From Acanthochlamys bracteata (lineage: Eukaryota; Streptophyta; Magnoliopsida; Pandanales; Velloziaceae), in assembly GCA_019914995.1 (NCBI GenBank), contig CM034143.1:1862501-1926500 (forward strand): 64,000 bases of DNA. Reading direction: 5' to 3'. The notes under the pieces were generated by a model. That model saw only the letters and a program-made list of their open reading frames with translations. It was not told where the DNA came from and ran no database searches. Shown here one piece after another: positions 1 to 64,000 of this stretch (the first letter of the stretch is position 1; each line of letters starts with the position of its first letter). The position numbers were made by a program, and so were the translations under genes.

Positions 1-373
1 TCCAATGCCTTGATGGCAGAAGCCTAAGTCTGTAAGGGTTTGGTTTGAAAAATCTACCCTCACCAATTAGCATTTCACCATTGTAACACTTTCCACCATT
101 CCAATGAGAAACACATCCATTCCTAACCATCTTTTGCAGAATTCATTATACAATGCCAATGCTACTCTCTCTTTTTCTCTACATTTACTTTTTCACACCA
201 ATCCCATTCCTTCTCTTTTTATATTTTTCTTTTGCCACTGGCCTCTTCCTTTCCCTTCTCAAATGACTTCTTTACTGTTCTTATTCTTCTTCTCCAAATT
301 GTTCTCTGTCCTTCTAGCTTGATTGCATTTCAATAAATAGGGCTAATGTTTTAAAAATGCACTGATTTTGTAG

Positions 374-3300
374 ATTAATGTGACAATATATGATTGGGAT
401 ATAATATGGAAAAGCACAGTTTTGGGATCTGTTAGTATTCCAGTAGACCATGAAGGACAAACAGGAGCTGTCTGGTACAACTTGGATAGCACATCAGGAC
501 AGGTATGATTAAGTATATCTGAAGATTTCTAGTGACTGTTTAATACAATTTTCTTTTATGATTTAGTTAAACTGGTTGCCTTCAGGTCTGTCTTCATATT
601 AAAACTGCAAAGCTTCCAGCGAGTTCTTCCAGGTAGTCATTCTGTCTCTTTATGCTGATGTGTGGTTTTCATCTTTAAGTTCATTGTTAAGGCAGCCAAT
701 TTTGGCAACAACTTAGGGCTCTGAATGGCTTTGCCGGAGCTGATGTCCGGAGGAGAGCTTCTTTAGATAAACAGGGCCCAACAGTTGTTCATCAGAAACC
801 TGGTCCACTTCAGACAATATTTGATCTTCTTCCTGATGAAGTAATTCTTTTTTTTTCTTCCTCATTTGCATAGGATCTCAATTTGTCATGTCTTTGAAGA
901 AAGTAATATATCTTACTACATCCTCACCTTTTTCCCTTTTCAGGAAGTTGATCATAGTTACTCCTGCGCACTGGAGAGATCCTTTCTGTATCATGGACGC
1001 ATGTATGTCTCTGCATGGCATATTTGCTTCCATTCTAATGTATTTTCTAAGCAAATAAAGGTTTGTTTCTTTCTCTTCTGCGTTTAGTTATGTTTTTAGC
1101 ATGCGTAGAACCTGATTTAGGGTTCATCTTAGTCAATCAGAAAGATTTATCTCTTCTTTGCACTACCTTCCCTAAAACAACAACATTATGCGTCGCACCC
1201 AGTGTCCCACTCAATGTCCTATCTAAATCCAAAGCAGGTCATAACTCAATATAAGCAAGTCAAAGTTCAGTACAGAGCAGATCATAAATCAACTGAAATA
1301 TAGTAAAGTTGGAAACGGGGTTGGACTGAAAGTATGCTATAAAGTAGTTCCTTTCTAAAATTATACTATACAATAGAGATTGCAAACTACTATATGTCAT
1401 GGTTGTTTTAGCGATGATGTGTTTCAGAGTTGATGTATCGATAAATGATTAGTTTAGATAGCTAGAAAGAATCAATATTTCCTCAACTTGATTATTCTTC
1501 GTCCATTCATGTATGAACACATCAACTCGGAAGAGATTTGTGATGGATATGTATCTAAGACTTTTCCGATGCGTTCGGGGCAATCATACTTGTGAAACCT
1601 TGCAATTCTACCTTTCTATCTATGTACCACCACATCTTTGTTTGATTTTTTTCCCTAGCAGTTTGTGTTCATTTTATATTATGTGTATTTTTGGAGTTCT
1701 TGCTCTCATTTGTTCTTTTTTTATCATTTTCATCTTAATTCATAGTCTTAGGTGGAAGCATTAGCTTTCTTGAAAGAAGCTTAGAAGGTTTATGCACGTT
1801 TTGTTACCTACTATTGCAAAGAGTTAATTTTTATTCTAAGAAAGCTTGCACATAATAATCTTCCTAAAGAAACTTTGTTGTCTTTTTTTCAGGTGGTTAT
1901 CCCCTTAGGAGATGTGGATGAGGTGTGTATGTAGACCTTTTGCTGTCTTTCCTATAGTTGTAGAATTTTCTCTCTTTGGAGTATATAAGGTGTTGAATTT
2001 TTCTTGACATTAGCATTGCAGATAAAAAGGAGCCAACACGCTTTTATCAATCCCGCAATTACAGTAATTCTTCGGATGGGTGCTGGTGGACATGGTGTAC
2101 CTCCCCTGGGCAACCCAGATGGTTAGTCTTCTGAAGTGTTATTTGTTGCTTTTGTTAGTTTCACAAGATTTTATAGTCAACTGTTTCACTTAAAGTTGTT
2201 TTGCGAACTAATTTGCGTATAAGGGGTTAGTCATAATTTGAGTCTGACTTGGGTTAGCCAACTTCGTGCATCATAGGAAGATAAATAGAAATTATGTGCA
2301 GAATATAAAGGTCTGTAGAAATCCCCAACCGGCTGAGGGGTACTGTGCCTTTTCTGGTCTGTAGATAGCTCTGCCTCTGGGTTTCATTACGCATAAGGTC
2401 ATTGGTACTAAAATATTCTGTTATTTGTTTTTAATATGGAATTTTAATATTGGTCACAGAATTCCTTTCGCGAGTAATTGTAATTACCTACAAGTATGTT
2501 GACTATCCCCGGCTGTGGAAATTCGAAGTTATCCGTTAAATTGTTCCTTGATGTTCCTTTTGTTCTGGATCTTTTCTCTGTTCCAGTGTCAGATGGTTAA
2601 TTTCAATTTGAGAATATGGAGGTAACTGGTAATGAATCTATACTATCCTAACAAGTTGATACTTAAGTGAAAACCGAACCTTTTTGGGATGATGTCAATG
2701 ACCTTAAGAATTCTATATTCACTAAAAAAATTGCACTCTTCCACTTATAATGAGCCAGGTCACTTGCCTAATACTTTTTCTTCACAAATTGTACCACTTT
2801 GAAATCTTACTTTCCTCTTTTGGCTATGTTTTTAAGGATGAATTTGACCTTTGACTCTATGAATAGGCATTAGTGGATGTATAGGAAGTAATGCCTGAAA
2901 TAGGGAAAATGGCTTGCCAAATTTCGGCTGGCCTAAGTTTAAGCAAGGTAAGGGTCATATCTCATCTGGAAGAGCTTGAATAAGGTGGAAAGCTGTAGTA
3001 GACATATTTATCTGAACGATATCATGGAAGTTTTCTACACACAAAATGAAAGATGAGTTGTTCTGTGGATTTATATCCTGGCTTGTCTTTTTAGCTAATA
3101 CTAAAAATTTAATGGTTGAGCTATTTTTTCCTGTAGAAGAACTATAAAGGTTTATTCTAGTGGTTGATGGTAAGGGTTTCTGATAAAGCACACACGCTTC
3201 TAGCCAACTTAACCTGGTGGATTTATTCTAATGCTTCATAATTGATTCTGAGATCATCACCTTTTTAATTCACCAGAAAAATATTCCATATTGGCATATT

Positions 3301-6300
3301 GCCTTTTAGATATATTGTTTTTGTTAGTCTATTCATCATTGGAGGCTTCCTATAGCTTAGATTTCATCTGAGTCGACATAAAGGTACGCTGAGTATGAAG
3401 TGTAAAATCCTAGATCTTGGATAAATCTCCTAGGGTTTGCTGGAGCAAAGAGACTTGGGTGCCGGAATCTCAAATAATTAAGATGTGCTAAAGATTCATC
3501 CATTTGTAGCAATGTTAATTCCACTTTGCTAAGTTAATATGGCTCTATTTAAGACTTGTTTTTTCGACTTTCCAGGGAGGGTCAGATATAAGTTTGCATC
3601 TTTTTGGAACAGAAATCACACTTTGAGAGCTTTACAGCGTGCAAAAAAGCATTATTCCACGATGCTAGAAGCTGAGAAACAGGTTTGTGGCTCAACTACA
3701 ACTTCCTAGAAGATGTATTCTTCATATCTCCTTGCGTCTTTTGTTCTTGTTTTACTGGTTTAGTTAGCCGTCCTTTTCATTCCGTAGCTGTGTGGGTCAT
3801 GGCTATACTTTTTGTATGGGCATATCTAGAGTAATAGATTTGGACATAAATTCAGAGAATTTAATGTAAACTACTGGGATGCAAAACCATAAATATGGAA
3901 AACAATATCATGCAATTAACAATTCTTCAAGCTGAGTAGCTTCTTATGGTAATTAACGTAACTTCAATCCATTGCGTACTACAGACCTTAAGCACAGGTT
4001 AAGTTGGTTTTGTAGCTAGTTCCTGTTGTTTAAGGTGTGAAATGCAGACCCCTCCTGCTGTTTTTGGTCTCCATTTACAGCATATTAAACTAGTATAACT
4101 GATAATGCATCTTAACCAATTCCATAATTAAAGAACAAAATTTAAGTGTTTACGTACAAATTGTGGTTTTAGACTTATAGGAAGCAGGTAAGTTATGCAT
4201 TCACTAGAAAGCACCTTTTTACCTTAATTTTTTCATTAGAAAAATCTTTTAGAAAGAAAAACGGTGATCTAATATTGCAGCTGCAATGTTATGTTAATGG
4301 TGAGGGCAGAGTTAGTCTTAGGATTTATTAGGTTTGGGCTAGAATGAAGGTTGTGGCTGTTAGTTTAGCTATTTTGAGTAGAAGGAAGAAGGCGGCATTA
4401 GAAAGTTTTAGATTCTTTTTCCTAAAATAATGACATTGGGGTTTCCCTTTTCCAAACCCATTTATCCATGTTTTTGGGATATGTTTGCCATCTGCGTGTG
4501 TGGTGTTCTATGATTGGATAGGTTTTCTTATCTTATGATTTCTCTTTTCCTATTTCTTTACTTCCTCAAGCACTACGCGTGCAAAATTTGACGTAATATT
4601 TGTTATTTATATCAAGGAGTGTAAATTTTATTGTTATCTCAGTTATTTGAAAAGAGTGTTTGAGAGGATGTAATCCTCAAGAAAATGCACTTAAGTTTAG
4701 TTACCACGGGAATCACTATGTTTGCGACTGACTTTTTGAATGGATATTGCTTATGGTAACTTGTTTCTCTCAAGGTTTACAAAATATGCTAATTCTGATG
4801 CAATCTAGTTGATCCATATTGGGATCAGTCTACTTGCTCAAGATTTTTAACTGATTTATCTGTTTCTTTGATATTCCAACACTTTTAAAAAAGTGTGACA
4901 ACCAGTCACTCACAGGTCCCAACATTTTATTTTTGAAATTTACAAAGCACTCCCATGTGGTTCACGTAACTGCTTTTCATTTCATTAAATATTTTAGAAC
5001 TGATATTAAATTTTATAAAAAGAATACGAAGAAAAATATTGGCTAATTATTGAAATATAATTTACATATTTTTTTAAGCCAAAATTCATGATACATGAAC
5101 AGTATAGTCTGTTGATTTACAATAGAAATGTTGTTTATGATGTATTATTTGAAGTATTAGTATTTCTTTAACAAATCTAGTCAGTCTGATTTTTTGATAT
5201 CAATACTTTTTAGTTAGCCGATCCGATCTCTATGCCGATTTGTCGAAATTTGATTTATTTATCTACTTTTGAATGCTAATATTTAACTTCTTAAATGTAA
5301 AAACATTACTAGCCCTTTTTCGTTTGATAGTGACAACTTAGCAATTAGCTTGATGTCCCGACTTGCGGCATATTTAATAATTGTAGTCTGCAATAGAGTT
5401 AGTGTGTGTGATGTTTTTTGAAAGTAAAGTGAGTTTCTGTTATATTCTATCGGTGTTATAGAACAGTCATTCGGCTACAATATTATACATGATATGCTAG
5501 GCTGTCAAAGGTCAAGATGTATATAAACGTAACGAAAATGAGAATATTAAAATGGATGTGTAGGTATACCAGAGTGGACAAAATACAAAATGAGAATATA
5601 CGCCAATAAATAATTGTCACTTTGATTGAGGACTAGTCAAGAGAACATAGATTTAGGTGGTTCGGACGTGTCTTGCGCAAGCTAAAAACGATACAGTGCA
5701 TGAGTGTGATGTGTTTCTATTAAAACACTTTTAGGAAAAAAAAGAGATAAAATAAATTAACTTGTCCAGAGTAGTGGCGAAGGATTTAGAAGAATCAGAT
5801 CTTTCACTGAAATTGGTTTATAATTGAACGGATTGAAAAAAGGGAATTCATGTAGCCGACCAACTCAAATGGGATAAAGGCTTAATTTGTTGTTGTTGTA
5901 TTAATTTTTTAACCCTTTACAGCCTGCTCCTGGTTCACAGTTCTAGGACTTCCCGTGGCCAAAAGAAATGTTTATTTATTTATTATTTTGACTTGTTGGA
6001 TTGTAGGAAAGAGCTCAATCAGCATTGCGAGCAAGCAGAAGTGGAAAGCAGCTAAAAGTTCCTGAAACTGGTGGTACTAATGCTGCAAAGTTCCAACCTT
6101 TCCTAAAAGAGGAAGTTCTTGTCGGAATTGTTAATGTACGTGCATGGGTTATTGATTTGAGGATTTATCGACTTCGTTTTTGACAAACACTTTATTGAAC
6201 TTCCAGGATCCTTTCCCATGTACGGCAGAAGAATTCTTCTCCATCTTGTTGAGTGATGATTCAAATTTTGTTTCTGAGTATCGTTCAGCAAGAAAAGATT

Positions 6301-9300
6301 CTAACCTCAATGTGAGTATTTGAATTTGTTAACCTGCTATAACATAAAATTTTTGAGACTGGAGTTGCATATATGCATGTCCTATTACATTTAAGTGCTT
6401 TCCTTTTGGTGCCCTGCACTTTGAACTACTTCTTCTAATTAATAAGTTCAAATACTTGGATGGGATTGTATTCTAGTTCAGTACCACTGGATAATGGTGA
6501 TAGGAGATGAGGCCGACCTTGAATAGGTCTCTGCTCAGGAAGTTGCATTTTAGCCTGTTTGAGAAATTTCCAATTTGCATTTCTAGAACTAAGCATTTAC
6601 TTTGTAATATATAAGGACGTAAATTGGTCTCTTTACAGGAAGTTGCATTTTTGCCTACTTGAGAAATTTCCATTTTGCACTTCTCGAACCGAATGGTTGC
6701 TTTGTAATTCTTAAGGAGTTGGCGTGCTTCTGTTGCGCTTTCTAGTAGCCTTGCAGCATTTATTTCAGCCTAGCTGCTTCAAAAAGCATTGGAAATTGTC
6801 AGGTGACATGATACATATCTTCGCAAGACTAGCAAGGAGAATTTTTCTCCCTTCAGGAGAACTGAATACATAGTAAACCTTCTGAACTTGTGGATTGCAA
6901 AGCACAACTATGCATGTGAGGTGTTTAGCTCCAGGACTCACTGGGTCTATGATATAGTTCAGGAACCTGGTTGCCCTCTCCAGTGGGCAAATTTCACTAG
7001 ATGGAGGCTTCTCTATCTTTGAGAGGAGAGAACTTTTTGTTCTTTCCTCATTTGGCTAGGTATCTAATTGCAAGATATTTAGGATGGTTGTTTGTCATGA
7101 CTTGTGTTGCCAAAGAAAAATTGGGAATCTCTAGAAAAGCAATTTTTTTGGCAATGCTATATTGGACAAATAGAGAAGAGATATGAGACTGGATTTATGA
7201 GGTAATAATTAGTGTGTTAAATCATGCATCTCAAAAAGACTTTTTCTTTCCTAATAGATCCTTGCCTGTAGATACATCTTTGGAGAAGTACAAGGGTAGG
7301 TTGAAGAACTGTATTGTTTTTCAAAGAAAATGACTTACTAGTTGCATGTGTGCTACTGAACGAAAAGGCATGTTATTATGCGTTTATCTTTCATTTTAAT
7401 TTGAAGATGTATATGATTCTGACTTTAAATTGTCGATAAGCACTTAACATGATATTCCTTTAGTGGTCAGCTTACGCAAATGTGTTTTTCTCAATTCAGC
7501 TAGGCCAATGGCATGAAACAGATGAGTATGATGGCCAAGTTCGAGAAATAACATTCAGATCTGTGTGCCATAGTCCAATGTGCCCACCTGACACAGCAAT
7601 GACAGAGTGGCAGCATGCTGTTCTTTCAGCTGATAAGATGTCCTTGGTGTGATCTTTGATTCTGAATTACTAGATTGTTTGGATCTTTCTTCTCTTGGAA
7701 TGTTTTTTTATGTTTGCTTAAGTTTCAGTTCCAACTAAAATATGTTCTTTCAGGTATTTGAGACAGTGCAGCAAGCCCATGATGTTCCTTTTGGTTCCTG
7801 CTTTGAGGTATTTGATAAACTCAGTGCGCGACTTAAAGCATGATCCCTCTATCATGTATTATTTATATTATGTTGAATGCATGCATGCATGCATCTGTCT
7901 GAATTTCTGTGTTTCCGTGCTGCTGCATCGAAGCTTACATGCGGTTTGGTGTTGCATGGAGCTTCTAATTGGAACTTACTTGTGGATGAGTGCTGAGTGT
8001 TTAAATTTGGTTTATTAAATCCTATAGAGTAGATGTATCTGTTTGTACTATTATTTAATTGCTTACATTGAAATTTGGATTTATTATAAAACTCTAGAGT
8101 GGAGTAATAATGTAACTTTTGTTATAGGTCCACTGTAGGTGGTCACTGAAAACAACTTCAGAGTCTTCGTCTACCCTTGATATAAAAGTCGGTAAGAGTC
8201 TGCATCTTGCTAATGTGACTTTCTCTTATTTGCTACTTGGCTTTTTTTTTGGAAAGAAAAGATGTAAAAGTTGCTTTGTAAATCTAAATAAATTAAGAAT
8301 ATGTTAATTTGCAGGTGCACATTTCAAGAAATGGTGTATTATGCAGTCTAAGATAAAGACAGGTGCGGTGGATGAGGTAACGCTCTGAGATGGCATTCAT
8401 CAACTCTACATCTAATATAACAATGTGCAAGTTTAGATAGAAGGGACTATCTTATCTCCTATATCTAATGAATAATTTGTTCAGAGTTAGCAAAAATTGG
8501 AAAATAATTATTGTTGCGCCTTAACTGTAGGGTCAGTTTGCTCTACAACAAATCTTTTTTCATTTGAGTCACTTTTTCCTCTAGACATAAGTCTAGGTCT
8601 TTAGGAATTCGAGTATAGAGATAAAACAGAAGGAAACAAGACTTGAGATAAAAGTACTCAGAATTGAATGGTTCTTGGTATTCCCAAAAGACGGACAAGT
8701 TTTCATGCTATTATGAGTTGATCGAATGCTCCTTTTGTCCTGTCTTGTACCTCATCAAGATCCCACTTAATCTTGGTGGATCTAGCATCCATATAGATTG
8801 TCCTATAATGCTCAGAATATGATATGCTTGTATGCATATGCTATCCTAATCTTGCTAGTGCAATATCTTTAATACACTGAAATGAATCATCAGATATGGT
8901 TGTATGATTTTGAGGTAGCTTGAGAGCATCAAACTTGCATATAACTCGGGTTAGTTTGAGATTGTTCAGACTTTTGAGACAGTTGGTCAATGCTTACTTA
9001 CCATTTATGATAATGTTTGACCTCACTGTAGCTTGAATTTTGTTAAGAATTCAGCGGTGTCTCAAAGTTGACAAAGATCCAAAGATGCATCTCTTAAGTG
9101 ATTTATGTAATTTCTACTACTTTTAGTAATTTGCCATTTATGGTAAATTTTCGAGTTTCATGCTAGCAAGCGTCTATTAGTTGGGGTGTCAACAGGCTGA
9201 CATAATCACAAGAGCTTGGCCTAGCCCCAGCCCTGCCTGTGTGTTCTAAGTATATTTCTTTTATTTTTCATTTTTTTTTGTTTTGTGATTGTGTTTTGAT

Positions 9301-10034
9301 TGCTTATCAGCTTTTTCCAATAGTGGTTTACATTAATAGGGCGTAATCAACTGTTACAAGTGCAATTTTTTTAGACACAAGTTCTAGTATTTGACTACCA
9401 AATTTTCACTTCCGCAGCAACAAGTACTCTTTTGTGGTATGCTATTTAGTGTCAATTAATTGATAGTGATATCATTTCAAAGGAATTGGACTAAATTGCA
9501 ACGCTAATATTATCTTTTACACTTGTAGCTAAAGCGTTCATTATTGCAGTTGGGCCAAATGTCTACTAGACAACTATTGTTGGATACTACTCTTAAGACA
9601 TAATTATCCTAGTTGAGTCATTCTGGAACAACTGAGTTATGATAGCCCTAATGGAGTGTTAGCAATATTTCCAGGTTCTCCTATTATACCACATTCTCCT
9701 TAAAGAAAATGACAGTTGTACCATCGTCACATTTGACAGCAAACCATGTTGGACATTTTGAAGTTTAGTTTCCCTTAATTCTTATCCTTTTAAGCTATAG
9801 ATTCTACATTTTGCGGTAGTGGTTGCATATACATCTTCAAAAGTTGTAAGAGTTGTCAGGGTGGTTGCAATGTTACCACTTTCCTCTCGAAGATGATGTG
9901 ATTTAATGTCATGCATTTTGGTGTTGTATATTTTGCAGTATAAAAAGGAGGTGCAATTGATGCTGGAGGTGGCCCGTTCATATCTTATGAAGTCCAAATC
10001 TTCTGGCCAAGAGGCTGCAGGTGCTATTTCTTAG
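374..10034 (+). CDS. BAGP1: C2-GRAM-VASt domain protein, BAGP1-like (5' partial, 14 exons visible)
   Basis: Exons, all with GT/AG borders and consistent phase: 374-502, 586-632, 717-840, 944-1060, 1893-1922, 2022-2121, 3576-3682, 6007-6135, 6207-6311, 7500-7646, 7754-7807, 8128-8191, 8315-8376, 9939-10034 (stop TAG 10032-10034). They give 436 residues; the first exon opens inside a C2 domain ([20 protein letters not shown]), so the start lies left of the window. Residues 1-60 are the end of C2, about 101-215 a GRAM domain ([18 protein letters not shown], then [18 protein letters not shown]), and about 255-415 a VASt domain ([48 protein letters not shown]). C2-GRAM-VASt is the layout of Arabidopsis BAGP1, which binds the co-chaperone BAG6 in basal immunity; C2 and GRAM suggest membrane-lipid contact. 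The family member VAD1 lacks C2. The last exon could in principle splice on (GT at 10021-10022), but the in-frame stop is simpler. Introns of 2.3 kb (3683-6006) and 1.6 kb (8377-9938) hold repeats and no further exon I can see. Confidence 0.85.
5529..5905 (+). mobile_element. LINE reverse-transcriptase 3'-end relic (intronic)
   Basis: The frame from 5529 reads [19 protein letters not shown] before decaying into stops. This is the widespread plant LINE RT C-terminal motif (RMLRWMCGHTRxDKIRNExIRExV). About 100 bases on, a frame gives WFGRV-like residues. The unit ends at about 5857-5905 with a CCGACCAACTCAAATGGGAT-type tail followed by a short GTT repeat, the usual 3' end of these elements. It lies in sense orientation inside the 2.3-kb intron of the BAGP1-like gene and is dead. 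Confidence 0.75.
6526..6720. repeat. Two-copy tandem duplication, 100-bp unit, intronic
   Basis: The segment starting GGTCTCTGCTCAGGAAGTTG at 6526 recurs at 6626 as GGTCTCTTTACAGGAAGTTG. The copies stay collinear through GAGAAATTTCC and TTTGTAAT to about 6720 with scattered substitutions. It lies in the intron 6312-7499 and has no coding content. Confidence 0.8.
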
Positions 10035-10694
10035 TCTTGAACTGCTTCAGAAAGTACAAAAAGGTTCATCATTTTCAAGACCTTCTAGATCCTCCGTCAT
10101 TGTACATAATTTTCCAAACTGCAACACGCAATGTAGAGGTGCTGTTCATTGGTGTTGGAGGTTGTCAATTGTTTGCATATAGTTTTGTATTATTGAGAAT
10201 ATTGAATAGAAAGCCTTTTTGTTTTTGCATCAAATGGCACTTCCCTCTACTCAGAATATTTTGATTTTCTCTAACTGTGCTGTTTCCTGTGGAATGTCCT
10301 TGTTCATTATTGAAGAGATGCGTTGGAAGCTTTAGTTCGTTATCCCTTCAAATTAGATTGCTCAATCAGCCTAACAGATGCACATGAGATCTAACAAGGT
10401 TGGCGCAACTGGTCTGACCTTGTGGTGATCTTCCTTGTCTTATTGGGTTACCTCGTCGTTGTTCGGCATTGCTTATGAGGTGCTTTTTATTTTATAATTT
10501 TAAATAATTTTCTATAATATATAAAATTTATTTAAAATTTTGAAAAATATAAAAATTTATGTTACAAAATTTTGTTATTGTTCAATGTTTTCTCTTTTTA
10601 GCATGACCCTGTTTTGTCGGTGTGTAAGTTATTTGTGTATAATACGGGTGACATTATGTAAAGGTACGTTGGTAATAATTTTTTCTAGGAGGAT

Positions 10695-11330
10695 GTTTGA
10701 GTACATGATTAAGAAATAAAATAAGAAGATAAATTAAAAAAATATTAAGAGGACGGATAAAAAAGAATAATTGTCTAATTTTATAATATTTAGGTATATA
10801 GTAAGGGTAATAAATTAATCATATTTGAATAGATAGATAAATGAATGAGTAACGAAAGTAATTTTAAAAAAAATTTAAATATTATTTTTATTTATATTAA
10901 TTTACTTTTTATTAATATAATTTTAAACTAATTTAGTTAATATAATTTAAATTAAATTTATAACTTTTAGATTAATTTTTATATTAATTTAAATTTTTTT
11001 ATTAATGTTTGATATAATTCATCAAAATTAAATAAAATTTTTAATTAAAAATTTTGATTATATAGTTTTATTATTTTTTTCTACAAACTAAAATTAATTA
11101 AACTTAAATAAATATAAAAATATAAATTATTATAATAAAATTACACATTAATTAAAATAATAATTTGAAAAATATTTAATTAAAATAAATAACAAATAAT
11201 TAAGAAAATTAAAAGATAAAAAAATAAAAAGAGAAAGTAAATTTGTTTTTTTTTATTCACTATATGTACCCACTAATTTAATAGATACATATTTTATTAT
11301 AAAATATGGTGAGAGATAAGAAATAATTCT
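10695..11330 (+). mobile_element. AT-rich non-autonomous element, inverted copy of 36380-36905
   Basis: The reverse complement of 36380-36905 matches this stretch in order. Shared landmarks are CATGATTAAGAAAT at the left edge, GACGGATA, TTTTATAATATTT, TAAGGGTAA, and AGATAGATAAATGAATGAGT followed by AACGAAAGTAA. The rest is over 85% A+T with no coding capacity. Edges are approximate and I could not fix terminal repeats or a target duplication. Confidence 0.65.
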
Positions 11331-11666
11331 TTTATTTAATAGTTAACAGTGTGAAACACTTAGGTTTAAAAATCGTGATTATTGATGAGGATTCGATAGT
11401 ACCTTTGATTTTAATGCAGGAACATACATTTATTTTGTGCGATTGTCTACAGCGTTGAGAAAGGAAGGGCGATTTCGAAATAACTAATTTTGTCTGTGGT
11501 GACTGATCATAAATTTTTGCAGATCTTTTCTCCAGTAATCAATCGTACTCAAAAAGTTACAAGAAAAGAACTTATAGATAAAGGGAAACCAGCACGTCTT
11601 TCAAGTATCTGACCCCTTGCTGATTGTATACGTTCGCAAAACAAAAATTGCTACATATATATCTAT

Positions 11667-11961
11667 AGAGGAGTGTTTCAAATATGTGTAATTGAATTAT
11701 GTGAAAATAAAAAATAAAAAATAAAATTTTTTGAAAAATAAGTTAAAAATGGAGTTTAATTTTTATATTTTAATTGATTGTTGAAGTGGGTTGGAAATGA
11801 ATTGAAAAAAAATATATAGTAGAACTTAAGTTCCACTTATATAAAACTGAAAATTCGAATTTTCAATTTTATTTGTAATTAAAATAAAAAAAATAAATGG
11901 AACTCTAATTCTTACTGAAGAAACACGCCCATAGTTCCACTCATTTGAAACACGCCTATAG
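11667..11961. mobile_element. Tourist-like MITE, imperfect terminal inverted repeats
   Basis: The left end reads AGTGTTTCAAATATGTGTAA. The right end reads TTGAAACACGCCTATAG, the reverse complement of a GGCGTGTTTCAA terminus. The same GGCGTGTTT terminus bounds the clean element at 34290-34584. The interior is AT-rich and non-coding. Edges are good to about 5 bp; the target duplication is not clear. It abuts the 3' end of the peroxidase gene. Confidence 0.55.
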
Positions 11962-11974
11962 TTGAAGTCAGGTG

Positions 11975-13357
<1,383 letters not shown>

Positions 13358-14739
13358 CTCTTTAATTACAAATTCAGATCATAATACGCGTTCTTCTTAG
13401 TGTTGAACTCTTACTTATATATACTAAGAGATCTAAACATTGGTAAAATCGCCTAATATTCAAGTTTATTTGTTCCGTCTTACCTGTTTTGTAATTGTTA
13501 TTCGTGTTAATCCACAGATCAACCTCTCAGTTACCAATGCTAGCTAATTAAGAATGAGTTTGAATGCAGAGTCATAGTAGATAACCAGGATCAATACCGG
13601 AATGGTGTTTAATGCCAGATCCCAAACGAGCTTCTAGTCTTAATGGACCAGCATATGGATCGATGCAAATTAATTATATATTTTGATTAAGATAAAGTAA
13701 TCAATTAGTTATTGTACCCAATCACAAGCTGGCAGACGGCAGCGGCACTCCAACGCCGCGTCCTCCCCGGCGGTGCCTCCGGTGAGTTTCACGTGAGTCT
13801 TTCGATGGCATGCAAAGGCGGCCTATGAGCCAACAGGCCATGTTGGGCCATGCATGATTAATCAGTTGGAGATTAAAAGAAAATTGAAGCTTTTTATTCC
13901 CTAGTGTTATCACTAATGAGAATTAAATACTTGGATGTTATTTATTAAATGAATATATTTCAAGTTTTTAAAAGTTTGAAATGAAAGCAAAAGAAAGTAA
14001 ATGATATTTTTTTGTTCTTTTATCTAATGATCAAAATTTTGATTTTAATCACGCAAATGAAATAAAGCTTTATTTATTATTGTTGTTATTTATCGATTAA
14101 TATCTTTTTTATAAAAAAAACTGTTGTTACTTAACAGACTACGGTGTGTTCCTTTACACACGAAAATGACTTCTCATTTATAAAAATTAATTTTTAATTT
14201 ATTTTTTATTACAAAAAGAATATAACAAATTATTTTTAACTTATTTTTAATAAAAAAAATATATCATTTTTAACGATATTATTTCTAACGGATCTTTTTT
14301 AAGAACTCACTTAAAAAAAACTTATTTTCAAAATTAAAAAAACGCACACTTCATATAACCAACTCCATGTAAATGGAATAAATACTCAGTTTTGCTGTTG
14401 TTGTTATCTAACGATCAATTTTTTTTAAAAAGAAAACCGCATCGCCGGAGCACGTCGACAAGTTGTTGCCGAGGAACGACAGACAAGTCCAATTATCACC
14501 AAGCAAGGGTAATGGGCCAAATTCCAAAGAAGTCCATAGCCCATTATCTTAAGAGAGTCCCTATTTAAATTGTGTTAATACCGTTTTGGGCTTTGGGCCT
14601 TTTAGGTGAGATGATTTCCCGAAAATCTTTATCAATCAAGACAAGATATTAGAATAGAAATCAGAAAAAGCCCCTCTTATCCCTTCTTTCTTTTTCTTTT
14701 TTTGTCTTCTCCTTCTCTATCAATCAAGTCTGAACTGCA
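13358..14739. other. Divergent intergenic region between peroxidase and RF2 genes
   Basis: Holds the 5' flanks of two divergently transcribed genes. A short GC-rich patch at about 13728-13800 has no homology I recognise, and a TGGGCC box lies near 13850. The stretch 13920-14350 is AT-rich, with GTGTGTTCC near 14146 and ACGCACACTT near 14342 that may bound another MITE. A second GC-rich patch at about 14437-14500 precedes the RF2 promoter. Confidence 0.5.
14513..14599 (+). promoter_or_regulatory. Cluster of TGGGCY (site II) boxes upstream of the RF2 gene
   Basis: TGGGCC at 14513-14518, AGCCCA (reverse of TGGGCT) at 14538-14543, TGGGCT at 14587-14592 and TGGGCC at 14594-14599, with a TATTTAAAT stretch at 14562-14570. 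Site II boxes are bound by TCP factors and are common in promoters of plant nuclear genes for organelle and translation proteins, which fits the gene starting 140 bp downstream. The motifs are seen; their function here is inferred. Confidence 0.6.
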
Positions 14740-17700
14740 ATGGAGTGTTTACAGAGAATACTCCAACCAGCTGTGCACAGCCCATGCCGGTCTGCTTCTT
14801 CCTCTTTCAAACCTCGCCGCTCCCAATTACATACTTCAACAACAGCATTTCTGAATTCCAATTTTTTGAAGAGTTCTGCAACACGGAGATGGTTTTTCTC
14901 CTCCCCATCAACTGTTTACGGTTAGTTCTTCTTGTTCTTCTTTCAAATAAGTTTGAAGCGGTTAGGGTATGTTTGAATTATGTGTGAGTTTCTTTTTTCT
15001 GATTTATATTAGTACAGAAATTAACCACGGGTTTTTTTTTTGTTTCTGGTATCTTTTTAATGAGTTTGTTTGAATTGAGTAATTTGATGATTGCTTCTTG
15101 GAGTTTCGTTTACTGTTTTATTTATTATTTTGTTGATCCAACTGTGTGGGTTCCTTTCCAATGGTTGTTCATTTTGAGTTGAGTTGATATATTTATGTTA
15201 TCGGTGGTCTTCTTTCCTAATAAGATTTCAGTAAGAATTCATGGTGCAACGAGTTTCTTTGTTGCCCTGAAGATTCTTTTCAACTTGGAATTTGATTCTT
15301 CATATGTCGGAAATTTGTTTAATGTTTTCTTGAGATATCTTTCATTTTTCTTAGCTTTCTGTACAGTTGATTAATTTGTCTCGTATATGCAGTTGAGTTT
15401 CAATTGGTTAATAATGGAGTTTTCTTTTCAGCTATTTATGTGCTTAATTTTTGTGCCAGTCCAGTTTGCCACCACTGAACGTGAATCGAATTTGGAAATT
15501 GCTCCGGATACAGCAGAATGGGCGATGCAAGGTATAACTAGTTCGTGTGTTTGAGCTGTTAACCCTAGCTAGTTTAGGCCCTTTTTGGAGCTTTTAAAGG
15601 TTTAGATATTCACCCATATGTGCAATATGTATGTAAATAAAGGAAACAAGACTCAAGAATTAGGTGGACCACATTTTATATACCGTAGTGGATAATAATT
15701 GATAGCATTAGCAATTATCTGACTTATAAAATGCTCAGTTTGCAAGGCCACTGATTATAATTGGTACTATGTTGTTGTGGACTTATGAAAGAAGATGATG
15801 AATCATGACATAAAGAAGGGACTGAATATGTTTTTCTGACTGATAGCTCTCCAAAGTTGCCGTAATTGACAATGAACAGTTTTATATGCAGTGCCTAGGA
15901 TTTAACACGTTTGCAGGTGATGCGTTGGTTAACTCAAGCTCTAAGTTGGTAAAGTAAATAATTACTTAATTCTGATGATTATTGAACCATTATGATCTGA
16001 TGGAATGTGTGGCTTCAATAGAGCATAATTGAATACCTCCAATAGCTAAATGTGTCTAGGGATGAAGGCTTCGTCAATGCTTTTGTTGTTGGAATGATGA
16101 CGGCATTTTGTTTGGTCATTATTTCTGGGAATATTGTCAGTGAATCGAAGTTAATGCAATTATGTGTTAGAAGACAACTCTTGTTGACACTGAATTCTGT
16201 CTTTGCAGACAAACTAGAAGATAATTTATATTCATTTGTGCGGCCTGAGTTTCTTCTTCATGCATTTCTTACGACAAAGTATGCTCTTTAATGTACATGA
16301 AAAACTGGTAGAAGCCTAGAAATGCAATGCCATTTTGTTACTAGAAAGAAGATATGAATGCTTCTTTCACTTAAAGACCAAGAAGGTTTAGTTAAAATTT
16401 CTGGTAATGGATTTGGAATTCTTGCAGATTTTTACACCTTGAGAAAAGATGTTGAAACTACTGCTCAGCGTGTTCAAGAAATTAGGATGGCTGCTGGGCT
16501 GGAAAGGTTGGAAGCAGACTTAGCTAACTTGGAAAAGAAGGCTACTGATAGTTCTTTATGGGATGATCCTCCTAAGGCACAGCAAATTCTCCTTTCCCTT
16601 ACTGATGTTAAAGACAAAATTAAGCTGCTTACAGAATTCAAGTCTCAGGTTTGCAATAAAGTCATATTCTTCTGAACTTTTGTGTCACAACTTCTTTGTA
16701 TGACTTGTCAACTATCATGAAGATTTACATTCTATACAAGAATTATAAACTGATGGACTTATTATCTACCATAAAGATTTGCTTTTACAGATTTCTAATG
16801 TTGATTTAAGCTGTATATTCAGATCAGCTTTTACCTGGTATAGGTGACCCTGAAAGCTAAAAGAAGCTCAGATTGATGCCTTCAAAAATGAGTCTATTAT
16901 TGCAAGGAACATCCTCTTACACCTTATTATAAGTCTTTCCGTTATTCTACACTTAGTAGTAGGTGCATGCTTTCCCTAAAATAAGCATGGGTTTCCCTGC
17001 GTAACAACATTTTGCTTTGAAGTTTTAAGAATCACACTTGGATTTCAGAGAATGGCTTTTCTTTGGTTTGCATTGTTATGCATCTGTTTTCTATTTTTGT
17101 TTGGTGATACAGGTTGAGGAAGCTGAAACAATCGTCAAGCTGACTGAGGAGTTGGAAGCCATCGATAATGCACTCCTTGAGGAGGCTTCTAAAATAATTC
17201 GTGAATTGAGTAAAGCATTGGACAGATTTGAGCTCACGCAACTTCTTTCAGGTCCATATGACAAGGAAGGCGCTGTAATTACTATCACGGCTGGTGCTGG
17301 TGGCACTGATGCACAGGTATGAAATCGACATGTTTATTTTCAACCTCACATGCCATATTCTGGTGTAGATCCAGTATTTATGTTGCTATTCGAGTATGTT
17401 CCCTTAATCGGTAGACTTAGCATGAAAATGATCTAGAGAAACTATTAATAGCAACCACTCAATAGTCTTGACTTTTACCTCCTTTCTTTTTTTATTTTTA
17501 TTTGTTTTAATTTTATTTTTTTTATGGCTGTTGTGTGTTGATCCTTTGTTATGTTTGTATTTTGCTGTCATTCGGTTCAAATAATGAGATAGATGAAGCA
17601 GTTCTGGATTAAGTTCTAGCAAAACAAAAAGATAATGCATGGATTCTTAAGAACTTGAGATGTGCTTCTATAACTCTTTAATCTTCTTTTTCTTCTTTAT

Positions 17701-20319
17701 TTGGCGTGACTAGAGCATTCTGCTAAGCATGAAGGGAGAATGCAATGAATGAAGCTTTATTACATATTACGGGCAGAGACTTGTAGTTTAGTTTGAATGT
17801 TGGTGGAGACTGGAGATGTTCTGATTACAGTTCTGTAGTTGTGAACTGTCATGTTGATGGTGGAAAGGATCTAATAGAACGCCTTAAATTTTGTATTTTT
17901 CACTGCTTCACATTAAGGATCTAATAACAATATTGTGCTTCTAGTTAAATTGTATTGGCTGTATTGTGCTTCTATTATTCAAACTCTCCACCTGCGTTAT
18001 CAACAATGCCAACAATCTAATATTGAGTTGCTTATCATATCCCAAGTTTAAACTCCCGCTTCAACCGGACCTATGGTTTGAGAAGGCTAGTTCAAGTCCT
18101 TTCATTGAGGTCCTTTAGGTATCTTTATGATTGACCTGTTAAATCTGCTTATTTGACATCCAAGTTGATTTATATCACAAGTTGGAGTACTTAGTTGGAA
18201 TTAGTTCATTGGACATGTTATTGAGAACTTCAGTGTACTTATGGCAGTTGATGAAAAACTATCTTTTTGAAACTTGAAAGTGCTAATTAGTAATTATCTT
18301 AGTTGAAAACTATCCTGTGATTTCTCATCCGCATAGAAAATGCCTTGGCGAGGCTAATCCCATGGATCACAGTAATAGCTTTGTACTTCTCATATATTGG
18401 CAATAAGGTTATGAATATTCTTTTAGTTCAATGTTATCTGTTTAAACTGCTTTGCATTTCCTCCAGAGCAGGATTGGGCTGATATGTTGCTCAGGATGTA
18501 CGTAAGATGGGGGGAAAAGCAGCGTTACAAGACAAAGGTGGTTGAGAAATCCGTTGGAGAAGAGGCTGGGATTAAATCAGCTACAGTTGAAATCGAAGGT
18601 CGTTATGCATATGGTTACCTATCAGGAGAGAAAGGGACACATCGAATAGTTCGACAGTCTCCATTCAATGCCAAAGGTCTACGGCAGGTAAATGTGTGAA
18701 GGACTTCTTTCAGTTCCATGTTTAAACGTTAAAAGTAATAAGTATAAAACATGAAAATTTACTTAAGAGGTTTATGGAACAAAATTTTGAAAATATCTTT
18801 ATACTTTATACTTAAGACTTGCTGGAAAGTCTCATCTTCAAAGTCTCCATCTTTTAACTGTTTTAGCTCTTCTAAGAATTGTTTAAGGCTTGTTCTCATG
18901 CAACATTAGAACCCCTGTTTGGTTTTGCTTGTGCTCTTGGGAATGCAATTATCCATCAATGCTTTAGGGAAAATCAAGTATATCTTAATACAATTATAAA
19001 AGCAAGTGAATGAAGCAGCTGATGAAGGATTAGTGATGCAATCATTTACATAAGGGTTTGCTATTGTTACTTGTAAAGTTGCTTCTAATCTCATCTTTCT
19101 GCCGTTTATTCTAGACAAGCTTTGCTGGGGTAGAGGTGATGCCTCTTCTTCCCGAGGAGTCTCTTGACGTTGAGATACCTGAAGAAGATCTGGAGATAAC
19201 CTCCTCCAGAGCTGGTGGAAAAGGAGGTCAAAATGTGAATAAGGTGGAGACAGCTGTGCGGATTGTGCACATTCCAACTGGTGTTGCAGTTCGATGCACA
19301 GGTCTGCTTTTCATAATTTCAGTCTATTCAATGTTTTTATCCTATTTATTTCATACGTTAGATATAATAGACTGGAAGTGTAACAATGACAAAGTAATTC
19401 CAATTGGTTTAGTCAAGGTTGAGATTATTTGCTTTGGGCATCTATGATCGAATTTTTTCTGACTCTAGATAACAAGATAGATTGGCCATAAACTGCAACT
19501 TCCCTATTGATGAAAGTATACATGAAGCACAAGAACTTTGGCAGCAGTACATTAGTTTAACATAGATACCCTTCTGAAATACATTCTATATAATATGTTC
19601 ACGCGCGAGGCTAGCTTTAGTAATGATGTCTATATGCCTTTTGCCTTATTTTAAATCCAAAGAAGAGCAATTGATTGTTTTCGGTTTTTATGAAGCTGGA
19701 AGTAGAGTAGTCCCCATATACCGTCCTTCTACGAAATATTTGTAATGTGCTTTACTGATCATTTATTAAAAAATTATCTGTCAGGAAACTTTTCATCCAA
19801 AGTATTAAAATAATATCAGATCAAATATTAAGGAACGCCCAGGTAGATTGACCTATCATACATAGGTCGTAGAGTGCACAGCAAATGTTTTGTGGTCTTA
19901 GCTTCTGCTGCAATGGATCTTGTCACTAATTTACAGTTTTAGATTAAACTAATTTGAGATGTAGAACTATGGTCACGTTTTCTTTCCTGACATCTTTGCT
20001 TTTGAAACAAAATCCTCAAGAGGAGCGAAGTCAATTGGCTAACAAGATCAAGGCCCTAAGCCGTTTAAAAGCCAAGCTGCTTGTCATAGCAGAGGAGCAA
20101 CGCGCTTCTGAAATAAAGCAGATTCGTGGTGATGCAGTGAAGGCTGAATGGGGACAGCAGATACGGAACTATGTATTCCACCCGTATAAACTTGTGAAAG
20201 ATGTTCGAACGGGATATGAGACATCAGATATCACTTCTGTGATGGACGGAGAACTTGATACATTTATCAAATCCTTCTTAAAATTTAAGTATAGTGAATC
20301 AATGAACAGTGGAGGTTAG
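14740..20319 (+). CDS. HCF109: Organellar peptide chain release factor 2, PrfB1/HCF109-like (7 exons)
   Basis: Exons: 14740-14920, 15460-15531, 16428-16648, 17113-17316, 18472-18687, 19115-19301, 20021-20319; 459 residues, close to plastid PrfB1. The first 60 residues are rich in Ser, Arg and Thr with few acidic residues, like a chloroplast transit peptide. The helical N-terminal domain follows ([19 protein letters not shown]), then the codon-recognition domain with the RF2 tripeptide SPF at 289-291 (RQSPFNAKG), which reads UGA and UAA, and the peptidyl-tRNA hydrolysis motif GGQ at 335-337 ([14 protein letters not shown]). The C-terminus [20 protein letters not shown] is typical of RF2. The product should release finished proteins from plastid ribosomes at UGA/UAA. 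An intact GGQ argues against PrfB3, the RF2-like petB mRNA stabiliser that lost it. A mitochondrial RF2 is the alternative; length and transit peptide favour plastid. The second exon uses the upstream of two close AG acceptors (before 15460), because the other creates a stop. Confidence 0.9.
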
Positions 20320-20559
20320 GACTATTCTTTAACTGTTCATGCTAGCTGATCAGGTTTTTCTATGTATGTATTCCTTTAGTTCAAGAATTTTACTTGGCCC
20401 CATGAATGGTTTTTTTCTTTGCTTTTGGATCTACAAAAATGTTGGTGGCTTTTTATTTACACTAGCAGAATTTTTGTCAGGGATGAAACATAATGGTGGC
20501 TATAGAGTTGTTTTGTAAATGCATGTTTGGCATTGCTTCTCAATCTTTTCATTTCAATT

Positions 20560-20710
20560 TATTATTTTATATTTTTTAATAAAATTTTTATAATATTATA
20601 TACAATTAACTTAAAATTTTGTAAAGTATAGAAATATTTTATATCGTAAAATTTTATTATTAATTATTTTTTAAGTTAAAAGAATAAATAGTATTTTTTG
20701 AAAAAAAAAC
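20560..20710 (+). mobile_element. AT-rich MITE-like repeat, window-wide short family
   Basis: Shows the family pattern: TTTATTATTTTATATTTTTT, then TATAATATTATATACAATTA, AAATTTTGTAAAGTATAGAA and a long A/T run. It lies just past the RF2 gene 3' end. Termini are not defined. Confidence 0.45.
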
Positions 20711-21904
20711 TTTTTTTTAACATTGTAATGATTTAATTTTTTATTTTAAAAGCACTTTTAAATACATTATGATATTTTTTGTTTACATTGTAATGATCAG
20801 TCATGATTGGTATTAGTTAAACTTTTAGATGCATGATAAACAGTTACTGGACAAAGTCTTATCACACTAAACAAAGTCGTCTATATAGGGAAATAGGGAA
20901 TTCATATCATTAAAATTTGACGAAAATTATAAGTTGGATGCTAACCTATAACTAGAATGACCAAATTTTCATACATTCTCAGTGATGGGTTTTCCTCAGA
21001 AAAAGAGAAGAATTGTTGCTTCTTGTATGAAGTGCAGTAGTTGAAAAGTCACAACCTTAACGATCATTATCTTTTTTTTTTTTTTTTTTTTCAATTTCAT
21101 TACAAGAATATTGAAAAAGGGCCGAACCCGCTTCACATGGTTTTCAGTCCTCCCTGTTCCTTTTCTTTCTTACTTTATCTGCTAGATTGCAACCAACCGA
21201 AGGAATACTATAAGCAACAAGTACAACAACCAACAACACAGAGAACCTATCTAGAACTTAAAACACATTTAATTAAAGTTTAAATGTGTTTTCAACTTTT
21301 TATTTTATAAATGTTTTTTAAAGAATTTAAAAATATGCGTAAATTACACGTAATATAATCACTATATATAATTTAATTAAGATAAAAAGATGACAATTTC
21401 ATTTTCTAAATTATTTTACCAATTTCAAACAATCTCAAAATTATCTATTATTTCTATTGACACCAGTGTAATTTTTTGTTAAAAAATTAGTTTCTTTATA
21501 ACACCAAACGCCATAGAAAATGGATAGAGTGAAATTTTTGAGAGGGCCGACATCCCATGTAGCTCCCCATCTTCACACTTCCCTACCACTACAACTGTTA
21601 ATAATTATTACAAAAATCAATTAAGTAAAAATTAATAATTTAATCTTGCTTTTAAACCCCTCTGCTATTAATTTATCTAGCATACAGCATTTTAACTATC
21701 TTTATTCCAAAAAAACTATGATTAGTTTTCAGTTAATGCATAACTTTTTTGTAAGACAGAAAAATGCAACTAAAAAGGCTATCAAAAAAGTTGTAGAAAG
21801 AGAGGGACAAAGAAAGTAGAAGCAAAATATCTTAACTCTTAAAAAAAGGAAAAACAAAACTATTTATTCTAGTTTGTTATATATATAATGCATGCACTCT
21901 CTAT

Positions 21905-22665
21905 CATAGTTGTAAGAATCGGACCGGACATCGAACCGGAAAATTATCCGGATCACGGTTCTCGGGTTGAACGGTCGGGTCAACCCATCGAACCGTCGGG
22001 TCAATAATATTAAAGTATTTTTAATTAATAATAATAATTATAGTAAAAAATTTACTGCTAATAACACTACCAATAATAATAGCTATAGCAATTATAATAA
22101 AAAATTAGAGTATTTTTGTTATGTCATTACTATCAACAATAACAGCAATAATAATCACAGCAAAAATTGAAATATTGCCACCACCAACAATAATAATAAC
22201 AACTAAATTTTATAAATAGAAATTTTTAAATAAATTAGGAGATTGTAAAAAAATAAAACTATAAAATAGATAAATCATAAAAAAGATATAACTAACTTTT
22301 TTAGGTATACATATTTGAGTCTAAATATTTTACAATATAAAAAATTTAAAAATCACTAATAATTGATATTTACAAATAAGAAATAATCAATTATATTTTT
22401 GCATTATCACATCCAAATGCTAAATCCAAAATACATATCATTTTTCAACATAGGGCTATTAATAATTATTTTTGCATTAAATATATCATCAATTAAAAAA
22501 ATTTTAATTAATTTTTCAAAAATTTTTTCAATCCAGTTTAACCCGGATGGGCAAGTCGACTGGATTGAAGCGGATCAGAACGGATCAAACCGGATCGAAA
22601 CGAGTTGCTTGCATAAATGATATTTCTGCAAATCCGAACGAGTCGGTCCGAATCTAACAACTATG
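21905..22665. mobile_element. hAT-like non-autonomous DNA element with 8-bp target duplication
   Basis: The termini are inverted: left CATAGTTGTAAGAATCGG, right CCGAATCTAACAACTATG. They are flanked by CTCTCTAT (21897-21904) and CTTTCTAT (22666-22673), an 8-bp duplication with one mismatch, as expected for hAT insertion. Both subterminal zones are rich in CCGGA, GGGTCAACCC and GGATC-type motifs. The 761-bp interior is AT-rich with AAT/AAC repeats and no transposase. Relatives lie at 34691-36197 and, more decayed, at 58921-59455. Confidence 0.7.
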
Positions 22666-22711
22666 CTTTCTATATTCTATTACTTCTGGCGCACTTCATA
22701 TTAATTTGTGC

Positions 22712-23012
22712 TAGGAGAGCATACAAATCTAATATTTACTATTGAATACGAAGAATTATGAATAGAAAATATGTTCATAAATTTCAGCTCAATCGGACTG
22801 CGATTGGACACTCCATCTGCTATTTTAATTAAGATGAAAATAAATTATATATATTATCAATTTTAATTATTGATGTCATTTTGATCAAAAAATTGGATAA
22901 AGATTGAATAGATGTCCGATTGAACAAAAATTTTGCCACATATTTTTAATTTATAATTTTTTATATTCAACGGTAAACATTAGATTTGAATTTTTCTCTG
23001 TCCAAAAATAAC
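22712..23012. mobile_element. Fold-back (long inverted repeat) MITE-like element, copy 1
   Basis: The left arm contains AATCTAATATTTACTATTGA and the right arm TTCAACGGTAAACATTAGAT, which are approximate reverse complements; TCAATCGGACTGCGATTGGA and GATGTCCGATTGAACA sit further in. The whole could form a hairpin. Edges are approximate. Confidence 0.5.
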
Positions 23013-23351
23013 TAGGAGTGAAATGAGAATGTATGAAATATAGAAAGTGCATCCATTCTAACTCCATTGACGTGTTTACGTTGAAATAAATTCATTTTTA
23101 AAAATGAGTTTGACAAATAAAATTAAAAATTTAATAACAAATATGTTTATATTTATTTTGTACTTAAAATAAATTTTAGAATTAAATTTTTTTTTTTTGA
23201 AAGAAATAATTAATTTAAAATTTTTTATTTGTGTTGTGTTAAAAATAAATTTAAAAGAAGTGAATTTGATAGATTGATAAGCAAGTCTTATATATATATA
23301 TATATATATGCACTTCATGTGTTATATGCACTCTATTGATTTTTTCGATCT

Positions 23352-23662
23352 TATTTGGCAGGAAAGATTTTCAAAGATCTTTATCGTTGGATAAGTAGAA
23401 TTATGAGTTGTAAATATGGTTACAAGTTTTCACTTTAATCGGATTACGAATCGAAATCTATTCGGCAAATTGATGAAGATGGCTCAAATAGTAAAAGTTG
23501 ATAAAATATATTTTTTTAGTTTTTTAATTATTTTGATCAAGTGGTCGGATGAAGATCGATTCGTATCCGATTATACTGAAATTTGGTAAGCTTATTTCTA
23601 ACTCATATTTCTACATATTCAACGATAAATATCGAATTTAGAAATCTTTCCGATCAAATATG
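23352..23662. mobile_element. Fold-back MITE-like element, copy 2
   Basis: The left arm GGAAAGATTTTCAAAGATCT and ATCGTTGGATAAGTAGAATT mirrors the right arm TCTACATATTCAACGATAAA and GAATTTAGAAATCTTTCC. It resembles copy 1 at 22712-23012 in the ATTCAACG(G/A)TAAA motif and in the ATCGGATTACGAATCGA core. Confidence 0.5.
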
Positions 23663-25249
23663 AAAGAAATCGATAGAATGTATGTACCACATGAAGTGTT
23701 TATATTCTGTCCCTATATATATAATGTTTGAATTCGGTCACATCTCTATGAGCCAGACTCAAAACCAGAACCCTCAAATATTTTGGAAATGGATCCAATT
23801 CAAACATGAATACCATACTGAGCTTGCTTCACAATTTCAGGCCAAACTCGACCAGAATTTAATTATTATCAAGTGGGTCCGAGTCCAGATTTTCTACTGA
23901 ACAGATCCATTTGCAGCGATACAAGAAACATTAATTATTCGTACATTCCTGATCTTCTCTGCATACAGTTAAGCTATGACATATGTATATTATATGCATA
24001 TTGTTTGAGATTATTTATGAAATAAATTTTTTTTAAATAGAAAATATTTATTTATTTTGAAAAAATAATAATAATATATAATAAAAAGATCTCACTATAT
24101 AATTTTTTTAATAAATTTTAAATACTTATAAAATATATATTAAAAAATTAAAAAATAGAGTTTAAAAAACTTAATCCCAAACGCCTTCTATCATTATTGA
24201 TCATTCCGCCGACTCACCAATCGTAATCGTTCCGTTCAGAATGTGTATTAATTTAGTACATATTTTAAATACTCTAAAATTATAATTAAAGTTTATAATA
24301 ATTTAGATTTAAATAATTATATTTAAATGTATATATTTTAAAGTTATAATTTTTTATTTATTTAAAAAATAAAATTAAACTTTATTTCTAATTATTTTAA
24401 AAACTAATTGAATCACAAAATTAAATTTCACTTAACATTTATTTTAAAAAATTTATTTTTTATTTTTATTTTTTAATCGCTAAAACTTATTTATGTGTAT
24501 TTAAAATATATTTTTTATCAACAAAATTTGTAGAAACAAATTTATTGTAATTTATTCTTAATAAAATTATAAAAATAATTTTCAAATATAAATTTTTTAA
24601 AATTCAACTGATTTTATGCCCTCAGCGTTTCGCTACGTTGCTGCTATCCACAGTGAATAGATCGATGACAATTATGATATACAAAGGCAAAATATAATTC
24701 CGCTTTATTATCAATTAAGTGGTCTACATATTAAATGATAATAATTAACTTACTAACTTTATAATCACTAAACCAAACATTTTTAGGTTGGGTTTAAGAA
24801 GAAATTAATATTAAGTAGTTAATTAATGGAAAAGTCCAACTCTGTCTTTCTCTCTTTCTTTCTTCTAACCACCGGTTGCTTCATAGCTTTGCCTCTCTCT
24901 CTCTCTCTGCAACCTCTGCGCTTCCTTCTTCAAGTCCTTTTCAGTTTCGGTCCACTAGATAGAGACAGCAAGGTGTACGTTTGAAATTGATTATGAAATA
25001 AAATTTTTTTAAAAATAAAAAATATTTTAATTTTTTGAAAAATAAAATATTTTTTTATTTTTAAAAAAATAAAAATATGTAATAAATATATTTAATTATA
25101 AAGAATTTTTATATATTTTTTAAATTTTTAAATAAATTTTTTAAATACTTATATAATATATATTAAAAAATATAAAATATAGAATTGAAAAGTTTAATCG
25201 AAGAAAAACAAAAACAAAGGCAATCGAGAGCGACTAATTTTAGAAAATG

Positions 25250-26733
25250 TTTTCCGATTTAAGCACTTCATAATTAACTTTTCCAAATACTGGCCACTCA
25301 GTTCACGTTCGGTTAAAGCTTTTAGAGGAAAATATAATTTTTAAAATAAAGGTATATGTTTGTAAATAAATAAGGATCTCTATTACAAAAAAAACAAGAA
25401 TAACAGAGCGTTGCTGTACTAGTAGTGTCAGAAAAAAAAAAGAAGTGAAGAGAGAGAGAGAGCACATTCGGTTTGCGTGCGTATGTTGCTCTGTTATTTC
25501 AACTCTGCCACTCCAATCAGTTCTTTTAAATTATTTTTAGTTATATTTTCTCTTTTAAAAAGAGAAGAAAAAATTGCAGTTGGGTGATAAGATTAGAAAA
25601 ATGCAAGGTTCTCGCGGATCAATGAATTATATGAATTAATGATTTCGTGATTCTCGCGCGAATCGTATAACAAAACAAACTGCTGGCTCTTTGATTGATT
25701 TAATCTCCAGATTTATTTATCAACCTTCATTTGCTTTTGGGTTTTCTTCTGTGATCTCCGGCGGATGTCTTCAGGTGCGTTATATTTGTTAGTCTTTGGT
25801 TAAATGTCTTATCTTTTAACGAAATTCCTTTGTTGGATTTTGTTTGCGGAGTGTTTAGTTGTTTTATTTGAGTTTTAATTTGTTCCTGGATAAGTGGGTT
25901 TCTTTTGTTCTTTTTTTTTTGAAAGGTTTTGGGTAAATGACTTCTTTTTGGAGGTGGGTTTTCGTTGTTTTTATTTTTTTTTCTGGGGATTTCTTTGTTG
26001 TTTATTCGAGTTATAATTCATTCTTTTTTCTTCTTTTTGGGAATTTGGGTTCCTCATTAAACCGGTTTTACTGAAGTTTATATCAAGCATTTTAATTGTT
26101 CTTTTTTTTTAGGATTTTTTTGGTTGTTCAGTTTATTTATTTTTGATTCATTTTCTTCATTCTGAAGTGGACTCTCGTCTTGTTTTCTTGTTTTCGCAGG
26201 TCTTTTGATTTGTTTCTTCGTTTAAACACTTAGATGTCTATGTAGTCACAACCTTATAATATTCCACTTTTCAATCTATTTCTGAATTTTTTGCTTGTAG
26301 GCTTTGGTCCCCTTTGAGGAGAAATAGTCTTATCTAACTTGATGACTTTAATTTTTTCTTTTGTCATTTTAATTAAATCACAGTGCTGGCGAAGATGTGC
26401 TAATTTGTTTCGCGTAATTTGAAATTAGCAACAGTCTGTTTTGCATTGTTGTGATAGCATCAAAAGGTGTTACAGCTTGTCTCTTATAATTTGATGGTGT
26501 TAATCTCAGATATCATGGTCTTCACACTTTATTATGTTTACTTTTTATTGCGGAAATTAAATGTAACTGGATTTCTGACTGCATCATTATATGGTGGATG
26601 ACATCTAGAATGCGTTTGTTCTCACGCTATCTCATATTATCTAAATCACTATGTATGCCGTCTTGTTCTTTGTTTGTTGCTGTTTACATAATTACAATAT
26701 ATTTTGTTTGTAGTGTAGTAGAGGACAACCCAG
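25250..26733 (+). promoter_or_regulatory. Promoter, leader exon, leader intron and uORF of the DUF936 gene
   Basis: A GA-rich stretch at 25447-25462 and leader sequence run up to a donor after 25774 (CTTCAG/GTGCGT). The matching acceptor is TTTGTAG at 26711-26713, giving a T-rich 939-bp leader intron just 20 bp before the ATG. An ATG at 25601 opens a 12-codon upstream ORF (MQGSRGSMNYMN, stop 25637-25639) if transcription starts upstream of it. The splice sites are clear; the transcription start is not. Confidence 0.6.
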
Positions 26734-29700
26734 ATGGCTGCATTGATTCCCGGTGTCCTTCTCAAGCTCCTTCAGCACATGAACACTGATGTCAAGGTTG
26801 CTGGTGAGCACCGTTCATCCCTCCTTCAAGTTGTTAGCATTGTTCCTGCCCTTGCAGGAGGAGAGCTGTTCTCTAACGAAGGCTACTATCTCAAAGTCTC
26901 TGATTCGTCACATGCAACGTATGTATCTCTGCCCGATGAGCATACCGATCTTATTTTGAGTGACAAGATCCAATTAGGCCAGTTCGTCCATGTTGACCGA
27001 CTTGAGGCAGCTACCCCTGTGCCCATTCTAAGGGGAGTAAGGCCAGTACCTGGCCGTCACCAATGTGTTGGCAGTCCTGAGGATATTGTTGCCACTCGCT
27101 CATTGGGCTTCTTGAATACTGAGAAATCACAGATTCTTAATGGCTCCAAGGAAGATAATAAATCGAGTTTAGGAAAAGAGAAGAGTAGATCTAACAAGTT
27201 AAATGGGACAACTAAAGCAGAGGATTTTGAGAAGAAGAGGTTATCAGTGAGTCGAACAAATTTGTTGCAGCTGAAGACAACTTCCATTGGCATAGCGGAC
27301 AAGAAAGTTACTGCAAGCTCTAGATCCAATTCCATGAATTCAAGGTCCATACCCAGTTCACCAACTAGTTGCTATTCACTTCCTGTAACTTTTGAGAAGT
27401 TCTCCAACGGAGTCAAGAAGCAAACAAATATAAGAGGGGTAGAGAAATCGGCTACCCCAAGGGTAGGTTTGTTGGAGAAAGCAGCTTCTGTTCTGAAATC
27501 ATCATCGTCTGGAAGGAAGTCATCTGCTGGAAATTCGATAGGAAGCGTGGTATCTGAATTTGATTTTGGAGGCAAAGCTCTTAGGAGGAGCTGGGAGGGG
27601 CTTACAGATATAAAAGGGAGGAATAACCATAACGCAAGGGTTTCCAAGCTTGAAACCAAGCCAGAGGCTCGAAGCACATCTGTAAGTTCGCCATTTTTTC
27701 CCCTTGAGATTTTAGTTGGTTGGATTAGTGCCATGGTACTGTTTGATGTATTGGAACATGGGCACTGTCAATGATGACCTCATTGACGAGCTGGTTTGCT
27801 TGTTTTACGTGGGTATTGGAAACGTATTTATCATCCCGTATTAGTTACAACACTGTCTTTCTTTGTTTATTCTGATCTCTTGTGTCCATGTTGCTGAATG
27901 AGATTTGAGTAGTTGTTTTGGAGCATCAACGTGCATGACACTATCTGCTCCTGGTGTTAAAGCAATGCAGTATCTTCTTTTGGCTCTCTGAAAGTTAATT
28001 CATGCTGATTGATGCAATGCAACCATAGTCAGTCCACATAATTTGTTCTAATTTGTTCTATCTTTTTGATGTTGTTGTAGGCCCCCCGTAAAAAGCCTAC
28101 TGCAAGTGAGAAACAATTAGATAAGGAGGAGAACAGGCCACAAAATCCCTTGAAGAAATCTAATTTTACTGCAACTCCAGAAATTCCGGATAAGTCAAAT
28201 AAACAGCGCTCTCCTGTTGTTAAGAAGACTGCTGATGCCACCAATTCAACGAGTGTTGGCAACTTAATCAAAGTTGCTCCAAATAGCAAGAAGTGGACAG
28301 ATGGCAGTATTTCTTGGTCGTCATTACCTTCGTCTCTTGCAAAACTTGGGAAGGTAATACCTTTAAGTTATCTTAATATAGAGTTAGATCTTGCAAAAAG
28401 TTGACATTGTAACAGATGCTTGAATTGCAGGCAATGATTCACTTTATTTTGAATTGCCAAGAGTCAATGTCACTTTCCTTTCGTATATCTTCTACTGCTA
28501 CTTTCTATTTTCACCATTTCGAGTATTGATGTAATGATTGTCTGCATTGTTCAGTAAGTCATTTGTGTTGACAATTATTTCTTCGATCTGTTATTCCAAA
28601 TTCTAGGAGGTGCTTAAGTACAGGGATGCAGCACAATTGGCAGCTATTGAGGCTATACAGGAAGCTTCCGCTGCAGAGAGCTTAGTTTGTTGCTTAAGGT
28701 AACTCTTGAGCTTTATTGTAGCAACTCCTATAGGAAGCTTTGTTTAACCTAAAACTTTGCTCAAGGAGAAATTATAGCCATGATAACTCAATTATATCAG
28801 TAAAACTAACATACACATTATTATATTGAGAATGCTGCACTAGTTGCTTCAGTTCTTGTATGAAGGTCACTTGCCTATTGTTGGACTAGCTTGCACATGC
28901 TTGAATTCAATGCACCATATTTTTGGAGTATCTTTACCAAATGCCTACATGATACCTCCTGCCCAAGGACCTCTGTGTCCCTTACGACACAGTCTTCTTC
29001 TCATTTCAGTGGAGCAATTTATATTAAAAAGCATCTTTCGGCAAAGAGCTTTTAACTAATAAAGATTATTTTTGCTAAAGAATTTATTAAGTACTTTCAC
29101 TTGTAAATCTTTTACAATTTTCTTATCTTCAAAAAAGTAGAGAAATTAACTTTTCTTATCTTTTGCAATAGCGTATGAAAATGTGTGAACCTGGTTGAAT
29201 AAGGTTTGGTTGTTATATATTTGGTGAGTCTTAGTCAATTAATGCAGGTTGGCAGCGAGCCTGCTTGAGTCATTTAGCATGTGGTTGCAAAGCTGAAAGC
29301 AACTTTGCCCATCCCCATTTCATTTTCCTTTACACAGGCATACTGCTCCACAAATTTTGTTGTTATTGTTGGCTCTATGAGATACTTCTCTGGTCTATTT
29401 GACGCCTTATCATGTCCTTTGGTGCTTAGCCTGACTTGAATACGTTAAACGTTAGGTACTCTATTTGTAAACTTTTGTTGAAGGGTGTAAGATCTTATCA
29501 ATAAGCATCCAACACTATTGAAAAAAGAATGCTTAAGTTGAGGTTTTTTTTCAACATGTGATGGGGTAAATTTTAGGTTAATTATTGGCTACATAAAGCG
29601 TGCTGGCTGGTTGTGTATTCAAGAGGAAAATCGTGTATGAGTTAACTAGCCAATCCAATATTTATTTCATGTATATATTTTTACTTCGCATTGCTAGCCT

Positions 29701-30616
29701 TGCTACATGAATCATTTACTTAAACTGACTGACTTTAATGTTGCGATGCAGCATGTATGCAGAATTAAGCTCTTCTGCCAAGGAGGACAGCCCTCAAACC
29801 TCAGTGGAACAGTTCCTTGCCCTATATGCTACCGTAAATCAGGCAGGTTTAGTTGCTGACTGTCTTCTCCAAACACAGCCATCACGAGTTGATGAATCAG
29901 GACAGCCTCCTGATGGTGAACCATCAATCTCAGAGGAAGCCCTTATGCTCTTGTCTGAGAAGCGCAAGCGTGCGACGTCATGGGTAAATGCTGCTCTTGC
30001 AACGGAGCTCTCCCCCTTTATACTGTATAGCCACAAGCCCCTTCAATCAACTGCTGTTTCAACGCCTCAGTCAATGGCAGTAGTTCTTGAAAATTCCTCA
30101 AAAGCTGGAAGCTCAAAGCCCTCCTCACAGAGTAAACCTCGGGCATCCTCTGCCACCCCTTCTGTTAATAAGACATCCACTTTGACAGCACCAAGAAGCA
30201 AGCTGCGGTGTTCAACACCTCCAACTCCTCCCTCAGAATGGACGCGTGGGGGAGGTCTGGATGAGGGGACTATATTAGCAAAGGCCTTGGAAGAGGAGGC
30301 AAGAGGTTGGTTTTTGGGGTTTGTCGAGAGGTTTTTAGATGCTGATGTGGTCTCATCTGGTTTGTCAGATAGAGAACAGGTGGCAGGCATGCTTTCACAG
30401 CTAAAGAAAGTGAATGACTGGCTGGAGGTTACTGCTAGGAGAGGAGGTGAGTCAAGAGAAGGGGAGGGAAGTAAGGGGGACCAAGAGGGAGTTCCGGTTG
30501 AAACCATTGAGCGGTTGAGAAAGAAGATTTATGAATACCTCCTTACTCATGTGGAATCAGCTGCTGTAGCACTCAGCAGCAATGGAGGTGGTCATCAAGC
30601 CAATATCAAATGGTGA
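26734..30616 (+). CDS. DUF936 family protein, CORD-like (4 coding exons)
   Basis: Coding exons: 26734-27681, 28081-28353, 28607-28698, 29752-30616; 725 residues. The N-terminus [20 protein letters not shown] is the signature start of plant-specific DUF936 proteins, and residues 1-120 form the conserved block ([56 protein letters not shown]). Residues 120-400 are Ser/Lys-rich, basic and probably disordered. A second conserved block spans the exon 2-4 junctions ([56 protein letters not shown]). From memory, Arabidopsis CORD1, a cortical-microtubule protein that disorders microtubules in xylem vessels, is a DUF936 member; microtubule binding is inferred from family only, and I cannot tell which paralogue this is. 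A leader intron precedes the start. Reading past the donor at 27682 would add an intronic tail, so the spliced form is preferred. Confidence 0.87.
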
Positions 30617-33268
30617 AGGACAAGGGCGCTAAGTGTGATACTTGGTTGGCATGTATTGCTAAGCCAACTGTGAACTATTGATTCATGCATCTGACTAACC
30701 ATTAGCTCTGACATGGCACAACCGCTTTGGAGAATATTGTTCGGATTTTAGGAACTTTGGATTTGACATGCTTGAGTGAGAAACCTCGTCTACACAGGTA
30801 TGGATCACATTATCCATACTCTTGGACGTTTGCTCTGTTATCTGCTACGTTACATTAACTGCCTAACAAAAGTTCAGTACCGAAAAGCTTCAGTTTAAAT
30901 GTTTTTTGAAGATAAAGGGGTTATTGAAATTCTCTTAATCCCTAGTACTCTTCTTTCATTTATTCTTATAATTATGGAAAATGCAATAGACAGATTGAAA
31001 ACAAACTTAAATTATAAGGTTTGAGTATTTATGGATTGCTATTCTCTCAGTAAATTGGGTGTAGATAGTTTTCTGTGGAAAGTTGCGGTAATTACTCTTC
31101 TGTTACATAAAGTGTACAGAATTATGTGACCATTGGTTTCAACTTTTCTGCTGACTTCGTGTACCTTGAAACTGTTTTATTTCACTGCAAAATAAAGTTT
31201 GTTCCACAACATAACTCGATGACAAGGAAATTTGATTGCTTGTTTAGCTGGCTTTTTTTCAACCTTGCATCATCATGATTTTACTCTTCATAACTGTCAA
31301 TTAAATTAGGATATAAGGACGTTATGAGTACAGTATATGAACGAACCGAAACAAACTAAATCAATAAGTAAAACTAACTATAGGCGATAACCTACGTAGT
31401 GCTACAAGGTTATAGATAAACCAAAATGACTAAGCAAAGAAGAAGAACACTGAGGACACTAACAGCAGCAGCCAATGCAGTCGTTCTGCTGCTGAAACTA
31501 TCGTGTCCATTCTGCGCGCTGTGAAATCTTTGGTGCAGCTTTCGGATTCGGTTCGTCCTGTGGAGGCTTGCCCTTCAGAGCAACGCTTCCGCACAGCACA
31601 CCGCTCTCATGGATCTTGTCTTCACCTTTTAGTAGAAGCCACGCTGATGTAAAAACTGTTCTCCTAGGTCAAGCTCTTCTCCAAGCTCTGCCATCGCAGG
31701 TTCCACAAACAAGTGTTGTGGGAGGAAAAAACATGAGCAGTCAGTCAATTCTGGAACTTTCCATACTCGTTGCATACCAATGTTTTATATATGTAATTAG
31801 TTTTTGATAGGTGGCTCAGGGTGAGTTTCACTGTACGTTTCTAATTTTTTAATTTTTGATTTTTGATTTTTAATAAAATTTTTATATTTTTATAATTTAT
31901 TTAAAATTTAAAAATATAAAACTATTAGTATTATTTATATTTATTTTATTTAAAATAAAAAAAATTAAAAATTTTTATTATAAAAAATATTTTTTAAAAT
32001 TACTTTCAAACACTTCTCAGTGGCATGACTATAGTTATGGGACCTACAAAATGTAGAACAAGATGGTCAACGCAAAACCATATTTCGAGATTGTTTATTT
32101 ATATTTATTTATTTTATATTTTTTAATGTTTTAGAATTTTTTATAATATCAAATTTAATTACTAAAAACTATATGTTATGCTAAAAAGTAAATTTATTTT
32201 TTAAAATATTCATCAAAAGTTTTTTATATCAAAATAACGACTCCTTAGTCTTCTTTTCAATTAGAAGAAAAATTTTTAAATTCAATGTAATTGAAATAGA
32301 AGTTCTTAACAGTTAAAATGTATTTATTTTGGGACAAATTTTGAGTTTTAAAAAGTGAAATTAAAAAAATTAAATTAAAAGTATTTAATAATAAAAATAA
32401 ATTTTTATATTAATTTTGTATTAATAGTAAGTTTTTTAAAATAAATTAAAAAATTTTTTGATAGAAAAATTTATCTAAATTTTTATTTATTTTATATTAA
32501 AAATGAGTTTAAAAAAAATAAAATTTATAGCATACAAAAACACGACCTTTCCTCAAAGAGAAGCCCTTAATAGAGTAGTTAAAAATTAAAATTTTAAATC
32601 AGGATTATAAGTTAAACTATCATATTTTAGTTGTTTTGTATCTTTTAACGTCTATAAGTCTATTCATTAAAATATTATCAAATATTTACAAATTATTGTC
32701 CATATGTTTTTGAGTTGGATACTATAGTTTGAATTTAGAATCAACATATCAAAACATATCTAATAGTTTCTTTCAAGTTGAAATTTATGATTAGAATTCA
32801 GAATTAGCAAATTAAGGACATGTCAGCTATTCTCTCAATAAATTTTCTACAATTTTTATAAAATTTATTAAAAATTTAAAAATCCTGTCAGAATATTTTA
32901 TTATTAATTATTTTTATATTTTGAAAAAATTAAATTCATTTCTAAAAAATAAAATTTTTGATTTTAATTTTTTTTTCAAAAATACTGCTAAACGTTCCCT
33001 AAGATATCATGTAGGCAAATACTCTTTTTAAATCTCAATAAAGAATTAAAAACGCTCCTTTATTTAATAAATATTTAAGAAAAAGGACCTTTAATAATAA
33101 CTCCAAATTTTTCCAGTGAAAAGTTAAATGTGAATTTTAAAACCAAGAAACTCGGTCCAAGTGCGAGTGGCATAATGGTAATATTACTCATGATCGATGT
33201 CAAATTCCAACGGCTAGTGTCCATAAGAACCAGCAAACTTTGATTTGGTTCTCGCTCTGCTCTCGGAA
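30617..33268. other. Intergenic: DUF936 3' flank, GC-richer island, AT-rich repeats
   Basis: 30617-31430 is ordinary flank and probable 3'UTR. 31434-31760 is a GC-richer island, listed separately. From 31840 to 33060 the sequence is over 80% A+T with copies of the short MITE-like repeats (31840-32000, about 32330-32530, 32820-33000). 33120-33268 is the 5' flank of the calreticulin-like exon. Confidence 0.5.
31434..31760. other. GC-richer coding-like island, unassigned
   Basis: Composition stands out from the AT-rich surroundings. On the plus strand one frame is open for about 70 codons to a TAA near 31650 (SILRAVKSLVQLSDSV, then RPVEACPSEQRF). On the minus strand a frame ends in a hydrophobic tail (TTALAAAVSVLSVLLLCLVI) with its stop near 31405, like a membrane or GPI-anchor C-terminus. 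I recognise neither. It could be a gene relic or the last exon of an unrecognised gene; no start or splice partners were found. Confidence 0.3.
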
Positions 33269-33371
33269 ATGTCACTGCTTCGCTTCAGACTAGCTCTGTT
33301 ATTCTTCGTGCTTTTGTTAACTAATTTGCATCCAACTCTCTCTGAAATCTTCTTCGAGGAACGATTTGATG
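33269..33371 (+). pseudogene. Orphan first exon of a CRT3-type calreticulin
   Basis: ATG at 33269 opens 34 codons: a signal peptide (MSLLRFRLALLFFVLLLTNL), then LSEIFFEERFD, followed by a GT donor at 33372. The sequence after the signal peptide is the start of mature plant calreticulin (SEIF-EE-F), and the phase-1 exit fits the known junction before the GW...RW block. Calreticulins are ER lectin chaperones; CRT3 in Arabidopsis serves quality control of glycoproteins such as the EFR immune receptor. No further calreticulin exon (KHTAGKW, the IKDP-like repeats, or the acidic/basic tail) is seen from here to the tRNA gene at 40314; the stretch is intron-like to about 33860 and then filled with transposon sequence. 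A truncated locus is the best reading; a very long intron is unlikely since another gene starts at 40920. Confidence 0.6.
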
Positions 33372-34286
33372 GTAACAACGAAATCCAATCTCTCTAATTC
33401 TTTTTCAGTTTTTTTGTTTTTCTGTAAATTTAAATTTAATTGATCATAGTGAAACTTGTTTTTTATGAACTTTTTTTTCAGATAATTAGTTTGGAGTTGT
33501 TCGTTTAGTGAATTTGTAGTAGCTTTTACACTCTGATGATTTTGGATTGTATAAATGGTTCCGTTATGTGATAGTTTTATACAGTTTTTTTTAAGTTCGG
33601 GATTAGTGTTTAATGGATTAGATTTTAACTGAAGCAGATACAGGGTCCTGTTATCCTTTCAGTTGGTAATGATTAAAAAGACGCCTTCTGTAGGAGTTGA
33701 TTTGTGAGAATAGTTTGAATTAGAATTCCGAGATTTAGCGGATTATTTGACTTTGGTGTTTTGAATACTGATGGGCTTCGTCTGGCACTTGCGTTATATG
33801 CTGATGAGCTTTCATTTCTATACATTGATGTCTCCGGCTTGGAGGGCTTTTGGAATTGCGTTTCTCGAACATTTCATTTTAATTTTTAATTTTATATTTT
33901 TTAATATATATTTTATAAATATTTAAAAAATTTATTTAAAAATTTAAAAAATATTAAAAATTTTTATTTAATGGGATTTTATTATTATATATTATTATTA
34001 TTTTTTTGAAGATAAAAAAATAAAATTTGTTTTAAGAAAAAATAAAAATATTTTTTATTTTTAAAAAATTATATTTTATAAGTACTTCCAGATGCATCCA
34101 AATATCATGACTTGAACTTTTAGTTGTTTTGATATACTAATAAGCGGAGGGCCGCCCCCTTCCAGCAAATCTGAGTGACATTATATAGTATTACAATAAA
34201 TGACTAATCTATCCTAACAATACTTATAATTTTAGATCATCTAACACTTAGCCTTATTATTTGGTGATCCATGGCAGTTACGAGAA
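33372..34286. other. Former intron of the calreticulin-like gene, invaded by repeat
   Basis: 33372-33870 has ordinary T-rich intron composition. 33875-34095 is a copy of the short AT-rich MITE-like family, including TTTTTAATATATATTTTATA near 33898 and TTCCAGATGCATCC near 34086. No exon was found. Confidence 0.45.
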
Positions 34287-34289
34287 TAA

Positions 34290-34584
34290 GGGCGTGTTTT
34301 CAATCGCTCGTAACTTCACTCTTCCGTCAGATCTTGAGTTTTCAGCAGTTCATATGTTTCAATTATATAAGGAACTCAAAATTCCACTTTCACATGCGAA
34401 GCTTCAGTTTCAACTTTCTTATTTGTATATTTTTCAATACAACTATATTTTTCAATTTTCAATATACTTTCAAAACCTATTGAAACACAAATACTGAACT
34501 CTACTTCCACTTCATTTTTCAAAAAACTCTACTTCCTAATTTTTACTTTCACGAAACTCAGTTACGGGTATTTGAAACACGCCC
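34290..34584. mobile_element. Tourist-like MITE (PIF/Harbinger type) with TAA target duplication
   Basis: The left end GGGCGTGTTTTCAATCGCTC and right end GGGTATTTGAAACACGCCC are inverted repeats. TAA flanks both sides (34287-34289 and 34585-34587), the usual PIF/Harbinger 3-bp duplication. At 295 bp it has no transposase. The short open frames inside are not genes. Confidence 0.8.
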
Positions 34585-35274
34585 TAAAAGTCTGAAGAAA
34601 GAAGTTAATAGTCATTGGGCCATATTCTTGAGAGTTTGACTTAATACTCTTGTACTGGTATTTAATAATTATTGGGACTTTATTGTAATTATAGTTGTAA
34701 AACTCTACTCAGCAATCGATCCGAATTTATGTTCGGGTCAACGGATTGACCCGCCGGGTCAGAACTAGTAGACAGTGAAGGCAAGCAGGCAGGGAGACAA
34801 GTAGGCTTGTAGGCAGGCACTCATATTTCTACCGTAAACTAAACAACATAGAAGTGTTACTAAAATTCTGATAGTCGAATATTGTTAAGAGCATATGTAA
34901 GATTAAAAGTAAAATAATTTTCTTCCTATCGCTGCTCAAGGAGCTAGCAGAGATTTTACAAAAGAGTGAGTAAATCAATTGTTTATTTCATAAGGAGATC
35001 AAAACAGATTCTCTTACAAAAACATACATACTTCTCTTTCAGTTGCCCTTGAATTATGCCCTATTCAAGTCGAAAAAAACCAGCAACCACTACTGAATTA
35101 TTCCTAAACTAGTCACGATCATCTATCTTAAAACAGAGAAACTAATAAAGAAGCTACAAAATGTCAAAAACTCATCAGCCTAGTTATCCAAAAGCTGCAG
35201 TAGTAAATTACTCAACCAATTCACATGCTCGATCAAGTGAAAAGAGGCTTAAAGGTGGAAAAAATTGACTACTT

Positions 35275-35420
35275 GTATCTTTGTTTGCCTTAGTTGGATT
35301 TAACTTCTGCCTGGTACTTAGTCTTTGCAGTATTGAGCAGTACAACACGGTGGTGCTCACCAGCGCTCCTACAGCTCCTGTTGTCGCCTCCGATAACGAT
35401 TCCCAATCCAATCCCGACAT
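35275..35420 (-). pseudogene. Captured first exon of a peroxisomal adenine nucleotide carrier (PNC-like), frameshifted
   Basis: From ATG 35418-35420 on the minus strand the frame reads LDWESLSEATTGAVGALVST and then TVLY, matching the N-terminus of plant PNC1/PNC2 (first helix of a mitochondrial-carrier-family protein importing ATP into peroxisomes). Right after TVLY the expected PLDTCKTKYQAEVKSN continues in another frame (LNTAKTKYQAEVKSN), so a small deletion broke the frame, and a stop codon follows in that second frame. Upstream, 35421 to about 35560 looks like a 5' leader (TTG-rich) copied with it. Only exon 1 is present. It lies wholly within the hAT-like element, so it is read as a transduplicated, dead fragment. 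Confidence 0.7.
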
Positions 35421-35763
35421 CTCAACTCAATTCTCGAAGTTAAACCCCCTAACAATAACAATAACAAAAGTTAAATCCACCACCTAACCCTCTTAGAACA
35501 AGAATCTAAATTTCTAGACAACTTTTATGCTTTGAAGAATTTTGAGTTTGTGAAATTGTTGAGAATTGCTGGACAGACTCCGTCGAAGAATTGGAAGGAT
35601 TCGAACCAATCCCATTAGATGGCCGGCGAACAGAATGAGCACAGCAACTGGTACGGCGAGCAGAACCGAGTAGCGAAGCTCGATTGGACGTAGAGACTGG
35701 AGCTCAAGTAAAATTAGGGCTCAGACTTGGGAGCTGTGAGCTGTGATTAAACTTGAGCACCAA

Positions 35764-35960
35764 CAGCGTGACGTCGGAGGACTGGAGTCGGCGTTGCAGC
35801 GGTGATCAAGCTCGGACGAAACGAGGATGGAGCCACGGCCGAAGAAAGAAAGGAAATAGGAACCAGTGTGATGTCAGAGGAGTGGAGCTGGCGTTGCAGC
35901 GGCGATCAAGCTCCGATGAAATGGCGATCGAGAGCTCGGACGAACGGGATCGAGCAGCAG
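35764..35960. repeat. Two-copy tandem duplication, about 100-bp unit, inside the hAT-like element
   Basis: AGCGTGACGTCGGAGGACTG near 35764 recurs as AGTGTGATGTCAGAGGAGTG near 35864. GGCGTTGCAGCGG followed by TGATCAAGCTC (or CGATCAAGCTC) is shared by both. The copies differ at roughly one base in eight. Confidence 0.75.
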
Positions 35961-36197
35961 CGAAAGGAAAATGGGAAAGAGTCCAGATGTTTAACCTAAC
36001 GAGCTAACATGTTAATATATTTTTTTTAAAATTTCGGATGACCCGTTCAGCCGGGCAACGATTTAACTGTGAACCATCTAGATTGACCCGGGTCAGTCCG
36101 GGTCGACTGCATTAACGAGTTTATTACTAATCCGGACAGATTTACGCGCCGAGTCGGCGATTTTCGGATCGACCCGGTCCGAGTTTTACAACTAAGG

Positions 36198-38050
36198 TTG
36201 TAACTCATCTATGAAGTTTACCGGGGAAACTAAGGCATTCAAACATTTGTTTGAATGATGGTGAAGCATATTTTCACCTTAACCATATTTTATTTTTGTT
36301 TCATTAAGAAGAGAAAAAGAAAAATGGTGGATACTCATGTTTTATTTCACGATTTTTAATGGTGAAATACGTACCCACCGATTTGGTGTGCACGTATGGA
36401 AAAAAAAAAAAAGCAAATTTATTTTATCTTTTATTTTTTATTTTATTTTATAATTATTTAATATTTATTTTAATTAATAGATGCTAATTATAATTTATAA
36501 TTTTTATATTTATTTAATTTTAATTAATTTTAGTTGGTAGAAAAATAATGAAACTATATGATCAAAATTTTTAATTTAATTTTATTAAATTATATCAAAT
36601 ATTAATAAAAATTAAATTAATATAAAAACTTAATCTAAAAATTATATTAATAAAGTTAATTCAAATATATTAATTAAATTAGTTTAAAGTTATATTAATA
36701 TAAAGTTATATTAATATAAATAAAAAAGATATTTAAGTTTTTTATAAAAAATTTACTTTCGTTACTCATTCATTTATCTATCTAGTCAAGTATAGTTAAT
36801 TTGTTACCCTTATTTACATCCAAATATTATAAAATTAAATTCCTATCCGTCTTTTTATTATTTTTTATCTATATTGTTACTCTTAATTTCTTAATGATGT
36901 ATGTAAATATACCGTAAGTTAGCTGGGTTCAGTGAGAATAGCATTTGGGAAAGCGTTTCCCAAACGCTGCTATTCAATATTTCATTTTATACTTTTTAAT
37001 ATATATTTTATAATTATAAAAATTTATTTAAAAATTTAGAAAATATAGAAAAATTTTACGTAGTAAGATCTTTTTATTATATATTTTAGTTATTTTTTTG
37101 AGGTAAAAAAAGTAGAGCTATTTTTCAAAAAGAACAAAAGTATTATGTATTTTAAAAAATCTCCATATCATAAGCACTCCATTTCATAAGCTCCATTTCT
37201 TAAGTGTACATGTAGATCATAATTTGATGAACTCTTTAGTCAAGATTGTTGTGTGTATATTATTCTGATTCTAGTAAAAATATCATACTCAAGCTGAATT
37301 TGAATCACGACTAAATCTCCTCTTAAATCTATAAAATGATTATTTTCACTCGGATCAGGATCAGCAGCAATCTAGTCGGCTGTTCTTATAAGACTCTTCT
37401 GTTCTGCTCTCTGTCATGCTGTCCAATACTTGATCGATTTTCGTACTATGCTCGATATAAAATTATTATAAAACAGCTGGCTGGAGTATGACTATTTAGT
37501 ATGAAAATTTTGTAATTTCAATTCCGCACAACTTAAGTTAAACCATTAATCCATCTAATTCATAAATTATAGTTTTTAATATTTATTATCATCAAAATTA
37601 ATTTTGGAATTCTAACATAAACGCTTCTTTTTAAAATTTTTTTATTAAATATATTTTTTAATATATATTTTATATGTATTTAGAAAATTTATTTAAAAAT
37701 TTAGATAGTGTAAAAAAATTTTACATAATAAAATCTTTTTATTGCATATTTTTATTTTTTTTTAAAGTAAAAAAGATAGAGTTTTTTTTTAAAAAAAATA
37801 AAAATATTCTCTATTTCAGAAAAATTTTATTTCATAAACAATTCCAAACGCATACTAAATGTTCGTAAATACTTTTGAAATAAAGTTTTTTAAAGTAATT
37901 TTTTTTAAAAATATGATTTATTTTTTTTATCAAAAATATAAAAATTAATAATAAAAAAATCTTATTACGTAAATTTTTTATATTTTCTAAAATTTTGAAT
38001 AAAATATAAAATTGTTTTAAGAAAAAGCAATGCCAAACAGCTCTTTAAGC
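36198..38050. other. Repeat-filled intergenic stretch
   Basis: Contains the inverted AT-rich element (36380-36905) and three copies of the short MITE-like family at about 36975-37200, 37640-37855 and, in opposite orientation, 37875-38045. 37210-37600 shows no recognisable feature. Confidence 0.5.
36380..36905 (-). mobile_element. AT-rich non-autonomous element, inverted relative to 10695-11330
   Basis: The reverse complement aligns with 10695-11330 over most of its length. The clearest shared blocks are TTACTTTCGTTACTCATTCA near 36757 with TTTATCTATCTA after it, TTACCCTTA, ATATTATAAAATTAAATTCC and TCCGTC. It is non-coding; boundaries are approximate. Confidence 0.65.
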
Positions 38051-38052
38051 GT

Positions 38053-38375
38053 TGCAGAGATGCTTATTCGCTGGATGAGCAGGCCAACAAAAAATAAGGT
38101 TAAGAATGAAATCATTTGAGAAAGAGTTTAGACTGGCACCAACTGAAAGTAAAATGAGAGTGACCCGCTTAAAATGGTTTTGCTGTATAAAACGAAGACC
38201 CTCAGATGCAAATGGACATACATCTTGCTAAAAAAAAGGGGGAGTTTTAAAAAGACTTGGTTGGATACTATACAATGTGACTTACTGAATGAAGATATTG
38301 TTTAAATAAAGTAAATATGATGACATAATAGGATCCATATAGCCTACCTCACCTAGTGGGATGAGGTCTAGGTGT
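38053..38375 (+). mobile_element. LINE reverse-transcriptase 3'-end relic
   Basis: The frame opens RMLIRWMSRPTKNKVKNEII, the conserved LINE RT tail (RML-RWM-G-T--DK-RNE-I). It then decays, with traces of the RLRWF and KKTWLDTIQCDL segments. The end has GGATCCATATAGCCTACCTC followed by ACCTAGTGGGATGAGG, the standard 3' tail of these plant LINEs. Several stops; dead. Confidence 0.75.
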
Positions 38376-40313
38376 TACACTTTTTTTGGAAGTTCAGTGG
38401 GGGTGTATAGTTTACTAGTTTCTTTCTCAATGTGCATGTTCACTAATAAAGAGGACACCTAGAATTGTTAATAGAAGATAATAGTCGCTTTCAGAAAGAT
38501 CCTTTTAAGTGATTTGGTTAGTCCTAACCTTAAGCGAAGTTGTTGTTTCTTCGTTGGTCCCATTAGCGCGTGTTAGATAAGGTGGATGAAATGAATTTAT
38601 TTAAAAATCAATTTAAAAAAATTAAAAATTAAAAATATTTAATAAAAAATAAAATTGTATATTAATAGTAAGTTTTAAAATTAAATTTTAAAAAATTTAT
38701 TAATAAAAAATTTTATTTTAATATTGTATGTATTTTATATTAAAAATAAATTTTAAAAAAATAAATTTGAGATGTTGGTAAACACATTCTTAGTGTCCAA
38801 CAGAAGTTCAGTGCATCTTGGTCTGCAGAAATTATCCCATGTGATATCCAGTCGACTGGTGAAGGGGGAACTCGACTTTGCCTACTGAATCAAATTCCTA
38901 GTAGCAAAGACACGCTCAGATTTTGTTTAGATTTATCCTTGTATTTTCAGAATGATTGAATGTGACATGTTTGAGGCATGACAATTGGAATGTATGTATA
39001 AACGACTATCATATTGTATATACTATTGGCTTGGATATACAGTTTATTCACTTGAGGCTAGGTATTTTTATCTAGCGAAGGCTCTAGATAAGGTTCATGA
39101 AAAAGGGAAAAAGTTACTATTTTAGTCAGCTCTCTTTAAATATCTATATACACAAATCTTTGCAAAACTTAAGGCGATCCCATGTAGACCATACCTTCGG
39201 GACTAACCAAAGCTATGTTCGGGAGAGTTTTTTTTTTTTTTTCCTAATTTTTTATTTTATATTTTTTAATAAAAATTTTAAAGTATTTTATAAAATTATT
39301 TAAAAAAATAAATTTTATTTTATTTAAAAAAAATTTTTAAAATATTGTTTCTTTTCAAATTTTTTTTTTTCAATAAGTACTTCTAAATATTCTCTTGATG
39401 ATTATGATCTCGTAGGCTCCCGAATACTACTTTACCATTCCCAGCCTTCATGCTTGTTGCTGATTTTCTGTTCTTTTATAACAGCAAGAACAACATTTCA
39501 ACGCATTCACGGATCCAATACTGTGTGATGTGTAAACCACATGACAAAAAGGTTACACACACCCTTTCTGACTGCATCTTGTTTGCCAGTTGGTTTTCTC
39601 ACGTACTGGGATTGGCATGTTATACCATCATCATACTTTTTGTCTTGAAGATATTCACTTTCCTGGCTTTATTACTTATGAAGGGAAGAAAGGTGAACTA
39701 CATGAACACCATTCTATGTAATTTATCTGTGACTCAGGGATCGGTTGTTGATGTAAGAAACAATATTAGTTGAAAATCAATATTACTTGACAGGACATTC
39801 ATAGGCAAGCAACATAATCTAAATTCTGACTGTTTTGAGTTTTTTGCGTCATGTTCTGATTGTTTTATAAAAGGGCAGCATTGAGAATGTATGGTAATTG
39901 TACTTTTTCCGAAATTACTAAATCTAAGTGAGTTTCATCTTTTATCAGAGTTAAGTTAGATGTATGCAGTGATTTTATTTTTTATTTGCTGATATTTCTT
40001 GTTGGTATTCCACTATCTGGATGGTGTTAATGGTGAAGTTTCAGTGTTATAAAAATGTTGTAACATTTAAGGCAAGGAAAGCATAGTATCTTGCTGGAGC
40101 CACCATATGTAATCTGTTTCACCCTCTTTTAGATGACGAGAAAGTTTCACCTGCCACTTCAAAGCACTTGCATGTTGCATATGGTCCTCCATCTTTATGC
40201 TGTACATCTATATGTTTCTTTTTCGTACCTCTTTGATTTACGCAATACAGCACTCATCTAAAAGCTGCATCTAACCCTGCTAAGAGGAAACAATCCTACA
40301 CTTGGAACAAGAA
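38376..40313. other. Intergenic stretch upstream of tRNA-Lys
   Basis: AT-rich repeat copies lie at about 38590-38770 and 39235-39390, and a poly-T tract at 39229-39242. The rest, including an open frame of about 107 codons at 39450-39773, shows no protein family I know and no partner exons. Confidence 0.4.
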
Positions 40314-40386
40314 GCCCGTCTAGCTCAGTCGGTAGAGCGCAAGGCTCTTAACCTTGTGGTCGTGGGTTCGAGCCCCACGGTGGGCG
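40314..40386 (+). tRNA. tRNA-Lys (anticodon CUU)
   Basis: 73 nt, intronless cloverleaf. Acceptor GCCCGTC pairs with GGTGGGC, with discriminator G. The D arm is TAGCTCAGTCGGTAGAGC, the anticodon loop CTCTTAA has CTT at its centre, and the T arm is CGTGGGTTCGAGCCCCACG. The D and T arms double as A and B boxes for RNA polymerase III. CCA is not encoded, as usual in nuclear tRNA genes. Confidence 0.97.
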
Positions 40387-40394
40387 TTTAATGG

Positions 40395-40403
40395 TTTTTT
40401 TTT
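40395..40403 (+). terminator. RNA polymerase III oligo-T terminator
   Basis: A run of nine T residues 8 nt past the tRNA 3' end, the expected Pol III stop signal. Confidence 0.85.
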
Positions 40404-40919
40404 AATTAACATCTCATATTTGCTTTTGTGTTTTTAAATTAAAAAATAAGAGTGATCTCATTATAATTGAAGATTTGAAGGGCCGTTTCATGTATTTCGC
40501 ATTGTAGTAATATGAAAGAATAGGACTTGCATTCAATAGGGTGCGTTAAACTCGACTTAAACTTACTTTTAAAAAATAAGTATAAATATAAAATTAATAA
40601 TTAAAAATATTTAAATAATTTTTTATTTTATTAATTTTATATTAAAAATAAGTTTTAAAAAATAATTTTTTAAGGTTGATAAAACTATCCACTTAAAAAT
40701 TGCAATCAGTATCGGCCGGCTCGGCTCAGCTCAACTCCTCTTTGTCAGCACATCGACAACTGGCTACTCATCATTGCATTTGCTTTCCCCTTTCTTTCTC
40801 TCTCTCCCCCCCGCAACAAATTCCAATTGCAAAAACAACGAAGATCGATCATCGATCGACCTAATATAAACTTATTTAGTTATTTATTCTTCTTATTTTT
40901 CTAATTAAAAAATAGAATA
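40404..40919. other. Intergenic: tRNA to glyoxalase II promoter
   Basis: Contains one AT-rich repeat copy (about 40555-40690), then a more GC-rich promoter and leader zone with a CT/C-rich tract at 40796-40814. No other gene. Confidence 0.5.
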
Positions 40920-43900
40920 ATGCTCTCTCGACTCCCGTCCGTAATGGTCTCTCTTCCCTGCTCCAAGGTCAGCTCCACGATTTCTTCTTTTTTTTTTTCT
41001 TCTTTTCATTTTCGTTCAGTTCTTCTTGTAAATCCGCTTCAGTTATTTTGGTTGATTCGAATTTCAAAGAAGGTAATTAACCTCGCTGTTGTGCTATTCT
41101 TTCAATTATTTGATTGTAATGATTTTGTATTTAACAATTTATGCACTATTATGGCCCGATTTTATTTGTTCTAGGAATCATTTCGTAGCCTGTTTAGTTT
41201 GATTTTGGTGGAGTTTGGTGGCTGTTCTAGCGTGCTTCTTTTAGATTGTTTCTGAACGGGATGGTTTTAAAGGCTGTTCTGATTATTATGAAGGTCAAGG
41301 ATTTGGTAGATTGTGCACCTGGTATGGGGATTTCTTTTGATTCTGAGACTTTGTTGTCATTTCTGTTTACGTGAAAACTGAAATTTACTTTCTGGTGTAA
41401 AGTGAATGGTAATTTGGATGGCAACTTTATTGGGAATCTGGGAGTGAGCTTGGGCTGCAACCGTTTTGAGCTGCTACTAGAATTTGTCTTAGTCTTTCAT
41501 TTGTTGTAGAATGATTTAGAACTGCTAGGAAACATTAAGGCACCAACCTGTATGAGGTTTGCCTTTTTGTTTTAAATATAATATGCTTGTAATTAAGCCT
41601 CAACAGTGAACTCTCTTTAAAATCTATGTTTTCATTATGGCATGAACAGGCCATTTGTGCCTTCAACTCCATTAAATGAGCAGCTAATTTTTGTCCGAGT
41701 AAAGCAATGTTGTCATACATGACCCACCAACTGCTTCTTGAGAAGTATATCAAAGGCCATAAGTATTTATTATGTCAGTAAACTTTCTGTATTTTAGATT
41801 GACATGTGATATTTTCTGTTCTTTAATGAATAAATATTCCTTATTTGCATTATATCTGAGCAACCACATAAAATCTTTGGTTGCGACTTTGAACAATCAA
41901 TTAGCTAGATGTTACAATTCAATGACCTTAATGCAGAGCAGGTTCAGAGGTGTTATTTGAAGTTTGAAGGATTAGATTCCATTTCCTAGATCTTGATCAT
42001 AGAAAGATCCCCTTCCTGGACTTTACCCCAATCATGTTACACATGCTGAACATTGTCGAAAAGAAACTTTTGGTTACTTGTTGATAGTAGGTTTTATCAC
42101 AAGTGTTTCTAGAATATACAATGATCAATCAAAGTTCTTTCAATTAAATTGTTAATGATTTTTTTTATCTCGATGCATAACACGATAATGCACTGAAGGC
42201 TTAGTCAATTTCAATTTGGAAGATGATCGTTTGGTCTTTGTCTTGTGTATTTGACAATAGGAAGCTTGCATTAAAGAAGTTTAAACATTCTTTAGAGTTC
42301 CATTCATGTTATTGGTTATTTGAGAAAAGATGTGAACTAAGTTATTAACTCTTATTTTACACAGGTTAAAGGGCAGCCTTGTATGTGGCCAAGCATGACG
42401 AAGCGTTGGTTTGGCAAGCATTTGTTGTATGGTGTTGACACACTGTTGCTTAGACCCATTAAATCCTTGAGAGAACGAGGTCATTCATTCGCTGTTGCGC
42501 AGTTTATATGCAATGCTACTAATATGTCATCCCTGCAAATTGAATTGGTGAAGCTCTCTGACTTCAATATTTGGTGATTTATATCTTCGTGCAGAAACAT
42601 TTTTATATACTGCTAATCCTAATGGCATTTGGTATTTCAAATTTCCTAAATTGAGTAACTAGGTTATTGAGGTATACACTCATGAAAATCTGAATGCTTG
42701 TGATTTAATAAATATGCTTTGTACAGAATTCATTCTTTGAAAGATAACTTCTTAAAGGACTTTCCATCTGTCATATCAAAATGTACTTAAATGTTTTAGT
42801 TAGGACAAGGTGTACTTTCTTCTTGATATAACTATATGCTATGAATGAGTCAATAGACTTGTGGTTGCTGCTAAAATATGTGTAATATGCCCACTCTTGC
42901 ACCCCTTTAAGCCCATCTTTTGGAAACATGAACAATAATTTGTTTTATTGGATATTTAAGGTCTATTATGTTGTATATAAGGTGCATGCATAATGTAGGC
43001 ACAAATGGGCTCAACCTAGCACGTCTTTGAGCTGAATTGCAAATTTCATTCTAACCAAATGATCCACAGCAGCCAATACATCTTGTGGTAACAAAAATGT
43101 ATTTTCTGAGGTATATCAAGTATATTTCGTCGACCAATCCTTCCTAATTCACATCTTTGTTGAAAAATTTTCTTTTGTAATTCCTTACATAAAGGCTCAG
43201 AAAATACTGGATCCCTGCTTGCTCAAGCAAATTGTTGATAAAACTCCAAAATAGCACTTTTCTTTGACCCAATCTTTTTCTGTTTTCCTTATCATTCTGG
43301 AAGATAAGAAAATTCAGGTTAACAAGCATTATTGCCTTTCCTGACCTTTAAGAGTAGATGGATTATAGAGGCATAGTGTATTTAAATCTATGTGTCGCAA
43401 AGCCTCAATTGTGCACCCATGTTATCCACTTCATTTTATTTATATAGATGGTACTGGCTCCAACCCCTGTGTCGTATCCTGGTTTCCACCTTTCTTATCC
43501 TTTGATAATTCTAAGCGGACTGCTTCTTCCTTATTCTCACGTGTCCTCTCTTGTTTGACCCAATTTCCTGGCATGAATATTTATAGCTTCTAACTGAATA
43601 TTGATGCTCTCTATATCTCTCCATCTATTTCTTGGCTATCCTTCTCTCCTCTACTTTACTTACAATAACTCTATCTGCCATAGAGATTGTTTCAGACATC
43701 CTCTACAGGCCATAGTTGGATTGTGTTAGTGCATCGGCCCGTTAAGTTCTTCTTGGGTGCATTTAGACTTTGTGATAGATAGAGGCTCCTATAAAACAAG
43801 TGTTTATGAGGTTTGATGAGTTCACATACTTGATCAACAACATGCAAGATGTTTGTGTTTAGTTGTTCAAATCCTTTAGGAGGATGAAAAGTGTTGGCAT

Positions 43901-46900
43901 CTGTAGGTAGACCCTATTCCATGGTACCATCTCCTACTACTGACCTCTAATTCCTTGTTGTTGCAATTGCCTTTTCTAAGTTGCTTGTGCTTTTAGGTTA
44001 TAGGATTTGAGAAATCTCACACTCCCAGTTCTGCTCACTATTTTTCTAAGGTTTATTCATGGAGTTAAAAATGTAGTGTATCTGGATACTTGGTTTTGTA
44101 TAATTGCAAGTCCATCGCAAATAATCCTTGAAACTGTTGTGAACTTTTTTTTCGTTTTATTACAGCAGAAAAAAAAATGGTTGACCAAAGTTAAAAGTGC
44201 TAACGGTTTTGCAACCATTGAATGTCAGGTGCCCTGTCTCCAAGATAATTACGCATATCTTTTACATGATGTGGATACTGGTACTGTTGGAGTTGTTGAT
44301 CCTTCTGAAGCTGTGCCTATAATAAATGCTTTGGCACGGAAAAACCAGAACCTTACGTATATACTTAATACCCATCATCACTATGACCATACTGGTGGAA
44401 ATATGGAATTAAAAGCAAGGTATGGGGCAAAGGTATGCAAGACTTATTTCATTGGTCCTTTTGTCTTAGTAAACTGAGAATTTTCTTTGTTCTTGTATTG
44501 AGACAGATAAGAAAATTACTTTTTTACTGTAGCTTGATCATTAATTGTAAATGTTATACGGCCAAGAGGTAATTTTACTTGATCTGTTCTAAGGTCAAGT
44601 AGTTTTTCTTGTTTTCTTGATTCAGTAATATGGAACAATTATCCTTCTATTCCGTAGTATGGAACAATTGTCCTTAATTAAGAGAGCATTGCTTCTGAAA
44701 AGCTCTTATACTTGGAAAATGAATATTTACCTTATATTTGAACGAGAGACGCTTCAGTTTCCAAGTTAACTTGATATCTAAATAAATAGATGTAGATAAC
44801 ATTGTCTTACTATTATTTTTCTCCCTTCAGAGTTATTTTCTGTTTTGTCTCTGACACTAAGAGCATATTCTCGACCATATGCTATCTGACTTATTTCCAA
44901 TTTTAATTGCTGGCTGTAGGTGATTGGTTCAGCAAAGGATGAAGATAGAATTCCGGGCATTGATATAGCGCTCCGTGATGGAGAAACATGGATGTTTGCT
45001 GGTCACGAGGTCCTGGTAATGGAAACACCTGGTCATACCAGAGGTGAGATTATGACGAGTTTTAGCTCTTTACAGAAAATGCATGTTTACGAATTTAAAA
45101 GCTGCCGAAAGGAAAGGATTAGGCTTTTAGCATTAACGAGAATGAACTCATTTTTCTGCATTACTTAAGAGGAATGCATTATTACCTTTTTAAGCATAGC
45201 CACTAGAGAATTAATTGAGCATGCATCCATGAGTATTGCACCTTTCAAGCTGTGCATGTTAGCTTTCTTTCCTTGTTCCGATTAATGTGCTTGTCCATTG
45301 TTTATTTTGGTTCCTCATGCTTACTGTTGCCAGATTGCTCATGTTAAAATAGTTTATAATGAGCATGAAAACCTTACCATGACGCTCTGTATGCCAAACT
45401 AGTCTTATTTCTTTTAGAGCTTAGAGTATGTTGTTAGGAATTGTATGGTTCTGCATATGTATAACTACTTGAGTTGCTATTGTCCTATGTGTATTATGTA
45501 TTAGCATTTCCATATTGTCTTAAGTATACCTAGATTTTGTCTATTACTGATTGAATTATCAAGTGTGTTTTTTGCTTTAGATGTTCGTGGGATATTTAAT
45601 AGAGGATATCATCCTTAATAGAGCACAACAATGTGAAAGAATCCATGTAACCAAGCCTTAGTAGGATGGAGTTTAGTCATTGTGTACTGTTTGTTGGATA
45701 ATTTTATCTTTGTGTCGTATCATTCTAAATAGACATTCAACAAAAGTCGGAAAACAAATTGGATTGAGAGTGTTCTTTTTTCTTTTGGAAACGACCTTTT
45801 CATTGTAGTCAAGCATATGGTATTGTTGTTTTTATTTACCTTACCTTCTTATGCCAGGCATGCTTGGTAAAGTTGGGATTGATACTTATGAGCTACATGA
45901 TCATGTGATTATTTCAGTTAACGATAAGTTATATATGTAAAGCTGTTTATAAAAGAAAATAGGTCTTAAAATCGGAGGAAATGTGGAGTTGCTGTTGGCA
46001 AATGGTAAGTCTAATTTGTTGAATACAGTAATTCTAATAGAAAATGGTGATGTTAGGCTCAAGAAAATGGTCTCTGTTGAAGGAGTATTTGTTTTCTAGT
46101 AATTAGAAACACAATAGTTGATGGTGTTTCTTACCTTTTTCTTTACCAGCATCAGTTTTAGCCTATACAGCACATATTTTTTTATGCGATGACTAGGTAG
46201 TCTGTGGTTTACCAGTCAGTGGTTTGTAATTTCTGCAAATTGACATGCAAGAATCTGTCATAGATGTTGGAGGCTTAAATGGCTTTTTACGTTAGATGGC
46301 TACAGTACTTGTGAATCTTTTGATGGATCTTTCTCCTAATGTTGTAGAACAAAGTTATTTGATAGGAGCCATCATTACTGTACCACTACCTCTTGCAGAA
46401 TGCATCTTCTTAGAAACCTGCACACTTTGTTAACATATTTCAGAAGTTTTATAGCTTGAGTAGTGATGTTGAAGTTTGAAAATATTTAAATTGCTTCCAT
46501 ACAGAGTTCTAATAACTATAACAAAATTTTTTACCTGTACCTCAGATCTGATTCTTATGCTTGCACATTCTCAGGACATATAAGCTACTACTTTCCAGGA
46601 TGCAGAGCAATTTTTACTGGAGACACCTTGTTTAGTTTATCATGTGGAAAGCTTTTCGAAGGAAATCCAGAGCAGGTATATTTACCTGGTTAGCATCATA
46701 CTCCAAATTAATTCATGTTATTCCATGAATCTGCATACCACATTGAATATGTACAAGCACATGCTGTCAGCATATATGACAGTACATATTTCTACAGATG
46801 TGGGGTTCCCTGCAGAAGATCGCGTCGTTGCCTGATGACACAAACATATACTGTGGCCATGAATACACCTTGGTATCTCAATAATTTTCCTTGCACTTTT

Positions 46901-47358
46901 GGGTCTTAAAGTGCAAGAATTACTTTTGTTAATTGTATAATGACTTTTGAAATATGTTTTTTTCTTTACAGAGTAATTCAAAGTTTGCTCTGTCCATAGA
47001 TCCCAAAAATGATGCGCTGCAATCTTATGCAGCACATGTAGCTGACCTCCGAAGTAAGATGCTGCCAACGGTAATGTCGCATCCTTTCACCTTAATATTT
47101 AGAAAATAATAGTATCCTCTTGAACATAAAAGTTAACTGTGATTTGTCTGTAGTGGCTACTTACTGTGTTCAATATTTTCATTTATTTCTGCACTTTTCC
47201 TTTTTCTGTAGATTCCAACAACAATGAAGAGGGAGAAGTTGTGCAATCCGTTCCTACGTACTTCTAGCAAAGAAATCCGCAGGATACTAAAAATTTCAGC
47301 TTCTGCAAGTGATGCAGAAGCTTTGGGTGCCATCCGCCAAGCTAAGGATAAATTTTGA
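40920..47358 (+). CDS. Glyoxalase II-type hydroxyacylglutathione hydrolase, probably mitochondrial (8 exons)
   Basis: Exons: 40920-40967, 42365-42547, 44229-44432, 44920-45043, 46575-46675, 46798-46872, 46972-47070, 47212-47358; 326 residues. Residues 1-70 ([16 protein letters not shown], then [15 protein letters not shown]) are basic and look like a mitochondrial presequence; the enzyme core starts near [20 protein letters not shown]. The metallo-beta-lactamase-fold metal ligands are all present: THHHYDH at 125-131, PGHT (His184), FTGD (Asp203) and CGHE (His241). The C-terminal helical domain has [16 protein letters not shown], as in plant GLX2-1/2-4/2-5. The family reaction is hydrolysis of S-lactoylglutathione to lactate and glutathione, the second step of methylglyoxal removal. 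From memory, Arabidopsis GLX2-1 (At2g43430) has little of this activity despite similar ligands, so the substrate is uncertain. The frame runs open upstream of 44229, but joining exon 2 directly to [10 protein letters not shown] gives the family sequence. Confidence 0.9.
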
Positions 47359-48944
47359 GATAACACCCCCTTGTAACTGAGATGAGTCTGTATAGTCCAA
47401 TCAAGCGTCATCATTCATTTGTAAAAAGTATCAATTTTTTGGGAAATCATTTACAATCACATGACACTAAGAGCCACTATTGGGAGTTGTTGCCTCACAA
47501 TTAGACAAAGAATGATGATTTATGAAGGATTCCAGAGCAGTGTTCAAAACATAAATGCAAAATTTTTCTGTGAGACCGTTCTTTGCGATGCTCATATTGC
47601 TGCTACTCAATAAGTACTTGATAGTTTGTAGGATCAGAGTTGTAGTAACTATTTTCTTGATAATCTTTGCACGTGTTGTGATGAACATGGTGGACCACCG
47701 GCTTCAACAGTGGGGTGGTTGAACCATCTACATACAACAACTTCTGAAGAGCACCGGCAACTAACTGAACCAACTGTTCTTGGAGTAGAAGGGATTCTTT
47801 CTTCGTTTTGAAGAGTTTTATAAATTTTATTATTGGTTTGATAAATTCTTACTGTAAGTGAAGCAGTTGGAACATGTTCCATGATTGGCGTTGCTTATAA
47901 ATTTCTTTTCATCCAATTTTTATTTTATATTTTTTAGTAAATTTTAAAAATATTTTACAGATTTTTTAATTTAGAAATTATAGAAAATTTTACTTATGAG
48001 ATATTATTATTATTTTTATATAAAAAGAACACATTTTAAAAAGTTTTTAAAATACTTTTTGTTTTAAAAAAAATTTCAAAAACATTTTTTAATATCTCAT
48101 TCTGAACTACAAATAAGTTCATAGAAAATGAAAAATAATTAAATTTGAGAAGATAACTTCAAAACTTTTAATTCGAAATCACTTCTAGTTCTATATATAA
48201 TGAGAAATCAATTAAAATACTATGTATTTTCAAAACTATATTTTATGAATTTTAAAATAAAATACTATGACTTTTTACTTCACCAATAGAAATGATATAC
48301 CATAATATTTTGTTAACCTCTCAGAATTTATTTTCCCAACACTTGCAGAATCCATCTTTTGATATTTTTATCACTTTAAGTGTAAGGTGAACGGTTTCTT
48401 TAGTCTTAGAACAATTGTATTTTTATCACTTAAAATTCAGAATTATATTTTTCTCATAATTCGATTCGGATGTGTATTGTGATCCAAATGACAAGAAAAA
48501 CAATAGCATTTCAGGTTCTAAACTCTAAAGGGTACACCAAAAGAAAAAAAAAAGAAGATAGATAGATAAATGGTTAGACATATTATTATTTGTATTTTTT
48601 TAACCCCTTCCCGTTCATTTTCATATCTACTAGTAACTAACCTTATGATAGTTTTTTTCCTTGCATTTTAATTTGTGCTCAATATCTTATGGCTAGAAAT
48701 ATGTCTGGATTTTGATGCTATTTGTCTACCCTATTGTATTCAAAAATCAAAATTTCAGTTGAATGTTCAAACGGAAATAGAAAATGAAAAGACCTAATTG
48801 TCAAAGATAAAAAATATCGTACTTAATCTTGCAAAACGCCAAAACTTTCATTTCCTTGTGGTTATACCGAGCTGTCTGTGCGCCAAGACAGTTCGCAACA
48901 ACTCCTCAGTCTCGAGTCTCGTAAAAAGTCGCAACTCTCTTTCA
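47359..48944. other. Intergenic between glyoxalase II and SDR-reticulon genes
   Basis: 47359-47890 is 3' flank and probable 3'UTR. 47905-48110 is a copy of the short AT-rich MITE-like family. 48110-48780 is AT-rich with no feature. 48800-48944 is the leader and promoter of the next gene; its frame is open upstream of the ATG but contains no in-frame ATG, so the start at 48945 is used. Confidence 0.5.
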
Positions 48945-51900
48945 ATGTCTGCCGCCGGCGAACCCGGTTCAAAGAATTCAACCGATTCCTCTGTGGTTGA
49001 ACCGAATCAAACCCAAATCTGCACAGTATTTTATGGGCGGTCTAACTTCATCGGTCGCCATCTTGTTACTGCCCTCCTGAAATCCGAAATCTGGTCCGAA
49101 ATTCGAGTCGCCGACCCGCTTCCAAACCAACCGGTTTCGGTTTGGTCGGAAAAGACTCCGGTTTACTTCCAAACTGACCCGAGTTCTTCACCGTCTGATT
49201 TGATCCTGTCAACCGTGGACGGCGCCAGCGTGGTGTTCTATGTAGTCCCCGTACATGCCGATACTTTGGTGAATGATATGGATTTTCGTGAACTGTATGA
49301 TCTTGTTGTTGGTGGAGTTAAGAATGTGGTGGCGGTTTGCCGTTATTCTGGGGTTAAGAGAATTGTGTTCACCGGGTCCGCTGACGTGGTGTTTGATGGG
49401 ATACATTCGATTGATGGTGCGGATGAGTCATTGCCGTATCCTGAGAAGGTTAGTGTTTTTTGGTTTCTACTGTTTGTGATTTTTAAGTTGTTTATATGAA
49501 AGTTTAGTATGAGTACAATCTTTTGTTTCGATTCATTGTTTCTTTTTTTTTTTTTTTTTTTTTTTTGAGTTCAGTTTTGGTCACTTTTCAGAAGGTTAGG
49601 ACTTGAGGCTTTGATTGTGGTTTCTTAGATTGTATGTTTGAAAATTTAGTTTATGTGAAATCTTTTGTTTGGTGTGTCTTTCTTTAACATTTTGACAAGT
49701 GAATATAATGAAATGGGAAAAGACATTAGAAATTCTTTTTATATAGTAACATTACGACAGAAGACGTATCACCAGCTTTTTGTAATTCAGGAACATCACC
49801 ATCAGACATTCTCAAGTAGATATCTACATAGAAGAATTAGTAGAGTTATAAAAAGTATAAATGATAACTCTCAATAGGCATAAAAAAGACATATCAAGTA
49901 ACAAATTTAAAGACAACTCTCAGCCAGCCGAATTGCTTTGCTAGAAGTGTAAGCAAGTTGAAGATCGGAACTTTTTTGCGTGTTCTTGAAGCATGTGGCT
50001 CGCTCTAGCAACTATCTATTGATCTACCTTTTTTTTCAATCACATATAGGATCTCTCTCAATGTTCTCAATGCCTCTAGCTTTTTAGAGAAATTTTTTCT
50101 TTCATATGGGAAAGCCGGATTCAACCACTATGCCACAACATACTTATTCTGGTGTAACATTTTATCCTGTGTTTCTTTGGCGATTTTAATATAGACCCAT
50201 GTCATGCTTCATTTTTTAATAGCTCCTTATATTTCCTTCTGTGCCATAAACTACTCTTGGCTTATTAGTAGAATCACAAAGCTGTAGTAATAAAATAAAT
50301 CAGTTCTAATCCTTATGGTAATTAAGCAATTATTCCAAAATCTTTCTTCACCTAAAATTTTATGCTACTCTTCTCTACCTTTATCCATTTCGAAAACCTT
50401 TTTGAAATCCATGCTATGGACCAAGAGCTTGCAAGATATTCTTGTGATCATATAAACTCTTCAATGCAATAAAGGGGTAGAAATTGAGTCTACCCAAGAC
50501 GAGTAATCTCAATCCAACATTGTTACTTTCTCAAGTCTCAACCAACTAAGATTTAACTTTTCAACTTAAACAAAAACTATCACTTTAGATGTAGGGATGG
50601 GTGATGCCTTCGCTTGAGACTTTTCTCAATCCTTCATAGCTAGGGCAATGTGCAGCATAAGATTACCAACTACTAATAAAGTAACCTGTAAGCTTATATT
50701 AGATGCATTATCTCTTACCATATGAACCACATTACTAGATTCAACCATTTCAACAATCCTTGTGAATAGCTACAAAAAGTGATAGCATTTATCTAAAGAA
50801 CCCACAAATTTGATAAATGAAATTCCTTTGAGATAATAAAATAAAAAGTTTGCCAATGGATTCTATTTAGTGTCTTTTCGGCATTCACCCACTATAATAC
50901 CATGTGGTTTTACTTCAGTTGAAAATTTTTCTTAGTATCTCTTTAGAAAGTAACTCTTAAAACATGATGATATAGCGTGAGGATCAAAGGATTCTACCTA
51001 GTTAGAAGAGTGCGATGAAGATCTCCTCTCTGAGTGATACATGTTGAATCAACAGCGAAATTACTGAATCCATTGTAAAAGAAAGAATAAGCTTTATTTA
51101 AAGAGAATATTAAAAAACCTAATTGAGCTAATTGCTCGACATATCTTTATATAAGCAAACATACAAAGTTAAGTATCCATAAATAAATTTATTACAAGAA
51201 TGTGTCCATTAAAGAGATCTTTCCAACAACTACTCATGTGTCATGTCACTCCTTGTGGATTGAAAAAGTTATGACTGTTCCGTAGTCAATGCCCCAGTCC
51301 AATGCAAACTGAACACCCGTATTTGAATCAACTTCTGGTAAAATAGCCCTACAGACTATATTTTATGTCAGGCGACAAGAGGGACGTTTGTAACTATAAC
51401 AGTGTATGCTACTTTCTTAACTGTATTCAGTATTCACTAGTGAATTGATAGCGTTTACAAATATTATAAAACCACAATGCCATTGTCATATCAGTATTAG
51501 CCATCTCGCAGGACTTTGCAAACAAGCTCCAACAGTTGGTCGAGTTGGAGCATAGGTACCACCTTAAGCTAAGTTTCTAAGCCAACAACAGTTTTATTTT
51601 TCTTTTTGATAAATTAAAGGAGTATTACCTACTTGAACAGAGCTGTCATAATTGACAATTTCATGAGCTGATGGCTGTGAAATCCCTTAAACTTCATTGC
51701 TATGCATTCTTGTCTTGTGATTTAAGCATAATAATCTTTCTTCTTGCCTGCTTTCAAAAAAATTTTCTTTAAGTTACTCGTGAATGAACAATTTAACTTT
51801 TTGGTGACCTTTTTACATCTATCTATATTTCCTTTCTGCACCTACAAGGTGTTGCTTCATCAAGTTAATTCTGCATGCTGTAAGTTCCTTTTGAGAAAAA

Positions 51901-54900
51901 GAGCATATAAAATTCTCTTTCCTAAGCATTCTCCTTCCATGACATGCTTCCATGCAACATCTCTCTTTTGACTAGCACTTTGTGACTACTGACTATCGTA
52001 GGGTTCCTAATCAGTTGGTTGTGTACAATTGCCTGATTCGATGCACAAATTATTAACAATAAAATTGTTTTTTATTTATAGGAAAAGTAGAAATATAAAT
52101 TGCTATTCCCTCTACTATGCGAACCTTCAAGTAGAATTACGACTAACTGATGATGTAACTTCAAAAGGATACTCTTGAAATTTCTAAACAGTAATTTTAC
52201 AAACCATTACCACAAAATCACAGTTTAAATGTTTTCTTTTTCACTTTTCATTTACAACAAAAGAATTAGAAATTTGATTTACCTCCCTGAAGGAGTGAGT
52301 TGTGAAGATTTCGAAGATTAATCACACTATTACGAAGCTTCTTTCCATTGCAGAAAGAGTTGAGACATAATTTTAAGATTTGGCATACATTAATACTACA
52401 ATATCTCTGTAAATTTTAAAAGAAGAAGGAAAATGAATTCTATTTATGGATTTGGCACTTTTCTTTTGAAGTTCCAAAAAGATCTCGGTTGCCAATGTTT
52501 GAAGAGAAGAGAAACTTTGATTTCATTGGGATGGGGAAACCTAGATTATTTATTATTTGGTATTTGGTTTGACTATTATTTGTTTCGGTTTAATTTACTT
52601 TTTTGGCTTGGTTTTATCTGGCTTTCATTGGGTCTAACACCTAGCAGGTTAAGTGCAAAGCTAGAGAGGACCATGCAGGACTTCGCAGTTGAATCGGCTG
52701 GACTGGCTGGATCAATATAGGTTTAAAAACTCTGATTTGTACAGGAATATTTCTTTTGGTTGTAGGGCTACACGATATAAGCTATTAAGACTTCTCGACA
52801 TGTGATGAGGTTTCCACTTTGGTTTTACAATACGCCATCATGGTTTGTGACTGTAAGATGTGGCGTATGTTTTGTCAGATATTCTGTTTGAGACATATCA
52901 AGAAAAGCAAGCAGTTGACTGAAGTACTTCGATTTTTTTGTTTTTACTTTATTGTAGATTTTAACTGAAGTCTTGGATTTTTTTGTTTTTACTTTATTAT
53001 AGATTTTGACTGAAGTCTTGGATTTTTTTGTTTTTACTTTATTATAGATTTGCAATCTTTTTGGCCATTTGTTTGTGAGTTTGTTGTATAAATTTGTAGT
53101 TAATTCCTTGGAGGTTTGGGTAAGTTTTTGCAGGATAATTTCTTTCATGTTTCCTTTGAATGAATTGTACTGACTTTACTTTAATTGGATAGATACACCA
53201 TAAACTTTTGTGGTTTGTTGTTTCAATTTCAAGATTCTTTATAGAATAATCAATAGCATTTAGAAAGCATTACTTAAGTATTGAGTAACTGATGAAGGTG
53301 AGAGGTTGTCCATATTTTGAACTTGTCTAACCAGTATTGTCTGGCTTTGTGGTTTCTAGCTAGTGTGCTACTTTGAGTTATGTGTTTTATGACTTTTCTG
53401 ACTCGGGCTTTACTAAATAATGTTTTATGCAGTTTGCGAGTGTTTTGAATGGATTGCTGGCACAAGCAGAGAAGATTATTCTATCCACGAATGGTAGAAA
53501 TGGGATGTTAACATGTGCCTTGAGACCTAGCTGTGTTTTTGGTCCTGGTGACACAAATCTTGTGCCATTTCTTGTCACTAAAGCAAGATCTGGCTGCGCA
53601 AAGGTTTGAAATCTAAAACTTGTGCACCCACTTTTCTAGTTGTATTATTTGTACACCTTTTACGATGTGATTTCTTGAGTTTGTATTCAAGTATGTACAA
53701 CCATTTCAACAACTCCATATGCTTGATCATGTATAAGATGATTTTTAAAAGATATTCCAAATGACATACATTACTTGATTGGAATACCCTATTAGTTTTC
53801 CTTTCTAGTGGATCTCATATCTACAATTCAATTGAGAGATTTATTTTGATGTAAAAGATCTCTAAAAAAGTACTTTTGTATTTCATAACCATATCTTAAC
53901 AAATGATATGTTAAAGTTTAAATTGCGGATTCCCACCCAAAGGTCTCAAACTATGAGTTGGTTGGAACTTGGATTTAATTTGTGATCAGGTGGTCTTCTG
54001 GTTCACAATTTGGTCATTTTCCAATGCATGGACGATCCAAATTGATTAGGGATTGCTCAAGCAAATGTTTTGCTTTACTTTAGTCTGGGTACCAAAGTTT
54101 TGGGCACTTGTCCTACTCTTCTTCTTATGTACTGGCCACTAGGTTTCAGCCATACTTTGGGCCTGTCACTGTTTATGGGATCAATGGACTTGAGGTTTCT
54201 AGTTCATTGGTTAAGGCATACAAGACAACTTTGCAGGCTCCATATACTTAACTATATATTTATTTGTTTCAATTTGGAAGGTCATGGTATGCTCATGTTG
54301 AAGTTTTTTTTTTCTCGTTATGTTTCTATCATGTTTTGCTGAGTGATATCTTGATGACCATCTAGTTCAAGTATATTTGGTTTTGAATTTTACTTTTGAC
54401 ATGAAAAGAACTTTTATGTTTCAGTTTGTAATTGGAGATGGTAGAAATGTGTGTGATTTCACCTATGTTGAGAATGTAGTTCATGCCAACATTTGTGCTG
54501 AAAGAGCTTTACGTTCAAATACAATTTCTGTTGCTGGAAAGGTAAAACCACTTTCTTGTATATATCGCCTTCTATACATTCAATTGCCGATTGCTAATGG
54601 TGGGATTCATATTTTATTTTTGTGCTTATGTGTTAGCCCTTCCTTATTACCAATGGTGAACCTGTGAGTACAGGGGACTTTCTTTCAAGCATTTTGGAAG
54701 GCTTGGGATATGAAAGGTAGATGTAACATTCTTGTCCTTGTTGTTTCTATTATATATCTTTTGATTTCTCTGAAAATGGTAATATGAGTAGCTTTTTTTA
54801 CAAGTTAAAGAGTCTTCTCTTTTGTTGGTAGCATTTCTGGAACTCCATCATGACTTTCTTATGTGGGCACTCCTTCAGCCCCAGTTGGAGACTCTTATAC

Positions 54901-57900
54901 AGTATGATTGCGTTGTTCGAGTGCAAATTACTTTTCTGTACTATAAGTTCTTAAAAGTTACATGTCATGTGAAAGGACTCAAAACTTTTGATTCATGTAA
55001 CAACTTTGCCAAATGGTAATCACAGGAATAGTGACATGCAGGGATATTCAAGTAAGGTATCTCAATGACTATACTCTTAAACAAAACTAGAACATGTGTA
55101 TTTACAAACAAATTTTGATAAATACTAATCATGGATGCTTCTCTACAATGCATGGTAACTTTCACTTCAATGTACATAATTATAATGCTTATAATACACA
55201 TTATATTGATATTAGTGGTGCATGTGCTATCAAAATCTTTACATCCTTCTGTAGGGTACTGGTAATTGGTGTTGATCTCGTCATTAGTTTTCACATAAAT
55301 TAAATGTCTACAAAAAATTATCCGAGATAGATCTTCAAATTGACCAACATTGCAAAAGGTGCTTTTAAGGTCCTAATATTAATGATTCAGAGAATTTCAT
55401 ACAAGGAATTATAAAAGTCAAATGGCCCTATCTTCCAAAGCTATGAGCATCTTGTGCTTTGAGTTATTGTTTAGTTTTTTGTTTTTTGCTAACAGAAGTG
55501 TCCTTTAAGAAAAAAAGTTATGTATATATATATATATATTCTCTAACAAAAATACATGAAGGGTATTGGGCTTAGAGCAGTATATAGTATACAAAAGAGA
55601 TGGAGGTTCTCAAGGAGCTAAACTTTTTTTATTATATAATCGTATTTATGGGTATGATGCATCAGATATAGTATGATCATTGAAACTCTTTCTCGAACTA
55701 TATACATTCAATAACAACAATTAAGTGTTTATCTTACTACACATATATAGTATGATTGTTCCTTCCTTTGATCATGTAAGATGATTGGTGAATGGTCTAT
55801 GTTATTTACTTCAAAATTTCTCTTTCGGCATGTGTTTCCTGTTCCTTTTGCTTGTGCTTATTGGCTTTTGATATGTTATTAGGTCATCTCACATGCTTAA
55901 ACCACCAAATTTGTTTCTTTCATCTCTATCCTAGCTTAGCGTGATAAATAGACCTTTAAAGAACTCTATTCTGACATTAGTGTTTCATTGTCCACTCAAT
56001 TTGTCATTGTAAGATGGTGGATATCCTCTACATCCTCTTTTGATGCACCATATCATCCGGTGCAAGCAAAAAACTTGACAAATTGTCAATCACAATGCAA
56101 TGGAAAGTAAAGTATGTATATGTTTTAGTGCCATATGTTAATATTTCGAAGTATGTAAATGTTGCATGACATGATGCACTGATATGGTGTAGAAGATTTG
56201 CACCCATTGTAACATTCCAAACGATTTCTTTTTTAAATCTATAGCTGGCTCTTTTTAAATCCAGGCTATTCTGTGAGCTTGTTGAAAGGAATTGGTGATT
56301 CATTCACTTATAAAGCATTACAAGTTTTTGTAGTCTTATAAGATCTTTAGATACATATAAGGGTGATTTTGGTGTTATTTAATAAACAACAACAAAGTAA
56401 GTCTTTATTCCACTAGGTTCGATTATATACTTGGTGTTACTTAATAAGCAAAACCCTTTTTGGTTTTGAAATCTGGCTTGTGTGTACGAGTGGCATTGGC
56501 ATCAATTACTTATCTCTTACATTAAGGATATAAGGCACTTCTATTATTCACATTTTGTCTCCATTATATTACTTCGAATCTTTACTTTTGAGCCTCTCTT
56601 GACCAAATTACTATTCAATACTTTGTTTTATATATTGAGTACGGAGTTCCATAGTGTAAGTTTAGTATTTGAAACATGTCTACCTTTTGTCCACAGTTGG
56701 GATGTTGTTAGCAGAAAAACCGTTTCTTATTGTCGTGTCTATTGAGCAAGAACATGCTACATCAATATCTTGAGAATCAAATAGGTTGCTGGATTTTCAT
56801 ATAGGAGTTCCATTCTTATGAGAAACGCAGACTAGTTTATGTGATATTGTTTGTTGCCACGTGAATGAGAATAATGAGTAAGATTGAGCTTATTGAGGAT
56901 TTACATTGATAGGTCTAATCTAAAGGAGTTTTTTATTAGGTAGCTCTATTATTATGACTAGAATTAATTATTAGTTGTGTTCATCTACGTCGGGCCTGAT
57001 TTCAGTATGCTACTTTAAAGTCGATGTTGGAGTGTTGTACTTTTATTGTGATGTTCAACTTCTAGTATATGATTAAAGTTATAAATGACTAATCATGGTA
57101 GGGCAGGAAGTTTGAAAGTGTTGTACTTTCATCCTGGAGGGCGAGGAAGTTTGAAAGTGTTGTACGTCACCCTGTCTACTATCATTAGGTCGACAATTGG
57201 GGTTCAACTTGTACTGTATGACTTAATGTATAAATGGCTAATCTTGATAGTTTAGCCATTTACGGATGGGACTAGGCAAGCTAAAGGATAGGTTACCTAT
57301 GGACATTTTAACTTATAGCAAAGGGAGCAATGGACGTACCTAATTATCAAGGAAATCTCTGAACTATATCGTACATGTTCAATGACCCAACTTTATCTTT
57401 CCTATGAGCTAAAAACAATTCTATTTCTGCATAAACCCTTGGTGTTGTGATGTATAGCCCTAACACATTTAGACTTTTAGTCCTACAGTTCTAATCCAAA
57501 ATAAACTCATATAGGCCATCCTCTAATTATGTATATTTATTTGTATATTGTCGCTCTTGTAATTTTTTTTGTTTTCTTTTCTCAATCCCCCACCCTAGCA
57601 GGTCATTGAGAAAGTAACGGAATTTGTCAAATCAAATTGCATTGATCTAGTTGGAACTGCCATACCCTATGAAGCAAGAGTGCTTCTAAAATGGGATGTG
57701 TCCATCCTCTAATTATATATTTGCTTTGTATCATGACTATTCCAATTTTATTGCTTGTTTTTCCTCCATCTCCTGCCCCTAGCATGTAATTGAGAAGGCA
57801 ATAGAATTTGTTAAATTGAAGTGCGCTGATTTGCTTGGAATTACTGTACCCTATGAAGCACGAGCGCTTCTAAAAGGTGTTGCGTTAATGTGGGACCCAT

Positions 57901-60900
57901 ATTAATACTTCGTCACCATGTCCATGTTTGTACACTTACACATTTTAGACTAGATACAATTATTTATTGTTGACGAACATGGTGGGTAATTACTCAATAG
58001 TTCAACTTGGTTACTTCGAGAATTTATAATCATCATAAATATTTAGGCTAATTAAATCTCTTTTTACTCGTCAGTTTGCAAACATTTCTTTCATCTTTGC
58101 TTCAATTTTCTTTTCACTATGTTGTTCTTGTTAATGCCTATCGGATGCTATGGAAAAAGCTTTTGATGATATAAAGAAACAAAAATAAGTTTATTGAGAA
58201 CTCTCCCCAGTTTTCTATGCCCATGTGTACCTTATTCTGCTTCTACTTTTTACCTTTACGCAGCTATCTAGTTGCATAATTGGGCATCTTTATGCTTCCA
58301 TCATATCTTCTTAACCCTCTTTCTCTTTTGGAGATACTGTTGTTATTGTAGGTTCAGTTCAATGGTTGGCTATTTTGATGTTCTTATCTCATCCTAGCAA
58401 TTTCTATGTTGAGTCTGGACCACCTATGCCTTTATTTTTCAAGAAGGAATTTGGCTATCAATTTTATCCTATTCAGTAAATAATATATGTTAAAATTTCT
58501 GTGGTTATCATGTTCATTGTCTCTTGTACTGCAGGCCAAGAATTCATGTTCCTGTCAAGCTTGTTTTGATGGTTGTCTTGCTACTGGAATGGACACATAA
58601 GAAGCTTGGTTTGCATAGAGCTATCAGTTGGCATGTTACTTCTACATTGGTTCATAGTCTCTCCTGCACGAGGAGGTTTAACTCATCAAGAGCCGAAATG
58701 CTTATTGGGTACTCGCCAATTGTGTCACTTGAGGTTACTTGTCTCTTGGTTTTGCTTCTTTTTATGATTGGGTTTTGTCCTAATATGCCCTGTTCTTGTT
58801 ATCTACTGTTATTGAGCTGAGGTTTTGACTTTTGGTTGCTAGAGTTTCTTTCCTGTTGGAATGATTGTAGTATGGTTCTTGCTTGAAATGTTTTTTATAT
58901 TAACTTTTCTTTCTAATCTAACTAGAGTAATTGGAACCAGACTGTAGACAGAACCAATCAAGTGATTGGGTCACCGGATCGGTGGTAGAACTGGTGGGTC
59001 AATATCGAACCGCATGTATAAATCAAAACTAATTTGTTGAAAAATTATATAAATATTAATTTTCTACCAATTATTAGCATAATTTTATAGTATGTATTTA
59101 GAAAGTGTTTAAGCAAATCACAAGCACATTTTGCCTAATGATTTGTGCTGTTTTAGCTATTTAAAAGCATCATAGATTCAAAACCCTTTGGTGCGTACAA
59201 AATTTTGGACTAAAACGTATTAAACTTGGCTCAGCCGGTTTAGTATTTGGTTGGTAGTTCATTGAAAGACTGCCAGGTTAGCCGATTCATGAGTTTCTTT
59301 TGCATATGAGTTCCAATGTGTGAACTGAACCGGGCAGGCTTTTGGGTTGCCAGTTCGCCTGTTGAACCACCAATACAGTCCGGTTTTGATAGCCTAATCC
59401 TCCAAGTATGAGTTTGACAATCATCCACTGTCGGGTCCGGTTCTACTAACTATGAGCCTAACTGCTCAATAATGAGTTGAGATTTCTCCACACTTTTGCT
59501 TGGTGATTTTCAAAGTGTTTTCTTATTGTCTAAACAATCTGCTTGGAACATTTGAAAGCTTCCAAGATGAGTATACATAGTTATTCTCTGACTGTTCAAT
59601 TTACAGGATGGAGTTTTGTTGACTGTCAAATCATTCTCGGACTTAACTAGTGAACCACGTAATTTGTGGCGGAGGGACTACTCAAAACCATCAAGAACAG
59701 AGGAGCTTTTAGGTTGCGGAAAAGGTGGTCCTATTTGTTGTGATGAACTATTAGCATAGTATAACTGATATCATGTATTAGCATAGTATCACTGAACTAT
59801 CAGCGTAGTATCCTTGATATAGTGATTCAGTTCTAAATAGCTCGCTGCTTTCATCGCTCAAACCTCCTTGGTTACTCTTTTTGTCTCAGTAGAGTCTTTT
59901 AGTGGCATGTTAACAAGTTTACTGTTCCCCATTTTTGGGTTACTTTTCAAATTGCTTTTAATTTTTTTTCAAACTGGTGCCTCCATCTGTTTTAATGTTA
60001 CATTTGGTCTTTCTGCCAGCTTGCCTCTGATTTGGAAGGTTTAGACCATAAGTACCAATCTGAGTCAGCAATGTCAAACTTTCTTTCTTTGCCTTTGCCC
60101 TAAAGAACTGAGTGCTATGAACTGGAAAAAAAATGTTGGCAACCTATGTCAAAGTAATGAGTTGTGAAGTAGAACTAATTTGAATAGGATCCTTGATGGA
60201 TCGTTGTTTTGATTTAACTCTTAATTTATCATTCTCTGGAAGCCTGCTTCTTATTTAATTCTGAATTTATGAGACAAGATATTATTTTACGTGCTCATTT
60301 AAGTTAATATCTGCATTTCTTGTTTTAGTTGCTGAGTTGCTGCTTTGGCGAGATGAAAGGAAGACCTTCATGTTTTTGGTCGCAATTTTCCCCTTTTGCT
60401 ACTGGTTTCTCTTTTCTGGAAGAACTCTAATCTCCGCAAGTGCCACGCTCTTCCTACTGGCTTCTATCCTTCTCCTTGTTAATGGCTTCTTACCTTCATC
60501 CATGTAGGTGCCTTCTGTATCTAAATGTCTCAATATTTAGGTCGAGTAATCATTGTCTTGTAGTAGTAAATCCATGCCACTACATATGCTTGATCATATA
60601 TTTTAAACTTTTAATATGTCGTACATGATAAATGGTTCATCAGATTTGCAATATCGAATAGCAATGATCACCCTCTTAGGCATCATGTTAGTGTACTCGT
60701 GGAAATGCTTGCTAAACTTGTCATGTCTTGTCATGATTAATGAGTTCATCTTGAATGGATGATTGCGAGTGTTTTTTACAAATTCCACGGTGTACACTTT
60801 AGAACATAATAAGCAGAAACTCATCTTACTGTTCATTCTTGTGATATTAGAACTAGGACCAAATAAACTGATGCATGTATGAAGGCAAGCTCCATTAAGG

Positions 60901-61980
60901 GATTAGCACATTAGGCAACTTTCCTGTAAGTTCTTGTTCATTTACCATGCCATAATTAATTCTGTAGTACATGAAATTAATGTCACACCGAACACACTTA
61001 AAGCTTTTAATATCTATATTTGGATAATTTGATAAGACTCTGACATTTAAGTTATGCCTTGCACTCTCACAGCGATCCAAATTTCAAAGCCAGATGGTTT
61101 TATGTACTTATTCATGAATTTTTCTCTGTTTTAGATTTGTGGCTCTTACACTCTGTTAAGAAATGTACTTGTAATAATTTAGGGCTCATTGCTTTTTAGA
61201 AGCAATTTAAATTTTATACTCAACAAGCAGTTCTTTTGCAGGTTTGGTTTCAATATCAACAAAATTCCTGCTTCTTGCTTTCATGTCTCTGAATTGACAA
61301 TGAGGAATCTGATGACCACTTTAGTTCATCCATGGAACAGTGGAATGTACATGTTGAATTTGCTGGCAAAGGGAGATGATTGGAACCTTTTATTCAAGGT
61401 CCGGCTAGGAATCTCTCAACAAATTGGTCTTATATGGAATTGAAGTGGTTATTATGTGAATATTTCCCTTTAACAAAATTCGTTTAATGCATTATGCGAA
61501 TAATATCAAGCATATGTATAATGATCTGTGGGACATGAAAGTGTTTTTCCTAGTAATTATGAACAGCATATGTATTTAACGACAAAGCCAATTAGAGGAT
61601 AGCCTTATAGGTAACTTTTTAATGATTGTTCCATTCATATTCTTACAGTTTTCAAATTGTTACAGGTAGTGGTGGTATTATATATGTTTAAGCTGCTCCT
61701 GTCATATACATTGTCAGTGTTGGTTGGATTTGGTAACTGCTTTTCTCAGACTTCCTTGCTTTTCAAGTGTTAGATTTTGTTTTCTCATACATCTGGTGAC
61801 TGACTATGAACTTAAAATACAGGTCTGGTTTTCTTATTCATAGTCTTCATTGTATTCGAGCAGTATGAAAATGAACTTATGAAGCTAATGTCAGTTTCTG
61901 CAACTGGAATAAAGAAACTACAGGAGATGTTTCTCACGAAAGTAGAGAGTTTGTTGGTGACATTTTCTGGCACGAGTTAA
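48945..61980 (+). CDS. 3beta-HSD/decarboxylase-like SDR fused to a reticulon domain (10 exons)
   Basis: Exons: 48945-49448, 53433-53603, 54425-54541, 54637-54716, 58535-58733, 59607-59724, 60329-60503, 61242-61398, 61666-61732, 61823-61980; 581 residues. Residues 20-390 are an extended SDR domain like sterol-4alpha-carboxylate 3-dehydrogenase (TVFYGRSNFIGRHL at the nucleotide site, IVFTGSADVVFDG, LRPSCVFGPGDTNLVPFLV, RNVCDFTYVENVVHANIC). Residues 397-575 are a reticulon domain: AELLLWRDERKTF, two long hydrophobic hairpins and a short C-terminus, which anchors and curves ER membrane. The architecture and length match Arabidopsis At2g43420 (3BETAHSD/D3, a reticulon-like protein). The SDR Tyr and Lys (YSATK-type in active relatives) fall on Leu173 and Leu177 in FASVLNGLLAQAEKI, and the glycine motif is weakened, so dehydrogenase activity is doubtful. 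The first intron (4 kb) and the fourth (3.8 kb) hold repeats. Confidence 0.88.
49544..49567. repeat. Poly-T tract
   Basis: A run of about 24 T residues in the first intron of the SDR-reticulon gene. Confidence 0.9.
50080..50920 (-). mobile_element. hAT transposase (DUF659/hAT) relic, intronic
   Basis: Minus-strand frames, broken by stops and shifts, give RIVEMVESSNVVHMVRDNAS near 50690-50760, matching the DUF659 block (IVE-VG--NVV-VVTDNASN). AAHC follows, as in CAAHCLDL. Further on come ERFWNNCLITI (as in FW--C) and YVVA-WLNPAF-like residues near 50110 (HAA-YFLNP-F). The order matches plant BED-DUF659-hATC transposases. It lies antisense in the first intron of the SDR-reticulon gene and is inactive. 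Confidence 0.6.
51030..51230 (-). mobile_element. Possible LTR-retrotransposon end (LTR plus primer-binding site), decayed
   Basis: On the minus strand the order is a TATATAAAGA box, AATAAAGCTT, then TTGATTCAACA followed by TGTATCACTCAGAG. The last resembles the TGGTATCAGAGC initiator-Met tRNA primer site that follows the LTR in plant retroelements, with one base missing and two inserted. No second LTR or polyprotein was recognised, so this is tentative. Confidence 0.3.
52917..53050. repeat. Three-copy tandem repeat, 45-46-bp unit
   Basis: GAAG(TACTTCG or TCTTGG)ATTTTTTTG followed by TTTTTACTTTATTGTAGATT-like sequence starts at 52921, 52967 and 53012. It is intronic in the SDR-reticulon gene; an antisense open frame across it is an artefact. 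Confidence 0.85.
56383..56440 (-). mobile_element. LINE 3'-tail fragment
   Basis: The plus strand reads AACAACAACAAAGTAAGTCT followed by TTATTCCACTAGGTTCG. The reverse complement is the same CCTAGTGG-AATAAGG-(GTT)n tail seen at the ends of the LINE relics at 5529 and 38053. Only the tail remains. Confidence 0.6.
57516..57890 (+). repeat. Tandem duplication (186-bp unit) carrying an exon-like coding segment
   Basis: CCATCCTCTAATTAT starts both units (57516 and 57702). Each holds a pyrimidine tract, a CCTAG acceptor-like site and about 31 codons: VIEKVTEFVKSNCIDLVG in unit 1, VIEKAIEFVKLKCADLLG in unit 2, both followed by YEARxLLK. Unit 2 ends in a good donor (AAAG/GTGTTG); unit 1 lost it. The segment lies in the SDR-reticulon intron 54717-58534, but inclusion is not needed for the family sequence, which runs directly from LGYE to RPRIHVP. 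I do not recognise the peptide. Confidence 0.6.
58921..59455. mobile_element. Decayed relative of the hAT-like family, intronic
   Basis: The left end has TAGAGTAATTGGAACCAGAC. The right end GTCGGGTCCGGTTCTACTAA reads inverted as an AGTAGAACCGGACC terminus. Subterminal GGGTCACCGGATCGG, GAACCGGGCAGGC and CAGTCCGGTT motifs resemble the GC-rich ends of the elements at 21905 and 34691. No target duplication could be fixed. Confidence 0.45.
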
Positions 61981-62715
61981 GAAGAAGACTCTTGACTCTG
62001 GAATAAATGGTTTTGATGTACGACCAGAGTAGATTGTCTGGTGATTTGCAACAGCAATCAGATTTATTACGCTGCTGAGTGAATCTACTCGATCCAGTTT
62101 GTGTAGGTAAGAAAATATAATATTTTTTTGAATGTGATTTGTTTACAATGCCCATTTTTATGTTACTACCATTGTACTAATTATCTGCTTCATATATACG
62201 TAGTATCAATTAATATGTTAAATAGTATATATTTTTAGATTTACATTTCATGAAATGATTATTTTTAATCCATCCTTCCTGTTGAATATGTGTCGTAGTG
62301 AGCTGTTTGCCATGCGGCATGCTCATGCACATTTTTTACTTTTTCTCATACTTTAGCCGCTGCAAAGTATTTTGTAGTTTGTAGTGATATTTACTTTTAC
62401 TGTGTACAGTTAAATTAGAGTAAGATGCGCATGTTAAATGTAGTTTGTTTTAATCTATTTAAGGTTTTTGCTGGTGGACTTTTGTCTTACCTTTGTGCTC
62501 GCCCAAGGATGTGTCTACACTATAAATTGTACTTAAAAACTCCTTTATGTATGGTGTTTACCTTGTCATACGTCACTATTTTTTTTTTTTTTGGGTGAAG
62601 AAACAACATAGTGCAAGGTTACTATATTGCAGCTAGGATGATATCATATTTTCTCAAGTATCAGCCTTTGCCCTTGGTCCACTGGCTTTAATTTTGTGAG
62701 CGTAAAGATGTTTGA
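61981..62715. other. 3' flank of the SDR-reticulon gene
   Basis: Probably 3'UTR to about 62500, then AT-rich spacer with a poly-T run near 62579-62591. No gene seen. Confidence 0.45.
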
Positions 62716-62940
62716 GAGTGTTTTTGAAAAGGAGTTTTTTTGGAACAAAGAGTATTTTAGAAATTTTTTTAAAATGAGCTATATTTTTTTACCTTAAAAA
62801 ATAATAAAAATAAGTAATAATAAGATCTTACTACGTAGAATTTTTTGTACTTTCTAGATTTTAAAAAAATTGTAGAATATTGTAGAAGATCTACTGGGAA
62901 TATAAAATAAAAAATTAGAATGAAAATGGGTTGAAAAGTT
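62716..62940 (-). mobile_element. MITE-like repeat, short AT-rich family (inverted copy)
   Basis: The reverse complement matches the interior of the element at 63002-63261. Shared blocks are TTACTACGTAGAATTTTTTG (read inverted as CTACGTAGTAAGATCTT), the TTATTATTTTTT stretch and AAAAAGGAG near the end. The two copies lie back to back, 60 bp apart. Confidence 0.55.
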
Positions 62941-63001
62941 AGATAGCAGTTTTCTGGTGTGGATACATGTATTCTTGCTTTCTTCATCGATTAACTATTA
63001 A

Positions 63002-63261
63002 GGGGGTGTTTGGCTTTGCTTTTCCCCAACCCAACTTTTCAATTCTCCATTTCACGTTTTTCAATACATATTTTATAAATATATAAAAAATTTATTTAAA
63101 AATTTAGAAAGTGTAGAAAAATTCTACGGAGTGAGATCTTTTTATTGCATATTTTTATTATTTTTTTAGAAGTAAAAAAAATAGAGTTCGTTTTTCAAAA
63201 AGGACAAAAATACCCTTCATTTCACAAAAGCTCCATTTCATAAGCAATCCCAAACGCCCCC
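63002..63261 (+). mobile_element. MITE with GGGGGTGTTTGG inverted ends and TAA target duplication
   Basis: The left end GGGGGTGTTTGGCTTTGC and right end CCCAAACGCCCCC are inverted repeats. TAA flanks both sides (62999-63001, 63262-63264), typical of PIF/Harbinger (Tourist) MITEs. At 260 bp it is the cleanest member of the short AT-rich family; the block TTTATTTAAAAATTTAGAAA recurs near 37023 and 37688. It is the reference copy for the family. Confidence 0.75.
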
Positions 63262-63264
63262 TAA

Positions 63265-63833
63265 ATTGCATGATGTAAGTTTTGTACAACCCTTATGTAG
63301 TGTTGCTATTGGGGTTAACATAAGAATCTCGACTACCGACTGTTTAGTATTTTTATTCTTTTGTTTTCCTGGAGGAAAATCCAACACAGAGATTATGCAA
63401 GTTAAATTCCTAAGAAGCCCTAAAAGATTTATAGAGAAAAACTATATATTTCAGTGTAAACATCAGGAACATAAGCTCTAAATATCATTTTATGTATGCA
63501 CACGATTTACTACTAAATTTAACATTACAATTCAGAACATCAGAATTCTGAGGTAGATTAAACTAGATATGAGCTGTAGATTGATAATTACTTGCAAGTA
63601 GTAATTTTATTTAATGGTACAACTAGCAATAAACTATCGATGCACACCCGAAAACTAAACAAACAACAGTTTTTTAGTGATAAAAGGTAGCATAGTATAG
63701 AGTTATCGAAGATGATAATTTTTAGAAAGACTAAACCTAAAATGTTACAAAGAATAGAGAGGCAAAATTTATGTATTGGATAACAAAACAATCCTAATAA
63801 TGTTGCCGGGAAAGCTTTGATATTTGCGGGAAT
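63265..63833. other. AT-rich flank at the right end
   Basis: No family homology or splice-supported exon seen. The open frames here are short and lack partners. Confidence 0.35.
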
Positions 63834-64000
63834 CCACAAGAAGAACACGAAGGCATCTGAAGACTTGCGAGAATGGGAGATTTGAACATGAATAAGACAG
63901 AGTCCACCAAGAAGAACATGACGCATTTAAAGACTGACAAGAATAGGAGATTGGAAATATGAATAAGACGTAAGATCAACAAGAATTCTGGCAGCAACCC
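63834..64000. repeat. Tandem repeat with a 70-72-bp unit, running to the window edge
   Basis: CCACAAGAAGAACACGAAGG at 63834 recurs as CCACCAAGAAGAACATGACG at 63904 and again, cut by the edge, as TCAACAAGAATTCTGG near 63976. Each unit also shares AAGACT, GAATgGGAGATT and TGAATAAGAC. Confidence 0.7.

Follow-up and report, generated by a model that had tools for sequence, protein, structure and literature searches.

A Pack-hAT element of Acanthochlamys bracteata carrying the 5' end of a mitochondrial-carrier-family gene

Plant hAT transposons that carry host gene DNA have been described before. Among the grapevine elements treated in passages of PMC2528002, the Hatvine-6 hATs have a variable interior, often of high identity to exons and introns of the host, and grapevine hATs are flanked by 8-bp duplications. 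The maize Ds2 and Ds-l4 elements of PMC3260210 are further precedents for gene capture, and that paper suggests that captured DNA is acquired by copying of an ectopic template during gap repair; the same repair route is described for filler DNA in a section of PMC4423477. The original prediction for the locus reported here was that a hAT-like element had captured the first exon of a peroxisomal ATP carrier gene, with the comment that capture is less often documented for small hAT-like elements. That comment is too strong, since capture by plant hATs is already documented in the cited passages of PMC2528002, PMC3260210 and PMC8903248.

The window, by which we mean the whole stretch of 64,000 nucleotides that was analysed, is C18:1862501-1926500 of a genome of 195.5 Mb. 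The element spans positions 34690-36196 of the window, its ends having been set by comparison with other copies of its family, and the predicted interval of 34691-36197 thus identified the element correctly with each end displaced by one base. The inverted ends that had been predicted are present as exact 14/14 repeats, TAGTTGTAAAACTC (34692-34705) and GAGTTTTACAACTA (36181-36194). The AT-rich window contains 37 exact inverted 14-mer pairs 0.5-3 kb apart, the element's own pair included, so the 14-bp repeat by itself is not significant, and it is by comparison with its family, rather than by this repeat taken singly, that the locus can be recognized as an element. The family ends are CATAGTTGTAAAA...TTTTACAACTATG, two bases outside the 14-bp repeat; in the window copy the outermost CA reads TA and the outermost TG reads AG. 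In the account of the superfamily given by PMC4423477, hAT terminal inverted repeats begin with CA, and short terminal inverted repeats beginning in this way are found here at the level of the family.

The element is flanked by ATTGTAAT (34682-34689) and GTTGTAAC (36197-36204), which match at six of eight positions, as anticipated in the prediction of an imperfect 8-bp target duplication. Duplications were scored in the nine elements for which the fetched DNA included both ends, out of 21 collected stretches, the 12 left out being the donor and 11 elements without both ends. Pooled over the nine, the matches number 66 of 72 positions. At 284 other offsets the mean is 22.7 and the maximum 62, the latter in the adjoining register. 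The next position matches in two of the nine, so that the match ends at 8 bp. The ends of individual elements were chosen partly by duplication similarity, which makes the scoring mildly circular. The individual scores are 8/8 in five elements, 7/8 in two and 6/8 in two. To the left of the element, at 34290-34590, reading by eye reveals the inverted ends GGGCGTGTTT...AAACACGCCC with TAA on both sides, resembling a small Tourist-type (PIF/Harbinger) element.

Full-length copies of the family are about 5 kb long, and one of these, C8:1280090-1285067 (4978 bp), was used as the reference. With the left arm placed at the left, it has a minus-strand frame of 594 codons that matches DUF659 at 1.8e-56; DUF659 is a typical hAT transposase domain. 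A copy on C6 carries Dimer_Tnp_hAT (4.1e-8, in one of the two pieces submitted). The 8-bp duplication, the CA ends and the transposase domains of the full-length relatives together place the family, judged by its sequence, in the hAT superfamily, and the window copy is a deletion derivative of this real hAT family. A Pack-MULE identity is ruled out by the duplication, which is of 8 and not 9 bp, and by the short inverted repeats, which are not Mutator-type ends. Minus-strand frames of at least 250 codons containing the letters CP are kept in four of 20 element stretches, and relatives of this kind may therefore have supplied the transposase. Four left-end copies (three on C19 and C2, plus one on C1) form a sub-group with an interior that is absent from the 4978-bp reference, about 90-98% identical over 1.8-2.3 kb aligned; no match to the transposase-side arm was seen in the three left-end-only stretches on C19 and C2. 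Wider searches with the right end, in which 40 of 77 and 40 of 133 candidates were scored, yielded numerous matches confined to the last 86-119 bp, which may come from related families, and C11:1270368-1271036 is a possible short family copy of 0.7 kb.

When the genome was searched with window positions 34900-35530, five matches came from five candidates: three of them are elements, one is the donor and one is exon 1 of a carrier paralogue. Besides the window itself these are C14:4501180-4501815 (94%), C10:6883689-6884312 (89%), C7:6433853-6434375 (86%) and the paralogue's 160 bp on C15 (91%). The donor, which was to be sought by alignment to an intact carrier gene, is therefore located on C10, another chromosome-sized contig, and further copies with the insert exist on C14 and C7; the captured donor segment is C10:6883636-6884312, 93-95% identical to the copies. 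The donor gene is intact, with five exons, GT-AG introns and 319 codons, and its protein matches Pfam Mito_carr (PF00153) in three stretches at 6e-42, the top-scoring solved relative being an ADP/ATP carrier (3.4e-14). The profile match shows only membership of the mitochondrial-carrier family, and the gene is a putative one of PNC1/PNC2 type. The segment comprises the whole of exon 1 (149 bp) with the 137 bp that precede the ATG, and of the 1297-bp intron 1 it includes 391 bp, counted with the CA shared at the left junction.

In the window the carrier DNA forms the middle of the element (about 34820-35523). From left to right there follow on one another the left transposon arm on the plus strand (34690-34817), which matches about 5-83 and 591-640 of the 4978-bp relative with the stretch between them absent; a CA common to transposon and donor (34818-34819), a 2-bp microhomology; and then, all on the minus strand, the 5' part of carrier intron 1 (34820-35272), the complete carrier exon 1 (35273-35420), the leader upstream of the ATG (35421-35523) and the right transposon arm (35524-36196), which contains the first codons of the transposase and the region upstream of them and ends in the repeat at 36181-36194. 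The minus-strand leader and first coding exon had both been predicted correctly; the approximately 390 bp of intron 1 go beyond that reading. The leader is 34 bp shorter than the donor's 137 bp. Exon 1 is 148 bp long instead of 149, reads MSGLDWESLSEATTGAVGALVSTTVLY and is then shifted in frame by a net 1-bp deletion, directly after TVLY as the original prediction had it, and the GT splice donor (35271-35272) is intact. The right arm also contains a 69-bp direct repeat (35764-35832 and 35864-35932, 81% identical, 100 bp apart), which is present in other family members too.

The presence of intron 1 sequence means that the segment was captured from DNA and not from mRNA, and a retroposed carrier copy is ruled out. 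The GC-rich core, which had been taken for the captured DNA, is instead the transposon's own: the arms have 49% GC, whereas the captured DNA has 35.8% and its exon 47.3%. Pack-MULEs prefer GC-rich 5' ends; a GC-driven capture is ruled out here by the 35.8% of the captured DNA. The donor gene region and its protein match the whole window only inside the element (34818-35523), two other matches to the protein being at chance level (E-values of 6.9 and 9.7). The carrier-like segment thus stops within the element's ends, and an intact carrier gene in the window is ruled out. It is extremely improbable that there was no capture at all and that a hAT simply landed in, or beside, a fragment of the carrier gene left by an old duplication. 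Such a reading could appeal to the existence of a carrier paralogue (C10 and C15), but the segment is bounded by transposon arms, its right junction is identical at three places on three contigs, the target duplications lie outside the arms and no donor sequence occurs in the window outside the element. With the host segment wholly inside, the donor elsewhere and more than one copy carrying the same insert, the element is classed as a Pack-hAT, and the predicted capture of a carrier exon by a hAT is upheld.

The elements on C18 (the window copy), C14 and C7, whose duplications score 6/8, 7/8 and 8/8 respectively, join donor to transposon at the same right breakpoint, which points to one capture followed by transposition. 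The C18 and C14 copies also have in common their left junction and a 20-bp gap, together with 60 bp (about 34869-34928 in the window) that the present donor lacks and that were either gained by the element or lost from the donor. The C7 copy keeps a donor-like leader, but the leftmost 198 columns of the captured part are missing from it in the alignment, and its left junction is therefore not comparable. Compared with the donor, all three have a gap of 1 bp and another of 3 bp in common. Among the columns filled in all four sequences, six split C18 and C14 from C7 and the donor and six split the three elements from the donor; private changes number nine in C18, 15 in C14 and 20 in C7, and three more columns fit no single change. 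In a tree of 19 right-arm sequences C18 pairs with C14 (100/99), with C7 beside them at weak support (82/59).

Ungapped identity to the donor is 94.8% for C18 (33 of 636 positions differ), 93.5% for C14 (42 of 642) and 94.5% for C7 (29 of 528). By region, differences from the donor amount to 4/148 in exon 1, 19/385 in the intron and 10/103 in the leader, and the fewer differences in exon 1 are too few for selection to be claimed. The C18 and C14 copies differ at 34 of 702 captured positions and at 65 of 670 positions of the right arm; the disparity is less uneven between C18 and C7 (37/493 captured, 63/627 in the arm) and between C14 and C7 (46/499 and 71/637). A higher density of CG sites in the arm accounts for part of this. 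A-T changes, with each difference counted from both sequences, are also concentrated in the arm (8/691 against 0/904), and since they run the same way as the total load it is possible that the captured part was gene-converted.

The order arm, donor, arm is what a single full-length relative would show if its interior had been exchanged for the donor piece, and the junctions overlap by little: the CA (2 bp) on the left and at most 1 bp on the right. The 4978-bp relative, used as the sole query, had no match within the 9.0 kb surrounding the C10 donor or the 3.7 kb surrounding the C15 donor of the second capture described below. These three observations lead us to favour gap repair on an ectopic template. 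An alternative is that the donor segment lay between two family members inserted close together and that all three moved as one element, as has been proposed for Pack-CACTA and other Pack-TYPE elements; the section of PMC8903248 on this subject proposes such fusion as general for Pack-TYPE elements, hATs included. Against it, the window element contains a single arm of each kind, left and right, in full-length order and no internal copy of an end was seen, and the absence of family sequence around the donors also tells against it, in so far as a single query was used and old flanking copies could have excised. We regard fusion as rather unlikely here and less well supported than gap repair.

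We consider it highly probable that the element is a non-autonomous hAT in which the transposase interior of a roughly 5-kb ancestor was replaced by the 5' end of the carrier gene, and which was then copied and is now decaying. In this ancestor most of the transposase gene would have given way to carrier DNA from another chromosome, namely the leader, exon 1 and the first part of intron 1. This happened most likely, to judge from the junctions, during faulty repair of an excision gap in which the copying strand switched to the carrier gene as template and then returned. The shortened element, with both ends kept, would then have been copied to at least two further places to give the C7, C14 and C18 copies, with transposase presumably supplied by full-length relatives; the C7 copy would have separated first after the capture, and C14 and C18 would have split later.

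The transposase gene of the family lies on the minus strand of the window, as does the carrier exon, and the right arm corresponds to the start region of the transposase gene. A transcript from the right side would thus be sense to the carrier, and the antisense orientation relative to the element, which had been suggested as a source of small RNAs, is ruled out by the transposase frames on the same strand. In this arrangement the start region of the transposase is kept beside the captured leader, and all three copies retain an intact carrier ATG and 5' splice-site GT, which raises the idea of a new chimeric gene that would join the transposase start to the carrier exon under the control of the transposase promoter. 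We find this very improbable, since the transposase frame stops about five codons past the junction in C18 and C14 (SCLEI* and SCLKT*, respectively), the two copies in which it was read to its end, and the carrier frame is open through exon 1 only in C14 (49 full codons, with six amino-acid changes), those of C18 and C7 being shifted. No fusion protein is expected. The insertion interrupts no long reading frame either, as the only stop-to-stop frames of at least 180 codons in the window (26722-27774, 29729-30616 and 48798-49499, all on the plus strand, frames overrunning the ends being left out) come no closer than one that ends about 4 kb from the element.

It might also be supposed that the element has been domesticated as a regulator, with transcripts of the captured exon giving rise to small RNAs that tune the donor carrier gene. 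Transitions do dominate, making up 27 of the 34 differences between C18 and C14 in the captured part, and most substitutions are transitions at C or G, as would be expected of DNA that is methylated and silenced; methylation is here presumed from the pattern of changes. The exon, however, is sense to the transposase gene, two of the three exon copies are frame-shifted and the third is altered in sequence, and conservation above the donor's own could not be demonstrated, so that we think a regulatory role quite improbable. No function is indicated for the element, which under the favoured account of gap repair and spread would now be without a plausible protein and decaying mainly by transitions at C and G.

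The family has made a second capture. The 658-bp interior of the short element C13:7395827-7397784 is 97% identical to C15:6938205-6938856. It corresponds to the 5' portion of a different gene, beginning near codon 13 in exon 1, running through intron 1 and covering most of exon 2, and like the carrier exon it is sense to the transposase. The structure of this C15 gene was read by eye; the first 72 residues of its product match Pfam EMC6 below the curated cut-off (21.7 against 23.3 bits), and a Rab5-interacting-type protein is its putative identity. In the right-arm tree the C13 element is placed elsewhere with good support (99/98), which makes its capture independent. Six short copies have both ends in the fetched DNA (C18, C14, C7, C13, C15 and C19), and four of them contain host gene DNA from two independent events. 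The C15 copy (C15:5793726-5795947) was rejected as a third capture, its 473-bp filler matching C17:3131498-3131973 inside another family member as well as further places, and the C19 copy holds about 57 bp of unplaced filler. Both captured genes have similar sequence on a partner contig (C10:6.88 Mb with C15:6.05 Mb, and C15:6.94 Mb with C10:7.71 Mb); the spacing on the two contigs agrees (0.83 and 0.89 Mb), a pattern like that of an ancient block duplication, and both donors lie in this one pair of blocks.

The breakpoints of the independent internal deletions in the short copies are clustered. In three of the four short lineages the right breakpoints, taken as alignment ends, fall within 25 bp of one another at reference positions 4291, 4308 and 4315, the C19 copy restarting at 4183, and in three of the four the left breakpoints fall at about 618-640 of the reference, in a GCAGGCA-rich stretch. 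This could reflect a capture hotspot just inside the transposase gene that places host 5' ends in sense behind the transposase promoter and so repeatedly generates chimeras of promoter and host exon, but the sense orientation shared by the two captures is no evidence of bias, since chance gives it in half of such pairs, and we hold a hotspot of this kind to be distinctly unlikely.

Set beside the systems described in plants, the element is a clear instance of a known process, real and ordinary. As far as the description in PMC2528002 allows the families to be set side by side, Hatvine-6 is likewise a hAT family with host gene DNA inside, and the 8-bp duplication is that of grapevine hATs; Hatvine-6 has transposase coding sequence beside the variable region, whereas here the transposase gene is cut to its start. 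The maize Ds2 elements (for example Ds2-22), in the relevant part of PMC3260210, resemble it as internally deleted derivatives of an autonomous hAT filled by exons and an intron from another chromosome; they differ in that Ac/Ds ends are 11 bp, while this family has CATAGTTGTAAAA ends and a DUF659 transposase and its filled element is present in three copies. The maize Pack-hATs in the section of PMC8903248 that treats them share the non-autonomous hAT structure, the 8-bp duplication and the gene-derived DNA, but that source favours fusion of neighbouring insertions, and the junctions here better fit a filled internal deletion. Pack-MULEs, as characterized in a passage of PMC4858842, similarly capture gene fragments; they belong to another superfamily with 9-bp duplications (PMC4423477, in its treatment of that group), in contrast to the 8-bp duplication, short ends and captured DNA of no high GC content seen here. 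What this locus adds is a well-resolved Pack-hAT, with the donor located, the steps ordered and a second independent capture in the same hAT family, and thus a useful small case of how cut-and-paste elements pick up pieces of genes, which leaves the general picture as it was.
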